Part shown: positions 1-64,000 of the stretch, piece by piece
How positions within the stretch are numbered: the first letter of the stretch is position 1
Layout: the number at the start of each line of letters is the position of its first letter
DNA from: Desulfarculus baarsii DSM 2075
GTDB taxonomy: Bacteria > Desulfobacterota > Desulfarculia > Desulfarculales > Desulfarculaceae
Assembly: GCF_000143965.1 (NCBI RefSeq)
Contig: NC_014365.1
Span: 248,001 to 312,000, forward strand
Direction of reading: 5' to 3'
DNA length: 64,000 nucleotides
The notes under the pieces: model-generated
Told to the model about the DNA's origin: nothing
Seen by the model: only the letters and a program-made list of their open reading frames with translations
Databases searched by the model: none
Translations under genes and position numbers: made by a program

Positions 1-12
1 CTCATCAGCCAC
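1..12 (-). CDS. Start of a divergent gene running off the left edge (partial)
   Basis: On the minus strand an AAGGAG ribosome-binding site lies seven bases before a GTG that reads Met-Ala-Asp-Glu to the window edge. Only four codons are visible, so the product cannot be named. The same bases loosely resemble a tRNA D-arm, but the SD-to-start spacing fits a protein start better. Confidence 0.3.
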
Positions 13-251
13 TGCGCTACTCCTTTTCAGGCAGGTTGGGCCGCCCGGCCGACGCGCGGGCGGCGATGCTCTCGCTTTTTTCCTACATATTAAATTGTGC
101 GCGCCTCGGCCCGGCCTCGTCAAGCCTTGGCCGGCGGCAAAATCCGCCCCGGCAAAGCCGGCTAACGCCTTGCAAGATTGCCTGGTTTGGTGTAGGAAAA
201 ACTGCCCCGGATCGTCCACCGGGTCACTATCAGTTTTTTTGGAGGTGCCTC

Positions 252-1604
252 ATGGCCGTGGTCGCGCCCTTCCGGGCCCTGCGCTACAACCTTGACAAAA
301 TCGCCGGCATGGAACAGGTCGTCACCCCGCCATACGACGTGATCAACGCCAGCCAGCAGGACGGCTTTTACAACGCCGACCCCCACAACATCATCCGCCT
401 GGAGCTAAACCGCAAGCGCGACAGCGACAGCGCCGCCGACAATCGCTACACCCGCGCCGCCGAACACCTCCAGCGCTGGATGCAAAGCGGCGTGCTCAAG
501 CGCGACGAAAAGCCGGCCTTTTATGTTTCGCGCACCACCTACCAAGACCCCGACGGCAATGAGCGCGTGCGCACCGGCTTTTTCACCCTGCTGCGCCTGG
601 AAGACTTCGACGCCGGCGTGGTGCTGCCCCACGAGCGCACCTTCACCGAACACAAGGAAGACCGCCTGGCCCTGATCAAAAAAACCCGGGCCAACATCTC
701 GCCGATCTTCGCCCTTTTTCCCGACGACCAAAACGCCGTCATGGGCGCCCTGCAAAGCGCCCAGGCCCAAGCGCCCGACTACGACTTCATCGACCCCATG
801 GGTCTGCGTCAGCAGCTCCACGCCGTCAGCGACCCCGCAGCCTGCGCCAGCGTGCGAAAACTCATGGCCGACAAGGTCATTTTCATCGCCGACGGCCACC
901 ACCGCTACGAGACGGCCCTCAATTATCGCAACCACATGCGCGGCCAATGCCCCGAGGCCGGGCTGCTGGCCTCGTTCAACTACGTCATGGTCTATCTCTG
1001 CTCGATGAGCGACCCCGGCCTGACCGTCTTTGCCTGTCACCGCGCCGTGCCCCGGCTCGACGGCTTTTCGGCCGTGGACTTCATGCGCCACGCCCGCCAA
1101 GACTTTGACGAGCTGATCATCGAGGCCCCCGGCGGCCTGGCCGCCAACGCGCCCGTGCTGGTCGAGGCCCTGGCCCAGGCCGGCCGGCAACGCCCCAGCA
1201 TCGGCATGGCCTGTCACGACAGCGACAAGCTGCACATCCTCTCGCTCAAGCCCGGCGCCATGGATCAAGAAGAAGGCCCCGACGTCTTCGGGCCCCTGCG
1301 CCAGCTCGACGTGGCCGTGCTCACGCGCATGATCCTGGAAAAGATCCTGGGCCTGGACAACAACGCCCGCGACATGGCCCACCTCATCAGCTACAACTCC
1401 GACACCAGGGACACCCTGGCCCAGGTGCAGAGCGGCCAGGCGCGGGTGGCCTTTTTGCTCAACCCCACCAAGGTAGAGCAGGTCAAGGCCGTGGCCGAGG
1501 CCGGCTTGATCATGCCGCGCAAGTCCACCTATTTCTATCCCAAGGCGCTCACCGGCCTGACCCTCAACCTCGTCCTGCCCGACGAGGATATCGCGGCCTG
1601 CTGA
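252..1604 (+). CDS. DUF1015 family protein
   Basis: This 450-residue protein belongs to the DUF1015 family of soluble proteins of unknown biochemical function. Family landmarks are the early TPPYDVI stretch (about residues 25-31), which follows a typical VAPFRALRYN opening, and a central ADGHHRYETAL motif near residue 213. The ATG at 252 was chosen because GGAGGTG lies just before it. The reading frame stays open back to 36, but that extension looks like untranslated leader. It is followed after 6 bases by a methyltransferase gene, so the two are probably cotranscribed. Family members often sit near serine or cofactor metabolism genes, but nothing here supports a specific role. Confidence 0.85.
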   Translation: MAVVAPFRALRYNLDKIAGMEQVVTPPYDVINASQQDGFYNADPHNIIRLELNRKRDSDSAADNRYTRAAEHLQRWMQSGVLKRDEKPAFYVSRTTYQDPDGNERVRTGFFTLLRLEDFDAGVVLPHERTFTEHKEDRLALIKKTRANISPIFALFPDDQNAVMGALQSAQAQAPDYDFIDPMGLRQQLHAVSDPAACASVRKLMADKVIFIADGHHRYETALNYRNHMRGQCPEAGLLASFNYVMVYLCSMSDPGLTVFACHRAVPRLDGFSAVDFMRHARQDFDELIIEAPGGLAANAPVLVEALAQAGRQRPSIGMACHDSDKLHILSLKPGAMDQEEGPDVFGPLRQLDVAVLTRMILEKILGLDNNARDMAHLISYNSDTRDTLAQVQSGQARVAFLLNPTKVEQVKAVAEAGLIMPRKSTYFYPKALTGLTLNLVLPDEDIAAC

Positions 1605-1610
1605 AGGGCC

Positions 1611-2357
1611 ATGGGCGAAAACGGCGGCCGGCCCGGCGCGGGCGAGATCACCCGCGACGCGCTGGGCCGCCACGTCTTTTACCAGCCCAAGTCCGGCTAT
1701 CGCTTTTCCATCGACAGCGTCCTGCTGGCCGCCTTCGCCACGCCCACGGCCGGGCCGGTGGCCGACCTCTGCGCCGGCTGCGGGGTGGTGGGCCTACTGC
1801 TGGCCGCCCGTGGCCTGGCCGGGCCGTTTCTGGCCGTGGAGATCGACCCCCTGGCCGCCCACTGCTGCCAGCTCAACCAGGCCCACGCCGGCCTGGACGG
1901 ACAAACCATCCGGGCCGACCTGAGCCAAGACCATCCCGCCCTGCAACCCGGCGGCTACAAGCTGGTGGTCTGCAATCCGCCCTTCAGCCAGGCCGGACGG
2001 GGCCGCGCCTCGCCCGATCCCGCCAGGGCCAAGGCCCGAACCGAGCTGGCCCTGCAACCCCATGACCTCTGGCGGCAGGCCGCGCGCCTGCTCAAACGCG
2101 GCGATCGCCTGGCCTTCTGCTGGCCGGCCAGCCGCCTGCCCCAGGCCCTGGCCGAGCTGGGCCAACACCGCCTGACGCCCAAACGTCTGCGCCTGATCCA
2201 CGGCCGCCTGGACGCCCCGGCCAAAACGGCGCTGATCGAGGCGGTCAAGGACGGCGGCCAGCAACTGAGCGTCCACCCGCCGCTGATCGTCCACGGCCCA
2301 GGCCAAGAGTATACGCCCGAGGTTTCGGCTATCTATGGCGATCTGGGCCTGTTCTGA
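1611..2357 (+). CDS. TrmN6-like SAM-dependent methyltransferase
   Basis: A 248-residue Rossmann-fold methyltransferase resembling the tRNA1(Val) (adenine37-N6)-methyltransferase family. The N-terminus shows the YQPKSGYRFSIDSVLLAAF block typical of that family, followed by SAM motif I (CAGCGVVGLLLA, about residues 54-65). The catalytic N6-adenine motif NPPF lies near residue 121 (VVCNPPFSQ). The family methylates an exocyclic amino group of adenine, and tRNA is the known substrate for the namesake; the exact substrate here is inferred. It starts 6 bases after the DUF1015 gene. Its 3' end overlaps the opposite-strand DUF721 gene by 29 bases, a tail-to-tail overlap. Confidence 0.82.
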   Translation: MGENGGRPGAGEITRDALGRHVFYQPKSGYRFSIDSVLLAAFATPTAGPVADLCAGCGVVGLLLAARGLAGPFLAVEIDPLAAHCCQLNQAHAGLDGQTIRADLSQDHPALQPGGYKLVVCNPPFSQAGRGRASPDPARAKARTELALQPHDLWRQAARLLKRGDRLAFCWPASRLPQALAELGQHRLTPKRLRLIHGRLDAPAKTALIEAVKDGGQQLSVHPPLIVHGPGQEYTPEVSAIYGDLGLF

Positions 2358-2784
2358 ACTGTGCGCTCATGGCCGCCAACAGGGCTTGGCGCACCTTTTC
2401 GTCGCGCACGCCGGCCACCATGGCCTCCAGCTCGGCCAGTTCGCCCGCGCTCAGCGGCGGCGGCTCGGGTTCGGGCGGCGGCGGGGGCGGGGCCGCCCGC
2501 GCCTTGATCAGCTTCAACGAACGCACGCCCAGCCCGGCCAGCGCCGCCACCAGGCCCGGCGCGGCCAGGGCCAGCTCCTGCCGGAAGGCCGCGCCGCGCA
2601 CGGCCACCACCAGCGCGCCATCCGGGTCCAGGCGCACCGGCCGCCCGCGCGAGGCCACCAACGGCCCCACCGCCGCGCGCCAGGCCGCCAGCAGCCCAGG
2701 GCCGGGCAGACGCGCCGCCACCCCGCCGGGCAGCGCGCCGGCCAGGGCCTGGCCTAGCTTTTTTGGTTTGTCGGGCCGGCTCAT
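2329..2784 (-). CDS. DUF721 (DciA-like) protein
   Basis: A 151-residue protein of the DUF721 family, whose best-known member DciA loads the replicative helicase in bacteria lacking DnaC. The conserved core (LAAWRAAVGPLVASRGRPVRLDPDGALVVAVRGAAFRQELAL is the relevant region, about residues 28-70) has the Trp-x3-Val-Gly pattern and the later hydrophobic strands of the family. A Pro/Glu-rich linker and a short helical tail follow. ATG 2784 was chosen over the longer open frame because GGGAGGAG sits five bases upstream. A role in helicase loading is inference from the family. Its 3' end overlaps the convergent methyltransferase gene. Confidence 0.75.
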   Translation of the reverse strand: MSRPDKPKKLGQALAGALPGGVAARLPGPGLLAAWRAAVGPLVASRGRPVRLDPDGALVVAVRGAAFRQELALAAPGLVAALAGLGVRSLKLIKARAAPPPPPPEPEPPPLSAGELAELEAMVAGVRDEKVRQALLAAMSAQFRTGPDRHR

Positions 2785-2988
2785 GGCTCCTCCCGCCGTG
2801 ACATTGGGCCGCTTGATCGATCGTACCGCGACCGGCCCGGCAAATCCAGGCCCCAACCCGGCCGCCCGCCGCCCGTCGGCCCCAAGAAAACCAAAAAGAG
2901 CGCTTTTAGCCGCGCGCGGGCTTTCCTCGATGCCGGATGCTTGATACTATCAATACTTCTATTTGCGCCAACCCGGAGTTTGCGAGCG

Positions 2989-5900
2989 ATGGCAAGCCGT
3001 CTTGAAATAGGGCTGCGGCCCCAGTTGCCGGACCCGGCGGGCGCGGGGCTGCGCGCGCGGGCGCGGGCGTATCTGCGTTTGCCGGTGGAGGAGGCCAGGG
3101 TCTTGCGGGTGTTGACCTTCGACACCGCCCTGGATGAAAACCAACTGGACTTCGTCCGCCAAGAGGTTTTCACCAACCCCGTCACCGAGCTCAGCTCCTT
3201 CGCGCCGCTGGCCGGCCAGATCATGCCCGCTTTCGACTGGGCTTTGTGGGTGGGGCTGAAGCCTGGGGTGCGCGACAATGAAGGCGCCACGGCCATCGAG
3301 GGCATGGCCGACGCCCTGGGTCGGGAATTTGGGCCGGACGAGGCGGTCTACGCCAGCCGGCTGCACCTGCTGCGCGCGCCGCGCTTGACGCGGGCCGGGG
3401 CCGAGGCGTTATGCGCCGAGCTGTTGGCCAACCCGATCATCCAGCGTTGGCGGGTGATTGGCGCGGCGGAGTGGGATAGCCAAAACGGCGTGGGGCTGAT
3501 CATCCCTCGGGTGGAGTTGGGCCGCCGGCCGGTGGTCGAGCGCATCGAGGCGCGCTCCGACGCCGAGCTGATGGAGCTGTCGGATCGGCGTGGGTTGTTT
3601 TTGAATCCGGCCGATCTGCCGGCCATCCGCGCCTATTTCGACGACCCACGCGTGCGGGCCGAGCGGGCGGCGGTGGGCCTGGCCGGCCCCACCGACGTGG
3701 AGCTGGAATACATCAGCCAGGCCCGCAGCGACCATTGCAACCACAACACCTTCACCGGCCGCTACGCCTACCGCGACCTGGCCACGGGCCAAAGCGTCGA
3801 GGTGGACAATCTTTTCAAGTCGTGCATCAAGACGCCCACCGAGCAACTGGCCGCGCAAAAAGCGTGGGTGGTCAGCGTCCTGTGGGACAACGCTGGCGTG
3901 GCCCGGCTCGACGAGCAATACAACTACGCCGTCACCGGCGAGACCCACAACAGCCCCAGCAACATGGAGGCCTACGGCGGAGCGATCACGGGCATTGTCG
4001 GCGTCTACCGCGATCCGCTGGGCACGGGCCTGGGCTCCAAGCTGGCCGCTGGCATGTGGGGCTTTTGCGTGGGGCCCAGGGATTACGACGGCGATCTGCG
4101 GCCGTTGTTGCACCCCCGGCGGCTGCTGGATGGGCTGATCGACGGCGTGCGCGACGGCGGCAACAAGAGCGGCATACCCACCGCTCTGGGCACGCTGATC
4201 TTTGACGAGCGCTATCTGGGCAAGTGCCTGGTTTTCGTGGGCGCGGTGGGCGTGATGCCCAGGGAGGTCGCCGGCCGGCCCAGCCATTTGAAGGCCGCCG
4301 GTGACGGCGATCTGGTGATCATGTGCGGCGGCCGGGTCGGGGCCGACGGCATTCACGGCGTGACCGCCTCCAGCGCCGGTTTTTCCGACAACACTCCGGC
4401 CGGTCACGTGCAGATCGGCGACCCCTACACCCAAAAGAAAATGCACGACTTTTTGTTGGAGGCCCGTGACGAGGGGCTGATAAATTTCATCACCGACAAC
4501 GGCGGCGGCGGCCTTTCCAGCAGCATCGGCGAGAGCGCCCGCTCCAGCCGAGGGGCCGAGGTCGACCTGGCCAAGGCCCCGCTGAAATATCAAGGGCTCG
4601 ACCCCTGGCAGATTTGGGTCAGCGAAAGCCAAGAGCGCATGACCGTGGCCGTGGCCCCGGACAACCTGCCAAGATTCATGAGCTTATCGGCCAAGCACGG
4701 CGTGGAGTCGACGGTGCTGGGCCGCTACGCCGCCACGGGCAAGCTGAAGTTGACCTATGGGTCGGAAGTCTGCTGCTACGTGGACGTGGATTTTCTGGAG
4801 AGCGGCTTTCCGCAATGGCGCTTCGAGGCCCAGTGGACGCCGCCGGCCCTGCGCGGCCTGGTCGAGCCGGTGCTGGCCGCGCCCATCGAGGCCGACAAGC
4901 TGATCCTCGAACTGCTGGCCAGCCCCAACCTGTGCTCGCGCCAGTGGATCAACCGCCAGTTCGACCACGAGGTGCAGGGCTCCAGCGTGATCAAGCCCTT
5001 TGTCGGCCCGGCCCAGGACGTGCCCAGCGAGGCGGCGGTGTTGCTGCCCCGCCTGGACGGTCGGGCCGGTTTGGCCATGGCTCAGGTATTTTTGACCGAA
5101 TACGGCGATATCGACACCTACGACATGGTCGCCGCCGAGATCGACGAGGGCCTGCGCCGGGTCACGGCCGTGGGCGGCGATCCGGCCCAGACCGGCGGCA
5201 TGGACAACTTCTGCTGGCCGTCGATCCAATACGATCCCAAAAACAACCCCGACGGCCGCTACAAGGCCGCCCAGTTGGTGCGGGCCTGCTGGGCGCTGCG
5301 CGATTGTTGCCTGACGGCCGGCATTCCGCTACTTTCGGGCAAAGACTCCATGTACGTGGACGGCACCATCGCCGATCGACGGGGCCTGCGCCGCCGCGTC
5401 TCGGGCCCGCCGACGATGATGTTCACCGCCACCGCGCCGGTGCATGACTTGGCCTGGTGCCAGACCCTGGAGCCCAAGGTCGCCGGCGACATTGTTTATG
5501 TTCTGGGCCGCACCAAAGACGAACTGGGCGGCGGCGCGCTATACAATCACCTGGGCCAGGTGGGCCTGCAAGCGCCCAAGAGCGACCTGGCGGCCACCAA
5601 GGCCCTGTGCCTGGCCGTGCACCAGGGGTTGAAAGAGGGCCTGCTGGCCGCGGTCTGCCTGCCCTCGCGGGGCGGCCTGGCCCTGGCCTGGGCCCGCATG
5701 GCCCTGGCCGGCGGCCTGGGCCTGGAGCTGGACCTGGACGCCCTGGACGCGCCGGATGATCTGGGTTTGCTCGGCCGGTTGTTCAGCGAATCCACCGGCC
5801 GCTTGGTGGTCTGCGTCGATCCGGCCAAGGCGGCGGCCTTCGAGGCGCTCTTGGCGGACTTCAGCGCGCGGGCCGTGGGCCGGGTGACCAAGGGCAAGAG

Positions 5901-5994
5901 CCTGGTCATCACCAGTGGCGGCCAGGCAGTGGCCTCGCTGGCCATCGGCAAGATGCGCCGCCAGTTCACGCGGCGGTTTGGAGCGTTGGTATGA
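2989..5994 (+). CDS. purL: Phosphoribosylformylglycinamidine synthase, PurS-PurL fusion type
   Basis: This 1001-residue enzyme carries out the ATP-dependent amidation of FGAR to FGAM in purine synthesis, using ammonia from PurQ. The catalytic PurL part starts around residue 230. It shows the ARSDHCNHNTF signature near residue 244, the GETHNSPS substrate motif near 316, and glycine-rich loops such as DNGGGGLSSS. Small PurL proteins are about 740 residues long. The additional N-terminal part contains PurS-like sequence (LKPGVRDNEGATAIEGMADALG region, near residue 85), so PurS appears fused to PurL. ATG 2989 was preferred to an in-frame TTG at 2941 because GGAG lies 11 bases upstream. The stop overlaps the purQ start (ATGA). 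Confidence 0.93.
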   Translation: MASRLEIGLRPQLPDPAGAGLRARARAYLRLPVEEARVLRVLTFDTALDENQLDFVRQEVFTNPVTELSSFAPLAGQIMPAFDWALWVGLKPGVRDNEGATAIEGMADALGREFGPDEAVYASRLHLLRAPRLTRAGAEALCAELLANPIIQRWRVIGAAEWDSQNGVGLIIPRVELGRRPVVERIEARSDAELMELSDRRGLFLNPADLPAIRAYFDDPRVRAERAAVGLAGPTDVELEYISQARSDHCNHNTFTGRYAYRDLATGQSVEVDNLFKSCIKTPTEQLAAQKAWVVSVLWDNAGVARLDEQYNYAVTGETHNSPSNMEAYGGAITGIVGVYRDPLGTGLGSKLAAGMWGFCVGPRDYDGDLRPLLHPRRLLDGLIDGVRDGGNKSGIPTALGTLIFDERYLGKCLVFVGAVGVMPREVAGRPSHLKAAGDGDLVIMCGGRVGADGIHGVTASSAGFSDNTPAGHVQIGDPYTQKKMHDFLLEARDEGLINFITDNGGGGLSSSIGESARSSRGAEVDLAKAPLKYQGLDPWQIWVSESQERMTVAVAPDNLPRFMSLSAKHGVESTVLGRYAATGKLKLTYGSEVCCYVDVDFLESGFPQWRFEAQWTPPALRGLVEPVLAAPIEADKLILELLASPNLCSRQWINRQFDHEVQGSSVIKPFVGPAQDVPSEAAVLLPRLDGRAGLAMAQVFLTEYGDIDTYDMVAAEIDEGLRRVTAVGGDPAQTGGMDNFCWPSIQYDPKNNPDGRYKAAQLVRACWALRDCCLTAGIPLLSGKDSMYVDGTIADRRGLRRRVSGPPTMMFTATAPVHDLAWCQTLEPKVAGDIVYVLGRTKDELGGGALYNHLGQVGLQAPKSDLAATKALCLAVHQGLKEGLLAAVCLPSRGGLALAWARMALAGGLGLELDLDALDAPDDLGLLGRLFSESTGRLVVCVDPAKAAAFEALLADFSARAVGRVTKGKSLVITSGGQAVASLAIGKMRRQFTRRFGALV

Positions 5995-6824
5995 GCGTGC
6001 GGGCGCTGGTTCTGAGCGGCTATGGCGTCAACTGCGACTGGGAGACGGCCCACGTCCTGGCCCTGGCCGGGGCCCAGGTCAGGCGGGCCCACATCAGCGA
6101 CCTGACCGGCGCGCCAGGCCTGGCCCCCTGCCAGACCTTGGACGATCAGCACATCGTCGTGTTCGCCGGCGGTTTCGCCTGGGGCGACGATCACGGGGCC
6201 GGGGTGCTTTTGGCCAACCGCCTGCGCAACCATCTGGGCGAGCAGATGCGCCGTTTTCTGGCGCGGGGCGGCCTGGTGCTGGGCATCTGCAACGGCTTCC
6301 AGGCCCTGGTCAACTTTGGCCTGCTGCCCATGCTGGATGGCCGGTGGCGGCGCGACGCGGCGCTGGCGGCCAATGATTGCGGCAATTTTCAAGATCGTTG
6401 GGTCGAGCTGATCTTCGACCCGGCCAGCCCCTGTGTTTTCACCAGGGGCCTGGAGCGCCTGGAGGTTCCCATCCGCCACGGCGAGGGCAAGTTCATCTGC
6501 GGCCCCGAGACCATGGCCGCCATCCAGGCCCAGGGCCTGGCCGTGACGCGCTACGGCGACGGTCAGGGCCGACCGGCCGGCGGCAAGTGGCCGGCCAACC
6601 CCAACGGGGCCATGGACGACATCGCCGGCATCTGCGACCCCAGCGGCCGGGTCTTTGGCCTGATGCCCCACCCCGAGGCCCACTATCGCCTCAGCCAGCA
6701 TCCCACCTGGACGGCCATCCGCGAGCGGGCCCGCCGCCAGGGCCGGGAGCTCGACCCCATGGCCGAGGGCCCGGGCATGGCCATCTTTCACAACGCCGTG
6801 GCCGCGGCCAAGGCGAGCCTCTAG
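5991..6824 (+). CDS. purQ: Phosphoribosylformylglycinamidine synthase glutaminase subunit
   Basis: A 277-residue class I glutamine amidotransferase that hydrolyses glutamine and passes ammonia to PurL. The nucleophile Cys lies in LGICNGFQAL (near residue 99), and the catalytic His-Glu pair is in MPHPEAHY (near residue 226). The start codon overlaps the purL stop (ATGA), which implies translational coupling and a stoichiometric complex. It is somewhat longer than the small PurQ of Bacillus (about 227 residues) and resembles the longer forms that pair with large PurL proteins. Confidence 0.93.
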   Translation: MSVRALVLSGYGVNCDWETAHVLALAGAQVRRAHISDLTGAPGLAPCQTLDDQHIVVFAGGFAWGDDHGAGVLLANRLRNHLGEQMRRFLARGGLVLGICNGFQALVNFGLLPMLDGRWRRDAALAANDCGNFQDRWVELIFDPASPCVFTRGLERLEVPIRHGEGKFICGPETMAAIQAQGLAVTRYGDGQGRPAGGKWPANPNGAMDDIAGICDPSGRVFGLMPHPEAHYRLSQHPTWTAIRERARRQGRELDPMAEGPGMAIFHNAVAAAKASL

Positions 6825-6826
6825 CC

Positions 6827-7864
6827 ATGAGCGACCAGCCGGCCATCAACCAGATGAGCGACGGCCAGATCGTGCGCGGCTCGTATCTGCTGCTGCGCAA
6901 GCAGATCGCCACCTCGCGGGGGGGCAAGGCCTACGGCGCGCTGCGCCTGGGCGACCGGGGCGGCGAGATGGAGGCCAAGCTGTGGGAGCGGGCCGAGGAG
7001 CTGCTGGCCGAGCCGCGCGTGGGCATGGTCGTGGCCATCAGCGGCCGGGTGGAGGCCTTTCAGGGCCGGCCGCAACTGGTGCTGGCCAGCATCGCCGTGG
7101 ACCCCTTGGCCTCGCCGGCCGACTTTCTGCCGGCCAGCCCCGTGCCCCTGGCCGAGCTGTGGGCCGCCGTGGACGCGGCCCGGGCCAAGGTCAAAAACAA
7201 GCACCTGCGCCGCCTGCTCAAGACCTTTTTCGACGAGCCGGCCTTTCGCCGCGTCTTCGAGCTGGCCCCGGCGGCCAAGGCCGCCCATCACGCCTACGCC
7301 GCCGGCCTGCTGGAGCACACCGCCGGCGTGGCCGGCCTGGCCGTGGCCGTGGCCGGGCGCTACCCGCACCTGGACGCGGGGCTGTTGATCTGCGGGGCCC
7401 TGCTGCACGACGTGGGCAAGACCCGCGAACTGAGCCTGGGCCCGCCCATCGACTACACCGACGAGGGCCGCTTGGAGGGCCACATCGCCATCGGCGCGCG
7501 CCTGCTCGACGAGCGCCTGGCCAAGCTGCCCGACTTTCCAGCCCCCGCCGCCGCCATGATCCGCCACATGATTCTCAGCCACCACGGAGATTATCAGTTT
7601 GGCAGCCCCCGCCGGCCCAAGACCGCCGAGGCCCTGGCCCTGCACATGATCGACGATCTGGACGCCAAAATGGCCATGCTGCGCGCCGCCGCCGCCGAGG
7701 AGCCGGAGACCGGCCACTGGAGCCGTTATCATCGCCTGCTCGAACGGGTGGTCTACGCCGGCCCGCCAGTCTGGGATCAACCCGACCAGCCGGTCAAAAC
7801 GGAGGCGAAGGCCGTCGACAGTGCGGTCATGCCTGGGCTTTTCGATATGGGCGAGCAATCATGA
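6827..7864 (+). CDS. OB-fold plus HD-domain 3'-5' exoribonuclease, YhaM-like
   Basis: A 345-residue protein with an N-terminal OB-type nucleic-acid-binding part (about residues 10-100, GSYLLLRKQIATSRGGKAYG) and a C-terminal HD phosphohydrolase domain. The metal-binding residues appear in HHAYAAGLLEHT (near 154) and LLHDVGK (near 192), with further His residues at IRHMILSHHGDY (near 245). This architecture matches YhaM/CBF1-type 3'-5' exoribonucleases. ATG 6827 is two bases after the purQ stop, and the gene overlaps tmk by ATGA, so it lies inside the purL-metG transcription unit. Confidence 0.82.
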   Translation: MSDQPAINQMSDGQIVRGSYLLLRKQIATSRGGKAYGALRLGDRGGEMEAKLWERAEELLAEPRVGMVVAISGRVEAFQGRPQLVLASIAVDPLASPADFLPASPVPLAELWAAVDAARAKVKNKHLRRLLKTFFDEPAFRRVFELAPAAKAAHHAYAAGLLEHTAGVAGLAVAVAGRYPHLDAGLLICGALLHDVGKTRELSLGPPIDYTDEGRLEGHIAIGARLLDERLAKLPDFPAPAAAMIRHMILSHHGDYQFGSPRRPKTAEALALHMIDDLDAKMAMLRAAAAEEPETGHWSRYHRLLERVVYAGPPVWDQPDQPVKTEAKAVDSAVMPGLFDMGEQS

Positions 7865-8541
7865 GCGCCAAGCCGGCCAAAACGCCGCGCGCGCCGTTCA
7901 TCACCCTGGAGGGCGGCGAGGGCTGCGGCAAATCGACCCAGGCCAGCATGTTGGGCCGGCGGATCCGTGGCCTGGGCCTGAAAGTCGTGCTGACCCGCGA
8001 ACCCGGCGGGGCCAGCCTGGGCCAGACCATCCGCGAGCTGCTCTTGGGCCCCGGCCAAGAACCGGTGGACCCGGTCACCGAACTGCTGTTGTTTTTGGCC
8101 GACCGCAGCCATCACGTGCGGGCCAAGATCGAACCGGCCCTTTTGCGCGGCGAGGTGGTCGTCTGTGACCGCTTCGCCGACTCCAGCGAGGTCTATCAGG
8201 GCCTGGCCAGGGGCCTGGGCCTGGAGCGCGTGCGCCGACTCAACCAGTGGGTCTGCGGCCAATGCTGGCCCGATCTGACCTTGCTGTTGGACTTGAACCC
8301 CGGCCTGGGCCTGGCCCGGGCCGCCCAGCGCCAGGGCGAGCTGGGCCAGGGACCAAGCCCCATGGAAAAAGAAAAGCTGGAGTTTCACGAACGCCTGCGC
8401 GAGGGTTTTCTGGCCCAGGCCCAGGCCGAGCCGGGGCGGATCAAGCCCGTCGACGCCGCGCGGCCGGCCGAGGAAGTGGCCGAGGCCATCTGGGCCCATG
8501 TCGAGCCGCTGTTGCGGGAGTGGCGACGCTGTGGCCTTTGA
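7861..8541 (+). CDS. tmk: Thymidylate kinase
   Basis: A 226-residue dTMP kinase making dTDP from dTMP and ATP. The P-loop GGEGCGKST is at about residues 18-26, the substrate loop TREPGG near 46, and the DRFADSS motif near 103. Its length fits the family (about 205-225). ATG 7861 overlaps the preceding stop (ATGA) and its 3' end overlaps holB by 11 bases. The tmk-holB-PSP1-metG neighbourhood is a conserved arrangement known from Firmicutes and other bacteria. Confidence 0.95.
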   Translation: MSAKPAKTPRAPFITLEGGEGCGKSTQASMLGRRIRGLGLKVVLTREPGGASLGQTIRELLLGPGQEPVDPVTELLLFLADRSHHVRAKIEPALLRGEVVVCDRFADSSEVYQGLARGLGLERVRRLNQWVCGQCWPDLTLLLDLNPGLGLARAAQRQGELGQGPSPMEKEKLEFHERLREGFLAQAQAEPGRIKPVDAARPAEEVAEAIWAHVEPLLREWRRCGL

Positions 8542-9580
8542 GGGCCTGTTGGGCCAGGCGCGGGTCACGGCCCAATTGACGGCCGAGATGGCCGCCGGCA
8601 AGCTGGCCCACGCCTATCTTTTCTGCGGGCCCGAGGGCGTGGGGCGAGCCACGGCGGCGCTGGAGCTTTTTTTGGCCCTGAACTGCCAGGGCGCGGCCGA
8701 TGGCGGCGGGCTCTTTGGCGGCGCGGCCCAGGAGGATAGGCCCCACCCGTGCCGACATTGCCCCGCCTGCCAGCGGGCGCAGGCCTGGCGGCACGAGGAG
8801 CTTTTGCTCTTGCAGCCGCCGGGTGAGGCCGCCTCCAGCCAGATCAAGGTCGAGGACGTGCGCGAGGCCATGGCCGCCATGCGCTTCGCGCCGCTGGGCG
8901 GGGCCACGCGCATGCTGCTGATCCGTCAGGCCCAGCAGATGAACGCCACCGCGGCCAATGCTCTGCTCAAGACGCTGGAAGAGCCGCCGCCGCGCAACAT
9001 CATCGTTTTGACCGTGGGCGACCCCCGCGAGCTGTTGCCCACCATCGTCAGCCGCTGCCGCAAGGTCAACTTCGCTCCGCTGACCGAGGAGACCATCCGC
9101 CAGGCCCTGTTGGCGCGGGGCCTGGACCAGGCCCAGGCCAGCCTGCGCGCGGCCATGGGCGGCGGTTCGCTGGGCCGGGCGCTATGTTTGGATCACGAAG
9201 AACAACAACGCCTGCTGGGCCGCCTGCGCCAGGCCTTGGCGCGACCCGCCGACGCCCTGGACGACTGGGCCCTGGCCGAGGAGCTGGTCGGCCAGTTTCG
9301 CGGGGCCGAGCGCATCGACCGCCAGGGCCTGGCCGACGCTTTGGATTTGCTGGCCCTGGACCTGCGCGACCAGGCCGTGGGCGCGCTGGGCAAGCCGGAG
9401 CTGCGCCTGTTGCCCGGCCCGGCCGCCGCGCCGGCCGCCACGCCTCCGGCCCTGGTGGCTGCCTTTGGCCGCCTGCGCCAAGCCCAGCAGGAGATCCTGG
9501 CCAACGCCAGCCCGGAGCTGGCCGTCACAGTGATGCTCCAGGAAATGCGAGCCCTGGCGGCCGGCCGCGCTTTTGACTAA
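8531..9580 (+). CDS. holB: DNA polymerase III delta-prime subunit
   Basis: A 349-residue clamp-loader subunit of the replicative polymerase. The sequence opens with FEGLLGQARVTAQL and a modified P-loop, GPEGVGR, where the usual Lys is Arg, as is common in delta-prime, which does not hydrolyse ATP. A zinc-type cysteine set appears in HPCRHCPACQRA (near residue 75). The sensor-1 region LLKTLEEPPPRNIIVLTV follows near 153. GTG 8531 has GGGAG ten bases upstream and overlaps the end of tmk, suggesting coupled translation. Confidence 0.9.
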   Translation: MAFEGLLGQARVTAQLTAEMAAGKLAHAYLFCGPEGVGRATAALELFLALNCQGAADGGGLFGGAAQEDRPHPCRHCPACQRAQAWRHEELLLLQPPGEAASSQIKVEDVREAMAAMRFAPLGGATRMLLIRQAQQMNATAANALLKTLEEPPPRNIIVLTVGDPRELLPTIVSRCRKVNFAPLTEETIRQALLARGLDQAQASLRAAMGGGSLGRALCLDHEEQQRLLGRLRQALARPADALDDWALAEELVGQFRGAERIDRQGLADALDLLALDLRDQAVGALGKPELRLLPGPAAAPAATPPALVAAFGRLRQAQQEILANASPELAVTVMLQEMRALAAGRAFD

Positions 9581-9645
9581 AATAGCCTCGGGTTGCCATA
9601 ACCGAGCGCACACGCCGGCGCGGGCCGGCGGCGAAAGAGGGCTTC

Positions 9646-10854
9646 ATGGGTAAGGTCGTGGGCGTCCGTTTCCATCCGGGCGCCAAGATATACGATTTCG
9701 ACTCGGGCCACTACGTGTTGGCCGTGGGCGACAAGGTGGTGGTGGAGACCGAGCTGGGCCTGGTGCTGGGCGAGGTGGCCCGAGGGCCCCGCGTCTGGCC
9801 CGAGCAGATGCAGTCGGCCGATCATCCGCCGCTGAAAAAGGTCCACCGCCTGGCCAACGAGGAAGATCTGGCCCAACTGGAGCAAAACCGCGCCCTCGAA
9901 AAAGAGGGCATGGCCTTTTGCCGCGAACGCATCTCTTCGCAAAAGCTGGCCATGAATCTGTGCAAGGTCGAGTGCCTGTTCGATCGCTCCAAGATCATCT
10001 TTTACTTCACCGCCGAGACCAGGCAGGATTTCCGCGAGCTGGTGCGTGAACTGGTGGCCAAGTTCCGCACCCGCGTGGAGATGCGCCAGATCGGCGTGCG
10101 CCACGAGGCCAAGCTCCTGGGCGGCCTGGGCGGTTGCGGCCGCGAGCTGTGCTGCGCCACGTTTTTGGGCGAGTTCGAGCCGGTCAGCGTCAAGATGGCC
10201 AAGGAGCAGAACCTCTCGCTCAACCCCACCAAGATCAGTGGCCTGTGCGGCCGCCTGATGTGCTGCCTGACCTACGAGTACGAAACCTATCGCTATCTGC
10301 GCAAGGGCATGCCCAAGCTGGGCAAGAAGATCATTCTGGCCGACGGCCGCGAGGCCAAGGTCGTGCGCCAGAGCGTCCTGGAGCGCAAGCTCACCGTGCT
10401 CACCGCCGATGGCGACGAGATCACCATGAGCCCCGAGGAGCTGGCCGGCCAGTTGGCCAAGGCCCAGGAGTCCATCGAAGGCGGCGACGCGCCGGCCGGC
10501 CAAACCGCGCACGATGAACCCGACGAGCACGACGCGCCGGAGGACGAACCCGAGCCGGAAGCGTTGGCCGATGAGGCCCCGGCCGACGAGACCCCAGGCG
10601 ACGAGACCCCGGCCGACGAGGCCCCGCGGGGCGAGGCCGACGACGTCGCGCCGGCCAGAACCGATGGCCAAAACCGCCAGCGTCGCCAACGCCCCCGTCG
10701 TCGCGGCGACGGCCGCGCCAACGGCAAGGCCCCCCAACGCCCCACGGCCAACGGCGAACCGAACGCCCAACAACCAAACGGCGAGGGCGCGGCCAAACGC
10801 CCGCCGCGGCCCCGCCGCCGGCGCAAACCCGCCAAACCCGACGATCAAGGCTGA
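9646..10854 (+). CDS. PSP1-domain protein (RicT/YaaT-like) with low-complexity tail
   Basis: A 402-residue protein whose first 260 or so residues form a PSP1 domain. The cysteine-rich core GGCGRELCCATFL (near residue 163) and GLCGRLMCCLTYEYE (near 201) matches RicT/YaaT, which in Bacillus forms an Fe-S-containing complex affecting RNA processing and development. After about residue 285 the sequence turns into an acidic Asp/Glu/Ala/Pro repeat and then a basic Arg/Pro/Asn-rich tail; such a split acidic-basic tail is unusual for the family. GAGGG lies six bases before the ATG, and the gene ends two bases before metG. Confidence 0.85.
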   Translation: MGKVVGVRFHPGAKIYDFDSGHYVLAVGDKVVVETELGLVLGEVARGPRVWPEQMQSADHPPLKKVHRLANEEDLAQLEQNRALEKEGMAFCRERISSQKLAMNLCKVECLFDRSKIIFYFTAETRQDFRELVRELVAKFRTRVEMRQIGVRHEAKLLGGLGGCGRELCCATFLGEFEPVSVKMAKEQNLSLNPTKISGLCGRLMCCLTYEYETYRYLRKGMPKLGKKIILADGREAKVVRQSVLERKLTVLTADGDEITMSPEELAGQLAKAQESIEGGDAPAGQTAHDEPDEHDAPEDEPEPEALADEAPADETPGDETPADEAPRGEADDVAPARTDGQNRQRRQRPRRRGDGRANGKAPQRPTANGEPNAQQPNGEGAAKRPPRPRRRRKPAKPDDQG

Positions 10855-10856
10855 AC

Positions 10857-12827
10857 ATGGAAGCGACATTTTATATAACCACGCCTATTTATTACGTAAA
10901 CGCCGAACCGCATCTGGGCCACGCCTACACCACCATCGTCGCCGACGTGGCCAGGCGCTTTCATCTGCTACTGGGCCAGACCGCCCGCATGCAGACCGGC
11001 ACCGACGAGCACGGAGACAAGATCGCCGAGGCCGCCGCCAAAAACGGCCTCTCGCCCCGGCAATACGCCGACCGCGTCAGCGGCCTGTTCCGCGACCTTT
11101 GGCCCCACCTGCACATCCAATACGACCGCTTCGTGCGCACCACCGATCCCCAGCACATCCAGACCGTGCGCGCCCTGCTGCAAAAGGTCCACGACCAGGG
11201 CGACATCTATTTCGCCAAATATGGCGGCAACTACTGCGTGGCCTGCGAGCGCTTCCTCACCGACAAGGAGCTGGTCGAGGGCAAATGCCCCGACCATCAC
11301 ACCGAGCCGGTCTACATCGAGGAAGAAAACTATTTCTTTCGCATGGGCAAGTATCAACAGGCCCTCATCGAGCACATCCAGGCCAACCCCGACTTCATCC
11401 GGCCCGAACGCTATAAAAACGAAGTGCTAAGCATGCTGGCCGAGCCCCTGGACGACCTGTGCATCAGCCGGCCCAAAAGCCGCCTGACCTGGGGCGTCGA
11501 GCTGCCTTTCGATCAAAACTTCGTCACATATGTCTGGTTCGACGCCCTGATCAACTACATAACCGGCCTGGATTATCCCAACGGCGACGATTTTGCGCGC
11601 TTCTGGCCCGGCCAGCACCTCATCGCCAAGGACATCCTCAAGCCCCACGCCATCTTCTGGCCGACCATGCTCATGGCCATGGGCCTGCCCCTCTACCAGC
11701 GCCTCAACGTGCATGGCTATTGGAACGTGGACCAGGCCAAGATGAGCAAGTCCCTGGGCAACGTGGTGCGGCCCCTGGAGCTGGCCCAGGTCTACGGCGT
11801 TGACGCCTTCCGCTATTTTTTGCTGCGCGAGATGGCTTTCGGCCTGGACGCCGGCTTCAGCGAAGAGCTTTTGATCCAGCGCTACAACGCCGATTTGGCC
11901 AACGACCTGGGCAATTTGTACAGCCGTGTGTTGAATATGCTCGTAAAATATCACAACGGCGTTGTGCCCCAACCTGGGCCGCTCACCCCGGCCGACGAGG
12001 AGCTGGCCCAGGTCGCCGCCCAGGCTCGGGACGGCCTGCGCCAGGGCTTCGAGGCCTTCGCCTTCCACAAGGGCCTGGCCCGCCTGTGGGAGCTGATCGG
12101 CGCGGCCAACAAGTACGTGGTGGCCAACGAGCCCTGGGCCCTGGCCGCCCAGCCCGAGCAGGCCCCGCGCCTGGCCCGGGTCATGCACGAGCTTGTGCGG
12201 ACCCTGGCCCAGGTGGCGGTGCTGATCTGGCCGGTGATGCCCGAAATGGCCGAGACCATGGCCGGGCACATGGGCCTGGCCCACCCCGCGCGAATCGGCC
12301 TGGCCGGGCTGGAAAGCGACGCGCTCACGCCGGCGGGGACGGTTATCGCCAAGCCGGCCACGCTGTTCCCACGCATCGACACCGCCGGCGTCCAGGCCAA
12401 GGCCCACAAGGCCGAAGTCAAGGCCCAGGCCAAACAGGCCGACGCGCCGCCGGCCAAGGCCCCGCGGGCCGCCAAGGCCGAGGCCGGCCCGGCCCAGCAG
12501 CCCATCGGCATCGAAGACTTCGGCCGGGTGGAGCTGCGCGTGGGCCTGATTGTCGAGGCCGCGCCGGTGGAAGGGGCCGACAAGCTACTGCGCCTGAGCG
12601 TGGACCTGGGCGAGGACGCGCCGCGCACCATCGTCGCCGGCATCGCCAAGCACTATCAGCCGGCCGCACTGCCTGGCCGCCGAGTGGTGGTGGTGGCCAA
12701 CCTCAAGCCGGCCAAGCTGCGCGGCGTGCTCAGCCACGGCATGTGCCTGGCCGCCGTGAGCCCTGATGGCGGCCTGAGCCTGGTGGACCCCGGCCCCGAG
12801 GCCACGCCGGGCAGCATCGTGCGCTGA
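10857..12827 (+). CDS. metG: Methionyl-tRNA synthetase
   Basis: A 656-residue class I synthetase charging tRNA-Met. The HIGH-type motif is HLGH at residues 19-22, and KMSKS occurs near residue 294. A metal-knuckle insert reads CVACERF followed by KCPDH near residues 127-147. The anticodon-binding helical region follows, then an Ala/Lys-rich linker (about 510-550). A C-terminal EMAPII/Trbp111-type tRNA-binding domain starts at IGIEDFGRVELRVG. It is the last gene of the purL-metG run and is followed by two intrinsic terminators. Confidence 0.96.
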   Translation: MEATFYITTPIYYVNAEPHLGHAYTTIVADVARRFHLLLGQTARMQTGTDEHGDKIAEAAAKNGLSPRQYADRVSGLFRDLWPHLHIQYDRFVRTTDPQHIQTVRALLQKVHDQGDIYFAKYGGNYCVACERFLTDKELVEGKCPDHHTEPVYIEEENYFFRMGKYQQALIEHIQANPDFIRPERYKNEVLSMLAEPLDDLCISRPKSRLTWGVELPFDQNFVTYVWFDALINYITGLDYPNGDDFARFWPGQHLIAKDILKPHAIFWPTMLMAMGLPLYQRLNVHGYWNVDQAKMSKSLGNVVRPLELAQVYGVDAFRYFLLREMAFGLDAGFSEELLIQRYNADLANDLGNLYSRVLNMLVKYHNGVVPQPGPLTPADEELAQVAAQARDGLRQGFEAFAFHKGLARLWELIGAANKYVVANEPWALAAQPEQAPRLARVMHELVRTLAQVAVLIWPVMPEMAETMAGHMGLAHPARIGLAGLESDALTPAGTVIAKPATLFPRIDTAGVQAKAHKAEVKAQAKQADAPPAKAPRAAKAEAGPAQQPIGIEDFGRVELRVGLIVEAAPVEGADKLLRLSVDLGEDAPRTIVAGIAKHYQPAALPGRRVVVVANLKPAKLRGVLSHGMCLAAVSPDGGLSLVDPGPEATPGSIVR

Positions 12828-12850
12828 GGAGGATTTTTCGTAACCCCCCG

Positions 12851-12893
12851 CCCGCCGGCGCGTGGTCGCGCGCCGGCGGGATTTTTGTTTTGT
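12851..12893 (+). terminator. Strong intrinsic terminator after metG
   Basis: A perfect 12-bp GC stem (CCCGCCGGCGCG and its complement) with a 6-base loop spans 12851-12880, followed by ATTTTTGTTTT. It closes the purL-metG transcription unit. Confidence 0.9.
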
Positions 12894-12922
12894 GCTGTTG
12901 CAACAAGGCGATAGCATGATTT

Positions 12923-12944
12923 TGACCTGTTGGTCATTTTTGTT
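12923..12944 (+). terminator. Second small terminator downstream of metG
   Basis: TGACC, a TGTT loop and GGTCA are followed by TTTTTGTT. The same core sequence recurs after the GGDEF gene near 42976. It probably acts as a backup terminator. Confidence 0.55.
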
Positions 12945-13087
12945 GCGGCGCGGCCCTGGCGGCGGCGATTTTCATGGTCGTTGCCTGGGCCGCTTGACGG
13001 GGTGTAACATCAGCAAAGCCAGTGATATCGGGTAGCAACACGCCGCGCCATGGCCGGCCTGGACCAGCGGACAAGAAGATCGCAACC

Positions 13088-13786
13088 ATGGACATCGAAG
13101 CGCTCATCAATGAGACCGACGGCCTGACCAAGCTGGAAATCGCCCTGGGCGACCGGCTGCTGCTGCGCTTGGAGGCCATCGAAGGTTTTTTGAAGACCGA
13201 CCTGGTGGGCCTGGCCCAAGACCAATACCTCATTGTGGACATGCCCAAGGGCGGCCCGGCCATCCGCAACAAGTTCTACGAAGGCACCACCGTCCTGGTG
13301 CGCTACTTGCACGCCGGGGCCATTTTCGCCTTTCAGTCCAACGTGCTGGGGACAACCGACAAGCCGGTCAAGCTGGTGTTTTTGTCTTATCCGCAGATCG
13401 TCAGCCGCCAGGAGCTGCGCCGCGAGGCGCGCATGGAATGCTACCTCAGCGCGGCGGCCGATCTTGGCCAGGGCCAACTCATCAACGGCGCGGTGCTCGA
13501 TATCAGCCCGTCCGGCTGCCGTTTCGCGGCCAAGTTCAAGGGCCGGCCGGCGGTGGAGATAGGCGGTGAAGTGATCATCGGCATGAAGCTCTCCGATGGC
13601 GAAAAGGCGCGGCGCTGCGCGGGTACGCTACGCAGCCTCAGCCAAAGCAACGGCATGGCCTTTTTGGGCGTGCAGTTCCGCGACCTCGACGAAGATTCGG
13701 CCTTGCGCATCCGGGCCCTGGTGGCCACCCTGGGCGAATACGCCGCGGCCAAGCGCTCCATCGCCCACCTGGGCCAACGCGACTGA
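13088..13786 (+). CDS. PilZ-domain protein (predicted c-di-GMP effector)
   Basis: A 232-residue protein with a YcgR-like N-terminal half and a C-terminal PilZ domain. The c-di-GMP-binding residues are visible: RREAR (RxxxR, near residue 111) and DISPSGCRF (D-x-S-x-x-G, near 138). The N-terminal half (LRLEAIEGFLKTDLVGLAQDQYLIVDMP) resembles the flagellar-brake domain seen in front of PilZ. Both binding motifs are intact, so nucleotide binding is likely. The output target is unknown because no flagellar genes are nearby. ATG 13088 has only a weak purine-rich leader. The gene is monocistronic. Confidence 0.85.
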   Translation: MDIEALINETDGLTKLEIALGDRLLLRLEAIEGFLKTDLVGLAQDQYLIVDMPKGGPAIRNKFYEGTTVLVRYLHAGAIFAFQSNVLGTTDKPVKLVFLSYPQIVSRQELRREARMECYLSAAADLGQGQLINGAVLDISPSGCRFAAKFKGRPAVEIGGEVIIGMKLSDGEKARRCAGTLRSLSQSNGMAFLGVQFRDLDEDSALRIRALVATLGEYAAAKRSIAHLGQRD

Positions 13787-13808
13787 GCGCCGCCCCGCGC
13801 GCCAACGG

Positions 13809-13846
13809 AAAGCGGCCGCCCCTGCTGGGGCGACCGCTTTTGCTTT
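13809..13846. terminator. Bidirectional terminator between PilZ and TraT-like genes
   Basis: A 14-bp stem with one mismatch (AAAGCGGCCGCCCC pairing with GGGGCGACCGCTTT) around a TGCT loop is followed by TTGCTTTT on the plus strand and bounded by AAA on the other side. It can serve both convergent genes. Confidence 0.85.
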
Positions 13847-13862
13847 TATCCGGCCGGTTTTT

Positions 13863-14606
13863 TTAGAACATGCCGCTGATGGAGTTGATCAGGCCCTGGC
13901 GCAGGAGCGGCTCGGCCTCGGGGAAGGTCAGGTTGACCTGGCGGGCGCTGGAGGCGATGCGCGTGCGAAAGCGCTTGCGGTCGGTGGAGCGGGCCGAACT
14001 CTGGCGGACCATGGTGCTGGAGCCCTGACGCAGGTTCGACTGCGTCTCCTCGGATATGCCCTCGTTGGAGGCCTCGGAGATCTCCACGTCGGTGATGACG
14101 GCGAACCAGTTGACCTTGACCATGGAGCCGGCGATGACCTCGGCCGCGCCGGCGGCGATGCCGCCGATGGCCGCGCCACCCAACTCCGAGCCGCTGCGGG
14201 CGATCAACGCGCCGGCCGCCGCGCCGGCGATGGCCCCGCCAAAGCCCGCGCCGCTGGCCAGCTCCAGGGCCGACTTGTCGGTCTGGCCGACGCTGAGGAT
14301 GTTGGCCATCAGCCAGAAGTGGGCCTGACGCGGATCGTAGACGACCTGGTAGCCTTTGGCGGCGATGGCCGCCGAGACCTCGTATTGGATGTTGAACGAG
14401 GGCTGGTCGGAGGTGTTGCGCACCTGGACGTAGACGGTGCGCTGCTCGGGCGGCACGGGGTCGAGGAAGACCGTGTCGGACATCTGGGTCTCGACCTTGA
14501 GGTCTTGGTAGCGGATGGCCGTGGTGGTGGCCGCGCAGCCGGCCAGCAAGGCCAGGGCCACGAGAGCGGCCATCAGCGAAAGCGTCTTGGCGGCTTTTTG
14601 CGTCAT
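13863..14606 (-). CDS. TraT-like outer-membrane lipoprotein
   Basis: A 247-residue predicted lipoprotein. A lipoprotein signal peptide ends in ALLAGC with the acylated Cys at residue 24. The middle holds a glycine-zipper stretch (GAGFGGAIAGAAAGALIA and GGAAIGGIAAGAAEVIAG, about residues 105-150), as in TraT, the plasmid surface-exclusion and serum-resistance protein. ATG 14606 was chosen because AGGGAGG lies seven bases upstream. No conjugation genes are near, so its role on this chromosome is unknown; chromosomal TraT homologues are known in other Gram-negatives. Confidence 0.8.
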   Translation of the reverse strand: MTQKAAKTLSLMAALVALALLAGCAATTTAIRYQDLKVETQMSDTVFLDPVPPEQRTVYVQVRNTSDQPSFNIQYEVSAAIAAKGYQVVYDPRQAHFWLMANILSVGQTDKSALELASGAGFGGAIAGAAAGALIARSGSELGGAAIGGIAAGAAEVIAGSMVKVNWFAVITDVEISEASNEGISEETQSNLRQGSSTMVRQSSARSTDRKRFRTRIASSARQVNLTFPEAEPLLRQGLINSISGMF

Positions 14607-14945
14607 CGAAAGACCTCCCTTGCCCACGTGGCGGCGAGGCGTCGCCCGCCCGGAGCGGATTGCCCGGCCACGGGCCCTTGGCCCGGCCGCGGTTTAGCGC
14701 CTGTAAATCACGCCCCCAACGATAACAGACCGCGACTTGCCGAGCAAGCCAGATCGGTGGGCCAGCGCGGCGATCTCGTATGCTTTCGGGTAGTTCCGCC
14801 CGCTTGGGCCAAGTGGCCGGCCACCACAGCGCGAAAGGCCGGCGGGAGATTATCCCACCGGCCTTTATTCATTCTTCAGCCGTTGTCTGGCGCGGCCCCC
14901 TCGTAGGCGGGGTGTGACCCCTTTCGCGCCTTGTCGACTCGCAGC
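14607..14945. other. Intergenic region between acsE and the TraT-like gene
   Basis: About 340 bases with no credible gene. It contains the acsE terminator (14834-14867) and presumably the TraT-like gene's promoter and leader; no clear promoter boxes were identified. Confidence 0.6.
14834..14872 (-). terminator. Terminator of the CODH/ACS operon
   Basis: AAAGGCCGGCGGGA pairs with TCCCACCGGCCTTT (one mismatch) around GATTA. It lies about 75 bases past the acsE stop in the direction of acs transcription; U-rich flanks exist on both strands but are short on the minus side. Confidence 0.65.
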
Positions 14946-15827
14946 CTACTTGAACCAGGAGTCGGAGTAGAGGATATGGCCGAGCAGGGCCTGGGCGCCC
15001 TTGACAAAGACCTTCTGGGTTTCGTCGGAGACGTCGCCGGGGTCTTTGATCTCGCCGTCCTGGACCTTGTGGACAACCTCGACCAGGTCGGGCCGCTGGC
15101 CCTTGGCGATGGCCACCAGCAGTTCGTCTTCGTAGTCGACGATGCTGCTGTACATGCCGGCCCGCTCGAGCATGATCATGTAGATCTGGTTGAGCGGCTC
15201 GCGCCAGGGGGTGCCGTTGGAGCAGTTGCTCAGGCCGTTGGTGCTCTTGGCGCCGGGGACGATGTCCTGCAACATGGCCATGAAGCGCAGGTTGGCCATC
15301 AACTGTTCCTGCTGAATGTTCAGCGGGGTGATGATGGGGTCGACAAAGAGCTTCTCGTTGGCCAGGCCGGCCTCGTTGGCGGCGTAGCACAGCTCGACGC
15401 ACAGGGAGGCGCGCTCGTTCTCGTCACGCGGCAAACCCTCGGGGCCCCACAGCAGGGCCACGATGTCGGCCTGGTACTTGGCGCACATGGGCAGCATCAC
15501 GGTGTAGCGCTCGGGACGGGCCATGACCGAGTTGACCAGGGGCACGGTGTCGCCCTTGTAGGCGGCCAAGCCGGCCTCGATGGCCTCGATGTTGGAGGTG
15601 TCCAGGGCCAGCGGGATGTCGGTGACGACTTCCTGCACGGTCTTGACCACCCACTCCATCAGCTCGGGGCCACCCTTGCGCGCCGGCCCCAGGTTGATGT
15701 CGATCCAGTCCATGCCGGCGGCCTTTTCGGCCAGGGCGTAGCGCTGGATCGGCTCGGGATTACGGTCCTTGAAGGCCTGCCCGATCTCTTTTTTGATAAC
15801 GTTTAGGTTCTCGCCGATCGTTTTCAT
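14946..15827 (-). CDS. acsE: Methyltetrahydrofolate:corrinoid/iron-sulfur protein methyltransferase
   Basis: A 293-residue TIM-barrel methyltransferase that moves the methyl group of methyl-tetrahydrofolate to the cobalt of the corrinoid iron-sulfur protein AcsCD. Pterin-binding-type features include the WIDINLGPARKGGPE region (near residue 42), LALDTSNIEAIEAG (near 74) and an Asn-rich stretch around GLSNCSNGTPWRE (near 198). Length fits AcsE (about 262-300). It is the last gene of the acs operon, 38 bases after acsC, with AGGGGTG before ATG 15827. Confidence 0.92.
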   Translation of the reverse strand: MKTIGENLNVIKKEIGQAFKDRNPEPIQRYALAEKAAGMDWIDINLGPARKGGPELMEWVVKTVQEVVTDIPLALDTSNIEAIEAGLAAYKGDTVPLVNSVMARPERYTVMLPMCAKYQADIVALLWGPEGLPRDENERASLCVELCYAANEAGLANEKLFVDPIITPLNIQQEQLMANLRFMAMLQDIVPGAKSTNGLSNCSNGTPWREPLNQIYMIMLERAGMYSSIVDYEDELLVAIAKGQRPDLVEVVHKVQDGEIKDPGDVSDETQKVFVKGAQALLGHILYSDSWFK

Positions 15828-15865
15828 GGGTCACACCCCTCGCTGAATTGGTCCTGATCCAAAAA

Positions 15866-17209
15866 CTATTCCGGCTTCCACTCCTTGAGGAACTTGGCCA
15901 GGTGAGCCGCCTCGCGCGGGCCGACCTTGATGTTCCAACCAGGAAGCTCCTCCTCCATGTCGCCGACGATGGCGGCGGCGTAGCCGGGAATAATGAGTGA
16001 CTTGTGGTTGATCTTTTCCTCGATGCCGCACTTCTTGACGAACATGCCCACGTCGTCGCCGGAGAACTTGCCGGCGGCCCAGGCGGTCAGAACCGACAGG
16101 CCCTCGGTGTCCTTGATCAGCAGCCACGAAGGCACGCGGGAGGACTCGATCTCGCCGCTGACGATGAAGTAGGTCAGCGAGAAGTTGGTGGTCACCAGCA
16201 CGGGGCTGTCCGGGCCGGGGCCGTTGATCTCGAAGATGCCCTGGGTCACGGTCATGGGGCGCTGGGGGTCGGTGTAGATATTGAGGCGCTCCAGCAGCAG
16301 CGGGAACACCGACTCGGCGGTCAGCTCGCCCAGGACGATGATTCCGCCGTACTTGGCCACCATCGAGGCGGCGATGGCCACCTGCATGGCCGGGTCGTCG
16401 GTCATTTCGCCGGGGAAGACGATGGTCGGGAAGCCCAGGGTGCGGTCGAGCTTGAGCAGGGCCGCGCGGCGCACGGCGATCTGGTCTTGCAGCAGGCCAG
16501 AGATGTCGCGCGCGCCGGTGTCGATCAGCAGATCCTTCAGGCCGGCCTCGGTCAGCTCGGTGGTCAGATCCTTGGCCTCGTCGATGTCGACGGCCTTGAC
16601 GGCCAGGGGGCAGCCGGTCTCGCCGGCGATGGCGCACATCTTGTCGGCGTTCTGGTTGGTGGCGGCGTAGAGGATGGGCTTTTTGTCGGCCAGGGCCTTG
16701 GCCACCGGGGCCATGATCGCCGGATCCTCGCAGGCCAGCACCAGCGAAAGGTCGGTGCTTTCGCAAAGGGCCTTGGCCGCGGCCTCGAACTTGGCGGCGT
16801 CATTGCTGGCGCACTTGAGGAAGACCAGGCCCGGGCGCAGGTTCAAGCCCACGCGCTCCCACTGCATGCCGGCCCAGACCTTGGCCTTGGCCACCAGGTC
16901 GGCGTCGGTGTCCAGAAGGGTGCCGGCCAGGCCGCAGGGGTTGAAGAAGGTTTTCTCGTGACGGAACAGCACGGTCTCGCCGCCGACGGTGGAGGCGGTG
17001 TCGCCGCTGCCATACTTGACCGGGCGGATGGGCGGGGCGCTGGCCGCGGCCAGTTTCTCGCGGGCCTCCTCGGAGACGTAGGGGCATTTGTCCAGTTCGG
17101 CCTTGCCCGCCGCCAGGTTCATGGCGAACGCCAGGCAGGTGGGCACGCCGCACTCGCCGCAGTTCGTTTTGGGCAGAAGTTTGAAAATCTCAATGCCGGT
17201 GAGGGCCAT
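15866..17209 (-). CDS. acsC: Corrinoid/iron-sulfur protein large subunit
   Basis: The 447-residue large subunit of the corrinoid iron-sulfur protein, the methyl carrier between AcsE and acetyl-CoA synthase. The N-terminal [4Fe-4S] domain is plain: Cys17, Cys20, Cys25 and Cys42 in NCGECGVPTC and KCPY. A TIM-barrel and the C-terminal B12-binding part follow, with the operon partner AcsD forming the heterodimer. The length matches the roughly 446-residue Moorella protein. A hairpin with a U tract separates it from acsB, so its expression may be tuned relative to acsAB. Confidence 0.95.
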   Translation of the reverse strand: MALTGIEIFKLLPKTNCGECGVPTCLAFAMNLAAGKAELDKCPYVSEEAREKLAAASAPPIRPVKYGSGDTASTVGGETVLFRHEKTFFNPCGLAGTLLDTDADLVAKAKVWAGMQWERVGLNLRPGLVFLKCASNDAAKFEAAAKALCESTDLSLVLACEDPAIMAPVAKALADKKPILYAATNQNADKMCAIAGETGCPLAVKAVDIDEAKDLTTELTEAGLKDLLIDTGARDISGLLQDQIAVRRAALLKLDRTLGFPTIVFPGEMTDDPAMQVAIAASMVAKYGGIIVLGELTAESVFPLLLERLNIYTDPQRPMTVTQGIFEINGPGPDSPVLVTTNFSLTYFIVSGEIESSRVPSWLLIKDTEGLSVLTAWAAGKFSGDDVGMFVKKCGIEEKINHKSLIIPGYAAAIVGDMEEELPGWNIKVGPREAAHLAKFLKEWKPE

Positions 17210-17245
17210 TGTCCACTCCTTAAAACAGAGCGCGCATCAGTAGTT

Positions 17246-17280
17246 ATGAAAAAGGGGCCCCCTCGGGCCAGGGGGCCCCT
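17246..17280 (-). terminator. Intercistronic terminator/attenuator between acsB and acsC
   Basis: On the minus strand an 11-bp perfect stem (AGGGGCCCCCT and its complement, arms 17270-17280 and 17253-17263) with a 6-base loop is followed by TTTTTCAT. It stands in the 81-base gap between acsB and acsC and looks like a partial terminator. Confidence 0.75.
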
Positions 17281-17290
17281 AGCGCGTCAG

Positions 17291-19501
17291 CTAGCCAACG
17301 ATCGGGTCCATCTCGACAGCGGGATGGCCTACCTTTTGCAGATACTCGTACACGCTGGCCTCGTCGATGGCGATGGTTTCATCGCAGATCTTGTCGATGA
17401 GGTCGGGCACGCCGACTTCCTCTCCACGGCGCAAGAGGCCTTCACGCAATTCTTCCTTGAGCGACTTGGGCATCCAGACCATACGCTTGATGCCGCCGTC
17501 ACCGGCGATGTACTTGCGCTGAATGATGTTGTACTTGGAGTGGCCAACAAAGCCCGGCGAGGACTGACCGCCACCCATGACGCCGGCCAGGGTGGTGAAC
17601 TTCATGCCGCAGGGAGTTTCGCCGGTGTAGTCGCGGTGCACGGTCATCACGCCGTTGCAGCCGGGCAACAGGGCGGCGATGCACTCGCAGCAGCCGCAGG
17701 TGGTCATGGGCTCGTAGACGATGCTATAGAAGTTGTACTGGCTGATCTTGCCACGGCTGGCCTTGGCCACGAAGTCGTTGCAGCCCTTCCACATGCCCAG
17801 CTTGGGATCGAGGCACTCGCCCTTTTCGATGGGCTGGTTGGGGCCAGTGGGGTTGATCTCGAAGGAGGCCTTGCAGTCCATCCAGTTGTAGGCGCCGCAG
17901 AGGCCGGTGCGCTCGGGGCTGACCACGCAGACGTGGCTGGGCGCGAACGACTGGCACAGGGTGCAGGAGTAGAAGATCTCCTCGTTTTCGTCGGTCATGT
18001 TCTCCACGCGAGAGTCACGGGCTTTGTACATGGCCCGGGCTTTTTCGGTGAAGGCCTTGACGTCCTTGGGGTCGGTGTAGAGCGTCACCTGGACTTTGTC
18101 CAGGATGCTGCCGAACTCCTTGTGGAACATGTCGTGCAGGATCTGGCCGATGTGGCGGACCTTGAAGCCCTTTTCCACGGCCGGCTGGCCCAGGCGAATC
18201 CAGGAGATGTCGCGCTGGCCGATGTGCATCACGCCCTGAGCGTAGTTGATCAGGTGGTGGATCTGGCGCTCCAGGATGGGCTCGAAGTCGGGCTGGAACT
18301 TGCGGCCGGCCACCTGGACGTAAATGCCCAGATCCAGCTTGTCGCCCTTCTTCACATCGTCCATTTCCTTGCCGATGACGACGATCTTGTTATCCTCGAT
18401 CTCGTCCATCTCGGCCATTTCGACCAGCTCGGTGGCCTGCTTCTTGCCGCCGAACTCGACGAACAGGTCGTCCTTGCGCACGCGCTCGCCCTCGAAGGCC
18501 GCGCCGTAGCTCAGAGGAATGTCGACCTTGGTCACGATGGTCTTGAGGCCGCGGACCTCCACCGACTTCTGGACCATCTCGCTGTGCGGGATGTTGCCGA
18601 CGACGTGCTCGTAGGTGCACACGCCGGTGGGCAGGATCTCGGGGATGTCGGTGTCGGCGATGGTCGGGAAGCCCCAGTTGACGCAACCGGCGGCGTTGGC
18701 CGCCCACTCGGCGTTAACCTCGCCAAAGGCGTTGACGAAGGCGAACACGCGGTCTTTGTTGTAGAGCAGGTTTTTCTTGTAGTCGCCGGGCTTGACGCCA
18801 CCGAAGGCCATGGCCGCGCGGTTGGCGAAGCCCAGGGCGAAGACGGCGCCGCTGATGTCGGGGCTGAAGGGCACCAGGCGGGTGTTCCAACCGACCTGGA
18901 CGCCAGCCTCGATCAGCTGCTCGGTGAAGGTGGTGCCCATGCGGTTGCCGGCCATGAACACGTAGAGGCTGCGCCGCTGGTATTCCTCGGCGATCTCCTT
19001 GGCGATCTCGGCGTTGGGAGCGGCGCCGACGATGGCGGCGAAGCCCGGCGCCGAGCCGTCGACGAACTCAACGCCGCGCTTGCGCAGGATGGTGTCGTCG
19101 GCCGCGCCCAGCCAAATCTTGCCGCTGGCCGGGTCGCATTCCTCGCCCAGGGTGTAGAAGTCGGGCTGCTCGAAATAGCGGATGGCTTCCAGCACTTCCT
19201 CGGCGAACAGGGCGGCCATGCCGGCGTCCAGCAGGGGCCCCAGGTAGGGCAGATGGTTGAAGTTCTGCACGTGGGCGGGCAGAAGCTTGCGGGCCACCTT
19301 CAGGGCCTTGCCGGCCGTGGCCATGTCCGTTACCGGAATGCCCAGCAGCGAGTAGATGATGGGCAGGTAGTAGGCCGTGTTGGGGAAGGCCAGCTTCTGC
19401 TCGGGACCGTATTTCTCCAGGGCTTTCTCGTAGATGCCCTCGACTCTGGTGACAATTTCGTACGCGCCTTGGATGGCCGCGAAAGCTACCAGTTTGGACA
19501 T
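17291..19501 (-). CDS. acsB: Acetyl-CoA synthase (CODH/ACS alpha subunit)
   Basis: A 736-residue nickel enzyme that condenses CO, the corrinoid-bound methyl group and CoA into acetyl-CoA. A-cluster ligands are visible: SCTLCQSFAPSHVC, then LCGAYNWMDC (near residues 512-540), and the distal-nickel Cys-Gly-Cys in TTCGCCEC (near 600). The N-terminal domain that contacts CODH and forms the CO tunnel is present (MSKLVAFAAIQGAYE onward). Length matches the bacterial form (about 729), which unlike the archaeal form keeps that N-terminal domain. It follows acsA by 39 bases, consistent with an alpha2beta2 CODH/ACS complex. Confidence 0.97.
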   Translation of the reverse strand: MSKLVAFAAIQGAYEIVTRVEGIYEKALEKYGPEQKLAFPNTAYYLPIIYSLLGIPVTDMATAGKALKVARKLLPAHVQNFNHLPYLGPLLDAGMAALFAEEVLEAIRYFEQPDFYTLGEECDPASGKIWLGAADDTILRKRGVEFVDGSAPGFAAIVGAAPNAEIAKEIAEEYQRRSLYVFMAGNRMGTTFTEQLIEAGVQVGWNTRLVPFSPDISGAVFALGFANRAAMAFGGVKPGDYKKNLLYNKDRVFAFVNAFGEVNAEWAANAAGCVNWGFPTIADTDIPEILPTGVCTYEHVVGNIPHSEMVQKSVEVRGLKTIVTKVDIPLSYGAAFEGERVRKDDLFVEFGGKKQATELVEMAEMDEIEDNKIVVIGKEMDDVKKGDKLDLGIYVQVAGRKFQPDFEPILERQIHHLINYAQGVMHIGQRDISWIRLGQPAVEKGFKVRHIGQILHDMFHKEFGSILDKVQVTLYTDPKDVKAFTEKARAMYKARDSRVENMTDENEEIFYSCTLCQSFAPSHVCVVSPERTGLCGAYNWMDCKASFEINPTGPNQPIEKGECLDPKLGMWKGCNDFVAKASRGKISQYNFYSIVYEPMTTCGCCECIAALLPGCNGVMTVHRDYTGETPCGMKFTTLAGVMGGGQSSPGFVGHSKYNIIQRKYIAGDGGIKRMVWMPKSLKEELREGLLRRGEEVGVPDLIDKICDETIAIDEASVYEYLQKVGHPAVEMDPIVG

Positions 19502-19540
19502 TTTCAGGTTCCCCCTTTCTAGAGGTCGTTTCGCGTGAGC

Positions 19541-21607
19541 CTAGGCCACTTCTTCCAACTGACGGCGGTCGGCCATGTCCATGAGCACGCGCTCTTTCTT
19601 CTTGTCGAGGCCCAACGCCGCACGCTTCTTGTCGATGTGGCGGATCATGGCCTGAGCATGCTCATAAGGATCGACGATCATGTCCCACATGCCGCCGTAG
19701 ATGCCTTCCAGCTCCTCGAAGAGGTGCTTCTGGAAGCGCGGCGCGCCGGTCACGGGCAGGCCCACGCCGAAGACGGTGTAGACGCCGCTGACGACGAAGT
19801 AGTGGCCGATGCTGATGGCTTTCTCGCTCATCCACTCGGGCGCCGAACCGGCCGCGGGCAGGTCGGAGATGTCCTTGCCCAGACCGCCGGCCTTGACCAC
19901 CTGGGTGGCGGCCATCAGGATGCGGCTGTTGTCCACGCAGGAACCCATGTGCAACACGGGCGGGATGCCCACGGTTTCACAAACCTCGGCCAGACCCGGG
20001 CCACAGAAGACCTTGGCCGACTCGGGAGAGAGCAGGCCGGCCTTGCCGCAAGCCATGGCGTTGCAACCGGTGGTCAGAACGATGACGTCGTTCTTGAGCA
20101 GCTCCTTGACCACGGTCAAGTGGGCGCTGTCGTGCATGGAGCGGGCGTTGTTGCAGCCAACCACGCCGCCGATGCCCCGGATGCGGCCATTGATGATGTT
20201 GTCGTTGAGCGGCCAGTAGCTGCCGCGGAAGGTGCCGCCCAGGTGGTAGTTGATGGCCTCGTAGCTGAAGCCGACAACCATCTTTTCCTTGGCGCTGGGG
20301 ATCATCGCTTCGCCATGACGGTTGGGGAAGTTGTCGATGGCGGTCTTGACGATCTTCTTGGCGTCCTCGAGGGCGTTGTGCTCGTCGAACTCGATGTGCG
20401 TGGTGTGGCCGGATTCTATCATCGCCCGGGGGTTGGTGGTGATGATCTTGGTGTGATAGCAGTCGGCCACGTTGGCGATGTTTTCCATGATGCACTGCAC
20501 GTCGACGACCATGGCGTCCACCGCGCCGGTGACGATGGCCAACTCCTGCTGCAGGTAGTTGCCGGCGATGGGCAGGCCGTGGCGGCACAGAATCTCGTTG
20601 GCCGTGCAGCACATGCCGGCCAGCACGATGCCGTGGGCGCCCTTGCTCTTGGCGTAGTCGACCATGTCGGGCAACTGGGAGGCCACGACGATCATCTCGG
20701 AGAGCAGCGGCTCATGGCCGTGAACGATGATGTTGACGTGGTCCTGCTTCAGCACGCCCAGGTTGATCTCGCCCTGGGTGGGGTAGGGCGTGCCGAACAT
20801 GATGTCCTGCAGGTCGGTGGCGATCATCGAGCCGCCCCAGCCGTCGCCGATGGCGGCGCGGGTGCACTGCTTGACGATGTTGTGGTAGTCCTGGTCCACG
20901 CCCATGTGGGTGCGGTGCATGATCTCGACGATCTCGCGGTCGATGCCGCGAGGCACCACGTCGAGTTTGCGCCACAGTTCGTAGCGGGCCTTGGGGGCGC
21001 GCTTGGCGTTATAAATCTCGCCGTCCTGCTGGCCCCACTGGCCCAGAGCCTTGACGCCCACTTCCTCGGCGATGTCGTAGATGTCGCGCATCTGCTCGAT
21101 TTTTTCGCCATTCGGGCCATCGACGATGACCGTGGTGGGCACCTCGAAGTCCGGGGCGATCTCCAGCAGCTTCTGCTCGTCCTTTATGCCGTAGTCGTGG
21201 GTGCCTTTGCGGGCCGCGGTCAAAAAGACCTCGGCCACGCCACGGCCGTGGTCGCTGTGGGCGGCGGCGCCGGCGGCGACCATGCGGGCGAAGTTACGGG
21301 CGGCGATGGTCTCGGGAGTGGCGCCGCACAGACCCTTGCGGGTGTCTTTGCCTTCGATGCCCTTCTTGGGCAGCGGCAGGCGGCAGGGGCCCTGCGAGCA
21401 AATCTTGCAGCAGGTGCCCTGCTCGCCGATGTTGCAGGGCTTCATGGACACGGCGCGGTCGAAAATGGTTTCGACGTTGTCGCGCTGCGCCTTGGCCAAC
21501 ATCTGAATGGTGGCGATGTCGACGCTGGACGCTTTGGGGTCGGCCTTCTTGGTGGAAGCCGATTCTTCGGCCGCCGCGGCGACTTTGGCCTTGATCTGGT
21601 CCGACAT
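19541..21607 (-). CDS. acsA: Nickel-dependent carbon monoxide dehydrogenase (CODH/ACS beta subunit)
   Basis: A 688-residue Ni-Fe-S CODH interconverting CO2 and CO. Cluster D and B cysteines occur early: Cys58, Cys66, Cys67, Cys70 and Cys75 in KPCNIG and TCCKICSQGPC. C-cluster motifs follow: GMCCTANEI, GCNAMACGKAG and MGSCVDNSR. GAGGAGG precedes the ATG. The first 25 residues form an Ala/Lys-rich extension. The gene follows the 55-aa gene and precedes acsB, giving the classic acsA-acsB pair. It is also known as cooS. Confidence 0.97.
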   Translation of the reverse strand: MSDQIKAKVAAAAEESASTKKADPKASSVDIATIQMLAKAQRDNVETIFDRAVSMKPCNIGEQGTCCKICSQGPCRLPLPKKGIEGKDTRKGLCGATPETIAARNFARMVAAGAAAHSDHGRGVAEVFLTAARKGTHDYGIKDEQKLLEIAPDFEVPTTVIVDGPNGEKIEQMRDIYDIAEEVGVKALGQWGQQDGEIYNAKRAPKARYELWRKLDVVPRGIDREIVEIMHRTHMGVDQDYHNIVKQCTRAAIGDGWGGSMIATDLQDIMFGTPYPTQGEINLGVLKQDHVNIIVHGHEPLLSEMIVVASQLPDMVDYAKSKGAHGIVLAGMCCTANEILCRHGLPIAGNYLQQELAIVTGAVDAMVVDVQCIMENIANVADCYHTKIITTNPRAMIESGHTTHIEFDEHNALEDAKKIVKTAIDNFPNRHGEAMIPSAKEKMVVGFSYEAINYHLGGTFRGSYWPLNDNIINGRIRGIGGVVGCNNARSMHDSAHLTVVKELLKNDVIVLTTGCNAMACGKAGLLSPESAKVFCGPGLAEVCETVGIPPVLHMGSCVDNSRILMAATQVVKAGGLGKDISDLPAAGSAPEWMSEKAISIGHYFVVSGVYTVFGVGLPVTGAPRFQKHLFEELEGIYGGMWDMIVDPYEHAQAMIRHIDKKRAALGLDKKKERVLMDMADRRQLEEVA

Positions 21608-21767
21608 CAGAGGTTCCTCCTCATTTTAAGGTTGGCTTTCGCCCCCTCTTTTTCTTTTCGTCTCGCTCGCCGGGGAGCAAGCTGCACAGCCGTGTTTAGC
21701 TTTTCACCCTCGCGGGTCGCGCCGTTTGTCGGCGCATCCTCCCTCGAAAACCCCCGGCGTGAGAGGT

Positions 21768-21805
21768 CCGGCCCTTGCCCGGGCCGGGGAAAGCCCCGTC
21801 GGGGC
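21768..21805 (-). terminator. Hairpins after the 55-aa gene
   Basis: Just past the 55-aa gene's stop the minus strand has GCCCC-GAC-GGGGC followed by TTTCC (21793-21805), then CCGGCCC-GGGCAA-GGGCCGG (21768-21787). The U run is short, so these may be attenuating or mRNA-processing structures rather than a full stop before acsA. Confidence 0.45.
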
Positions 21806-21807
21806 CG

Positions 21808-21975
21808 TTATTTCTTTTTGCCCAAGACGCCATCGCCGCGCAGGCGAAAACGCTCCAGGCTTTTCATGATGTAGGTGGCTTCCGGTCCGGCCGTGCCGGG
21901 CTCGGGCGGCTGGCCAAAGACCACGCCTTGGCGCTTGGCGCCGTTTCCTTCGGCTTTCTTCGTCTGTGTCGTCAT
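21808..21975 (-). CDS. Small protein homologous to the AcsD C-terminal tail
   Basis: A 55-residue gene inside the acs operon, between acsD and acsA. It is supported by a strong GGAAGGAG seven bases before ATG 21975. Its last 26 residues match the last 26 of AcsD at 18 positions, including KSL-(E/D)-RFRLRGDGVL and a basic end. Where the amino acids agree, several codons differ silently (for example TTT/TTC, GAT/GAC, TTG/CTG), so the protein sequence seems to be under selection. The N-terminal half is polar and Lys/Gly-rich. No known family was recognised. A role as a free version of an AcsD docking or assembly peptide is inference. Confidence 0.8.
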   Translation of the reverse strand: MTTQTKKAEGNGAKRQGVVFGQPPEPGTAGPEATYIMKSLERFRLRGDGVLGKKK

Positions 21976-22146
21976 CTCGTGGCTCCTTCCAGGATCAATT
22001 GTTCAGCGCTCTCGGAGCCCCACGGCCCCCGAGCGGTAATCAGTCTTTCCCGGCACCTCCGGTGACGACTATCATCCGGCCGACCGTTGGCCAACCCACG
22101 CGGCCCCGTCGTCAACGGCCCGCGCCTGGCGCGAGCCGGGGAGGCG

Positions 22147-23742
22147 CTACTTGCGGTGAGACAGGACGCCGTCGCCACGCAGGCGGAAGCGGTCCAGGCT
22201 CTTGATAACGTAAACGGCGTCGGGGCCGGCGACGTCGACGGGAATGCCCTCGCCGTAAACCTCGCCCTTGTCCTCGCGCGCTTCTTTTTGGGCCATGGCC
22301 GCGGCCATTTTTTCGCGCTCGTCGCGGCGCTGGCGGCGCAGGGCCTCCAGATCGGCCTCGGCGGCGGCCTTGGCGGCGGCTTCAGCCTTGGCTTCGGCCT
22401 CGGCTTTGGCTTTGGCTTCGGCTTCGGCGGCGGCCTTGGCGGCGGCTTCAGCCTTGGCCTTGGCTTCGGCTTCGGCCTTGGCGGCGGCTTCGGCCTTGGC
22501 CTTGGCTTCCATCTCGGCCTTGGCCCTGGCCTCGGCGTCGGCGGCGGCCGGAGCGGCGGCGGCCGGGGCCGGGGCCGGAGCGGCGGCAGCCGCGGGCGCG
22601 GCGGCAGCCGCGGGCGCGGCGGCAGCCGCGGGCGCGGCGGCAGCCGGAGCGGCGGCGGCAGGCTTGGCGGCCGGAGCGGCGGCAGGCTTGGGCGCGGGCG
22701 CGGCGGCGGCAGGCTTGGCCGGGGCCTTGGCGCCGGGGATCAGGGCGGCCTTGGGACGATCGGAGGCCACGCGGGCGGCCGCGGGGGCGCGGTCGGCCAT
22801 CATGCCGTCGATCATCTTCTTGACCGTGGCCACCGAATCGGGGTGACGCAGGATCAGGATGTCGCTGCCAGCCAGCAGGTAAGCCGTGGCCGCGGCCACT
22901 TCCATGAACACGCCGCGTTTGGCGTTGTCGCCCAGGTTGGCGGCGGCGGCCTCCTCACCGGCGATGTTGGCTTCCTTGGATTTCCAGATCTCGTTGCCGA
23001 CGTTGTTGATCATGGGCATGGTCAGCTTGTCGTCGTCCTGGAGCAGGGCGGCCATGCGCAGGCGCTCCATCACCGAGTAGCTGTACTCCATGCCGTAGCC
23101 CAGGCCGCCGGTGGTCGGGTCGACGACGACGCGATCCAGGGGCACGCCCAGGTTGCCAAGCAGAATGTTGAGCTGCTTGGCCAGGTTGACGTCGATGGGG
23201 CTGGAGGAGATGACCTGATGCTTGTAGGCCAGACAGGCCGCGCCGATCTGCTTGTGGTTGCTTTCCTCCACCGGGCCCAGGAGCAGGTTCTTGCCCTCGA
23301 AGTCCTCGGCGATTTTCTTGAGCACCACCGCGTCCTTGGCGCCGTTGGCGCTGCCCCAGACGATCACCGGCACGCTGACCGCGCCCAGGACCTTGCCCAC
23401 GACCGCGCTGGCCTGCTCGGCCGGAGCGTCGTCACCGTTGGGGTCGGTGGATTTGAGCTGAACGACGATGGCGTCCGCGCCGTACTCCTCGACGCATTTT
23501 TTGGCCCAAGCGGCCGGATCGCCCAGGACGCCCTTGAAAGGCGCCGCGCAGGCCTCGGCCCACTCGGTCGGCTCCATGTCCCACACTTCCATGGCCACCA
23601 GCGGCCGGTTGGGCATGCTGCCCTCGAAAATGTGGAAAGGATAGCAGTTCTCGCCACCAATTTTGGCAATCTTGTCGCCTTGACCGACGGCGACTTCCCT
23701 GATTTTTCCGGAGTAGTCGACTTTGGTCACTTCAAAGCCCAC
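22147..23742 (-). CDS. acsD: Corrinoid/iron-sulfur protein small subunit with long C-terminal extension
   Basis: A 531-residue protein; the first 325 or so residues are the TIM-barrel small subunit of the corrinoid iron-sulfur protein (PFHIFEGSMPNRPLVAMEVWD, then VVDPTTGGLGYGMEYSYSVMERLRMAALL). AcsD proteins are normally about 310-320 residues. Here about 200 extra residues follow: an Ala/Pro-rich linker, a charged Ala/Lys/Glu helix-forming stretch like TolA, and a final conserved motif KSLDRFRLRGDGVL. GTG 23742 was chosen because GGGAGGGAG lies upstream; an in-frame TTG seven codons earlier lies within that leader. It is the first gene of the acs operon. Confidence 0.92.
   Translation of the reverse strand: MGFEVTKVDYSGKIREVAVGQGDKIAKIGGENCYPFHIFEGSMPNRPLVAMEVWDMEPTEWAEACAAPFKGVLGDPAAWAKKCVEEYGADAIVVQLKSTDPNGDDAPAEQASAVVGKVLGAVSVPVIVWGSANGAKDAVVLKKIAEDFEGKNLLLGPVEESNHKQIGAACLAYKHQVISSSPIDVNLAKQLNILLGNLGVPLDRVVVDPTTGGLGYGMEYSYSVMERLRMAALLQDDDKLTMPMINNVGNEIWKSKEANIAGEEAAAANLGDNAKRGVFMEVAAATAYLLAGSDILILRHPDSVATVKKMIDGMMADRAPAAARVASDRPKAALIPGAKAPAKPAAAAPAPKPAAAPAAKPAAAAPAAAAPAAAAAPAAAAAPAAAAAPAPAPAAAAPAAADAEARAKAEMEAKAKAEAAAKAEAEAKAKAEAAAKAAAEAEAKAKAEAEAKAEAAAKAAAEADLEALRRQRRDEREKMAAAMAQKEAREDKGEVYGEGIPVDVAGPDAVYVIKSLDRFRLRGDGVLSHRK
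22340..22735 (-). repeat. Low-complexity repeats encoding the AcsD linker
   Basis: Within acsD two repeat blocks are visible. From about 22580 to 22648 an 18-base unit (GCGGCGGCAGCCGCGGGC on the plus strand) is repeated three times exactly plus a partial copy, encoding Ala/Pro. From about 22340 to 22530 irregular 6-base steps encode Ala-Lys-Ala-Glu runs resembling the TolA helix. Confidence 0.85.
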
Positions 23743-23860
23743 AGCAACTCCCTCCCGCTGCAAAGTGATTCATCAACATCGCCTTGGCGCGGTCACCATT
23801 CGCAGGGCCTCCCCCGGCCGATGTGTTCCGGGGGTGCGAAAAGATGGCGCGTTATGTGCA

Positions 23861-23879
23861 CGGTGGATACATTCCACCG
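23861..23879. promoter_or_regulatory. Candidate operator in the acsD leader
   Basis: A perfect 7-bp inverted repeat, CGGTGGA-TACAT-TCCACCG, lies in the acsD leader. A further ACCACCG half-site lies at 23888-23894. It is about 120 bases before the acsD start and downstream of the proposed promoter, so it could bind a repressor or act in the RNA. Confidence 0.45.
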
Positions 23880-23924
23880 ATTAATATACCACCGCTTTTT
23901 TGCATATTAAGGAAAAGCGCACCC

Positions 23925-23953
23925 ACGCTACGACAAAGGCAAATACCTGTCAA
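23925..23953 (-). promoter_or_regulatory. Candidate sigma-70 promoter of the acs operon
   Basis: On the minus strand a perfect TTGACA is followed after 17 bases by TAGCGT (three of six matches to TATAAT). The weak -10 would fit an activated promoter. It would give a leader of about 175 bases before acsD. Confidence 0.45.
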
Positions 23954-24029
23954 GCAAAAACGCATTTTTTCACTAATGCACGCACGGCGCGTTCTTCCCT
24001 AATTAATCCATGAGCTTGCTCGGTTAGCC

Positions 24030-24791
24030 CTATTGCCGCCAGGCGGCGGGGATCACTTTGTCGAAGATGGCGAAGGCCGCCTTCACCGCTGGATTGTCAG
24101 CGGGCAGCTTGCTGGTGGGCCGGCCTTGCAGGTCGGCCTGGGCCAGGGCCTCGTCGTCGGGGATGAAACCGGCCAGCTCCACGCCCATCTCGGCGGCCGA
24201 GGCGCTAAGCTCGGGGGCCAGTTCGCCGCGCACCATCGATAAGATAAGAAAAGCATCGCCGGCCAGGATGCCCATCTCCTTGGCCAGTTCGGCCACGCGG
24301 GCGGCGGCGGTCATGCTGCGCCGGCTGGGGTCGCTGACCACCAGCAGCAAATCCACCCGCTGGGTGGTCACCCGGCTGATGTGCTCCATGCCCGCCTCGT
24401 TGTCGACCACCAGAAAACGGTAGTTGCCGGCGAGCTGATCCATGCTGGCGGTCAGCAGATGGTTGGCCGCGCAATAACAGCCAGCGCCCTCGGGCCGGCC
24501 CATGGCGATCAGGTCGAAGCCTTCGGCCTCTTCCAGGCACTGATTGACGCGCATCTCGATGAAAAGGTTTTTGGTCATGCCATGGCTCTGGCCTTTTTTC
24601 ATGTCCTCGCGGGCATCGCCCAGGGTCATGTTGAGCTCGAGGCCGAGCACTTCGTTGAGGTTGCTGTTGGAGTCGGCGTCAACGGCAAGGACGGGCTTCA
24701 GCCCCTGCTCGACCAGATATCTGACCAGCAGGCCAGAGACGGTGGTCTTGCCCACGCCTCCCTTGCCCGCCACGGCGATGGTGTAGGCCAA
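24030..24791 (-). CDS. cooC: CODH nickel-insertion ATPase CooC/AcsF type
   Basis: A 253-residue MinD-type ATPase that supports nickel loading of CODH or ACS. The deviant Walker A motif GKGGVGKTT is at residues 9-17, and the metal-binding Cys-x-Cys occurs in GAGCYCAANH (near residue 104), which in CooC binds nickel or zinc at the dimer interface. It is upstream of acsD with a 287-base gap that contains the acs promoter region, so it is probably transcribed separately in the same direction. It is divergent from dnaA. Confidence 0.93.
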   Translation of the reverse strand: MAYTIAVAGKGGVGKTTVSGLLVRYLVEQGLKPVLAVDADSNSNLNEVLGLELNMTLGDAREDMKKGQSHGMTKNLFIEMRVNQCLEEAEGFDLIAMGRPEGAGCYCAANHLLTASMDQLAGNYRFLVVDNEAGMEHISRVTTQRVDLLLVVSDPSRRSMTAAARVAELAKEMGILAGDAFLILSMVRGELAPELSASAAEMGVELAGFIPDDEALAQADLQGRPTSKLPADNPAVKAAFAIFDKVIPAAWRQ

Positions 24792-24825
24792 GTCGCGCTC
24801 CTCCCTTCATGCTGAGGTTTAGTAT

Positions 24826-24854
24826 TGTTTATCAGTTTCCGGCCATTTTGCCAA
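24826..24854 (-). promoter_or_regulatory. Candidate cooC promoter
   Basis: Minus-strand TTGGCA and TAAACA are separated by 17 bases, about 35 bases before the cooC start. Match is moderate. Confidence 0.35.
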
Positions 24855-25038
24855 ACCGTCCAGCCAAAAAAACCGCGCGCATTGGGGGTAAAATTCACAC
24901 CCACGTGTGGCTTATTGTTGCCAGAAAGTGTCTTTTTCGTATACACTGCCCCTCGACCGCCGGCGAAAAGAGCGCGCCGCGCTGGCGGCGAAGTTGTTTC
25001 CGCCAAATAATTTTAGTTTTTACTGATAGTTGGACGAC

Positions 25039-26418
25039 ATGACCATGCAAAGCGACATCGGACGGCCCGTCTTGTGGGAGCAAGTCCGTCAAACCATGCG
25101 CGGCCAGGTGGACCACCGCGAGTTCGAGACCTGGCTGGCCCCGCTGGCCATGCGCCTGGAGGCCGACTGGGCCGTGATCTCGGCCCCCAACCGATTTTTT
25201 GTCGATTGGATCAAGGATCATTATCTTTCACAACTCGAACAGGTGATAAGCCAGTGCGCGGCGCGGCCGTTGAGGCTGCGTTTCGAGACCGGCAACGGCC
25301 CAGTTCCCGCTTCGCGGCCCGTCGAGGCCCAACCGGCCCTGGCCCAGCCGGCCCCGGCCGCGCCGGCGCTGACTTCGCTGGCCCAGCCCACGCTCAAGCC
25401 CGGCTACACCTTCGAAACGTTCATCGTCGGCACGTGCAACGAGCTGGCCCACGCGGCCTGTCGGGCGGTGGCCCAGCAGCCGGGCCGGCAATACAACCCG
25501 CTTTTGATCTTCGGCGGGGCCGGCCTGGGCAAGACGCATCTTTTGCACGCGGTGGGCAACGCCTTTTATCAGCGTGACCCCCGGGCCAAGGTGCTCTACA
25601 CCACCTGCGAGGCCTTCACCAACGAGCTGATCCAGGCCGTGCGTTTCGACAGCATCGGCCGGTTCCAGGAAAAATACCGCGGCCTGGACTGCCTGCTGCT
25701 CGACGACATCCAGTTTCTGGCCGGCCGCGAGCGCACGCAAGAGGAGCTTTTCCACACCTTCAACGCCTTGCAAGAGTCGGGTGGGCAGATCGTCCTGACC
25801 TCCGACGACCCGCCTCGTGAATTGCAGGGGGTGGTCAAGCGGCTGCGCACGCGTTTCGAGGGTGGCCTGACGGCCGACCTGCAGCCGCCGCCCTCGGAGA
25901 TCATGGTGGCCATTTTGCAAAGCAAGGCCCTGGCCAAGGGCATGGACCTTTCCGACCAGGTGGCCATGTTCCTGGCCCGTCAACCCGAAAGCAACGTGCG
26001 CGTGCTGGAGGGCTACCTCAACCGGATCATCGCCGTGAGCCGCTTCCAGGGCGTGGAGGTGACGCTGGAGCTGGCGCGGCGGGTGGTGGGGCCGTTGATG
26101 GCCCAGCGCCAGGTTTCGGTGGAGGAGGTGTTGCAGACGGTGGCGGCGCGCTACGGCGTGCGAGTGGGCGAGTTGAAAAGCTCGCGCAAGACCAGGGACG
26201 TGACCAGGCCCCGGCAGGTGGCCATGTTTTTGGCCCGGCAACTGACGGGTCAGTCCTACCCGGAGATCGGCCGGGCCCTGGGCGGCAAGGATCACAGCAC
26301 GGTGGTCAAGGGCGTCAAAAAGATCCAGGGCCAGATGGCCCGGGAAGCGGCGCTGGCCGAGGAGATCCGCACGCTGGAGCGCGAGTTGTTGGAGGGCGGC
26401 GAAACGCCGGTGGATTGA
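25039..26418 (+). CDS. dnaA: Chromosomal replication initiator DnaA
   Basis: A 459-residue AAA+ initiator. N-terminal domain I starts at VLWEQVRQTMRGQVDHREFETWL; a Pro/Ala-rich linker covers about residues 90-125. The Walker A GGAGLGKTH is near residue 160 and Walker B LLLDDIQFL near 223. The C-terminal DNA-binding domain carries the DnaA signature GGKDHSTVVKGVKKI near 414. No good ribosome-binding site is visible; ATG 25039, ATG 25045 and TTG 25030 are all possible. A strong terminator follows, then an AT-rich gap and dnaN. Confidence 0.96.
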   Translation: MTMQSDIGRPVLWEQVRQTMRGQVDHREFETWLAPLAMRLEADWAVISAPNRFFVDWIKDHYLSQLEQVISQCAARPLRLRFETGNGPVPASRPVEAQPALAQPAPAAPALTSLAQPTLKPGYTFETFIVGTCNELAHAACRAVAQQPGRQYNPLLIFGGAGLGKTHLLHAVGNAFYQRDPRAKVLYTTCEAFTNELIQAVRFDSIGRFQEKYRGLDCLLLDDIQFLAGRERTQEELFHTFNALQESGGQIVLTSDDPPRELQGVVKRLRTRFEGGLTADLQPPPSEIMVAILQSKALAKGMDLSDQVAMFLARQPESNVRVLEGYLNRIIAVSRFQGVEVTLELARRVVGPLMAQRQVSVEEVLQTVAARYGVRVGELKSSRKTRDVTRPRQVAMFLARQLTGQSYPEIGRALGGKDHSTVVKGVKKIQGQMAREAALAEEIRTLERELLEGGETPVD

Positions 26419-26778
26419 GCGGCCGCAATGTGGAAAACCGCGCCGCCGGCCGGGCGGGCGGTGGAAAGCCCGGAGTGGAAGTTGAAAACTCCGGGCTATT
26501 TTTTTGCTTTGCTTTCGAGGCGTTATGTTGGTTTTCCACATTTATACATTCATTACTTCCACTACTAATTTCTTAAAGGAAAATTAATATTAGTTCTTAA
26601 GGGGGGCGGGCCGAAAAAACGCGGGCAAACAAGGGCGGGAAAGGGTGAGCCTCGATCAACAAGTTGATATCACGAAATTCTTTGGCTTGAAGGGGCGCTT
26701 GCGTTGGGCTGAAATTTCTGCTTTAATGAAGCCGCGGGCCATGAGGTGCGGACATTTTTGCCAAAGGGATGGGACGGG
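26419..26778. other. Candidate origin region between dnaA and dnaN
   Basis: A 360-base gene-free gap that becomes AT-rich around 26530-26600. DnaA-box-like nonamers are TTTTCCACA at 26532-26540, its complement at 26429-26437 and TTATACATT at 26542-26550. No perfect TTATCCACA box is present. Position beside dnaA and dnaN, and parS sites elsewhere in the window, support an origin here, but the box evidence is thin. The gap also contains the dnaA terminator and the dnaN leader. Confidence 0.4.
26467..26506 (+). terminator. Terminator after dnaA
   Basis: A perfect 10-bp stem (AGCCCGGAGT and its complement) with an 11-base loop is followed by ATTTTTTTGC. Confidence 0.88.
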
Positions 26779-27891
26779 ATGGAACTAACCGCGCGCAAGG
26801 AAGATCTGGCCAGGAATCTGCAAAAATCCCAGTCGGTGGTCGAAAAGCGCACATCGATGCCCATCTTGAGCAACGTCTTGCTGGAGGCGGCCGACGGCGG
26901 GCTGACGGTGACGGCCACGGACCTGGAGATCAGCTTCCAGGGCTCACTGGAGGCCAAGGTCAACAAGCCCGGCCGGGTGACGGTGCCGGCGCGCAAATTC
27001 TACGAGATCATCAAAGAGCTGCCCAGCGACGACGTTTATCTAAAAGAAAAAGAAAATCAGCACATTCACCTGACCGGCGGCCGGGCCAGCTACGACCTTG
27101 TCGGGCTTTCGGCGGCCGATTATCCGGCGCTGCCCGACATCGCGGACCTGAGCTGCCTGGAGGTTGACGGCGACGTTTTGGGCGAGATGATCGAAAAAAC
27201 CATCTTTTCGATCTCGCAGGAGGACACGCGCTTCAATCTGGCCGGTTTGTTCGTCCAGAAGCGGCGGCGCGACGACCGGGAGATCCTGCGCATGGTCTCC
27301 ACCGATGGCCATCGCCTGAGCCTGATCGACCGCGAGATTCCGGGCCTGGCCGCCCTGGACATCGCCGGCGGGGTGATCATCCCGCGCAAGGGCGTGGCCG
27401 AGATGCGCCGCCTGGCCGAGGATGGCGGGCTGAGCCTGGGCCTCAACGCCTCGTTCGCGGTGGTCAAGAAAGACGGGGCCACGCTGATTCTGCGCATGCA
27501 GGAGGGCTCTTTCCCCGACTACGAAGTGGTCGTCCCCAAAAACGCCGGCCGGGTGGCCCTGGTCAACCGCCAGGCCTTCGGCGAGGTGATCCGCCGCGTT
27601 TCGATCCTGGCCACCGACCGTTTCCAGGGCGTGCAGCTTTCGTTCAAGGAGGGCCTGCTGGAGCTGATCAGCCAAAACCCGGACCTGGGCGAGGCCCGCG
27701 AGACGATCGAAGTCGATTACGAAGGCGAATCGTTCACGGTGGGCTTCAACGCCCGTTATTTCCTCGACCTGTGCGGGGCCATGCGTTCCGAGGTGATCAG
27801 CCTGGCCTTTGTCGACGAAAACAACCCCTGCCTGATCAAGGGCGAGGGCGACGAGGGCTTCCTCAGCGTGATCATGCCCATGCGCCTCTAG
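26779..27891 (+). CDS. dnaN: DNA polymerase III beta sliding clamp
   Basis: A 370-residue sliding clamp made of three repeated clamp domains. It opens with MELTARKEDLARNLQKSQSV and keeps conserved blocks such as the MPILSNVLLEA region (near residue 34), VSTDGHRLSL (near 174) and the C-terminal VIMPMRL that forms part of the partner-binding pocket. ATG 26779 follows a GGGA-rich leader. Length is typical (about 366). It follows dnaA across a possible origin and is convergent with the next gene across a shared terminator. Confidence 0.96.
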   Translation: MELTARKEDLARNLQKSQSVVEKRTSMPILSNVLLEAADGGLTVTATDLEISFQGSLEAKVNKPGRVTVPARKFYEIIKELPSDDVYLKEKENQHIHLTGGRASYDLVGLSAADYPALPDIADLSCLEVDGDVLGEMIEKTIFSISQEDTRFNLAGLFVQKRRRDDREILRMVSTDGHRLSLIDREIPGLAALDIAGGVIIPRKGVAEMRRLAEDGGLSLGLNASFAVVKKDGATLILRMQEGSFPDYEVVVPKNAGRVALVNRQAFGEVIRRVSILATDRFQGVQLSFKEGLLELISQNPDLGEARETIEVDYEGESFTVGFNARYFLDLCGAMRSEVISLAFVDENNPCLIKGEGDEGFLSVIMPMRL

Positions 27892-27924
27892 AAGCGCGCG
27901 GCCCTGGTTGGGGCTGAATGTAAA

Positions 27925-27970
27925 AAACGGCGCGGCCGGAGCGATTGTCTCCGGCCGCGTTGTTTGTTTG
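27925..27970. terminator. Bidirectional terminator between dnaN and the binding-protein gene
   Basis: A perfect 11-bp stem, CGCGGCCGGAG and its complement (27931-27959), is flanked by AAAAAA on the left and TTGTTTGTTT on the right, so it can stop transcription from both convergent genes. Confidence 0.88.
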
Positions 27971-27981
27971 GCGACGTCCGT

Positions 27982-29106
27982 TCAGCGCATGTCAAAGGGA
28001 TATGGAATCAGTTCGGCCACGGTGGGCTGGATGATCTTGCCGTCGGGGCCGCGCATGATCACCTGGGCCCCGCGGTTGAATTCGTAGATGAGCTGGCGAT
28101 CGACGGCCGAGGGCGCGGCCAGCGCGCCGCCGGGCAGGACGTTGACGACGGCCTTGATGTCGGTGTCGCCGGCGCTGACGGCCTTCAGGACGGCGGTGGT
28201 CAGGGCGGTGGCGGTCAGGTTGTAGAGGGCGTTTTCGACGTTGGCGCCGCTGTGGATGACCCCGGCCCCGCTGAGCACGGCCGCCCCGACCTGGAATTTG
28301 GAATATGGCGCGTAGGCCATGCGCGAGGCCTTGGTTGCGGCCTCGATCAGGCTTTTGATCTCTTTTTCCTCGAGCTTGGGCACGAACCAGCGGCGATAGA
28401 TGCGCTCGAAGCGGCCGTCTTGCTGGATGGCGGCCAGGCCCTGGCTGATGGCCCTGGCCAAGTCGGGGCGATCGCGGGCGATGAGGTAGTAGATATTGAT
28501 GACTTGGATAGGCGTGCCCACGGCGCTGATGTTTTTGTAGCCCTGGTTTTTGATGAAAAAGTGGCCCGCCCGCCCGGCGATGACGCAGGCGTCGGCCCGG
28601 CCGTCGTTGAGGGCTTGCAGGGCCTGGGGCTCGTTGTCGAAAAGCAGCAGGTTGGCCTTGGTCTTTTTGGCCAGGAGCTGCTGGTAGAGTGAGCCGCGTT
28701 GGGTGGCCACGGTGCGGCCGTCCAGGTCGGCGATGGTGCGTATTTTGGACGAGGCGGCGGTGAAGATGCGCACGTCCAGCTCGCAGGTGGGCCGATCGGG
28801 GAAGAGCAGGTCTTTCTCGCGTTGGGGCGTCTTGGCCGCGCCGGAACTGAGCTGGACGTTGCCAGCTTTGAGCTGGCGCTGAATCTCGTCCCACGGCCCG
28901 GGCCGCATGATCAGGTTGAATCCGCTGCCTTCCAGGGCCTGTTGCAGCACATCTATCTCGAAGCCCTTGGGCTGGCCGCCCTCGACGTAGGTGAAGGGCG
29001 GGAAGGCGTTGTCAAAGGCGTAGATGACCTCGCGCTTGCCGGCGATGGCTGGCCCGGCCCAGGTCAGCAGGATGGCGGCGAGAAGCAGGGCGATCGTCTT
29101 TTTCAT
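27982..29106 (-). CDS. Periplasmic solute-binding protein fused to an inactive cytidine-deaminase fold
   Basis: A 374-residue exported protein. A signal peptide (MKKTIALLLAAILLTW, cleavage near AIA-GKR) leads into a family 3 periplasmic binding domain (about residues 25-255: YAFDNAFPPFTYVEGGQPKG). Residues about 260-374 align with cytidine deaminase: AYAPYSKFQVGAA, GANVENALY, LKAVSAGDT and VAELIPYPF. The zinc ligands and catalytic Glu are lost: CAE becomes TAL, and PCGAC becomes PSAVD. The nucleoside-contacting Phe and Asn-x-Glu residues remain. Catalysis is thus unlikely and nucleoside sensing or binding is inferred. GGAGG precedes ATG 29106. No transporter genes are adjacent. Confidence 0.85.
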   Translation of the reverse strand: MKKTIALLLAAILLTWAGPAIAGKREVIYAFDNAFPPFTYVEGGQPKGFEIDVLQQALEGSGFNLIMRPGPWDEIQRQLKAGNVQLSSGAAKTPQREKDLLFPDRPTCELDVRIFTAASSKIRTIADLDGRTVATQRGSLYQQLLAKKTKANLLLFDNEPQALQALNDGRADACVIAGRAGHFFIKNQGYKNISAVGTPIQVINIYYLIARDRPDLARAISQGLAAIQQDGRFERIYRRWFVPKLEEKEIKSLIEAATKASRMAYAPYSKFQVGAAVLSGAGVIHSGANVENALYNLTATALTTAVLKAVSAGDTDIKAVVNVLPGGALAAPSAVDRQLIYEFNRGAQVIMRGPDGKIIQPTVAELIPYPFDMR

Positions 29107-29468
29107 GGCCTGGCCTCCGGTTTGTCGTGTTTTTTTGATTGGAGTATGAATCATCGGCGGCCGAGGGCCAAGGGCGTTTTTGGCAGGCGGTTCGACCCTG
29201 GGCGATAATGTTGAAATATTTATCGTTTATTACATCGTTATATAGGAGTTTTTATCTATTTAAATTTTTTTTGCTTTTCTGATATAGCAGCGCAATATCC
29301 ATTGATTATCAAATTGCCCACCGATTAACTGTTTAATTAAACTGATCAATATTATGAAACAAGCTTGCGTTTAAGTTTGCTTTTCCCGTGAATAATCGCT
29401 TGTCAGAATGCTGGCCAACGGCTATGTTTAATTTGATAATTATTATCGAATCTTCTGGGAGAAAGCAC
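29107..29468. other. AT-rich intergenic region with divergent promoters
   Basis: About 360 bases, much more AT-rich than the surroundings, between the divergent binding-protein gene and the Cys-rich small gene. It holds GATAAT/ATTATC-type elements (29203 onward and 29435-29447) but no recognisable gene. It probably carries both promoters. Confidence 0.6.
29435..29447. promoter_or_regulatory. Fur-box-like palindrome
   Basis: GATAAT-T-ATTATC is a perfect 6-1-6 palindrome as in Fur-type operators. It lies 22 bases before the start of the Cys-rich small gene. Confidence 0.45.
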
Positions 29469-29672
29469 ATGGCCGCTGAATGCGAACTTCTAGCAAAATG
29501 CGGGTTTTTCAAGAAATACGCCGAGAGCAAGGATCTGGCCTGTCGGGGGTTTATCCGGCAATATTGCCGCGGCGATGGGCAAGCGAGCTGCAAGCGCAAG
29601 GAATATCGTCAAAAGCACGGCTCCGCGCCTTCCGACGACATGATGCCTTCGGGCCAGTTCATGAGCGCCTGA
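29469..29672 (+). CDS. Cys-rich small protein
   Basis: A 67-residue soluble protein with five cysteines (in ECELLAKCGFF, DLACRGF, QYCRG and SCKRKEY), an aromatic-basic middle and a PSDDMMPSGQF end. Such spacing suggests a metal or Fe-S site. The pattern is remembered as a small conserved protein of sulfate-reducing and related deltaproteobacteria, but no function is known. ATG 29469 follows GGGAGA. A Fur-box-like palindrome sits directly upstream, hinting at iron or metal control. It is transcribed alone and followed by a terminator. Confidence 0.72.
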   Translation: MAAECELLAKCGFFKKYAESKDLACRGFIRQYCRGDGQASCKRKEYRQKHGSAPSDDMMPSGQFMSA

Positions 29673-29683
29673 GGCCTTTTTCG

Positions 29684-29731
29684 GCGCGGCCGGCGGCGTG
29701 TTGAACGGGCGCTTGGCCGCGCTTTTTTTCG
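29684..29731 (+). terminator. Terminator after the Cys-rich gene
   Basis: GCGCGGCC pairs with GGCCGCGC across a 23-base loop and is followed by TTTTTTT. The loop is long, so strength is uncertain. Confidence 0.55.
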
Positions 29732-29741
29732 TTTGTGGGGC

Positions 29742-30308
29742 TCAGAAATTCTTGTATGGCCTGGCTCGGCCGGCCCAGACGCTGGTTGGGTATTCCTCGG
29801 TCAATTTTCGATAGGCGCTTTTGAGGTGCAGGGCCTGGGCGCTTTGGCGATAGCCAGCCACGCCGCGCAGAAACACGGCCTCGGCGGCGGCGGCGCTTTT
29901 GGGGTGCAGGCTGATGACGCGCTCCAGGTGATTGAGCGCGCCCAGCCAGCGCCGCTCCAGCATTTCAAACTTGGCCAGGCCCAGCAGCAGCCACGGCGTC
30001 AGCTCGGCGGCCGGCTGAAAACCGGCGGCGGCTTGCAGTTGGCGTCCGTCGGCGGCGGCGACGACCAGCCACGGCGTCCAACGCACGCCATAGTCTTCGC
30101 TGTGGGGCAGGGCGTCGGCGTGAACGCGCAGTGGCGTCATGTGGCCATCGATGGTGGCGCGGACATCGCGGTCGGGGAAGGTCTCGGCCTCCATCATCCG
30201 GCAGCCGACGCACTCTGGCAGGTGAAAGTCGATCAGCACGGGCCGGCCGGCCTGTTGGGCCCATTCAAAGGCCGCGCGCCAGTTGACGTTCCATTCCGGG
30301 CTGTTCAT
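29742..30308 (-). CDS. Thioredoxin-fold protein
   Basis: A 188-residue protein with a thioredoxin fold and redox motif CVGC (near residues 33-36, in DFHLPECVGCRMMEAETF), a cis-Pro region WTPWLVV, and a C-terminal helical half resembling a tetratricopeptide-like stretch (LERVISLHPKSAAAAEAVFLRGVAGYR). No signal peptide is seen, so it should be cytoplasmic. It resembles thioredoxin-family proteins of the DUF255/thioredoxin_7 kind. Substrate is unknown. It lies just downstream (minus strand) of the gap following the hybrid kinase gene and may be its own unit. Confidence 0.75.
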   Translation of the reverse strand: MNSPEWNVNWRAAFEWAQQAGRPVLIDFHLPECVGCRMMEAETFPDRDVRATIDGHMTPLRVHADALPHSEDYGVRWTPWLVVAAADGRQLQAAAGFQPAAELTPWLLLGLAKFEMLERRWLGALNHLERVISLHPKSAAAAEAVFLRGVAGYRQSAQALHLKSAYRKLTEEYPTSVWAGRARPYKNF

Positions 30309-30460
30309 TTGCGCTCCATGGTTGGATGTCTTGGTTGATCAGCCGGCTGTCGGCGCGCATGGATTCCGGCTGGTTCGCGGGCGTGGCGACGCCGCTGGCC
30401 GCCCCGCCCACACGCATAATTTATTTTGCCGTCATGGGCGCGGCCCGCGCGATTGTTTTT

Positions 30461-32929
30461 TTAGCGCGCGCGTAGGTTTTCGTCGGCGCGGCTCAGGGCC
30501 CGGCGGATGGCCTGAGCCAGATCCAGGCGGCGGATGGGCTTGTCCAGGTAGGTCAGGTTGGCCAGGTTGCCAAAGGGCGATGGTCCACGCTTGTGATAGC
30601 CCGAGAGGATGATCACCGGCAATCTGGGCCTGGCGTTGAGGAAGTTGCGCGCCAGTTCCTCGCCGGTCATGCCGGGCATGGTCATGTCGGTGATGACCAG
30701 GTCGAACAGCTCCGGCGAGGAGTTGAAGTCGCGCAGGGCCGATTCGGGCGAGGTCTTGCCCACGACCTGATAACCCAGGTCCTCGAGGATCATGGTGGTG
30801 GCGTCGACCAGTTGTGGTTCGTCGTCGATCAGCAAAATGGTTTCGCTGCCCACGGGCGCCTGATCGACGACATAGGGTTTTTCCTCGGGCGGCATTTCTT
30901 GGGTCAGCGGTAGGAACACGCTGAACACCGAGCCTTGACCGGGCTTGCTGCGCATGGTCACCGCCCCGCCCAGGGAGTTGACGATGCCCATGGCCACCGA
31001 AAGGCCCAGCCCGTTGCCGCCGGCCTTTTGCTTGGTGGTGAAAAAGGGGTCGAACACGCGGTCCATGGTCTCTTGGCTCATGCCGTGGCCGGTGTCGGCG
31101 ATGTCGATGCGCGCGAAGCGTCCGGGCCTGGCGTTGGTGAAATGAATGCCGGCCAGGGGTTCGACATCGACGACGGTCTGTTCCGAGAGGCTCACGCGCA
31201 GCACGCCGCCGCCGGGCATGGCCTGGCCGGCGTTGGCGCAGATGTTCATCAGCACCTGATGCAGCTCGGTGGAGTCGGCCATGACGCGGCTTTCGATGTC
31301 GGTGTTGGCCTGGACCTCGACCGTAGCCGGCAAGGTGGCCCGCAGCATGTTCAAGACTTCGTCGGTGACGGCCTTGATTTTCATGGGCGCGCGGTTTCGT
31401 TCGCTGGGCTTGCTGAAGCTGAGGATCTGCCGCACCAGGATCTGGGCCCGTTCGCAGGCGGTGACCACCTCGCCCAAGTTGTTGGCCAGGGCTTGTCGGT
31501 CGTCCAGGCGGCCCAGCGAGGCCTCGGTGAAACCCATGATCGCCGCCAGGATGTTGTTGAAATCGTGGGCGATGCCCCGCGACAAGGTGCCGATGGCCTC
31601 CATTTTCTGGGCCTGGCGCAGACGCGCTTCAAGGGCGATCTGGGCGGTGACGTCCTTGCCCACCAGGAAATAGTGGGTGTCTTTGTCTATCTCGTTGGTC
31701 ACCGGCGAGATGTTGGCCTCGACGACGATGGTTTGGCCGTTTTTGCGGCTGGTGGTCAGCCTTCCGCTCCAGGGCCGGCCTTCCTTTAGGGCCTGTTTCA
31801 GGGACTCGGGCAGGCCCTGGCCCGGCCTTTTGGGATAAATGATCGAGTAGTGGCAGCCGAGCAGTTCTTCCTTGTCGAACTGGCTGATCTCCTCGGCGGC
31901 CTTGTTGACGTAGCCGATGACGCCGTCTTTGTCGACGTAGACCAGGCCCTCGGCGATCTGGCCCATGGCCGACAGCAGCATGGCTTTTTCGCGGCGGGCG
32001 CGGATGATGCGCACGCCGTAAGACAGGTTGTCGGCCAGGTTTTGCAGGATGGCCGCTTCCTCGCTGGAAAAAGAATATGGCTCGCGGGCGAAGACGGTCA
32101 GCGCGCCCAGGGCCCGGCCGGCCTCGTCGCGCAGGGGCAGGCTGATGCACGAGCGCAGGCCTTTTTTCAGCAGCATGTCGCGCCAGGGCTGGTAGTTGGG
32201 CATGGCGGCGATATCGTAGACGATCTGGTGGCCGCCGCTGTTGATGGCCTTGGCCGTGATGCTGGTGGACTGCTTGTCGTCGTCCCAACTGAGGTTTTTG
32301 ACTATGGCGTTGGTTTCGAAATAGTCCAGGCCGTGGAAGGCCATCAGGGACAGGGCGCGCTTTTGATCCTGGTTGGCGTAGACGATCATCGCCGCGTGAT
32401 AGCCGCCTTCCTCGACGACGATGCGGCAGCATTGGTTGATGATGGCCGCTTCGCTCTCGCCGGCGATGATGCTCTGGGCGCTTTTGCATAGGCAACGCAG
32501 CGCCCGAAAAGATAGGTCGTGGGTGAACTTGTCCAACAGCGGCGGGGCGTATGGCGCGATCACCTCGGCGAAGCCCAGGAGCATGCCGCCTTCGTTGAAA
32601 TAGGGCGTCAACGAGCTTTCCCACTGGCCTTCGTCACCCAGGTCCAGGCGCGATTTCATCTCGACGCCGCGGGCCATGGCCTCGCTCAGGGGGCAGGCGG
32701 CGCAACGCTGGGACTGTTGGCCCCAGACGCGGCAACAGGGGTTGCCGATCAGCGAATCCAAAAACAGCCCGGCTTTTTTGCAGGCAGCTTCGTTGGCCCA
32801 GGTTATCTTGCCGTGGGGATCGAGAAAAACGACCATCTGGCGCAGGCCGTCGATGACTTTGGTTTGAAAATGGGGCAGCGGGCTTTGGCTCAAACGTCGC
32901 GCGGCGCCCTCGGCCGTGATTGCTCCCAT
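30461..32929 (-). CDS. Hybrid sensor histidine kinase (PAS-GAF-PAS-HK-REC)
   Basis: An 822-residue soluble kinase. Domain order: PAS with a Cys cluster (NPCCRVWGQQSQRCAACPL, about residues 63-81), GAF (about 140-310), PAS (about 318-430), HisKA with phospho-accepting His in IAHDFNNILAAIMG (near 455), HATPase (GNGLGLSVAMGIV), and a C-terminal receiver with Asp in DLVITDMTMPG (near 746). No membrane segment is present. The Cys cluster might bind a cofactor. Its upstream neighbours are a CheW-like gene set and an NtrC-type activator on the same strand, but the hybrid receiver suggests its output may be internal or through another partner. Confidence 0.9.
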   Translation of the reverse strand: MGAITAEGAARRLSQSPLPHFQTKVIDGLRQMVVFLDPHGKITWANEAACKKAGLFLDSLIGNPCCRVWGQQSQRCAACPLSEAMARGVEMKSRLDLGDEGQWESSLTPYFNEGGMLLGFAEVIAPYAPPLLDKFTHDLSFRALRCLCKSAQSIIAGESEAAIINQCCRIVVEEGGYHAAMIVYANQDQKRALSLMAFHGLDYFETNAIVKNLSWDDDKQSTSITAKAINSGGHQIVYDIAAMPNYQPWRDMLLKKGLRSCISLPLRDEAGRALGALTVFAREPYSFSSEEAAILQNLADNLSYGVRIIRARREKAMLLSAMGQIAEGLVYVDKDGVIGYVNKAAEEISQFDKEELLGCHYSIIYPKRPGQGLPESLKQALKEGRPWSGRLTTSRKNGQTIVVEANISPVTNEIDKDTHYFLVGKDVTAQIALEARLRQAQKMEAIGTLSRGIAHDFNNILAAIMGFTEASLGRLDDRQALANNLGEVVTACERAQILVRQILSFSKPSERNRAPMKIKAVTDEVLNMLRATLPATVEVQANTDIESRVMADSTELHQVLMNICANAGQAMPGGGVLRVSLSEQTVVDVEPLAGIHFTNARPGRFARIDIADTGHGMSQETMDRVFDPFFTTKQKAGGNGLGLSVAMGIVNSLGGAVTMRSKPGQGSVFSVFLPLTQEMPPEEKPYVVDQAPVGSETILLIDDEPQLVDATTMILEDLGYQVVGKTSPESALRDFNSSPELFDLVITDMTMPGMTGEELARNFLNARPRLPVIILSGYHKRGPSPFGNLANLTYLDKPIRRLDLAQAIRRALSRADENLRAR

Positions 32930-33026
32930 GTGTCGCTTCCTTGGATGATCTAACCAGGCTGTGGCGGTTCAGAAGCAGCGCTCGGGCGGAAAGCCGGGGG
33001 CATGCCGCCCCCGGCCCGCCATATTA

Positions 33027-33314
33027 TCAATGGCGGGAACCGGCCCGCGTGGTCAGGCGGTGCTTGATCAGCGCCAGTTGCCTTGTCACGTTGTCGCAAA
33101 GCTCGGCCGAGACGCCGGCCGATTCCGCCATGGAAGCCCAAAAAGGTAAAATAGCTTCGAGCCCGTCGGTGACGGCCTTGATATCCTGGCCGTGGCGCAG
33201 GACAAACTCGTTGGCGTCGCCGTATTCGCCCGAAAGTTGACACAACTGGCGGGCTTTGGCCAAAAGCGTTTGGACGTGCTGATAGATTTCCGGGTTGAAC
33301 TGTTCTTCGGTCAT
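33027..33314 (-). CDS. Small helical protein of the CheW-like operon
   Basis: A 95-residue protein predicted to be largely helical (FNPEIYQHVQTLLAKARQL, then LRHGQDIKAVTDGLEAILPFW). No family was recognised. The reading frame is open further upstream, but that part overlaps the 59-residue gene in another frame, so ATG 33314 was chosen; its ribosome-binding site is weak, and translational coupling to the gene 25 bases upstream is plausible. It is the third gene in the sigma-54-driven unit. Confidence 0.6.
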   Translation of the reverse strand: MTEEQFNPEIYQHVQTLLAKARQLCQLSGEYGDANEFVLRHGQDIKAVTDGLEAILPFWASMAESAGVSAELCDNVTRQLALIKHRLTTRAGSRH

Positions 33315-33339
33315 GGTCGCCAGCCGCGCGCCGACCGCT

Positions 33340-33519
33340 TCAGCGGCCGGCGGCCGGCGCGGATTTGGCCAGCCGCCATACGTCATGGGCCGCGCAACGC
33401 GGGTCGTAGGCTTGGGGTTGTTGTTGGCAGGCTTCTTCCAGGTCGGCCAGGCAAGCGCTTTGGCGCGAAAGGCCGTCAATGAATTCCAATAGTTGCGCGC
33501 GGACGTGTTCGTAGGTCAC
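33340..33519 (-). CDS. 59-residue protein of the CheW-like operon
   Basis: A short gene starting at GTG 33519 with AAGGGGG upstream. The product is polar and helical at the start (YEHVRAQLLEFIDGLSRQS) with three Cys residues (23, 31 and 42). It begins 18 bases after the CheW-like gene and ends 25 bases before the next small gene, fitting a three-gene operon. Codon use resembles that of neighbouring genes. No family was recognised. Confidence 0.6.
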   Translation of the reverse strand: MTYEHVRAQLLEFIDGLSRQSACLADLEEACQQQPQAYDPRCAAHDVWRLAKSAPAAGR

Positions 33520-33537
33520 GGTCGCCCCCTTGGCTTG

Positions 33538-33957
33538 TCAGCTGGCCAGGGCCTTGCCGCCCCGCGTCTGGCCCGGCCGGAGGTCCGGGCGCGGCGCCGT
33601 TTCCGCCACCACCTTGGCGTAGGGAAAGTCGGCCGGGGGCTGATGCATGCTTCCAGGTGTGTAATCGGCCCCGGCCTTCTCCCACTGATCGATGATGACG
33701 CCAAACAAGGACGTCGCCTCGCCCGCCATGGTGTTTTCCACAATCACGATGTCTCGCGCCAGGATGTCGTTGTCGAGCGCGGCGGGGAGGTTTCGCCCAT
33801 CGATGTCGAGGATGGGAATCAGGCGGCCGTGCAGGCAGGCCAGACCGGCCAAGTAATCCGGCGCGCCGGGCAGCGGCCAGATGTCGGCTTGACGGACGAT
33901 CCCCACTATCTTGCCCACGGGGATGGCGTTCGCGTTTTGCCTGCCGATGCTCTTCAT
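33538..33957 (-). CDS. CheW-like protein
   Basis: A 139-residue single CheW domain, the adaptor fold that links receptors to the CheA kinase in chemotaxis-like systems. Visible features are IPVGKIVGIVRQADIWPLPGA (strand and loop), YLAGLACLHGRLIPILDID (the conserved G-x-x-x-x-x-G region) and LFGVIIDQW. No cheA, cheY or receptor gene is in this window, so it may work in an unlinked or non-motility pathway. GAGGAA lies eight bases before ATG 33957. A sigma-54 promoter and paired activator sites lie upstream. Confidence 0.8.
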   Translation of the reverse strand: MKSIGRQNANAIPVGKIVGIVRQADIWPLPGAPDYLAGLACLHGRLIPILDIDGRNLPAALDNDILARDIVIVENTMAGEATSLFGVIIDQWEKAGADYTPGSMHQPPADFPYAKVVAETAPRPDLRPGQTRGGKALAS

Positions 33958-34075
33958 GGCCCTGATTCCTCGTTTGAGTTGATGGGCCGTCCCTTCAGGG
34001 GTGGCTTGTGTCGATTCGTCGATGTTGAGCGCGCCACCCGAGAAGGAGTTTATGACGGCTGTTGCCCGTGGATAA

Positions 34076-34091
34076 AGCAAGTAGCGTGCCG
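34076..34091 (-). promoter_or_regulatory. Sigma-54 (RpoN) promoter of the CheW-like operon
   Basis: On the minus strand CGGCAC-GCTAC-TTGCT matches the -24 GG / -12 GC promoter class, with five bases between the two elements. It implies a start near 34065 and a leader of about 105 bases. Confidence 0.75.
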
Positions 34092-34176
34092 AAAGAGTTA
34101 GTCACAGGTTTGACTTGTTTTTATGGGCGGTTAGCTGAAATGTAGCTGTTGAGTCCGCTCGGCCAACCATCTATTA

Positions 34177-34233
34177 TCCGATTTCATCGGACGCTTTTTG
34201 TCCTGACCGATCGGACGTCCGAAAACATCGGAC
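34177..34233. promoter_or_regulatory. Paired upstream activating dyads
   Basis: Two 15-bp inverted repeats of the form TCCGA-N5-TCGGA occur at 34177-34191 and 34218-34232, with centres 41 bases apart (about four helical turns). A further ATCGGAC half-site at 34210-34216 forms a 12-bp palindrome, TCGGACGTCCGA, with the second dyad's edge. They lie roughly 100-150 bases upstream of the proposed sigma-54 start, the usual place for enhancer-binding proteins. Confidence 0.7.
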
Positions 34234-34243
34234 CTGGCGCCGG

Positions 34244-35665
34244 TTAACCAAGCTTCATGCCGTGCTTGGCCAAGAGGTCGTAGAGCCGGCTGCGGCTGAG
34301 TTCGGACAGCTCGAGGGCTTGGCGCAGGTCGCCTTCGCTCTGGGCGATCAGGGCGCCAAGGTATTCGCGCTCCATGCGGTTGATGTGATCGACGCGCCAC
34401 TGGCGAAAGGGCGGCAGGCGCAGCTCCAGGGTGAGTAATTCCTGGGTCTGTTGGCCTTCTTGCTCGGCATGGGCGTTGTTGCGGTGGGTGATGGTCTGCT
34501 TGGCGATCTTGGCCCGCAGGTTTTTGGGCAAGTGATGGGGGCAGAGGATGGGCTCGGCAAAGGCCGCGCCGATGGCGTATTCCAGGGCGCCGACCAGCTC
34601 GCGCACGTTGCCGGGCCAGTCGTAGCCTTCGATGGCCTCGAAAAAATCGCGCGAAAAGCCCTTGGCCTCGATGGCGTAATGTCCGCACAGCCGCCCGATG
34701 TGATAGTCACAGATGTCTTTGATGTCTTCCTTGCGCGTGCGCAGCGGCGGCAGGTCGATGGGAAAGGCGCGCAGCCGAAACAGCAGGTCGGTGCGGAAGC
34801 GGCCTTCCTCGGCCATGATTTCGAGCTGGCGGTTGGTGGCGGCCACCAGCCGAAAGTCGCTGGCCAGGTCGCGGCGGCCGCCCACCGGCCGGTAGACCCG
34901 CTCTTGCAGCACGCGCAGCAATTTGGCCTGCATGGCCGGGCTCAGTTCGCCAATCTCGTCCAGAAACAGCGTGCCGCCGTTGGCTTGGGCGATCATGCCC
35001 TCCTGACTGGCGTGGGCCCCGGTGAAGGCCCCGCGCTCGTGGCCAAAGAGCACGCTCTCGGCCAGGGTCTCGGGCAGGGCGGCGCAGTCGACGGCCAAAA
35101 AAGGCTTGTCGGCCCGGCGGCTGTTGTTGTGGATGGCCCGGGCGAAAAGCTCCTTGCCGGTGCCGGTCTCACCGAAAAGCAGCACGCTGGCGTCGACCTG
35201 GGCCGCCTCGAAGACCTGGCCCAGGCAGTTGACGATCTGGGGGCTTTGGCCCACCAGGCCCTCGCGCTTGAGGGCGTTTTGACTGACATTGCGCTGGCGG
35301 CGCTCACGGTGTTCGATGACCCTCATCAGCAAAAGGGTCACGTCTTTGAGCTTGAAGGGCTTTTCGAGGTAGTCCCAGGCCCCGCTGGTGATGGCCAACT
35401 CCGCGCCGTCGGGCTCGCCGTAGCCGGTGATGATGACCACCTCTGGCCGGCCGGGGGTGTTTTTCAGTTGGCCGATGATGTCCAGGCCGCTGCCGTCGGG
35501 CAGGCGCACGTCGAGGAAAATGACGTCATAGGGCTCGATGGCGGCAATATTGAGGGCGTCCTCACTGGTGACAACCCGGTGGGTAATATAACCCATTTCC
35601 TCGAAATGATTGAATAATAGCTTGCCGATGGCCGGATCGTCGTCTATGACCAGAATTCGAGGCAT
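34244..35665 (-). CDS. NtrC-family sigma-54-dependent response regulator
   Basis: A 473-residue enhancer-binding protein. A receiver domain ([10 protein letters not shown], phospho-acceptor in FLDVRLPDG near residue 52) is followed by an AAA+ domain with Walker A GETGTGKE (near 165), the sigma-54-contacting GAFTGA loop (near 215) and the Walker B/second-region FLDEIGE. The C-terminus has a Fis-type helix-turn-helix ([20 protein letters not shown]). It lies next to paired dyads and a sigma-54 promoter, which it probably controls. A matching half-site (GTCCGAAAAC, 35728-35737) lies upstream of its own start. The partner kinase is not certain. Confidence 0.93.
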
Positions 35666-35727
35666 GGCTATCCCGGCGCGAGAAACGGTTCGTCGTGGTC
35701 GCGGGTGATCGACCGGCGGTCGTTACT

Positions 35728-35737
35728 GTCCGAAAAC
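35728..35737. promoter_or_regulatory. Half-site of the activator dyad upstream of its own gene
   Basis: GTCCGAAAAC is an exact copy of bases 34217-34226 in the activating dyads and lies about 65 bases before the regulator gene's start. It may permit autoregulation. Confidence 0.35.
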
Positions 35738-35812
35738 GCCGTCGGCCCCAGCCAAAGCGAGTTGGCCGATCATAACGCAAATCGGCCCGCCATCAAAGCG
35801 CCGCGGCGGCGA

Positions 35813-38260
<2,448 letters not shown>

Positions 38261-38622
38261 TTTATTTTTGCCACGCTCGCCGCGCGCTGGCCTGGGCCAA
38301 GGCCTTGTTTTCGCCACGGAAACCGGACGGCGGCTTGCGCCGGCCTGATCCGCGTGTAATAATTAATGTACTCGATTGAAATATAAAGTGTTTTTAAAAA
38401 AACGCGGCCAAGGGGCCACAAAATGGCCTTAAGCGTATGTTTCATTTTTTATTAATCATTTATTGCCAAGAAAATTGTCCGACCTGGACGCGACGGCCGC
38501 ATCTCTTTTGGTCCGTTTTGGCGGGTTTGTTTTTTAATTGTTAATCAAGTTTGGCTTGTTAAAATGGGGTGTGGCCCGGCGGCGGCCAGGTCATCTAGAG
38601 TTTTTGCTATTTCAACGATAAA

Positions 38623-38692
38623 ACCACGTTACAAAAGCCGCTGATTGATAGTACACTGCACAGAACCGGCATCAGGCCGCGGACCACGTTAC
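38623..38692. promoter_or_regulatory. Direct repeats upstream of the MarR gene
   Basis: ACCACGTTAC occurs exactly twice, at 38623-38632 and 38683-38692, 60 bases apart (about six helical turns). It could be an autoregulatory site for the MarR protein or another regulator. Confidence 0.4.
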
Positions 38693-38714
38693 GTTTTTGC
38701 ATGCGGGGGGCGTC

Positions 38715-39221
38715 ATGACACGTTTGGAGCAACTTCCCACTGGCGATCGCTTTGAGTTGACCGAAAACCCGACCGCCATTTCCCGGGCCGAAGAGGCCAG
38801 AGCCGTCTTGGAGATGGTCTTGGCCCTGGGCCGCCGGGCCGACAAGCTCTTGGCCATGATGGCCCAGGAGGCCGAGTTGAACACGCCGGCCTACAACCTG
38901 CTGCGCCTGGCCGATCACAAAGGCAACGCCGGCATGACCGTCAGCGAGGCCGCGGCCACGGTGGGCATCCGGCCACAGGCCCTCAGCGGCGCGGTGGGCG
39001 AGATGGTCCGCGAGGGCCTGTTGTCCCGCGACGTCAAGAGCGAAGACCGCCGGGCGCGCATCCTGCGCATCACCGACGAGGGCCGCCGCCGCCTGGCCCA
39101 GACAGCGCCCTTCCGCGATTCGCTGGTGGAGATGGTCGTCGATCAGGCGCCCCAGCTCAGCGTGGCCCGCCAAGTGTTGCGCACGCTGGAAGAGGCCATC
39201 GTCAAGGCCACCGAGAAGTAG
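38715..39221 (+). CDS. MarR-family transcriptional regulator
   Basis: A 168-residue winged-helix regulator. The DNA-binding part is clear: MTVSEAAATVGIRPQALSGAVGEMVREGLLSR is the helix-turn-helix region (about residues 75-107), followed by the wing DRRARILRITDEGRRRL. N- and C-terminal helices would form the dimer. ATG 38715 follows a G-rich leader. The neighbouring genes (gyrB, a methyltransferase, thiolase) do not show its target; two direct repeats upstream are candidate sites. Confidence 0.85.
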   Translation: MTRLEQLPTGDRFELTENPTAISRAEEARAVLEMVLALGRRADKLLAMMAQEAELNTPAYNLLRLADHKGNAGMTVSEAAATVGIRPQALSGAVGEMVREGLLSRDVKSEDRRARILRITDEGRRRLAQTAPFRDSLVEMVVDQAPQLSVARQVLRTLEEAIVKATEK

Positions 39222-39229
39222 CGCTCGGC

Positions 39230-39265
39230 AAAGACAAAAGCGCCCAGCGCGTCGGCGCGGGGCGC
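39230..39265 (-). terminator. Terminator of the FkbM-like gene
   Basis: On the minus strand an 11-bp stem with one mismatch (GCGCCCCGCGC with GCGCTGGGCGC) around CGAC is followed by TTTTGTCTTT. Confidence 0.75.
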
Positions 39266-39306
39266 TAGGCGTCAAAAATCCACCGGGCGCGCCGGCGCAA
39301 AGCCCG

Positions 39307-40044
39307 TCATTCAAACGTGGCGTGCACGTCGTACCAGCCATCGCCCAGCGTCGAACGCTCGACAAAGCCCAGGCGTTTGTGCAGCCATTCGTAGATGGCC
39401 TCCTCGATGGTCATCCAGGGGCCGTGCGTCTCCTCGCCAAAGGGCCCGCTGTGAATGCCAGTGAACTTTTCGTCCACGTAGAGGCCCTCCAACGGCGGGT
39501 TGGGCAGGGGGTGCTTGTGGTGCGTGCGCTGGTTGACCAGCTTGAACTTCTGATAGCCCAGCTTGCGCATCTCGAAAAAAATGTCGATGGAATGGGCCTC
39601 GCACGAGACATACTTGGGCTTGACGTCGAAGTTGTTCAGCTCGCTCAAGGCCAGGATGTCGGCGTGCTCGATGTCGATCTTCAGATAATAGGGAATGCCC
39701 GTCTCGGCCAGGATCTTGCCGAAGCGGACAAAATTCACCTTGATCACCTCGTAGGCCGTGTTCTGCCGCGCGCCAACGGTCTTGTAAACCGAGCTCCAGT
39801 CGTCCTTGTCCTTGTTCACGTAAAAATCAAAGACGCCTTCGCTGTCATAGATGCCCACGTTGTATATCTTGAGCCGGCCGCTGTCGATGTGCGCGGCCAG
39901 GCGTTCGCTCACCAGCTCCACCATGGCGGGGTTGGCCTCCACCGCGGCGACCCGGAAGCCCTTTTTCAGATAAAACTCAGTGTCCATGCCTTTGTGCAGG
40001 CCAACGTCGATGATCAGATCGTTTTGCAAAACCGCATGTTCCAT
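39307..40044 (-). CDS. FkbM-family methyltransferase
   Basis: A 245-residue SAM-dependent methyltransferase of the FkbM type. The SAM-binding loop is IIDVGLHKGMDTEFYLKKG with acidic AVEANP following (near residues 11-40), and the YLKIDIEHADILAL block (near 118) is typical of the family. The C-terminal part is rich in His/Pro and aromatic residues. FkbM proteins usually methylate hydroxyls in polysaccharide or secondary metabolite pathways, but no such genes are adjacent. GGGAGG lies four bases before ATG 40044. Confidence 0.82.
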   Translation of the reverse strand: MEHAVLQNDLIIDVGLHKGMDTEFYLKKGFRVAAVEANPAMVELVSERLAAHIDSGRLKIYNVGIYDSEGVFDFYVNKDKDDWSSVYKTVGARQNTAYEVIKVNFVRFGKILAETGIPYYLKIDIEHADILALSELNNFDVKPKYVSCEAHSIDIFFEMRKLGYQKFKLVNQRTHHKHPLPNPPLEGLYVDEKFTGIHSGPFGEETHGPWMTIEEAIYEWLHKRLGFVERSTLGDGWYDVHATFE

Positions 40045-40245
40045 ATTGCCTCCCGCTATGCCCTCGTCACTCTACTTTATCGCCGCCGACCAGTCAACCT
40101 CTCCCGGTCATAACACCATGAATGTATGGTGATTGTCCACCGTCCGCCCGCGTAACTGGCCTTACCAGAAACCTTGACGCGGGCTGGGCTTTGGCATATT
40201 CTACTGAGCCACCAATTAAAATCAAAAACTCCACGGGAGGACCAA

Positions 40246-41448
40246 GTGAAGAATAACCGCGACACCGTCATCGTGGCCATGGGCCGCACCGCCATCGGCG
40301 ACTTCGGCGGCTCGTTGGCCGGCCTGCGCGCCCACGAACTGGCCGCCATCGTCACCAAGAACCTGCTCGACAAAACCGGCCTCGACCCGGCAATGTTCGA
40401 CGACGTGCTCATGGGCGATTGCTGCCAGTGCCCCGATGAGGCCAACACCGCCCGCACCGCCGCCCTCAAGGCCGGCATCCCGGTGGACGTGCCGGCCATG
40501 ACCATCCAGCGCCAGTGCTCCAGCGCCATGCAGGCCCTGGCCCAGGCCGAGGTCTACATCCGCGCCGGCGAGGCCGAGGTCATGCTGGCCGGCGGCGTCG
40601 AGTCGATGTCCAACGCGCCCTACACCCTGCCCAAGGCCCGCTGGGGCGCCCGCCTGCAACACGCCAAGATGGTCGACGCCCTGTGGGAGATGCTGCACTC
40701 CGGTTCGACCCTGCTGGAGCCGCCGGGCTACATCATGGGCCAGACCGCCGAAAACCTGGCCCGCAAATACGACGTCTCCCGCCAGGAGCAGGACATCGTC
40801 GCCCTGCGCAGCCACAACAACGCCGAAGCCGCCATCAAGGCCGGTAAGTTCAAGGACGAGATCGTGCCGGTGCCCGTGCCCCAGCGCAAGGGCGAGCCCA
40901 AGATCGTCGACACCGACGAACACGTGCGCATGGGCCTGACCATGGCCGACCTGGACAAACTGCGCCCGGCCTTCGCCAAGGACGGCACAGTCACCGCCGG
41001 CAACGCCTCGGGCCTCAACGACGGCGCGGCCCTGTGCATCGTCATGAGCCGCGAAAAGGCCAAGGATCTGGGCCTGACCCCCATCGCCAAGATCGTCGGC
41101 CACGCCGCCGCCGGCTGCCCGCCCGAGATCATGGGCTGGGGCCCGGTGCCTTCCACCCAAAAGGTCATGAAAAAACTGGGCATGAACCTCAAGGACATCG
41201 AGCTGATCGAGCTCAACGAGGCCTTTGCCGCCCAATACCTGGCCTGCGAAAAAGGCCTGGGCCTCAACCGCGACATCGTCAACGTCAACGGCTCGGGCAT
41301 CGGCCTGGGTCACCCCGTGGGCTGCACCGGCGCGCGCATCGTCATCAGCCTCATCGGTGAGATGAAACGCCGCGGCGCCACCGTCGGCCTGGCCACCCTC
41401 TGCGTGGGCGGCGGCATGGGCATGTCCATGGTCGTCGAGGTCGAATAA
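40246..41448 (+). CDS. Thiolase (acetyl-CoA acetyltransferase type)
   Basis: A 400-residue thiolase. The nucleophilic Cys lies in IQRQCSSAMQAL (near residue 90), with conserved ELNEAFAAQ (near 325) and the second Cys/His region GIGLGHPVGCTGAR (near 356). Either biosynthetic acetoacetyl-CoA formation or fatty-acid beta-oxidation is possible; CoA-pathway context elsewhere in the window (CODH/ACS) fits acyl-CoA breakdown to acetyl-CoA, but this is inference. GTG 40246 was chosen since GGGAGG lies five bases upstream. The gene stands alone. Confidence 0.93.
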   Translation: MKNNRDTVIVAMGRTAIGDFGGSLAGLRAHELAAIVTKNLLDKTGLDPAMFDDVLMGDCCQCPDEANTARTAALKAGIPVDVPAMTIQRQCSSAMQALAQAEVYIRAGEAEVMLAGGVESMSNAPYTLPKARWGARLQHAKMVDALWEMLHSGSTLLEPPGYIMGQTAENLARKYDVSRQEQDIVALRSHNNAEAAIKAGKFKDEIVPVPVPQRKGEPKIVDTDEHVRMGLTMADLDKLRPAFAKDGTVTAGNASGLNDGAALCIVMSREKAKDLGLTPIAKIVGHAAAGCPPEIMGWGPVPSTQKVMKKLGMNLKDIELIELNEAFAAQYLACEKGLGLNRDIVNVNGSGIGLGHPVGCTGARIVISLIGEMKRRGATVGLATLCVGGGMGMSMVVEVE

Positions 41449-41458
41449 CTCCCGCTTG

Positions 41459-41503
41459 GCGCTGGCGGCCGGGCGCGATTTGACTCCCGGCCGCCAGCGC
41501 TTT
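41459..41503 (+). terminator. Terminator after the thiolase gene
   Basis: A perfect 15-bp stem, GCGCTGGCGGCCGGG and its complement, with a 12-base loop is followed by TTTC. The stem is very strong although the U tract is short. Confidence 0.75.
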
Positions 41504-41593
41504 CACCCGCTATTGCCCAATGACTGCTTTTCGTTATAAAATCCAAGACGAATCCCATCTCTGTTCGCTAAACAGCACAATGGGGCCTGCGCC

Positions 41594-42979
41594 ATGGTCG
41601 ACACAGGGGCAAAATCGGCGGAAGCGGCCAAACTGCGCCAGCGCGTGCGCGACCTGACCGACGAACTCGACTCCATCGAAGCCAAACACGCCGAGGCCAT
41701 GGCCGCCCTGCGCGAGGCCGTGCCCGTGCTGTGCGGCCTGGCGCCCAAGCAACAATCGCCCTTGGTGGCCAAGGCCCTCGAAGCCCTGCGCCGCGCCGCC
41801 GACAAAAACGCCGATGACGCCAACCTACGCCAGGCCCTGGAGGCCCTCAAGTCGGCCATCGTCGCCGAACCACGCGATTATGGCCCCGGCGCTTCCGCCA
41901 AGGCCAAGGAGTCGGCTCAGTCCGAGGCCGCCCGCCACGTCTCCCTGGCCCTGCTGCACGGCCTGCGCCTGGGCGACGAGGCCTTCGACGCCCGTCTCGA
42001 CAAGGCCATCGACGCCATCGGCGGCCACGTCGCCGCCGGCGCGGTGCGCCCGGCCATGGCCATCCTCGTCGACCTGCTCGACGAATTCCGCCTGGCCCAC
42101 GGCAAACGCCTCGAAGCCGCCGAACGGGCCCTCAAGGAAGTGGTCGGCGAAGTGCTGACCACCGAGGCCGAACTGATGGCCACCTTCAGCCGCGCCGCCG
42201 ACGACCTGGCCAGCGGAAGCGCGGCCCACGCCAATAACCTGACCGCCGCCCTGGCCGGCCTGCTCGAAGACATCAACCACGCCCCGGACCTCGAAACCAT
42301 GAAAACCCGCGCCATCGGCCATATCCGGGCCATGCGCGAACAGATCAAAAATCGCCGCGAACAAGAATTGACCCAGCAAGCCCAGGTGCTCAGCGAAATG
42401 AGCCGCGTGCGCGCCGCCCTCGACGAAACCAAAGCCCACGTCTCGGCCGTGGAGCACATCAGCCAACGCCTGGCCCACGAAGCCCTCACCGACCCCCTGA
42501 CCAAAGTATGGAACAAACGCGCCCTGGCCCAACGCCTGGCCGAGGCCTTGGAAAAACATGACCCGCTGGTCGTCTGCCTGATCGTTTTTGATATCGACTT
42601 CTTCAAGTCCATCAACGACAACTTCGGCCACCGCGCCGGCGATAAGGCCCTGGAAAGCATCGCCGCCCACGCCGCCCGCACCTTGCGCCGTGATGATGAC
42701 CTTTTTCGCTATGCTGGCGACGAATTCGTCATACTTATGACCAATATCGATCTTAAAACAGCGCACGCCGTGGCCGAGCGCGTGCGAGCCGCCGCCGAGA
42801 AAATCCGCTTCACCTACGCCGGAAAAGGCGAAATCCGCCTCACCCTCTCCCTGGGTTTGGCCAACGGCCGCCAGGGAGACTCCGCCGCCAGCCTCTTCGA
42901 ACGCGCCGATCAAGCCCTGCTCGACGCTAAGCGACAAGGCCGCAATCGTGTGGTCGTGGCGGGCAATTCTGTTGGTTGA
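41594..42979 (+). CDS. Diguanylate cyclase (GGDEF domain)
   Basis: A 461-residue soluble protein with a long helical N-terminal half (about residues 1-285) and a C-terminal GGDEF domain. The domain begins at EALTDPLTKVWNKRAL; the signature reads YAGDEF (near residue 374), where Ala replaces the first Gly, a variant often still active. The FDIDFFKSINDNFGH metal/GTP block is intact. It would make c-di-GMP. The N-terminal helices resemble the coiled-coil signal-transduction helix arrangement. A PilZ effector is also in the window, far upstream. Confidence 0.9.
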   Translation: MVDTGAKSAEAAKLRQRVRDLTDELDSIEAKHAEAMAALREAVPVLCGLAPKQQSPLVAKALEALRRAADKNADDANLRQALEALKSAIVAEPRDYGPGASAKAKESAQSEAARHVSLALLHGLRLGDEAFDARLDKAIDAIGGHVAAGAVRPAMAILVDLLDEFRLAHGKRLEAAERALKEVVGEVLTTEAELMATFSRAADDLASGSAAHANNLTAALAGLLEDINHAPDLETMKTRAIGHIRAMREQIKNRREQELTQQAQVLSEMSRVRAALDETKAHVSAVEHISQRLAHEALTDPLTKVWNKRALAQRLAEALEKHDPLVVCLIVFDIDFFKSINDNFGHRAGDKALESIAAHAARTLRRDDDLFRYAGDEFVILMTNIDLKTAHAVAERVRAAAEKIRFTYAGKGEIRLTLSLGLANGRQGDSAASLFERADQALLDAKRQGRNRVVVAGNSVG

Positions 42980-43003
42980 CCTGTCGGTCAAGTTTTCGTT
43001 TTC
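42976..43003 (+). terminator. Terminator overlapping the GGDEF stop
   Basis: TTGACC-TGTC-GGTCAA, which includes the stop codon, is followed by GTTTTCGTTTTC. It closely resembles the terminator at 12923. Confidence 0.6.
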
Positions 43004-43192
43004 GGTTAAATTTTAGGTTTTGCTGGTATTTCAGGTGGTTACCGATTTGTGCTGGTGTTTTGGCGTTTTTTGATAATAATTTAAGATGAGTACGTATAAT
43101 TTGATAGCTTTGCGGATGGCGATGGGAAGAAGAGAGAAGAGAAGAGAAGAAGAGAGAAGAGAAGAAGAAGAGAGAAGAAGAAGATAAGAGGG

Positions 43193-43454
43193 AGCCATGC
43201 GGGGCGGGGAGGGGGCTCTTTACGCTAAACCGCCCCCTCGCCCGCCCCGCGCCCCACCCCACCCCCGCAAAGCAAGGTGGCCGACTTTTAGTTTCGTGTT
43301 TGTAGGTATGACGACCATAGGGACGGTCCTGAGCATTGCCGCGCCGCGAAGATTGTTGCCGGTTGCCGGTGGCGTTACTGGAAGCTGACGCGCGGGGCGC
43401 GCGCCAGCTACGGCCAAGGTTGGTTGCCCCCGGAAAAAGAAAAGATTTAAGAAA
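43193..43454. repeat. Noncoding element, copy 1 (262 bp)
   Basis: Identical as far as read to 43681-43942 (offset 488). It begins with AGCCATGCGG, soon forms a long GC hairpin (about 18 bp with one bulge around TCTTTACGCTAAACC), contains a second imperfect hairpin at about 43382-43410, and ends in the AAGATTTAAGAA purine edge. Confidence 0.88.
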
Positions 43455-43680
43455 GAAGAGAGAAGAGAGAAGAGAGAAGAGCAACAAGCTTTGCCATTGC
43501 GGCTGCTTTGATAGCGGCCTATCACCGGGAGCTACGGACGGTAGGTGTCATTGCGGCCTACTCGACCCGCCTTGCCTGGCCGGGCACCGGCCCCGCTCTG
43601 CCAGGCCGGGTACCGGCCCGCTGGCCGGCTGGCCGGCTGGCCGGCGTGGCGGGAAGAGAAGCCGGAAAGAATCAAGCAAA

Positions 43681-43942
43681 AGCCATGCGGGGCGGGGAGG
43701 GGGCTCTTTACGCTAAACCGCCCCCTCGCCCGCCCCGCGCCCCACCCCACCCCCGCAAAGCAAGGTGGCCGACTTTTAGTTTCGTGTTTGTAGGTATGAC
43801 GACCATAGGGACGGTCCTGAGCATTGCCGCGCCGCGAAGATTGTTGCCGGTTGCCGGTGGCGTTACTGGAAGCTGACGCGCGGGGCGCGCGCCAGCTACG
43901 GCCAAGGTTGGTTGCCCCCGGAAAAAGAAAAGATTTAAGAAA
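43681..43942. repeat. Noncoding element, copy 2 (262 bp)
   Basis: Second copy of the element at 43193-43454. The flanking block between copies (about 43513-43621) also recurs in diverged form at 44012-44117, so the whole unit is a tandem duplication of about 490 bases with one half exactly preserved and one half diverged. Confidence 0.88.
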
Positions 43943-44120
43943 TAAGAAAGAAGAAAGAAGAACAATAAGCTTCGTCGTCGCGGCTCCGGGCCGGGCGCGG
44001 CTGCTTTGATAGCGGCCTCACATCGGGAGCTACGGACGGTAGGTGTTAAGCTGGCCTGGTCGACCCGCTCTGCCAGGCCAGGCACTGGCCCCGCTTTGCC
44101 TGGCCGGGCGCCGGCCCACG

Positions 44121-44170
44121 GGAGCTACGGTCAAGGTTGGTTGCGCCCGGAAAAAGGAAAGAGTTAAGAG
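44121..44170. repeat. Degenerate third copy of the element's end
   Basis: GAGCTACGGTCAAGGTTGG and the following GGAAAAAGGAAAGAGTTAAG resemble the last 50 bases of the 262-base element with scattered changes. Confidence 0.65.
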
Positions 44171-44192
44171 GGGAAAGGTGCTTTTGTTTATG

Positions 44193-44219
44193 CCATGAAA
44201 TTGCGAAGCAATTTCATGG
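44193..44219. repeat. Hairpin with GCGAAGC core (first)
   Basis: Arms CCATGAAATTGC and GCAATTTCATGG are perfect 12-bp complements around GAA. Confidence 0.85.
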
Positions 44220-44272
44220 AATGCAAAGCAACAAGGCTACCCGCGAAGCCGCCACGAAAATGAAAACGACGC

Positions 44273-44297
44273 GCATCGATTGCGAAGCAATCGATGC
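44273..44297. repeat. Hairpin with GCGAAGC core (second)
   Basis: Arms GCATCGATTGC and GCAATCGATGC are perfect 11-bp complements around GAA; the TTGCGAAGCAA core is the same as in the hairpin 80 bases upstream while the outer stem differs but still pairs. Confidence 0.85.
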
Positions 44298-44322
44298 GGG
44301 GCTTTTCTTTTTGGAGGGGGGT

Positions 44323-44371
44323 GCGGGGGGAACCTTTTTCTTTTGGCACAAAAGAAAAAGGTTCCCCCCGC
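44323..44371 (-). terminator. Perfect 23-bp inverted repeat behind rtcB
   Basis: Arms at 44323-44345 and 44349-44371 are perfectly complementary with a 3-base loop (GCA). The stem has a G/C-rich base and an AAAAGAAAAAGG top. It lies 6 bases past the rtcB stop and may end rtcB transcription or stabilise its mRNA; similar long hairpins follow genes in sulfate reducers. Confidence 0.65.
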
Positions 44372-44377
44372 GTCTTC

Positions 44378-45820
44378 CTAGCCTTTGATACAGACGAGGG
44401 GGCGAGTTTTGGCGACGATGGGGGCGACGCCGGAGTTTTGCATGATTGCGGCGATATTGTTGACGTTTTTGTATGCGTCGGGCATTTCTTCGGCGAGGGT
44501 GGCGCGGGCTTTGGCGCGGACGATAACGTTTGTTTGGGCCAATTCGGCGGAGATGTCGCGTCCTTTGGCGTTGTGTTTGGCTTTGGCGCGGGAGAGGCGT
44601 CGACCGGCGCCGTGGGCACTGCTGGCGAAGGTGAGTGTTTCGGCGAGATGGGAGCCTTTGAGGACGTAGCTTGCGCGGCCCATGTCGCCGGGGGTGAGCA
44701 CGGGTTGGCCGATGGCGGCGTAGCGAGGGGGCAATTCGGGATGATTTGGTCCCAGGGCGCGGGTTGCGCCTTTACGGTGGACCCACAGTTGGCGTTGGCG
44801 GTTGTGGACGGTGTGGGTTTCCAGTTTGGCGATATTGTGGGCCACGTCGTAGACGAGGGCCAGGCCCAGGTTGGCGGGGCTGATCTGGAGTGTTTGGCCG
44901 ATGGCTTGCCGTGCCAGGTGGGTGAGCATCTGGCGGTTGGCGAAGGCGAAGTTGGCGCTGGCGGCCATGGCGGCCAGGTAGGATTGTCCGACGGGGGAGT
45001 GGGGCGATGCGGCGATGAGCTGGCTATCGGGGGAATGGACGGCGTCTTTGTCTTGGCGCAATCTTTTGAGGTAGTCGTCGCAGACCTGGTGGCCGAGGCC
45101 GCGGGAGCCGCTGTGGATCCACAGGACGAGTTGACCGGGGAACAGGCCGAAGGCTTGGGCGGCGTCGGCGTCGGCTACGAGTTCGACCACGCCCAGTTCG
45201 ACGAAGTGGTTTCCCGCGCCGAGGGTGCCCAGTTGGTCGCGGCCCCTGTTTCTGGCGTGGGTGCTGACCTGGTCGGGGTCGGCGAGGGGGATTTGTCCGT
45301 TTGATTCGCAGAATTCCAGGTCGGTGGCTTGGCCGTGGCCGTTGTTGACGGCCCAGGCCGCGCCTTGGGTGAGGACGCGGTCGAGCTGGCGGTCGTCGAG
45401 GCGTTTTGCGCCGCCCTGGCCGACGCCGGCGGGGATTTGGGCGGCGAGGGCGTCGGCCAGGCGGGTCAGTTGTTGGTGGTTCAGGTCGGCGGCGACGAGT
45501 TTGGAGCGCAGCAGGCGCACGCCGCAGTTGATATCGTAGCCCACGCCGCCGGGCGAGACCACGCCGGCGTGGGGGTCGAAGGCGGCGACGCCGCCGATGG
45601 GGAAGCCGTAGCCCTGGTGGGCGTCGGGCATGGCCATGGCCGGGCCGACGATGCCCGGCAGGGCGGCCATGGCTTGGACTTGTTGCAGGGTTCCATCGGC
45701 GCGCACAGCGCCAATGAGTTCATCGTCAGAGAAAATTAAACCATCGGTGCGCATTTTGCCCTGGCGTGGCAGCAGCCAGCGGTGGGCGTCGAGCCTTTGC
45801 AGGGCGGGCTGGTCGGCCAT
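44378..45820 (-). CDS. rtcB: RNA-splicing ligase RtcB
   Basis: A 480-residue RNA ligase joining 2',3'-cyclic phosphate or 3'-phosphate ends to 5'-OH ends, using GTP and manganese. The Mn-binding Cys is in GYDINCGVR (near residue 98), further ligands in GAGNHFVELG, and the guanylylated His in SAHGAGRRLSR (near 402). The protein is full length. No rtcA or rtcR is adjacent, so it is a standalone copy here. It ends six bases before a perfect long hairpin. Confidence 0.96.
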   Translation of the reverse strand: MADQPALQRLDAHRWLLPRQGKMRTDGLIFSDDELIGAVRADGTLQQVQAMAALPGIVGPAMAMPDAHQGYGFPIGGVAAFDPHAGVVSPGGVGYDINCGVRLLRSKLVAADLNHQQLTRLADALAAQIPAGVGQGGAKRLDDRQLDRVLTQGAAWAVNNGHGQATDLEFCESNGQIPLADPDQVSTHARNRGRDQLGTLGAGNHFVELGVVELVADADAAQAFGLFPGQLVLWIHSGSRGLGHQVCDDYLKRLRQDKDAVHSPDSQLIAASPHSPVGQSYLAAMAASANFAFANRQMLTHLARQAIGQTLQISPANLGLALVYDVAHNIAKLETHTVHNRQRQLWVHRKGATRALGPNHPELPPRYAAIGQPVLTPGDMGRASYVLKGSHLAETLTFASSAHGAGRRLSRAKAKHNAKGRDISAELAQTNVIVRAKARATLAEEMPDAYKNVNNIAAIMQNSGVAPIVAKTRPLVCIKG

Positions 45821-45838
45821 GGCGGCGTTTTTTTCGGC

Positions 45839-46663
45839 CTAGACCCACTGGGCGCGCAGGGGTTTGCGCTCGGGACAGCGGAAATACTTCACGTTGGGCT
45901 TGCCGATCATCAGGCCGGCCTTGACGACGTGGCCCTCGGGCAGGTCGAGCAGGGCTTGCAGTGGCGGCCAGAAGAGGGCGGCGGCCTGGAAATAGCCGGC
46001 CCAGCAGGTGCCCAGGCCCAGGGTGGGGGCGTAGAGTTCCAGGTAGGTCAGGGCGATGTCGGCCGAGCGGTCGGCAAAGCGGTCCTCGGCGTGGGCGTGA
46101 CAGACGGCCAGGTGTGGCGCGCCGCGCATGATGAAGTCCACGCCGTTTTTGAAGGCCTTTACGATGACGGCCATGTTCATCATCTGGGCCATGGGGTCGT
46201 TTTTCTCTACGAGGCGCTCCATCCATGCGGCCACGCCGGCGGCCACGTCGTGGACGTCGGCTGGTTTGGTGTATATTTTCCAGTGGATGGACTGGGAGTT
46301 GTGGCCGGTTTGGGCATAGCGGGCCATATCCATGAGCTGTTCCAGCTCGGCGCGGGAGGCGCTGGCGTCTTTTTTGAACTGGCGGATGGAGCGGCGCGAG
46401 CGCAAGAATTGTTTGGCCTGGGCCTGGCTGACGGCGTTTTCCTTGACGATGGGCGGGCAGTCCTCGCTCTTGACCTGGGGGTGGCTGATGGCCCCGAAGG
46501 GGCAGACGGCCACGCAGTGGCCACAGGCGATGCAAAAGGCCTCGGCCCCGGCGATGACCTGGGGATAGCCGCCCTCGGGCATGTGCATGATCTGCACGGG
46601 GCAGTCGGCCACGCAGAGGTTATCCTGCTTGCATTTGTCCTCGTCCACGATAAGCAAGCCCAT
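45839..46663 (-). CDS. Ferredoxin-nitroreductase fusion protein
   Basis: A 274-residue protein. An N-terminal 2x[4Fe-4S] ferredoxin part has CKQDNLCVADCP (Cys11, Cys17, Cys21) and CIACGHCVAVCPFG (about residues 44-54). A flavin nitroreductase domain follows (RSRRSIRQFKKD near 90, MARYAQTGHNSQ near 113, GLGTCWAGYF near 218). Such proteins are common in anaerobes as FMN-dependent reductases; the substrate is unknown. It lies between rtcB and gpsA on the same strand with short gaps. Confidence 0.9.
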   Translation of the reverse strand: MGLLIVDEDKCKQDNLCVADCPVQIMHMPEGGYPQVIAGAEAFCIACGHCVAVCPFGAISHPQVKSEDCPPIVKENAVSQAQAKQFLRSRRSIRQFKKDASASRAELEQLMDMARYAQTGHNSQSIHWKIYTKPADVHDVAAGVAAWMERLVEKNDPMAQMMNMAVIVKAFKNGVDFIMRGAPHLAVCHAHAEDRFADRSADIALTYLELYAPTLGLGTCWAGYFQAAALFWPPLQALLDLPEGHVVKAGLMIGKPNVKYFRCPERKPLRAQWV

Positions 46664-46689
46664 TTTTTATCCTTCCGCTGTGTTTTTGG

Positions 46690-47716
46690 TTAACTATCGG
46701 CGACCCAATAGTGTTCTTGCTTGAGCGAGCGGGTCATCAGCTCCAGCAGGGCGTCGGCCGGTGGCAGGCCGTCGTAGATCACTTTCTTGACGGCCTGGAC
46801 GATGGGCATTTCGACGCCGGCCCGTTTGGCGATCTGCAAGACGGTGAGGGTGTTTTTGACGCCCTCGGCCACGGTGCGGGTGGAGGCCTGGATCTGGGCG
46901 ATGGTCTCGCCCTGGGCCAGGCGCTTGCCCACGGTGCGGTTGCGGCTGAGGTTTCCGGTGCAGGTCAGCACCAGGTCGCCCAGGCCGGCCAAGCCCGAGA
47001 GGGTGGCCAGTTGGCCGCCTCTGGCCATGGCCAGGCGGGTCATTTCGGCCAGGCCGCGGGTGATCATGGCCGCCTGGCTGTTGTAGCCCAGCTCCAGGCC
47101 GGCGACCATGCCCGAGGCGATGGCCAGGGGATTTTTGACCGCGCCGCCGATCTCGACGCCGACGGTGTCGGGGCTGGTGTAGACGCGGAAGAGGGTGGTG
47201 GCGAAGGCGTGTTGAACGAGGTTGGCCACGTCGGGGTCGCGTCCGGCCACGGTGACGGCGGTGGGCACGGCGCGGGCCACTTCCTTGGCGAAGGATGGTC
47301 CGCTGAGGGCGGTCAGGCGGCGATGATAGCGTTTATCGAGGACATCCTCGGCCACCTCGCACATGGTGTAGCCGCTTTGATCTTCGATGCCCTTGGAGCA
47401 ACTGACGATGATGGCGTCTTTTTCCAGGTGGGGGGCCAACTGGCCCAGCACCTGGCGAAAGACGTGGCTGGGCGTGACCATAACCACCAATCGAGCGCCG
47501 GCCACGGCCTGGGCCAGGTCGTTGGTGGCGACGATGGCCGGGTCGAGCATTACGCCTTCGAGGTAGAGCTTGTTTTCGCGCAGGTCGTTGACCTGGCGGG
47601 CCACCTCGGGCTCCAGGGCCCACAGGCGCACTTTTTGTCCGGCCCAGGCCAGTTGCTGGGCCAGGGCGCTGCCCCAGGCCCCGGCCCCGATCACCGCCGC
47701 CTCCAGGGCCAGGGGT

Positions 47717-47724
<8 letters not shown>
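46690..47724 (-). CDS. gpsA: NAD(P)-dependent glycerol-3-phosphate dehydrogenase
   Basis: A 344-residue enzyme making sn-glycerol 3-phosphate for phospholipids. The nucleotide-binding loop is [16 protein letters not shown] at the N-terminus. Catalytic Lys lies in the [19 protein letters not shown] block (near residue 195), with LAEMTRLA and [14 protein letters not shown] following. Length is standard (about 330-340). Its start overlaps the end of gyrA by eight bases, so it is translationally coupled to gyrA. Confidence 0.96.
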
Positions 47725-50221
<2,497 letters not shown>

Positions 50222-50450
50222 GGGCGGTGTATCTCCAGGAAATTCCAATGGGTGGGGGCCTTGCCGGAGGAAATGGGTCTCAACGGCCCGGATTGCTTAT
50301 AACCCGTCGAATTTTAACAGTATCAGGCCAAAATTGCAAAGATAATGCGCGGCCTTGGCCGCCGCGCCCCGCCGCCGTCGGCCGGCCGGCCTTGACCTGG
50401 CCCCGAGCCTGGAATATGCTTGAAACCCTTAAAAGCGGAGACGATTGAAG

Positions 50451-51116
50451 ATGGTTCCCCTGATCGCTTTTTGCGGGGCCTCGGGCAGCGGCAAAACGAC
50501 GCTTCTGGAAAAGGTGCTGGCCGAGCTGAGCGCCCGCGGCCTGGCCGTGGGGGCGCTCAAGCATCACGGCCACGGTGGGGCGGTGGTCGAGCCGGCCGTT
50601 CTGGCCGGCAAGGATAGCGCTCGTCTGGCCGCCAGCGGCGCGCGCCGCGTGATGCTCTGTCACCCAGGCGGGCTGTCCATCAGCGCCGACGCCAGCCACG
50701 CCGCCTTGGATCTGCCGGCCTTGGCCAGCCGCTTTTTCTACGACCTGGACCTGGCGCTGGCCGAGGGCTTCAAGACGGCCGCCGTCGACAAGATCGAAGT
50801 GGTCGCGCCGGGGGCCCAGCCCTTGCTGCCGTCGGGCGGCCAGCTTTTGGCCCTGGCCCGGCGGGGCGGGGCCGGCCGCGAGGGCGATCTGCCCGTTTTG
50901 GACGCCGACGACGCCGTGGCCGTGGCCGACTTCTGCCTGGCCGCCATTCGCCGCCGCCAGCGGCCCGGCCCGTCAACCGTGCGGGCGCGCGTGGGCGGGG
51001 CCGAGCTTGGCCTCAACGCCTTCAGCCAGCGGGTCATCGCCGGCGCGCTGCGCGGGCTGCTGGCCGGCTTCAAGGGCGGCGACGCGCCGGGGCCCATCGA
51101 GGTGATCATTGACTGA
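50451..51116 (+). CDS. mobB: Molybdopterin-guanine dinucleotide biosynthesis adaptor MobB
   Basis: A 221-residue P-loop GTPase of the MobB family. Walker A GASGSGKTTLLEKVL is at about residues 9-23, with the conserved LKHHGH block (near 39) and ARLAASGARRVML (near 58), then EGFK (near 106). It aids MobA in making the guanine dinucleotide form of the molybdenum cofactor. The C-terminal segment (VGGAELGLNAFSQRVIAGALRGLL) is an added domain seen in some MobB proteins. ATG 50451 is used, and the next gene overlaps its end. Confidence 0.88.
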   Translation: MVPLIAFCGASGSGKTTLLEKVLAELSARGLAVGALKHHGHGGAVVEPAVLAGKDSARLAASGARRVMLCHPGGLSISADASHAALDLPALASRFFYDLDLALAEGFKTAAVDKIEVVAPGAQPLLPSGGQLLALARRGGAGREGDLPVLDADDAVAVADFCLAAIRRRQRPGPSTVRARVGGAELGLNAFSQRVIAGALRGLLAGFKGGDAPGPIEVIID

Positions 51117-51699
51117 CGAGCTTTTTCAGCCCATCACCGCCGACACGCCCCTGCCCAGCCTCGCCGAGATCATGGCCATGTGGGAGGCCCACGCCATGCT
51201 CGACAACATCCGCGCCCACTCGCGGGTGGTGCGCGACGTGGCCCTGCGCGTGGCCGACTGGTTGGTCGCGGGCGGCCTGCGCCTTAACCTGCCGGCCATC
51301 GAGGCCGGGGCCCTGTTGCACGACATCGCCAAGACCCCCTGCCTGGGCAGCGACCGCCGCCACGACATCGAAGGCGCGCTGATGGTGGCCCAGGCCGGCT
51401 ATCCGGCCCTGTCGTGGCTGGTGCGCTATCACGTGCGTCTGCCCAAGGATCACCCCATCGACGAGTCGGCGGTGATCAACTACGCCGACAAGCGCGTGCG
51501 GCACGACGAGGTCGTCTCGTTGGATCTGCGCTACGATTATTTTATCGAACACTATGGCCGGGGCGTGCCCGAGTATCTGGAGCGCATCGAGCAGGGCCGC
51601 CTCAAGGCCCATCGCGCCGAGGCCCGGCTTTTTTCGCTGATGAAGGACAACCACCGCCCGGAGGAGATCACCAGGCTGTGGCGGGAGGGGGCGTTATGA
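51109..51699 (+). CDS. HD-domain (HDIG) phosphohydrolase
   Basis: A 196-residue metal-dependent phosphohydrolase. Metal ligands occur in HSRVVRDVALRV (near residue 38), LLHDIAK (near 69), DIEGALMVAQAG and YHVRLPKDH. It starts at TTG 51109 after GAGGTG and overlaps the mobB stop by eight bases; ATG codons occur only further in. Substrate is unknown. It overlaps ddl by ATGA, so mobB, this gene and ddl form one unit. Confidence 0.82.
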   Translation: MTDELFQPITADTPLPSLAEIMAMWEAHAMLDNIRAHSRVVRDVALRVADWLVAGGLRLNLPAIEAGALLHDIAKTPCLGSDRRHDIEGALMVAQAGYPALSWLVRYHVRLPKDHPIDESAVINYADKRVRHDEVVSLDLRYDYFIEHYGRGVPEYLERIEQGRLKAHRAEARLFSLMKDNHRPEEITRLWREGAL

Positions 51700-52660
51700 G
51701 CGCGCGACGGCCGCGCATCGCGGTGATCATGGGCGGCGATTCCTCGGAGCGGCCGGTTTCTCTCAAAAGCGGCGGGGCCGTGGCCCAGGCCCTGGACCCG
51801 GGCAAGTATCACGTCGTCACCTACGACCCGCCCAGCGATCTGCTGCGCCTGGTCGATGACGCCGACAGCCTGGACGCGGCCCTGATCATGCTCCACGGCC
51901 GGGGCGGCGAGGACGGCTGCATGCAGGGCCTGCTGGACCTGCTGGGCGTGCCCTATCAGTGCGCGGGCGTGTTGGGCTGCGCGCTGGCCATGAACAAGGT
52001 GATGGCCAAGGAGCGCTTTCGCCAGTTCGGCCTGCCGGTGGCCGATGATTTCGTCTTCGAGGCCGGCCAGCCCGGCGTGGTCGAGGAGGCCCTCCTGCGT
52101 CTGGGCCTGCCGCTGGTGATCAAGCCCGCCTGCGAAGGATCGAGCTTTGGCGTGACGATTTGCCAGCGGCCCGAGCAGGTCGGCCCGGCCATCGTCGAGG
52201 CCTCGGCCAAGGACAGCCTAATTTTGGCCGAAAAGTGCATCATCGGCCGCGCGAGATCACCTGCGGGGTGATCGGCGAGCCCGATCCCAAGCCCTTGCCG
52301 CTGGTGGAGATCTCGCCGGGGCCGGGGCATGCGTTTTTCGACTACCAGGCCAAGTACACCCCCGGCGCCAGCCGCGAGGTCTGTCCGGCGCCGTTGGACG
52401 CGGCGCTCACCGCCCGCATCCAGGAGCTGGGCGTGTTGGCCCACCAGGCCTTGGGTTTGCGACGCTATTCACGGGCCGACTTCATCTTGGGGCCCGATGG
52501 CCCGGTGCTTTTGGAGGTCAACACCATCCCCGGCATGACCGAGACCAGCCTGCTGCCCCAGGCGGCGGCGGCGGCGGGCATGGATTACGCCGCCCTGGTC
52601 GAGGCCTTGCTGCAATTGGCCTTGCAATCGGGCGGCAAATTGGCCAGAAAAGAAAGATAG
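51696..52660 (+). pseudogene. ddl: D-alanine--D-alanine ligase, frameshifted
   Basis: The ATP-grasp ligase for the peptidoglycan dipeptide D-Ala-D-Ala, read in two frames. The N-terminal part (VIMGGDSSERPVSLKSG, LPLVIKPACEGSSFGV) runs to a stop at 52271; the C-terminal part (ITCGVIGEPDPKPLPLVEI, LLEVNTIPGMTETSLLPQ) continues in another frame. They join around 52249-52256, where CGCGCGAG replaces an expected CGCGAG, a two-base surplus. Taken together the product would be about 320 residues, normal for Ddl. It is either a real mutation, a sequencing error in a GC run or a slippage site. GGAGGGGG precedes ATG 51696. Confidence 0.85.
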
Positions 52661-52714
52661 ACCCCCGGCCGCCCGCGCGGCTGGATCGGCACTTTCAATT
52701 TTGGAGAAGCAACC

Positions 52715-52879
52715 ATGGGCAAAAAAGCACTGCTTTTGATCGTCGCCATTTGCCTGGCCCTGGCCCCGTTGGCCGCCTGCCAGAGCATGGGCAAGGCTAC
52801 CGGAACCGCCGTCAAGAGCGTGGAAAAGGGCGGTGAGGACTTCCAGAAGGGCTACGAGGAAGGCAAAAGCGGCAACTAG
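52715..52879 (+). CDS. Tiny entericidin-like lipoprotein
   Basis: A 54-residue gene. The first 22 residues form a lipoprotein signal (hydrophobic LLLIVAICLALAPLAAC with Cys22 as the acylation site), and the mature part is a small charged Gly/Lys/Glu-rich peptide (KSVEKGGEDFQKGYEEGK). This matches the size and layout of entericidin-like lipoproteins; the function is unknown. TTGGAGAAG precedes ATG 52715. It follows ddl by 54 bases. Confidence 0.72.
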   Translation: MGKKALLLIVAICLALAPLAACQSMGKATGTAVKSVEKGGEDFQKGYEEGKSGN

Positions 52880-52916
52880 CGATTGTCCGCGGGCAAACTC
52901 GCTGGGCGCGCCGCGC

Positions 52917-54257
52917 TCACAAGGGCGGGGCGGCCTTGGCCGGCGTCAGGCCTTGGTCGCCCAGCCAAGCCAGCAGGTCTTGCATGGCCCGGCGGGCCAA
53001 GAGCGCGCCACGGTCTTTCTTGGGTATCTTTTTGCCGCCCAGCGGCGGCAGCAAGCCGAAATTGACGTTGCTGGGCTGGAAGTCCTTGGTCTGGTCGTTG
53101 GCCAGATGGGCCAACAGCCCGCCCAGGGCGGTGGTGGCCGGCGGGCGCAGCGGCTGCTGGCCCTTGAGCAGGCGCGCGGCGTTGAGGCCACAGAGCAACC
53201 CGGCGGCCATGGACTCCACGTAGCCCTCCACCCCCGCCAGTTGGCCGGCCACGAAGACGTTTGGCGCGGTTCTCAGGCGCATGAAGGCGTCGAGCACGCG
53301 GGGCGCGTCGACAAAGCTGTTGCGGTGGATCGAGCCCAGGCGGGCGAACTCGGCGTGGGCCAGGGCCGGGATCAAGCGAAACACGCGCAGTTGTGACTGG
53401 TGGGTCAACTTTGTTTGAAAGCCGACCATGTTCAGCAGCCGGCCCTCGGCGTCTTCCTTGCGCAGTTGCACCACGGCGTGAAAGCGGCCCGGCTGGCCCG
53501 GCCGGTGCAGGCCCACGGGCTTCATCGGGCCAAAGAGCAGGGTCTGTTCGCCCCGGGCGGCCATGACCTCAATGGGCAGGCAGCCCTCGAAAAAACGTGG
53601 TGATTCAAAGTCGTGCAAGGCTACGTTTTCGGCGGCGGTCAGGGCTGCGTAGAAGGCGGCCCACTGCTGGCGGTCCAGGGGGCAGTTGAGGTAATCGCCC
53701 TGGCCGGGCTCGGCCCAGCGGTCGCCCCAGAAGGCGTGGTCCATGTCCACGGATTCGCGGGTGACGATGGGGGCGATGGCGTCGTAGAAGTGCAGATGGG
53801 CGGCCCCGGCGCGCTGGGCCAGCCACTGGGCCAGGGCCCCGTCGGTCAGCGGGCCGCTGGCCAGGATGCACGGCGCGTCCTCGGGCGGGGCGACGGCCTC
53901 CTGGCCGATCAGCTTGATGCGCGGATGATTTCTGACCTGCTGGTCGACAAGCTCGGCGAAGCGGCCGCGGTCCACGGCCAGGGCCTTGCCGGCCGGCACG
54001 GCGCTCTGGCGGGCGGCGGCCATCAGCCGCGAGCCCATGATTTCCAGCTCCAGCTTCAAAAGGCCCACGGCGCTGCTGGGTTGGTCGTTGCGCAGCGAGT
54101 TGGAGCAGACCAGCTCGGCCAGGCGCGGGTCGTGATGGGCCGGCGACATGCGCGCTGGCTTCATTTCGATCAGGCGCACCTGCACGCCGGCCTCGGCCGC
54201 TTGCAGGGCGGCCTCGCAGCCGGCCAGGCCGCCTCCGATGACGAAGAGGGTTTCCAT
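52917..54257 (-). CDS. trmFO: tRNA (uracil-54-C5)-methyltransferase, folate-dependent
   Basis: A 446-residue flavoprotein making ribothymidine at tRNA position 54 with methylene-tetrahydrofolate. The FAD-binding loop is FVIGGGLAGCEAALQAAEAG at the N-terminus (residues 5-24), followed by IEMKP and the CSNSLR motif (near residue 54) of TrmFO. The family's YVESMAAGLLCGLNAARLL is near the C-terminus. ATG 54257 begins the conserved start; the frame remains open further upstream but without a ribosome-binding site. It is convergent with the tiny lipoprotein gene. Confidence 0.95.
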   Translation of the reverse strand: METLFVIGGGLAGCEAALQAAEAGVQVRLIEMKPARMSPAHHDPRLAELVCSNSLRNDQPSSAVGLLKLELEIMGSRLMAAARQSAVPAGKALAVDRGRFAELVDQQVRNHPRIKLIGQEAVAPPEDAPCILASGPLTDGALAQWLAQRAGAAHLHFYDAIAPIVTRESVDMDHAFWGDRWAEPGQGDYLNCPLDRQQWAAFYAALTAAENVALHDFESPRFFEGCLPIEVMAARGEQTLLFGPMKPVGLHRPGQPGRFHAVVQLRKEDAEGRLLNMVGFQTKLTHQSQLRVFRLIPALAHAEFARLGSIHRNSFVDAPRVLDAFMRLRTAPNVFVAGQLAGVEGYVESMAAGLLCGLNAARLLKGQQPLRPPATTALGGLLAHLANDQTKDFQPSNVNFGLLPPLGGKKIPKKDRGALLARRAMQDLLAWLGDQGLTPAKAAPPL

Positions 54258-54553
54258 GGGCCGATGGTACCACAGGCCCGGCCGCCCGGCCAGTTCGGCC
54301 CCGGCCATCCCTTTGGCCAAAAAGTGTTTTTTGGCTTTTTGTGGCGTTGTTGGTTGGGTCACAATAGGCTCTTTTGTAGGCTAGGCTGGGCTTTTGGGGC
54401 TGGTGGCCGGCTTGGGGCCGGCGGGGCGGGGCGCTTTGGAGGCCATCGGCCAGGCCGGCGCAAAGTGCTTGGCAAGGCCGGGCAAACATTATAGTGTCTT
54501 GCCCATGGGCTCGGCGTGGGTGGCGCGCGTTCTTTTACTGGCGGAGGGGCTTG

Positions 54554-56950
54554 TTGGGAGAAATTGCCAAAACAATCAACAGGTTGGCCGAAGAATACCG
54601 TTTCGTGCTGGCGGGGGCCAACGGCCTGCCGCACCAGGTGCGCAGCCTGCTGGGCATCACCGGGTCGTACTTTGGCGCCGACGCGGGGGCTTTGGCCATG
54701 TGGCAGACCGGGGCCCAACTTGCCGTCTGTTCCACGTGGGCCTTCACCCAAGCCCAGGCCAAACGCATGCGCCGCGTCTTCGGCGCGCCGCCGGTTTGCC
54801 CCGGCGAGCCCCTGGCGCGCATCGGCGCGCGCCTGCTGGCGCCTCAAGAGCCGGTGGACTCGGGTTGGCTGGCCTTGGATCAATACGTATCCACGCTAAA
54901 CCAGCGCAATTATCTCGGTGTGTTGCCCTTGCCATGGGCCCAGGGCAGCGGCGCGTGTTTTCTGGTTTTCAAGCAGCAGCCCCAGTGGGACGAGGAAGAG
55001 GCCCGCGCCGGGGCCAACGTGCTCATCCTGAGCCTTTCCAGCGCCTTCAACCGCAGCCTGGCCGTGCGCCACAGCGACGACTATCGGCGCATATTCCAGT
55101 ATTCCCGCGACATGATTTATATCTCCAGCCGCGATGGCCGCTGGGTCGACGTCAACGAGGCCGGGGTCAAAATGCTGGGCTACGACAGCGTCGAGGAGGT
55201 CTTGGCCGAGCCCGACCTGGGCAAGGCGGCCTATTTCAAGCCGCAAGACCGCGCCGCCTTCATGGAAGCAATCGAGCGCGACGGCTACGTGCTCGACTAT
55301 GAAGTGGCTTTCAAGCGCAAGGACGGCACGCCCATCGACGTGGCCATCACCAGCCAGGTGCGTGAGATCGACGGCAAGGTCGTCGGTTACGAGGGCATCA
55401 TTAAGGACATCACCCGGCGCAAACGGGCCGAGGTGCGCGCCGCCCAGCAGCAGCGCATGCTCGAATCCATCCTCGAGGTGATGCCCGTGGCCGTGTTCGT
55501 GCTCGACCGTGATCACACCGTGCGCTATTGGAACCGCGCCTGCGAGGAGCTGACCGGCTGGAACAAGTCCGACATCCTCGAGACTGACCGCGTCTGGGAG
55601 GTCTTCCACCGACCGCGTGGCGTCTCGCTGGCCGATGTGATTTTGGACGGCGACAACGAACGCCTGCAAAAATTCTATAGCAAGGAGCGCCTGCGGCCTT
55701 CGCCCCTGGCCGAGGACGCCTGGGAGGCCGAGGCCCACTTCGGCAACCTGGGCGGCAAGGCCCGCGAGCTGTTTTTCACCGCCGCGCCGCTCAAGGACAG
55801 CGGCGGCCAGATCATCGGCGCGGTTGAGGCCATCGTCGACTCCAGCCAGATCAAAAAGCTCGAACGCCGCCTGGCCGAGAGCGAGGCGCTCTATCGCACG
55901 CTGGTGGAGAGCAACCGCGAGGGCATCTGCCTGCAAGACGATCAGCGCATCATTTTCGCCAACAGCTCATTCATGGAGATGTTCGGCCTTTCCGATGTAG
56001 GCGGGGTGCGCGGCGGCATTTTGGAGCTTTTGGACCCTGGCTGCAAAAAGGAATATCTGCAATGGATGCGCGCGGTGTGGTCGGAAGACGGCTGTGATCG
56101 TGTTTTCGAGGGCCAGGGCCTGCGCGACGGCCTGCCGTTCGACCTGGAGATCACCGTGGGGGCCACCGAGCACGGCAGCCGGCCGGCCTGGCTGTTCAAC
56201 GTGCGCGACGTTACCTTCCGCAAGGCCATCGAGGAGCAGCTCATCCGCTCCGAGCGCCTGGCGGCCACGGGCAAGCTGGCCTTTGACGTGGCCCACGAGG
56301 TCAACAACCCCCTGGGCGGCATCCTGACCTACGCCCATCTGATGGCCGAGGACATGGGCGAGGCCAGCGAGCTTTACCCCATGGTCGAAAAGATCATCAA
56401 GCTGACCAACCGATGTAGGATCATCGTGCGCGGGCTGTTGGACTTCGCCCGCCGCGACGAGCCGCAAAAAGAGGCCATGGACATCAACCGTGTGCTCAAG
56501 GAGACCTTGTCGCTGATGGAAGGCCACATGATCCTGCGCAATGTGCAGGTGGTGGAGGATTTCGATCAGGGCCTGCCCTATTTTTACGGCCATCGCTCCA
56601 AGCTGGAGCAGGTGTTCCTGAACATGCTGGTCAACGCGGCCGAGGCCATGGAGGGCCGGGGCCGGCTGGACATCCGCACCATGGCCCACAACGGCGGGGC
56701 CATCGAGATCCAGTTCGCCGACAGCGGGCCGGGCATGGACGAAGAGGCCGTGGGCCGGGTTTTCGAGCCTTTTTACACCACCAAGGGTCGCGGCCGGGGC
56801 ACGGGCCTGGGCCTTTCGATCAGCCACGGCATCATCAAGCAGCACGGCGGGACGATCGCCGTGGAGTCGGTCAAGGGCCTGGGCACGACTTTTCGCATCG
56901 TTTTGCCGCGCCAGGGCGACGAGGTGATCACCGAGCGCTGTTTCACGTGA
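54554..56950 (+). CDS. PAS-domain sensor histidine kinase
   Basis: A 798-residue soluble kinase with an unrecognised N-terminal sensing part (about 1-170, GAF-like in character), three PAS domains (starting near residues 175, 302 and 443), HisKA with His in FDVAHEVNNPLGGIL (near 580) and a HATPase domain (GTGLGLSISHGIIKQHGG). No receiver or membrane segment is present. The start is uncertain: TTG 54554 follows GGAGGGG, while a GTG at 54494 is in frame. The last codons and the stop are part of a parS-like palindrome. No response regulator is adjacent. Confidence 0.88.
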   Translation: MGEIAKTINRLAEEYRFVLAGANGLPHQVRSLLGITGSYFGADAGALAMWQTGAQLAVCSTWAFTQAQAKRMRRVFGAPPVCPGEPLARIGARLLAPQEPVDSGWLALDQYVSTLNQRNYLGVLPLPWAQGSGACFLVFKQQPQWDEEEARAGANVLILSLSSAFNRSLAVRHSDDYRRIFQYSRDMIYISSRDGRWVDVNEAGVKMLGYDSVEEVLAEPDLGKAAYFKPQDRAAFMEAIERDGYVLDYEVAFKRKDGTPIDVAITSQVREIDGKVVGYEGIIKDITRRKRAEVRAAQQQRMLESILEVMPVAVFVLDRDHTVRYWNRACEELTGWNKSDILETDRVWEVFHRPRGVSLADVILDGDNERLQKFYSKERLRPSPLAEDAWEAEAHFGNLGGKARELFFTAAPLKDSGGQIIGAVEAIVDSSQIKKLERRLAESEALYRTLVESNREGICLQDDQRIIFANSSFMEMFGLSDVGGVRGGILELLDPGCKKEYLQWMRAVWSEDGCDRVFEGQGLRDGLPFDLEITVGATEHGSRPAWLFNVRDVTFRKAIEEQLIRSERLAATGKLAFDVAHEVNNPLGGILTYAHLMAEDMGEASELYPMVEKIIKLTNRCRIIVRGLLDFARRDEPQKEAMDINRVLKETLSLMEGHMILRNVQVVEDFDQGLPYFYGHRSKLEQVFLNMLVNAAEAMEGRGRLDIRTMAHNGGAIEIQFADSGPGMDEEAVGRVFEPFYTTKGRGRGTGLGLSISHGIIKQHGGTIAVESVKGLGTTFRIVLPRQGDEVITERCFT

Positions 56951-56954
56951 AACT
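56939..56954. promoter_or_regulatory. parS site 1
   Basis: TGTTTCACGTGAAACT matches the ParB-binding consensus TGTTTCACGTGAAACA at 15 of 16 bases. It overlaps the last codons and stop of the PAS kinase gene (TGT TTC ACG TGA). Confidence 0.9.
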
Positions 56955-56997
56955 TTAACTTTGGCCGCCGGCCGGTCCGGCGTGCTTGAGGTTTTTT

Positions 56998-57040
56998 CGC
57001 GGCGTTTCGGGCCAAGAGCTCGAAACGCCGCGCTGTTTTC
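56998..57040 (+). terminator. Terminator after the PAS kinase
   Basis: CGCGGCGTTTCG and its perfect complement surround an 11-base loop, followed by CTGTTTTC. It also covers the 3' end of the convergent rsmG gene. Confidence 0.6.
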
Positions 57041-57671
57041 AGGCCGGGGCGCGCAGGGTGGCCACCAGGCGTCGGCCGAGCTGGGGCAGTTCGTAGGGAT
57101 GGATGGCCATGCCGTTGGCGAGGCAGGCGGCCTCGTCGGCCTGGGCGCGGGGCAGAAGGATCAGCCCGCCAGGCCGGCAAAAGGGCCGGGCCAGGGCCAG
57201 CGAGCCGGCCACGTCGGTCACGGCGCGCAGGCTGACGAAATCGAAGCTCTGGCCGGCAAGCGCCCCTTCGCCGGCTCGGCCGACCACCGGCGCGACGCGA
57301 GACCCCAGGCCCAGCAGGCGCGCGGCGTGCTTCTGGAAGCTGACCTTCTTGGCTCGGCCGTCGATCATCGTGACCGTCAGCGCGGGCAGGGCCAGGGCCA
57401 GAACCAGCCCCGGAAAGCCGGCCCCCGCGCCGATATCCAGCAGGCGGCCCGGCCCCAGCAGGGGAACCATGGCCAGGCCGTCCAGCGCCAGATTCAACCA
57501 GGCCTCGCCCATGGCGCGGTGACCCACCAGGCGGATGCTTTGATTCCAGCGCAGCAGCTCTTCCAGCAGGGTTTGGCATTGCGGCCAGAAGTCGGCGGGC
57601 AAGGGGCCGCCGGCCAGGCGCTGACCGGCGGTGCGCACGTCGTCAAGGCTGAGCGGCGAAAAATTGCTCAT
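57039..57671 (-). CDS. rsmG: 16S rRNA (guanine-527-N7)-methyltransferase
   Basis: A 210-residue SAM-dependent methyltransferase of the RsmG/GidB family. The SAM loop is LLDIGAGAGFPGLVLALALP (near residue 78), followed by MIDGRAKKVSFQKHAAR (near 101) and SLRAV. The position next to mnmE and between two parS sites is the classic origin-proximal location. parA and parB do not follow here. It lies downstream of mnmE on the same strand. Confidence 0.94.
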   Translation of the reverse strand: MSNFSPLSLDDVRTAGQRLAGGPLPADFWPQCQTLLEELLRWNQSIRLVGHRAMGEAWLNLALDGLAMVPLLGPGRLLDIGAGAGFPGLVLALALPALTVTMIDGRAKKVSFQKHAARLLGLGSRVAPVVGRAGEGALAGQSFDFVSLRAVTDVAGSLALARPFCRPGGLILLPRAQADEAACLANGMAIHPYELPQLGRRLVATLRAPA

Positions 57672-57721
57672 GATAGACCGCCGAAAAATTCCTTTTGTGG
57701 GGCCATGGGCGGCAAAGCGCC

Positions 57722-57737
57722 CGTTTCACGTGAAACA
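57722..57737. promoter_or_regulatory. parS site 2
   Basis: CGTTTCACGTGAAACA matches the parS consensus at 15 of 16 bases. It lies between rsmG and mnmE, about 780 bases from site 1. Confidence 0.92.
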
Positions 57738-57761
57738 AGCACGATAGACTCCAGCCAAAAC

Positions 57762-59144
57762 TCACTTGCCCACGCAGAAGGTGCTGAAAACCGCCTCGAT
57801 CACTTCGTCGGGCGCGCCCTGGCCGTCCACCTCGCCCAGGGCGGCCAGGGCCCCGGCCAGGTCCAGACTGATCAACTCGGGCCGTGGCTCGGGCCGGCCC
57901 AGCTCGGCCACGGCCCGGCGCACAAAGGCCAGACCACGGCCCAGGGCCGCGCGCTGGCGGGCGTTAACCACCACTTCGCCCGGCGCGGGCTCGGCCGCGC
58001 CCTGGCAGAGCGCCTCGGCCACGGCCCGGGCCAACTCGTTCAGGCCCAGGCCGCTGGTGGCGCTGATGGCCAGCGTGGGGCCCAGGCCCAGGGCGGAGGG
58101 CTGCCAGGCCGGCGGCAGATCGGCTTTGTTGACCACAAGCAGCCGGGGTCGGTCCTGGCAAAGGGCCAAAACCGCGTGGTCGGCCGACGTGAGCGGCCGC
58201 GAGCCGTCCAGCAGCACCAGGGCCAGGTCGCAGTCGGCCAGAAAACTCGTCGCGCGCTCCTGGCCCAGACGATCGAGCTCGTCGGCGGCCGGGCCCAGGC
58301 CGGCGGTGTCGGCCAGGCGGCAGGCCACCCCGCCCAGAATCAACACCTCGTCGACCACGTCGCGGGTGGCCCCGGGCCGCTCGCTGACAATGGCCCGCTG
58401 GCGGCCCAGCAGGGCGTTGAACAGGCTGGACTTGCCCACGTTGGGCCGGCCGCAGATGGCCACCTTGGCCCCTTCCCAATAGGCCGCCCGGCCCACGGTC
58501 CCGGCCAACAGCGCCGCGAGGGGTCGCGCCGCGCCGTCCTCCAGGGCCGTGGCCTGGGCTGGCCCGGCCAGCTCGGGCGCGTCGTCGGGAAAGTCTATGG
58601 CCGCCTCCACCGAGGCCGCCGCGGCCACGATGGCCTGGCGCGCCGGCCCAAGGGCCCGGCCCAGGCCGCCGGCCAGCATGGCCATGGCCAGCCGCGCCTC
58701 GATATCGCTCTGGGCGGCGGCCAGGCGGCCCACGGCCTCGGCCTGGGTCAGGTCCAGCCGTCCGCCCAGCATGGCCCGCATGGTGAACTCGCCCGGCCCG
58801 GCCAGGCGACAGCCCTGGGCCTGGGCCAGGCCGATCACCCGCCAGACGCAGGCCGAGCCGCCGTGACAGTGGATCTCCACGCTGTCCTCGGTGGTGTAGG
58901 AATGGGGGCCACGAAAAAACACGGCCAGGGCCTGGTCGACGGCCTCGCCGCTGGCCGGATCGACCACCAGGCCCAGCTCCATGCGCCGGGGGATGATCGG
59001 CCGCCGGGCCGTCCAGGGCAAAAGGGCCCGGCCCACCGCCCAACTGCGCGGGCCGCTGAGGCGCACGATGGCCACGCCGCCGGCCCCGGCGGCCGTGGCC
59101 CGGGCCACGATGGTGTCTTGGGCGGCCATGATCGATGGGCGCAT
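57762..59144 (-). CDS. mnmE: tRNA modification GTPase MnmE
   Basis: A 460-residue GTPase that, with MnmG, modifies the wobble uridine of tRNAs. The N-terminal folate-binding domain starts at QDTIVARATAAGAGGVAIVRLSG; the G domain has GRPNVGKSSLFN (near residue 230), DTAGLG and NKAD; the C-terminus ends in the catalytic Cys motif CVGK. Length fits (about 455). ATG 59144 follows AAAGGA. It is downstream of jag in the standard rpmH-rnpA-yidC-jag-mnmE order. Confidence 0.96.
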   Translation of the reverse strand: MRPSIMAAQDTIVARATAAGAGGVAIVRLSGPRSWAVGRALLPWTARRPIIPRRMELGLVVDPASGEAVDQALAVFFRGPHSYTTEDSVEIHCHGGSACVWRVIGLAQAQGCRLAGPGEFTMRAMLGGRLDLTQAEAVGRLAAAQSDIEARLAMAMLAGGLGRALGPARQAIVAAAASVEAAIDFPDDAPELAGPAQATALEDGAARPLAALLAGTVGRAAYWEGAKVAICGRPNVGKSSLFNALLGRQRAIVSERPGATRDVVDEVLILGGVACRLADTAGLGPAADELDRLGQERATSFLADCDLALVLLDGSRPLTSADHAVLALCQDRPRLLVVNKADLPPAWQPSALGLGPTLAISATSGLGLNELARAVAEALCQGAAEPAPGEVVVNARQRAALGRGLAFVRRAVAELGRPEPRPELISLDLAGALAALGEVDGQGAPDEVIEAVFSTFCVGK

Positions 59145-59230
59145 GGATTGATCCTTTGCGGGCCGGCGCAAAAACGGCCCGCTCCCCACGCGGGCGCGGA
59201 GCGGGCCGGGAATTGGCGGTTGGCGTCCGC

Positions 59231-60073
59231 TCAGCGGCGGGGGCTGATGACCACTTTTTTCAGTTCGCCACGGCCCCGCGAAATGGTGCTGATGCCCGCC
59301 TCGGCGCGCAGGGCCATGTGCACGATGCGCCGCTCGGGCGCGCAGATGGGCCCCAACGACACGGGCCGGCCGGTGGCCCGGGCCTTGTCGGCCAGGCGCA
59401 GGGCCAGCTCTTCCAGCGACTGCCGGCGGCGGCGACGATAACCGCCGGCGTCGACATGCACGCGCACGGGCCGGCCGTGCTTGTGGCTGACAATGCGCGT
59501 GGTCAGGTATTGCAGGGCCTCCAGGGTCTGGCCCCGGCGGCCGATGAGCACGCCGGCCTCGTCGCCGCTGATATCCAACATGATGCCCTGGTCGGTGTTT
59601 TGCGCGCCGACCACGGCCTTTTCGTCCAGCGGGGCGATCAGGCGGGCCAGGACGGCCCGGGCGTCGGCGGCCACGGACTCGTCTTCCAGCCGACCCTCGA
59701 CGGCGGGCGCTTCGTCCTCGTCGTCGAAAAAGCCGCCGCCTTCGCCATCGGTCTCGGCCACCGCCAGTTCGGACTCATCGACGAGCGCCTCGACCACCTC
59801 GCCGGCCACGGCCGGGGTCTGGCCCGGCGACGCGGGGGCGGGCCTGGTCGCGCCCGAGAGGTCGGCCATCATCTCGGCCAGCTCGTCGCCCGAGCTGTCG
59901 GGCAGGGGCCGCGCGCGCACCACGGCCTTTTTGGCCCCGAACAGGCCGAACAGGCCGCCGGAGCCGGCATGGACCACCTCCACGTGCAGCCGGTCGAGGG
60001 GCAGGGCAAAGTGTTGTTGGGCCTTCAGCAGGGCGTCTTCGGTATTTTTACCTGTAAATTCAGCAAATTCCAT
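59231..60073 (-). CDS. jag: Jag/KhpB RNA-binding protein
   Basis: A 280-residue protein with an N-terminal Jag domain (FAEFTGKNTEDALLKAQQHFALPLDRL is its start), an acidic linker (about residues 75-135), a KH domain (DISGDEAGVLIGRRGQTLEALQYL, near 165) and a C-terminal R3H domain (near 220-275, ending in RGELKKVVISPR). It binds RNA and is implicated in cell-division and envelope control. It is transcribed after yidC with a four-base gap. Confidence 0.94.
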   Translation of the reverse strand: MEFAEFTGKNTEDALLKAQQHFALPLDRLHVEVVHAGSGGLFGLFGAKKAVVRARPLPDSSGDELAEMMADLSGATRPAPASPGQTPAVAGEVVEALVDESELAVAETDGEGGGFFDDEDEAPAVEGRLEDESVAADARAVLARLIAPLDEKAVVGAQNTDQGIMLDISGDEAGVLIGRRGQTLEALQYLTTRIVSHKHGRPVRVHVDAGGYRRRRRQSLEELALRLADKARATGRPVSLGPICAPERRIVHMALRAEAGISTISRGRGELKKVVISPRR

Positions 60074-60077
60074 GTCG

Positions 60078-61718
60078 TTAATCCTTGCGGCGGTTGACCA
60101 GCCACTGCTGCCCGATGCCCAGAAGGTTCTGCACGAACCAGTACAAAACCAGGCCCGAGGGGAAGTTGATGAACATCACCGTGAAGATGACCGGCATGAG
60201 CATCATCATCTTCTGCTGGGTCGGGTCGCCGGTGGCGGGGCTCATCTTTTGGGTGATGAACATCGACGCGCCCATCAAGAGGGTCAACACCGGTATGCCA
60301 TCGCCGACAAAAGGAATCTCGAAACCGATGGGCAGGCGGTCCGGGGCCGAAAGGTCGTTGATCCACAGCCAGAACGGCGCGTGGCGCAGCTCGATGGAGG
60401 AGCCCAGCACCTTGTAGAAGGCGATAAACACCGGAACCTGGGCCAGCATGGGCAGGCAGCCGCCCAGGGGGTTGACCTTGTAGGTCTTGTAGAGCTGCAT
60501 GACCTGCTGGTTCATCTCTTGCTTGTCGTCTTTGTACTTCTCGCGGATCTTGGCTATCTGCGGCTGAAGCTTCTGCATCTTCTTCATCGACTCGTAGCTC
60601 TTGTTCTGCAGCGGCCAGAACAGCAGCTTGATCAGCACGGTGATGATGATGATGGCCACGCCGTAGTTGTTGACGTAATCGTGGAAGAAATTGAGGCCGG
60701 CCAGCATGGGCTTGGCGATGACGTCGAACCAGCCGAAGTCCACGGCCATGGCCAGCGAGTGTCCCAGGGGCTCCAGGACATGCAGCTCCTTGGGGCCGTA
60801 GTAGACCAGAAACTTGAGGTCCAGGCTCTGGCCGGCGTCCATGGGCAAAAGCGGGCTGACCAGGGTGGCGGTCATCAGCTTGGCGTCGGCCCAGCCGCGC
60901 GCGGAAGGCTTGCCCTGGGCCACGGCCGGCCAGGACTCGGGAGCCACCGCGCCCATGAAGTAGGGGATGCTCAGCGTCAGGCAGTCGATGGGCCCGGCCA
61001 CCACCGGCGAGTCTTCCAGGTCGCCGTGGTCCAGTTCCTCCAGGCTGCCGCCGGCCACCACCTGCGAGCCGGTGAAGGCGTAGGAGTTGGCGTGCATCTT
61101 GGAGACGTACTCGGCCAGGATCAGCTCCGGGGTCAGCTCGATGCGGCCGGCGTTTTTGTTTTGCAGGCTGACGCTGAGCTGAAAGGCGTGGGAGTCGGGC
61201 CGGAAGGTGTAGGTCTTGACGACCCGCACGCCGGCGCTTTCGGCGCTGAAGCTGAGACTTTGGCCGGCGGCGGTGACCTCCAGGCGCTGGGCGCTGGCCT
61301 GGAAGGGTCGTTGGGCCAGATGGGGATCGAGCTTGACCAGGGCCAGGCCCAGGGCGTAGGGCTCGCTATCGGCCAGATCCAACAGGACCATCTCACCGCC
61401 CTGTTGGCCGGGTTTGGCGAAATAGTCCTTGAGCACCACCTTGCGCAGGGCCCCGCCCTTGGTCGAGAAAGTGGCGCGCATCAACGGAGTTTCGACGACA
61501 ACGTCTTGATAGGCCGGCATGACCTGGGGCGCGGGGGCCGGCGCGGGCATGGCCGCCGGGGCCGGCGCGGCGGCCGTGGCTTGGGCGGTCTGGGCGGGGG
61601 TGGCCGTGGGCGCGGGGGCTTGCTTGGGCTCGGGTGGCATGACGAAAGTGGTCCAGGCGAACAGCACGGCCACGCTGATGACCAGGGCCAACACTACGCG
61701 TTTGGCGTCGGAGTCCAT
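60078..61718 (-). CDS. yidC: Membrane protein insertase YidC
   Basis: A 546-residue Gram-negative-type insertase. It has an N-terminal membrane anchor (RVVLALVISVAVLFAWTTFV), a Pro/Ala-rich linker, a large periplasmic beta domain (about residues 85-330) and the conserved C-terminal membrane region with the insertase segments (NYGVAIIIITVLIKLLFWPL, NPLGGCLPMLAQVPVFIAFY, PVIFTVMFINFPSGLVLYW). ATG 61718 follows AAGGTG nine bases upstream. It is between yidD and jag. Confidence 0.96.
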   Translation of the reverse strand: MDSDAKRVVLALVISVAVLFAWTTFVMPPEPKQAPAPTATPAQTAQATAAAPAPAAMPAPAPAPQVMPAYQDVVVETPLMRATFSTKGGALRKVVLKDYFAKPGQQGGEMVLLDLADSEPYALGLALVKLDPHLAQRPFQASAQRLEVTAAGQSLSFSAESAGVRVVKTYTFRPDSHAFQLSVSLQNKNAGRIELTPELILAEYVSKMHANSYAFTGSQVVAGGSLEELDHGDLEDSPVVAGPIDCLTLSIPYFMGAVAPESWPAVAQGKPSARGWADAKLMTATLVSPLLPMDAGQSLDLKFLVYYGPKELHVLEPLGHSLAMAVDFGWFDVIAKPMLAGLNFFHDYVNNYGVAIIIITVLIKLLFWPLQNKSYESMKKMQKLQPQIAKIREKYKDDKQEMNQQVMQLYKTYKVNPLGGCLPMLAQVPVFIAFYKVLGSSIELRHAPFWLWINDLSAPDRLPIGFEIPFVGDGIPVLTLLMGASMFITQKMSPATGDPTQQKMMMLMPVIFTVMFINFPSGLVLYWFVQNLLGIGQQWLVNRRKD

Positions 61719-61757
61719 ATATTTCTGCACCTTGGATGGGGCCCGGGGCCGCTGGCC

Positions 61758-61973
61758 CTAGGCCGGATCGTAACCGCCGGGATGGAATGGGTGACACTTG
61801 GCCAGCCGGATGGCGGCCTTGGCGCAGCCGCGCCAGAAGCCGTATTTTCGCAGGGCGTCGAGGGCGTAGTCGGAGCAGGTGGGCAAAAAGCGGCACTGGC
61901 GGCCCAACAGCGGGCTGAGCGTGAGCTGATAGGCCCGCACCAGCAGCCAGGCCAGGCCGGCGGCCCAGCCCAT
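61758..61973 (-). CDS. yidD: Membrane protein insertion efficiency factor YidD
   Basis: A 71-residue membrane-associated protein of the YidD family. It has the diagnostic [27 protein letters not shown] and the later [10 protein letters not shown] motif. ATG 61973 begins two bases after the rnpA stop codon. The frame is open far upstream, but that region is rnpA and rpmH read in another frame. It supports YidC/Sec insertion. Confidence 0.92.
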
Positions 61974-61975
61974 GC

Positions 61976-62350
61976 CTAGGGGCGGCAGCCAGCGGCCGAG
62001 CCGGCGCTGATTTTGCCAAAAGCCTCGCGTAGTTGCCGCCAGACGGACGAAAAATCCTGCCGATCGGCGCCACGCTGGACGATGACCAGCACGTCCACCG
62101 CCGGCGGCAGCAGCTCGCCCGAGCGCCGGAAAACCTCCCGCGCCAGGCGCTTGACCCGGTTGCGCCCAACCGCTCCGGCCACCTTGCGGCTGACGGTCAG
62201 CCCCAGCCTGGCCGGCCCCGGCGGGCCCGCTTTCCACACCACCAAAAAATGGTCGCACCTGTGCCTGCGGGCCCCGTTCCTCATCTGAAGAAACTGGCCC
62301 CGCGAGCGAAGGCGCGCCCGTTTGGGGAAAGACTGCCCCTGCGAAATCAT
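61976..62350 (-). CDS. rnpA: Ribonuclease P protein component
   Basis: A 124-residue basic protein, the protein subunit of RNase P for tRNA 5' processing. The diagnostic RNR-like motif is [14 protein letters not shown] (near residue 63), with the hydrophobic [13 protein letters not shown] just before it. It begins 15 bases after rpmH, in the standard rpmH-rnpA-yidD-yidC order. Confidence 0.95.
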
Positions 62351-62365
62351 TCCGGTCTGGTGGAA

Positions 62366-62500
62366 TCACACCGAGAGCCTGGCCCTGCCCTTGGCCCGAC
62401 GACGGGCCAGCACGGCGCGGCCGGCCTTGCTGCGGCTGCGGACCAGAAAACCGTGGGTGCGCTTGCGCTTGAGATTGCTGGGCTGGAAGGTTCGTTTCAT
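62366..62500 (-). CDS. rpmH: Ribosomal protein L34
   Basis: A 44-residue basic ribosomal protein. The sequence starts [20 protein letters not shown] and ends AKGRARLSV, matching L34 throughout. The upstream promoter (62655-62683) is strong. It begins the rpmH-rnpA-yidD-yidC-jag-mnmE-rsmG series on the minus strand. Confidence 0.97.
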
Positions 62501-62654
62501 TTTTCGACTCACTTTTGGCGCGGTTGCAAAAAACGGGCGCTACTGGCGAAACGGCATTGCTCACGGCCGCGGCGCGGCCCACGCCCAAGGGGCGCATCCT
62601 CCTTCGGCGCGGCCCTTGGCCCACGCCCGCAGCGGACGGCCCGACAAATAGGGA

Positions 62655-62683
62655 ATTTAACCATAAGCCATGTGTGCTGTCAA
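62655..62683 (-). promoter_or_regulatory. rpmH promoter
   Basis: On the minus strand a perfect TTGACA is followed after 17 bases by TTAAAT. It drives the rpmH operon with a leader of about 150 bases. Confidence 0.7.
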
Positions 62684-62786
62684 ACCGATCGGCGCTTGCG
62701 CGACCGGCCCAAGGCCGGTAGTCTTTATACCGTAAACCCGCCAAATCGCAAATTTTTGGTTGCCGGCCGGCGGGTGGTCTGTTACC

Positions 62787-62816
62787 TTGTGCGGCGACAA
62801 GTCGTTTGATTATACT
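62787..62816 (+). promoter_or_regulatory. Candidate mreB promoter
   Basis: TTGTGC and TATACT are separated by 18 bases, about 45 bases before the mreB start. Confidence 0.5.
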
Positions 62817-62823
62817 GGGCTAG

Positions 62824-63918
<1,095 letters not shown>

Positions 63919-63930
63919 CGCAAGACCACC

Positions 63931-63965
63931 GCCGGCCGGAGGGTGGCCTTGCCCCCCGGCCGGCC
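63931..63965 (+). terminator. Hairpin between mreB and the next gene
   Basis: GCCGGCCGG and CCGGCCGGC form a 9-bp stem around a 16-base loop with no U tract following. It may be an mRNA-processing or partial termination structure. Confidence 0.35.
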
Positions 63966-63987
63966 CGCACAAAGCCCGAGGCGACGC

Positions 63988-64000
63988 GTGAGCTTCTTCC
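63988..64000 (+). CDS. Start of the gene after mreB (partial, probably mreC)
   Basis: GTG 63988 follows GAGG at a suitable distance and reads Met-Ser-Phe-Phe to the window end. The mreB-mreC order makes mreC likely, but the sequence is too short to show it. Confidence 0.4.

Follow-up and report, generated by a model that had tools for sequence, protein, structure and literature searches.

CFeSP has to visit AcsE, the ACS A-cluster and a reductant. In acetogens (Moorella, C. autoethanogenum) it is a standalone protein (PMC11474084). The acetogen CODH/ACS has the same catalytic subunits as that of Desulfarculus baarsii, whose AcsD core aligns to 4djd, 2h9a and 9fzy; acetogen AcsD, unlike that of D. 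baarsii, is 309-323 aa long and has neither linker nor tag. The methanogen ACDS (alpha-epsilon CODH, beta ACS, gamma-delta CFeSP) is alike in that CFeSP is stably held with CODH/ACS, in a 2.2-MDa complex (PMC11474084). Its subunit extensions, whose role is unassigned (PMC11474084), are on ACS and CODH alpha, and no tag of the kind reported here has been described for it. According to a 2024 study, the interaction between ACS and CFeSP has been visualised in no organism so far (PMC11474084).

The ideas of a docking tag and of a swinging arm are already known. In the 2-oxoacid dehydrogenases, the lipoyl domains of E2 swing on linkers, and E2, like the AcsD described below, combines an intermediate carrier on a flexible linker with a small enzyme-attaching module (PMC8421416). 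However, the E2 peripheral subunit-binding domain has no sequence relation to the AcsD tag, which lacks a Pfam hit, has about 40 residues, forms the tip of a helical arm, moves from subunit to subunit and also occurs free. The Rubisco-binding motifs of EPYC1 and other pyrenoid proteins are comparable: a single short motif is repeated along a linker protein and is also carried by a number of clients of one carbon-fixing enzyme (PMC9614477). They differ in that the system here is a bacterial CODH/ACS, a sequence relation is not expected, there is usually one tag per protein and there is no evidence of condensation. The cargo peptides of microcompartments and encapsulins are also similar, being short, terminal, preceded by a variable linker and shared among several enzymes of a pathway. 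The open literature searched held no description of an AcsD extension, of a docking tag used in CODH/ACS and portable among AcsD, AcsE and a free protein, or of a tandem form, and the words 'extension', 'C-terminal' and 'fusion' are absent from a recent paper on the pathway in Desulfobacterota (PMC12827605).

The window, meaning the whole 64,000-nucleotide stretch of DNA that was analysed, covers positions 248001-312000 of C1 in the single-contig D. baarsii genome of 3,655,731 bases. It carries an acs operon on the minus strand in the order cooC-like ATPase, acsD, a 55-aa ORF, acsA, acsB, acsC and acsE, the features of which are as follows.

24030..24791, minus strand: cooC-like ATPase, first gene of the run (MinD/ParA-type ATPase profiles)
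22147..23763, minus strand: acsD, CFeSP small subunit, 538 aa including the C-terminal extension (TTG start, TAG stop)
22537..22779, minus strand: Ala/Pro-rich disordered linker, AcsD residues ~329-409 (AlphaFold2 pLDDT mostly < 50)
22270..22536, minus strand: long predicted single helix, AcsD residues ~410-498 (AlphaFold2; AEAKAK repeats, ending in LRRQRRDERE)
22150..22278, minus strand: putative docking tag, cis copy, AcsD residues ~496-538 (profile A1, E = 1.4e-21)
21983..21990, minus strand: ribosome-binding site GGAAGGAG of the free tag gene (from the sequence)
21808..21975, minus strand: free 55-aa tag protein, the trans copy (ATG start; profile A1, E = 1.9e-21)
21823..21927, minus strand: tag region in the free protein, residues ~17-51 (alignment of 32 tags)
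19541..21607, minus strand: acsA/cooS, CODH catalytic subunit (TIGR01702, 8.9e-183)
17291..19501, minus strand: acsB, acetyl-CoA synthase (NF040764, 1081 bits)
15866..17209, minus strand: acsC, CFeSP large subunit (NF003195, 600 bits)
14946..15827, minus strand: acsE, methyl-THF:CFeSP methyltransferase (Pterin_bind, 7.1e-12)

AcsD belongs to the CFeSP small-subunit family (NCBIfam NF003377, 666.8 bits against a cut-off of 527; Pfam CdhD PF03599, 2.8e-47), and the D. baarsii AcsE, whose last residue is 293, is untagged. The acs run adjoins dnaA-like and dnaN-like genes.

The original prediction was that AcsD ends in a peptide also encoded by the small ORF, with 18 of 26 C-terminal residues matching, and direct comparison of the two ends (GPDAVYVIKSLDRFRLRGDGVLSHRK in AcsD and GPEATYIMKSLERFRLRGDGVLGKKK in the 55-aa ORF) confirmed this count. 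The likeness greatly exceeds chance: no more than nine positions matched in any of 100,000 shuffles of the AcsD end, and the runner-up among 644 stop-to-stop ORF ends of the window had seven. A search of the D. baarsii genome with the 55-aa protein as single query recovers the AcsD tail (E = 5.8e-10). The match also reaches upstream past the core first recognised and starts near residue 17 in the small protein and near residue 496 in AcsD. Over the 13 identical residues of the core, KSL(D/E)RFRLRGDGVL, seven codons are identical and six differ silently, exactly as first counted. Across the tag region, 12 of 22 identical codable residues share a codon, against 14.0 expected from independent codon choice; the silent sites are thus saturated and the two D. 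baarsii copies are old, which agrees with the earlier view that this is not a recent DNA copy. The ribosome-binding site attributed to the small gene is also present, 7 nt ahead of the ATG. No family in Pfam, NCBIfam or PHROGs, the peripheral subunit-binding domain included, matched the 55-aa protein, and the best PDB chain against the tag profile was unrelated (E = 1.7).

AcsD comprises a corrinoid-protein core, an Ala/Pro linker (~80 residues), a predicted helix (~89 residues) and the tag (~40 residues). The best solved relatives, 4djd, 2h9a and 9fzy, align to residues 10-325 only, with ~210 residues lying beyond. In the AlphaFold2 model the helix is continuous from residue 410 to 498, with pLDDT ~63-87 over most of its length, and would measure ~130 angstrom (89 residues at 1.5 angstrom per residue). 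The tip was modelled as an isolated short helix (residues 514-529, pLDDT ~50) with no confident placement on the core; the idea that the tag docks on the AcsD that bears it was set aside, as the model does not show this.

A profile built from 15 tags (A1) was run against the D. baarsii genome, 395 genomes of the phylum and 20 of the family. Membership was defined as a match at E < 1e-10 either at a C-terminus or covering nearly the whole of a free protein. Both D. baarsii copies pass this threshold, although both are rows of the profile, and their independent support is the single-sequence match given above. Strong matches were confined to acs genes in both sets of 20 and 395 genomes, and homologues exist beyond D. 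baarsii, as expected of the conserved peptide first proposed. AcsD ends in the tag in every family genome with an assembled acsD end and CODH/ACS, and likewise in all three genomes of a second family (f21). AcsD tails missing from G053, G172, G340, G396, G400 and G401 reflect apparent contig breaks within the repetitive linker. No plasmid record matched the tag. A third D. baarsii hit (C1:2387566), a 117-aa arginine-rich frame with a stop before the match is complete, was judged to be chance. Among weak genome hits (E 0.01-0.1), most of the ones inspected were TctA transporters or short stray stretches; in the TctA-type transporters (L122, L127, L128, L130, L131, L134 and L135) the motif EFGxGAIEGVAGPEAANN resembles the first half of the tag, YGEPRPAGVAGPDA, and was taken as chance.

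The tag is not restricted to AcsD. In three genomes of genus g2 (G172, G015 and G340) the C-terminus of AcsE is tagged in frame after an acidic/Pro-rich linker, giving proteins of ~393 aa (L099, L100 and L101). AcsE is probably tagged in a fourth genome, G398, where the same linker begins and the contig ends (L021/L212). Free ORFs of 48-55 aa occur in D. baarsii and seven other genomes. They lie either between acsD and acsA (G000, G395, G399 and G404, each with an ATG and a ribosome-binding site), a position in which D. baarsii is matched by three other genomes, or directly 3' of acsE (G262, G302, G396 and G397). In G262 and G302, AcsE has 314 aa: it retains the initial ~21 residues of the extension that fused AcsE has, and a stop follows. 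With the separate tag ORF downstream, this means that the tag exists both fused and free at one place. The AcsD tail and the small gene co-occur in several genomes and not in others. A second tag copy was found neither in f21 nor in three Desulfarculaceae whose contigs span the region between the end of AcsD and AcsE (G146, G089 and G400).

Several tags on one chain, as an EPYC1-like multivalent linker would have, were seen only in the second, isolated AcsD of Dethiosulfatarculus sandiegensis (G399; L023/L206, L205), which ends in four tandem tags; D. baarsii has one per chain. At L205:4776-7982 these form four tandem units of linker helix plus tag, and there is no other acs gene in the 16-kb stretch.

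Two kinds of natural experiment bear on what the tag might bind. In G118, of the same family, AcsD, AcsC and AcsE are encoded in a row and AcsD, at 318 aa, has neither linker nor tag; a search of the whole genome, which is 92% complete, found no CODH (TIGR01702) and no ACS (NF040764), and no cooC was found in the stretch around acsD. The loss of the tail alongside CODH/ACS is suggestive, coming as it does from one incomplete genome in which cooC is also missing beside acsD. As CODH, ACS, the neighbouring cooC and the tail are missing together, the absence of the tail could go with that of cooC or other lost partners as well as with that of AcsA/AcsB. The AcsCDE of G118 may serve methyl transfer without ACS; for Dehalococcoides it has been speculated that CFeSP passes the methyl group directly to a core methionine synthase (PMC7005905). 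The AcsD of Dehalococcoides is reported to fall within the AcsD clade of Desulfobacterota (PMC12827605) and to occur with AcsB (PMC7005905). The acsD-acsC-acsE row (L215, G118:C9:1-14000) lies beside dnaA-like and dnaN-like genes.

In the second kind, a single polypeptide of ~1,123-1,135 aa contains both AcsD and AcsA, connected through an Ala/Pro linker; its one frame encodes the Pfam domains CdhD and Prismane (L259:5315-8683 in G026, family f27; L257:4890-8294 in G312, family f57). These fusions are evidence of nearness and not proof that the tag binds AcsA. In G269 (f93; L258:7602-10274), a linker containing TPR repeats connects methylenetetrahydrofolate reductase (MetF) to AcsD; acsB, acsC and acsE come next and there is no acsA within the 14-kb stretch. 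Together the AcsD-AcsA and MetF-AcsD fusions indicate that tethering of AcsD to pathway partners arose in several ways.

From its conservation, its occurrence in acs genes only, its movement between AcsD, AcsE and a free form, its tandem copies and its absence from the one genome lacking CODH/ACS, and from the purifying selection on the free gene in one genus and the AcsD-AcsA fusions, we infer that the tag binds a receptor, that the arm acts as a tether and that the free peptide has a part in docking. On this sequence evidence, the tag probably docks the mobile methyl carriers (CFeSP and sometimes AcsE) on the CODH/ACS core, with the free peptide as a trans ligand. The receptor would most likely lie on AcsA or where AcsA meets AcsB, and AcsB may be an alternative. 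When the tag of G172 and AcsA were modelled by AlphaFold2 as one chain, with intergenic stop codons read as Gly, AcsA folded and the tag remained undocked (pLDDT ~35-43); the model was a monomer with a ~60-residue junk linker, built from 30 sequences and without AcsB, and speaks weakly either way on AcsA as receptor.

The presence of two tags in most Desulfarculaceae operons, and of four on one AcsD, could also be explained if tags associated with each other, a bundle assembling AcsD, AcsE and the free peptide without any receptor on CODH/ACS. An amphipathic helix does end the tag, with a hydrophobic moment of 0.40-0.53 in the Desulfarculaceae-type tags tested. Self-association is nevertheless unlikely, given that f21 and several Desulfarculaceae have a single tag, that the most conserved residues (AGPD, RW and RGDG) show no heptad pattern and that the tag is gone where CODH/ACS is gone even though AcsD and AcsE persist.

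It is also unlikely that the tag is recognised not by the catalytic core but by a factor for maturation or reactivation, such as a CooC-type ATPase or a corrinoid reductase. The position of cooC directly upstream of acsD is conserved in relatives, and no cooC was found around acsD of the tag-less G118, both as such a role would predict; however, AcsE, which has no metal centre to mature, is tagged in three genomes, and the AcsD-AcsA fusions point to the enzyme itself. A generic basic amphipathic helix that binds membrane or nucleic acid would fit the basic, amphipathic C-terminus, but it is an improbable explanation of a tag confined to acs genes, in which invariant residues lie outside the helix (YG...AGPD), G and D residues follow it, the hydrophobic moment is moderate and mean hydrophobicity is negative.

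The tag consensus is YGxPRxxGxAGPDxxYIxKSLxRWRLRGDGVL. G21, A29, G30, R42, R46, G47 and G49 (free-protein numbering) are invariant in 28 tags, whether from AcsD, AcsE or free proteins. Residue 43 is Phe only in the two D. baarsii copies and Trp in the rest of the 28. The paired Phe43 may be what is expected if both copies face one receptor; a local duplication after the change gives the same picture. Similarity between the AcsD tag and the second tag is higher within genomes (0.62) than between them (0.54, P = 0.0007), to which shared ancestry contributes. In a tag tree built on too few columns to place the free copies in one lineage or several, the labels need at least nine changes and none forms a single group, so that several moves or duplications are likely. 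In G395, 28 of 30 codons are the same in the tag of AcsD and in the free tag, which indicates that duplication or conversion took place more than once.

Fresh copies such as that of G395 might suggest that the 55-aa ORF is what remains of a duplication of the AcsD tail and has no function. This is very improbable: in the free genes of g2, the one genus that could be tested, pN (0.018-0.069) is far below pS (0.23-0.39), as judged from sequence a sign of purifying selection; the D. baarsii motif is intact although its silent sites are saturated; and start codon and ribosome-binding site are kept by the free genes in eight genomes. The first ~15 residues of the free protein vary between genera, so that it is little more than the tag. 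Encapsulation in a bacterial microcompartment was rejected, as the D. baarsii genome has no BMC shell gene (PF00936; controls positive).

If the tag is a docking tag, CFeSP would be tethered to AcsA/AcsB by the flexible linker and a helix arm ending in the tag, while still able to swing, and docking would do for tagged AcsD what the AcsD-AcsA fusions do covalently. Tagging of AcsE would bring the methyl donor to the same core, and several tags per chain could cross-link complexes. The free 55-aa peptide would probably occupy docking sites, or compete for them, and thereby control how much CFeSP and AcsE is docked and how much is free; it may act as a competitor, a filler or a structural subunit. 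Docking would be optional for the enzyme, since many AcsD of the phylum Desulfobacterota have open frames of ~314-345 aa without a long tail. Of the earlier suggestion of a docking or regulatory peptide, the part on a conserved peptide that can serve in cis and in trans within the CODH/ACS system is well supported by the homologues, the AcsE fusion, the four-copy AcsD and the purifying selection on free copies in one genus; docking is its probable function, and a regulatory role of the free peptide is conjectural. By analogy with the pyrenoid motifs, a more ambitious and tentative proposal, which we regard as somewhat unlikely, is that the portable tag assembles CFeSP and AcsE around CODH/ACS as a dynamic metabolon in which multi-tag AcsD cross-links and the free tag, as a soluble competitor, tunes assembly.

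A tether, its natural loss, fusions to CODH and a free peptide expected to compete for the docking site would make the contact between CFeSP and CODH/ACS testable in sulfate reducers and the complex trappable. A portable docking tag may also help engineers assembling the Wood-Ljungdahl pathway.

A second type of tip (A2) is found in Desulfobacterales. Their tailed AcsD share the linker, the AEAKAK helix and the LRxxRRxERE end with AcsD of D. baarsii, and end in TPAAxQKSxxDKxLxRLNRIHRR (...LNRIHRR). The A2 profile gave no match in the D. baarsii genome, and hhalign of the two tail types alone gave E = 0.13, pairing ILRQLERWR with MLDLLNRIH. In the full AcsD alignment both tips fall in the same register and L523, R525 and R529 are nearly invariant. 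A common origin of the two tip types is likely from these alignments.

Other arrangements of the acs genes were also seen. In Eth-SRB2 (L028:7983-11186) and in L036, AcsD has 352 aa and ends just before the linker; its gene is beside acsA and away from acsB-acsC-acsE, a cluster that the L028 genome has on another contig (C61). In Desulfothermus okinawensis (L094:9467-9595), the AcsD tail is in a separate frame behind a truncated AcsD, likely a sequencing error because acsB of the same draft is also in two frames. Finally, AcsB of a Clostridia MAG (L079:1-2997) is split by a putative intein of ~540 residues exactly between A-cluster cysteines (SCTLC | ... HNYLVNWIVAKN | CQSFAPNHLC), while its close relative L077 is uninterrupted.

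Follow-up and report, generated by a model that had tools for sequence, protein, structure and literature searches.

What role could a cytidine deaminase (CDA) fold play in an apparently exported protein once the residues for catalysis have been lost? This question is raised by a gene of the sulfate-reducing bacterium Desulfarculus baarsii DSM 2075 that lies in a 64,000-nucleotide stretch of the genome (NC_014365.1, positions 248,001 to 312,000), which we refer to as the window. An earlier sequence-only reading of this locus had described an exported solute-binding protein (SBP) fused to a CDA fold that has lost its zinc ligands, and had proposed that the inactive domain serves as a periplasmic ligand-binding module. 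Judging from the residues that are kept and lost, the CDA tail probably serves in binding or assembly and not as an enzyme.

Gene structure and locus

The fusion is encoded by a single gene whose features are collected in Table 1. GC3 is 0.87 in the SBP half and 0.89 in the CDA half, and codon usage and adaptation are uniform across the fusion. A strong terminator is located directly past the stop codon. The continuous frame, the uniform codon usage, the ribosome-binding site, and this terminator rule out a frameshift or a fused-gene artefact. As read from the sequence, the first 22 residues comprise a basic start, a hydrophobic core, and an A-I-A cleavage motif, and they lack a lipobox Cys.

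Table 1. Features of the SBP-CDA fusion gene, with coordinates given as positions in the window and residues numbered along the fusion protein
Feature	Coordinates	Strand	Basis
Whole gene, 374 aa: signal peptide, SBP_bac_3 domain, and non-catalytic CDA domain	27982..29106	-	ORF and domain profile matches
Ribosome-binding site GGAGG, 7 nt 5' of ATG	29114..29118	-	Sequence
Sec signal peptide, residues 1-22 (MKKTIALLLAAILLTWAGPAIA)	29041..29106	-	Read by eye from sequence
SBP_bac_3 domain, residues 23-243, sensor-kinase type	28378..29040	-	PF00497, alignment
CDA-fold domain, residues 244-374, non-catalytic	27985..28377	-	Profile, PDB, and model matches
NVENALY (289-295), retained ribose-contact motif	28222..28242	-	Alignment; contacts from PMC9897663
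TAL (300-302) where active CDAs have CAE; loss of first zinc Cys and of catalytic Glu	28201..28209	-	Alignment
PSAVD (332-336) where active CDAs have PCGAC; loss of the other two zinc Cys	28099..28113	-	Alignment
F371, retained equivalent of CDA Phe125/126	27994..27996	-	Alignment; PMC9897663
Intrinsic terminator, 11-bp stem and T run, common to convergent dnaN	27931..27959	-	Sequence

The neighbours of the fusion gene are dnaA, dnaN, gyrB, and genes for a thioredoxin-like protein, a PAS/GAF histidine kinase, CheW, and an NtrC-type regulator. No transporter gene, including any for an ABC permease or ATPase, is present among the neighbours examined.

Several other features of the window are recorded here in their own right. 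An AT-rich intergenic island (29200-29700) separates the upstream side of the fusion gene from the thioredoxin-like gene, and GC content is 0.44 in 29000-29499 compared to about 0.64 around it. This island contains no DnaA-box match, and its promoter-like matches sit on the strand opposite the fusion gene. The dnaA-dnaN spacer (26429-26540) carries two TTTTCCACA DnaA-box-like sites next to a GC dip and is a candidate origin region. Farther away, the minus strand of 22147-23763 encodes a CdhD-type CO dehydrogenase/acetyl-CoA synthase delta subunit (PF03599). The same ORF continues through about 150 low-complexity residues (Ala/Pro, then Ala/Lys/Glu) and a further C-terminal segment, and this C-terminal extension is unusual for that enzyme.

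The C-terminal domain has a CDA fold

Residues 248-321 match two CDA Pfam models, both above their cut-offs, and the NF004064 "cytidine deaminase" model is matched at 90.6 bits (cut-off 74). The match to TIGR01354 (3.7e-26, 91.9 bits) covers positions 2-123 of the 126 in that model and falls under its curated cut-off of 113.65 bits. Searches of the PDB matched the B. subtilis and mouse CDAs at 5e-21 to 1e-20. Furthermore, a structural model of the domain has a pLDDT of 95 and Z scores of 20-22 to CDA crystal structures, including that of mouse CDA with bound cytidine. Because this model was built as a monomer on an alignment of active CDAs, it leans towards the CDA fold, and we therefore read it as compatibility with that fold and not as independent proof. 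In the model of the entire protein, the SBP half, mostly with a pLDDT below 70, is unreliable because the alignment lacked SBP rows.

The Pfam, NCBIfam, PDB, and structure matches rule out chance similarity, and the C-terminal domain is confirmed as a true CDA fold of the tetrameric type. The sequence-only reading had assigned the C-terminal third of the protein to this family and had suggested a profile search and a structure prediction as checks; both agree with the assignment. Outside the active site, the domain is unremarkable for a CDA, with a mean identity to active CDAs of 38.7% (set median 42.5%). Its tip branch is the longest in the CDA tree, and its root-to-tip distance is no outlier.

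The SBP half resembles the input domains of sensor proteins

PF00497 matches residues 28-241 (1.8e-23, 83.2 bits against a cut-off of 26.4). Together with the signal peptide reading and the CDA profile matches, this result upholds the earlier description of an exported SBP joined to a CDA fold. The best profile match of the SBP half is a solved sensor-protein domain (3h7m, 2.1e-80), and its closest relatives are the input domains of long sensor proteins, in ORFs of 600-1700 aa. From an alignment to GlnBP residues, we take R96 to be the carboxylate-binding Arg and A177 to occupy the place of the amino-group Asp, such that the fusion keeps the former and lacks the latter. All 20 sensor-type relatives in the alignment likewise keep the Arg and have no Asp at the A177 position. 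By these sequence features, the SBP half is placed in the histidine-kinase sensor clade.

When considered as an amino-acid ABC transporter SBP, the domain has an incomplete Arg and Asp ligand pair and its gene does not adjoin ABC genes. The label of solute-binding protein therefore stands as regards the SBP_bac_3 family, but the domain is unlike an ordinary amino-acid transport SBP. Because a sensor-clade SBP without this Asp is encoded with no adjoining transporter, an orphan receptor role appears more likely than transport. The chain carries no transmembrane segment or kinase domain and ends with the CDA domain. A BMP-type nucleoside-binding lipoprotein (PF02608) is absent from this genome, and thus no link to nucleoside import was found.

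The catalytic site has been selectively dismantled

The replacement of CAE by TAL and of PCGAC by PSAVD, with removal of all three zinc Cys residues and the catalytic Glu, had been noted from the sequence and was reproduced by alignment. The zinc ligand positions hold T300, S333, and D336, and the catalytic Glu position holds L302. Arg56 is likewise lost, as CAER reads TALT (300-303) with T303 in its place.

These residues bear directly on whether the protein could still be a cytidine deaminase, as annotation by NF004064 would name it. Although the protein exceeds the cut-offs of NF004064 and of two Pfam models, it falls under that of TIGR01354 and has neither a zinc ligand nor the catalytic Glu, both of which are kept by every readable full-length relative. 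Deaminase activity is thus extremely improbable, and an active enzyme is ruled out on residues. The annotation is a trap in which NF004064, whose cut-off is loose, and Pfam give a catalytically dead protein the name of cytidine deaminase, and it would credit the genome with a reaction that is probably impossible by this route. A secreted deaminase of the polymorphic toxin type was also rejected, as the domain belongs to the wrong clade and lacks the HxE/CxE and CxxC active site by which the deaminase toxin family is defined (PMC3482391).

An initial set of 71 GTDB relatives was chosen by exact peptides, and conservation was therefore recomputed on 33 CDAs from the same phylum that were found by HMM. 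The fusion protein keeps 21 of the 29 columns that are conserved at 80% or more in this set. All six active-site columns are changed (C300, E302, R303, C333, G334, and C336), compared to 2 of the 23 other conserved columns, where both changes are conservative (S/T279 and I/L367). For this difference, Fisher p = 6e-5, a value that describes one sequence and assumes that columns change independently. A larger, search-biased CDA set gives changes at 5/5 active-site columns and 1/29 elsewhere. The six active-site changes require at least 11 nucleotide substitutions, and hence the loss was not a recent single hit. On this evidence, the pattern is one of a retained fold and selectively dismantled catalysis rather than of general decay.

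The same counts weigh on the idea that the domain is an evolutionary leftover, in which an SBP gene acquired a CDA gene at its 3' end that was then inactivated and is slowly decaying without a role of its own. Such a history would fit a protein that was found once in about 1,500 sampled genomes and forms the longest tip in the CDA tree. However, we consider it improbable given that the changes cluster at active-site columns (6/6, against 2/23 of the other conserved columns), that at least 11 nucleotide changes accumulated there without comparable erosion of the remainder, and that the frame, codon usage, ribosome-binding site, and terminator are all intact. The fused type is known from one sequence, and no dN/dS estimate is possible.

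Metals and redox state differ between the periplasm and the cytosol, and a residue with a side-chain oxygen stands in for each lost Cys (T300, S333, and D336). Both observations would suit an altered site that holds a harder metal or another ligand, with the pocket retuned to a non-nucleoside molecule or to other chemistry. This possibility seems to us quite improbable, as the general acid/base Glu is now Leu (L302) and the ribose and base contacts that are kept point to a nucleoside-like ligand.

Substrate-contact residues are retained

In a CDA crystal structure into which substrate was docked, the ribose is held by Asn42, Glu44, Ala46(D), and Tyr48(D), the base O2 by residue 54, and the N4 side by residue 24; Phe126(B) lines the pocket of the neighbouring subunit, and each active centre is built from three subunits (PMC9897663). 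The fusion retains F271, N289, E291, A293, Y295, A301, and F371, which are the equivalents of CDA F24, N42, E44, A46, Y48, A54, and F125. The earlier claim that the sugar contacts are kept is accurate for N289 and E291, whereas F271, which had been counted with them, corresponds to a residue at the base/N4 side (PMC9897663). Retention extends beyond the residues listed in that reading to A293, Y295, and F371, whose equivalents in active CDAs come from neighbouring subunits. The sequence thus retains the elements that make up a nucleoside pocket in the tetramer.

The dead domain might alternatively be an oligomerisation scaffold only, which holds the SBP domains together as a tetramer and has no ligand of its own. 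Since three subunits contribute to each active centre (PMC9897663), many of the retained residues (the NxEN and AxY motifs and the terminal F) have a second role at the interface. The CDA fold is predicted to be intact, and a loss restricted to the catalytic site would fit a scaffold equally well. However, the exact retention of N289 and E291 (ribose) and F271 (base) exceeds what a strict scaffold would need, and we judge this alternative, the strongest of those considered, to be unlikely, although not strongly so. At the level of sequence, the retained residues would be compatible with ligand binding and with tetramer packing alone.

Distribution of the fusion

The fusion is the sole TIGR01354 match in its genome, where three other PF00383 matches are present and neither a second copy nor an active Cdd of the TIGR01354 type was found. 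CDA-like matches occur in 6 of 63 genomes of the class; apart from the fusion itself, the loci that were read keep the zinc ligands, and none are SBP fusions. TIGR01354 is matched in 33 of 395 genomes of the phylum, and every full-length CDA domain read from these keeps C/H-A-E and PCGxC. The sole exception among the phylum CDA domains occurs at locus L146 (G355:C166:6500-8200), where a 321-aa ORF comprises two CDA-like domains; the first has HAE and PCGxC, and the second, a partial match, lacks these motifs. At another locus (L147/L133, G139:C20), an intact CDA occupies residues 183-307 of a 311-aa stop-to-stop frame whose upstream 180 residues may be non-coding.

A full-length query revealed no second SBP-CDA fusion in the 395 phylum genomes. 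None was found in three further genome sets built around other centres (398, 398, and 327 genomes), which are soft negatives given that there was no fusion-level positive control. Likewise, plasmid records contain no such fusion, and all 71 loci from the exact-peptide GTDB scan are CDA-only. Divergent fusions could escape these searches, as the genome search scored only a handful of candidates in each genome and the GTDB scan required exact peptides. Scans of viral contigs returned nothing for the SBP half or the CDA half. An SBP relative of the same family in genome G089 (L079/L148) lacks a CDA tail and lies away from any dnaN locus, and thus no ancestral locus was found.

Nothing relevant to an SBP-CDA combination appeared in the literature searched. 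The sequence-only reading, which could not recall such a combination having been described and proposed a search for the architecture across genomes, was correct to the extent that about 1,500 sampled genomes yielded no second case. The fusion is apparently a variant assembled from two known families, and it is a singleton among the genomes sampled, which represent four groups.

Proposed function

The explanation that we favour, although only tentatively, is that the protein is a non-catalytic, exported, tetrameric binding protein of the receptor type whose CDA pockets bind a nucleoside or a similar molecule. The protein would be soluble after export. Its CDA module would still form a homotetramer that carries four SBP domains, and the three-subunit pockets would bind a pyrimidine nucleoside or similar compound without turnover. 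The SBP (Venus-flytrap) domain would bind a second ligand, probably one bearing a carboxylate, and, in place of a co-encoded ABC permease, a sensor or transporter partner whose gene lies elsewhere may read out ligand occupancy. The nucleoside-binding module proposed by the sequence-only reading is therefore plausible and, from the retained residues, partly supported. A more specific proposal is possible but doubtful, namely that a tetrameric exported pseudo-CDA binds extracellular pyrimidine nucleosides unhydrolysed and is coupled to four Venus-flytrap domains, creating a two-ligand sensor with an architecture not previously described.

The protein is a clear-cut example in which a nucleoside-salvage enzyme was stripped of its catalytic site only and placed outside the cytoplasm within a binding protein. 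If nucleosides are bound, it would show how an enzyme fold comes to serve as a module of an extracellular receptor and would suggest nucleoside sensing in sulfate reducers.

Comparison with known systems

The CDA half is most readily compared to homotetrameric Cdd (TIGR01354/NF004064; B. subtilis 1jtk and mouse 2fr6), with which it shares its fold (Z 20-22, 38-44% identity) and the substrate-contact residues outside the zinc site. However, the fusion lacks the zinc Cys residues, the catalytic Glu, and Arg56, and it places the domain behind an exported SBP, whereas ordinary Cdd is a free-standing cytosolic enzyme. The SBP half has the same GPW and Arg signatures as the SBP_bac_3 domains of sensor kinases (3h7m-type, BvgS/EvgS Venus flytraps) and likewise lacks the amino-group Asp, but it carries a CDA domain and has no transmembrane segment or kinase attached.

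Three other systems offer partial parallels. One half of the dimeric CDA of the E. coli type (TIGR01355), of which L146 is an example, likewise has a CDA fold but no zinc ligands, although this degenerate half shares its chain with an active half that the fusion does not have. MltF, in which SBP_bac_3 is joined to a lytic transglycosylase, provides a precedent for a periplasmic SBP_bac_3 domain fused to an enzyme-fold domain, and its NCBIfam model weakly matches the fusion protein; unlike the CDA half, the C-terminal domain of MltF is an active and unrelated enzyme. Finally, ADAT3 and the inactive half of CDADC1 are pseudo-deaminases that keep a deaminase fold, perform no catalysis, and support an assembly. 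These proteins are cytosolic or nuclear partners of an active deaminase, whereas the D. baarsii protein is fused to an SBP and apparently exported.
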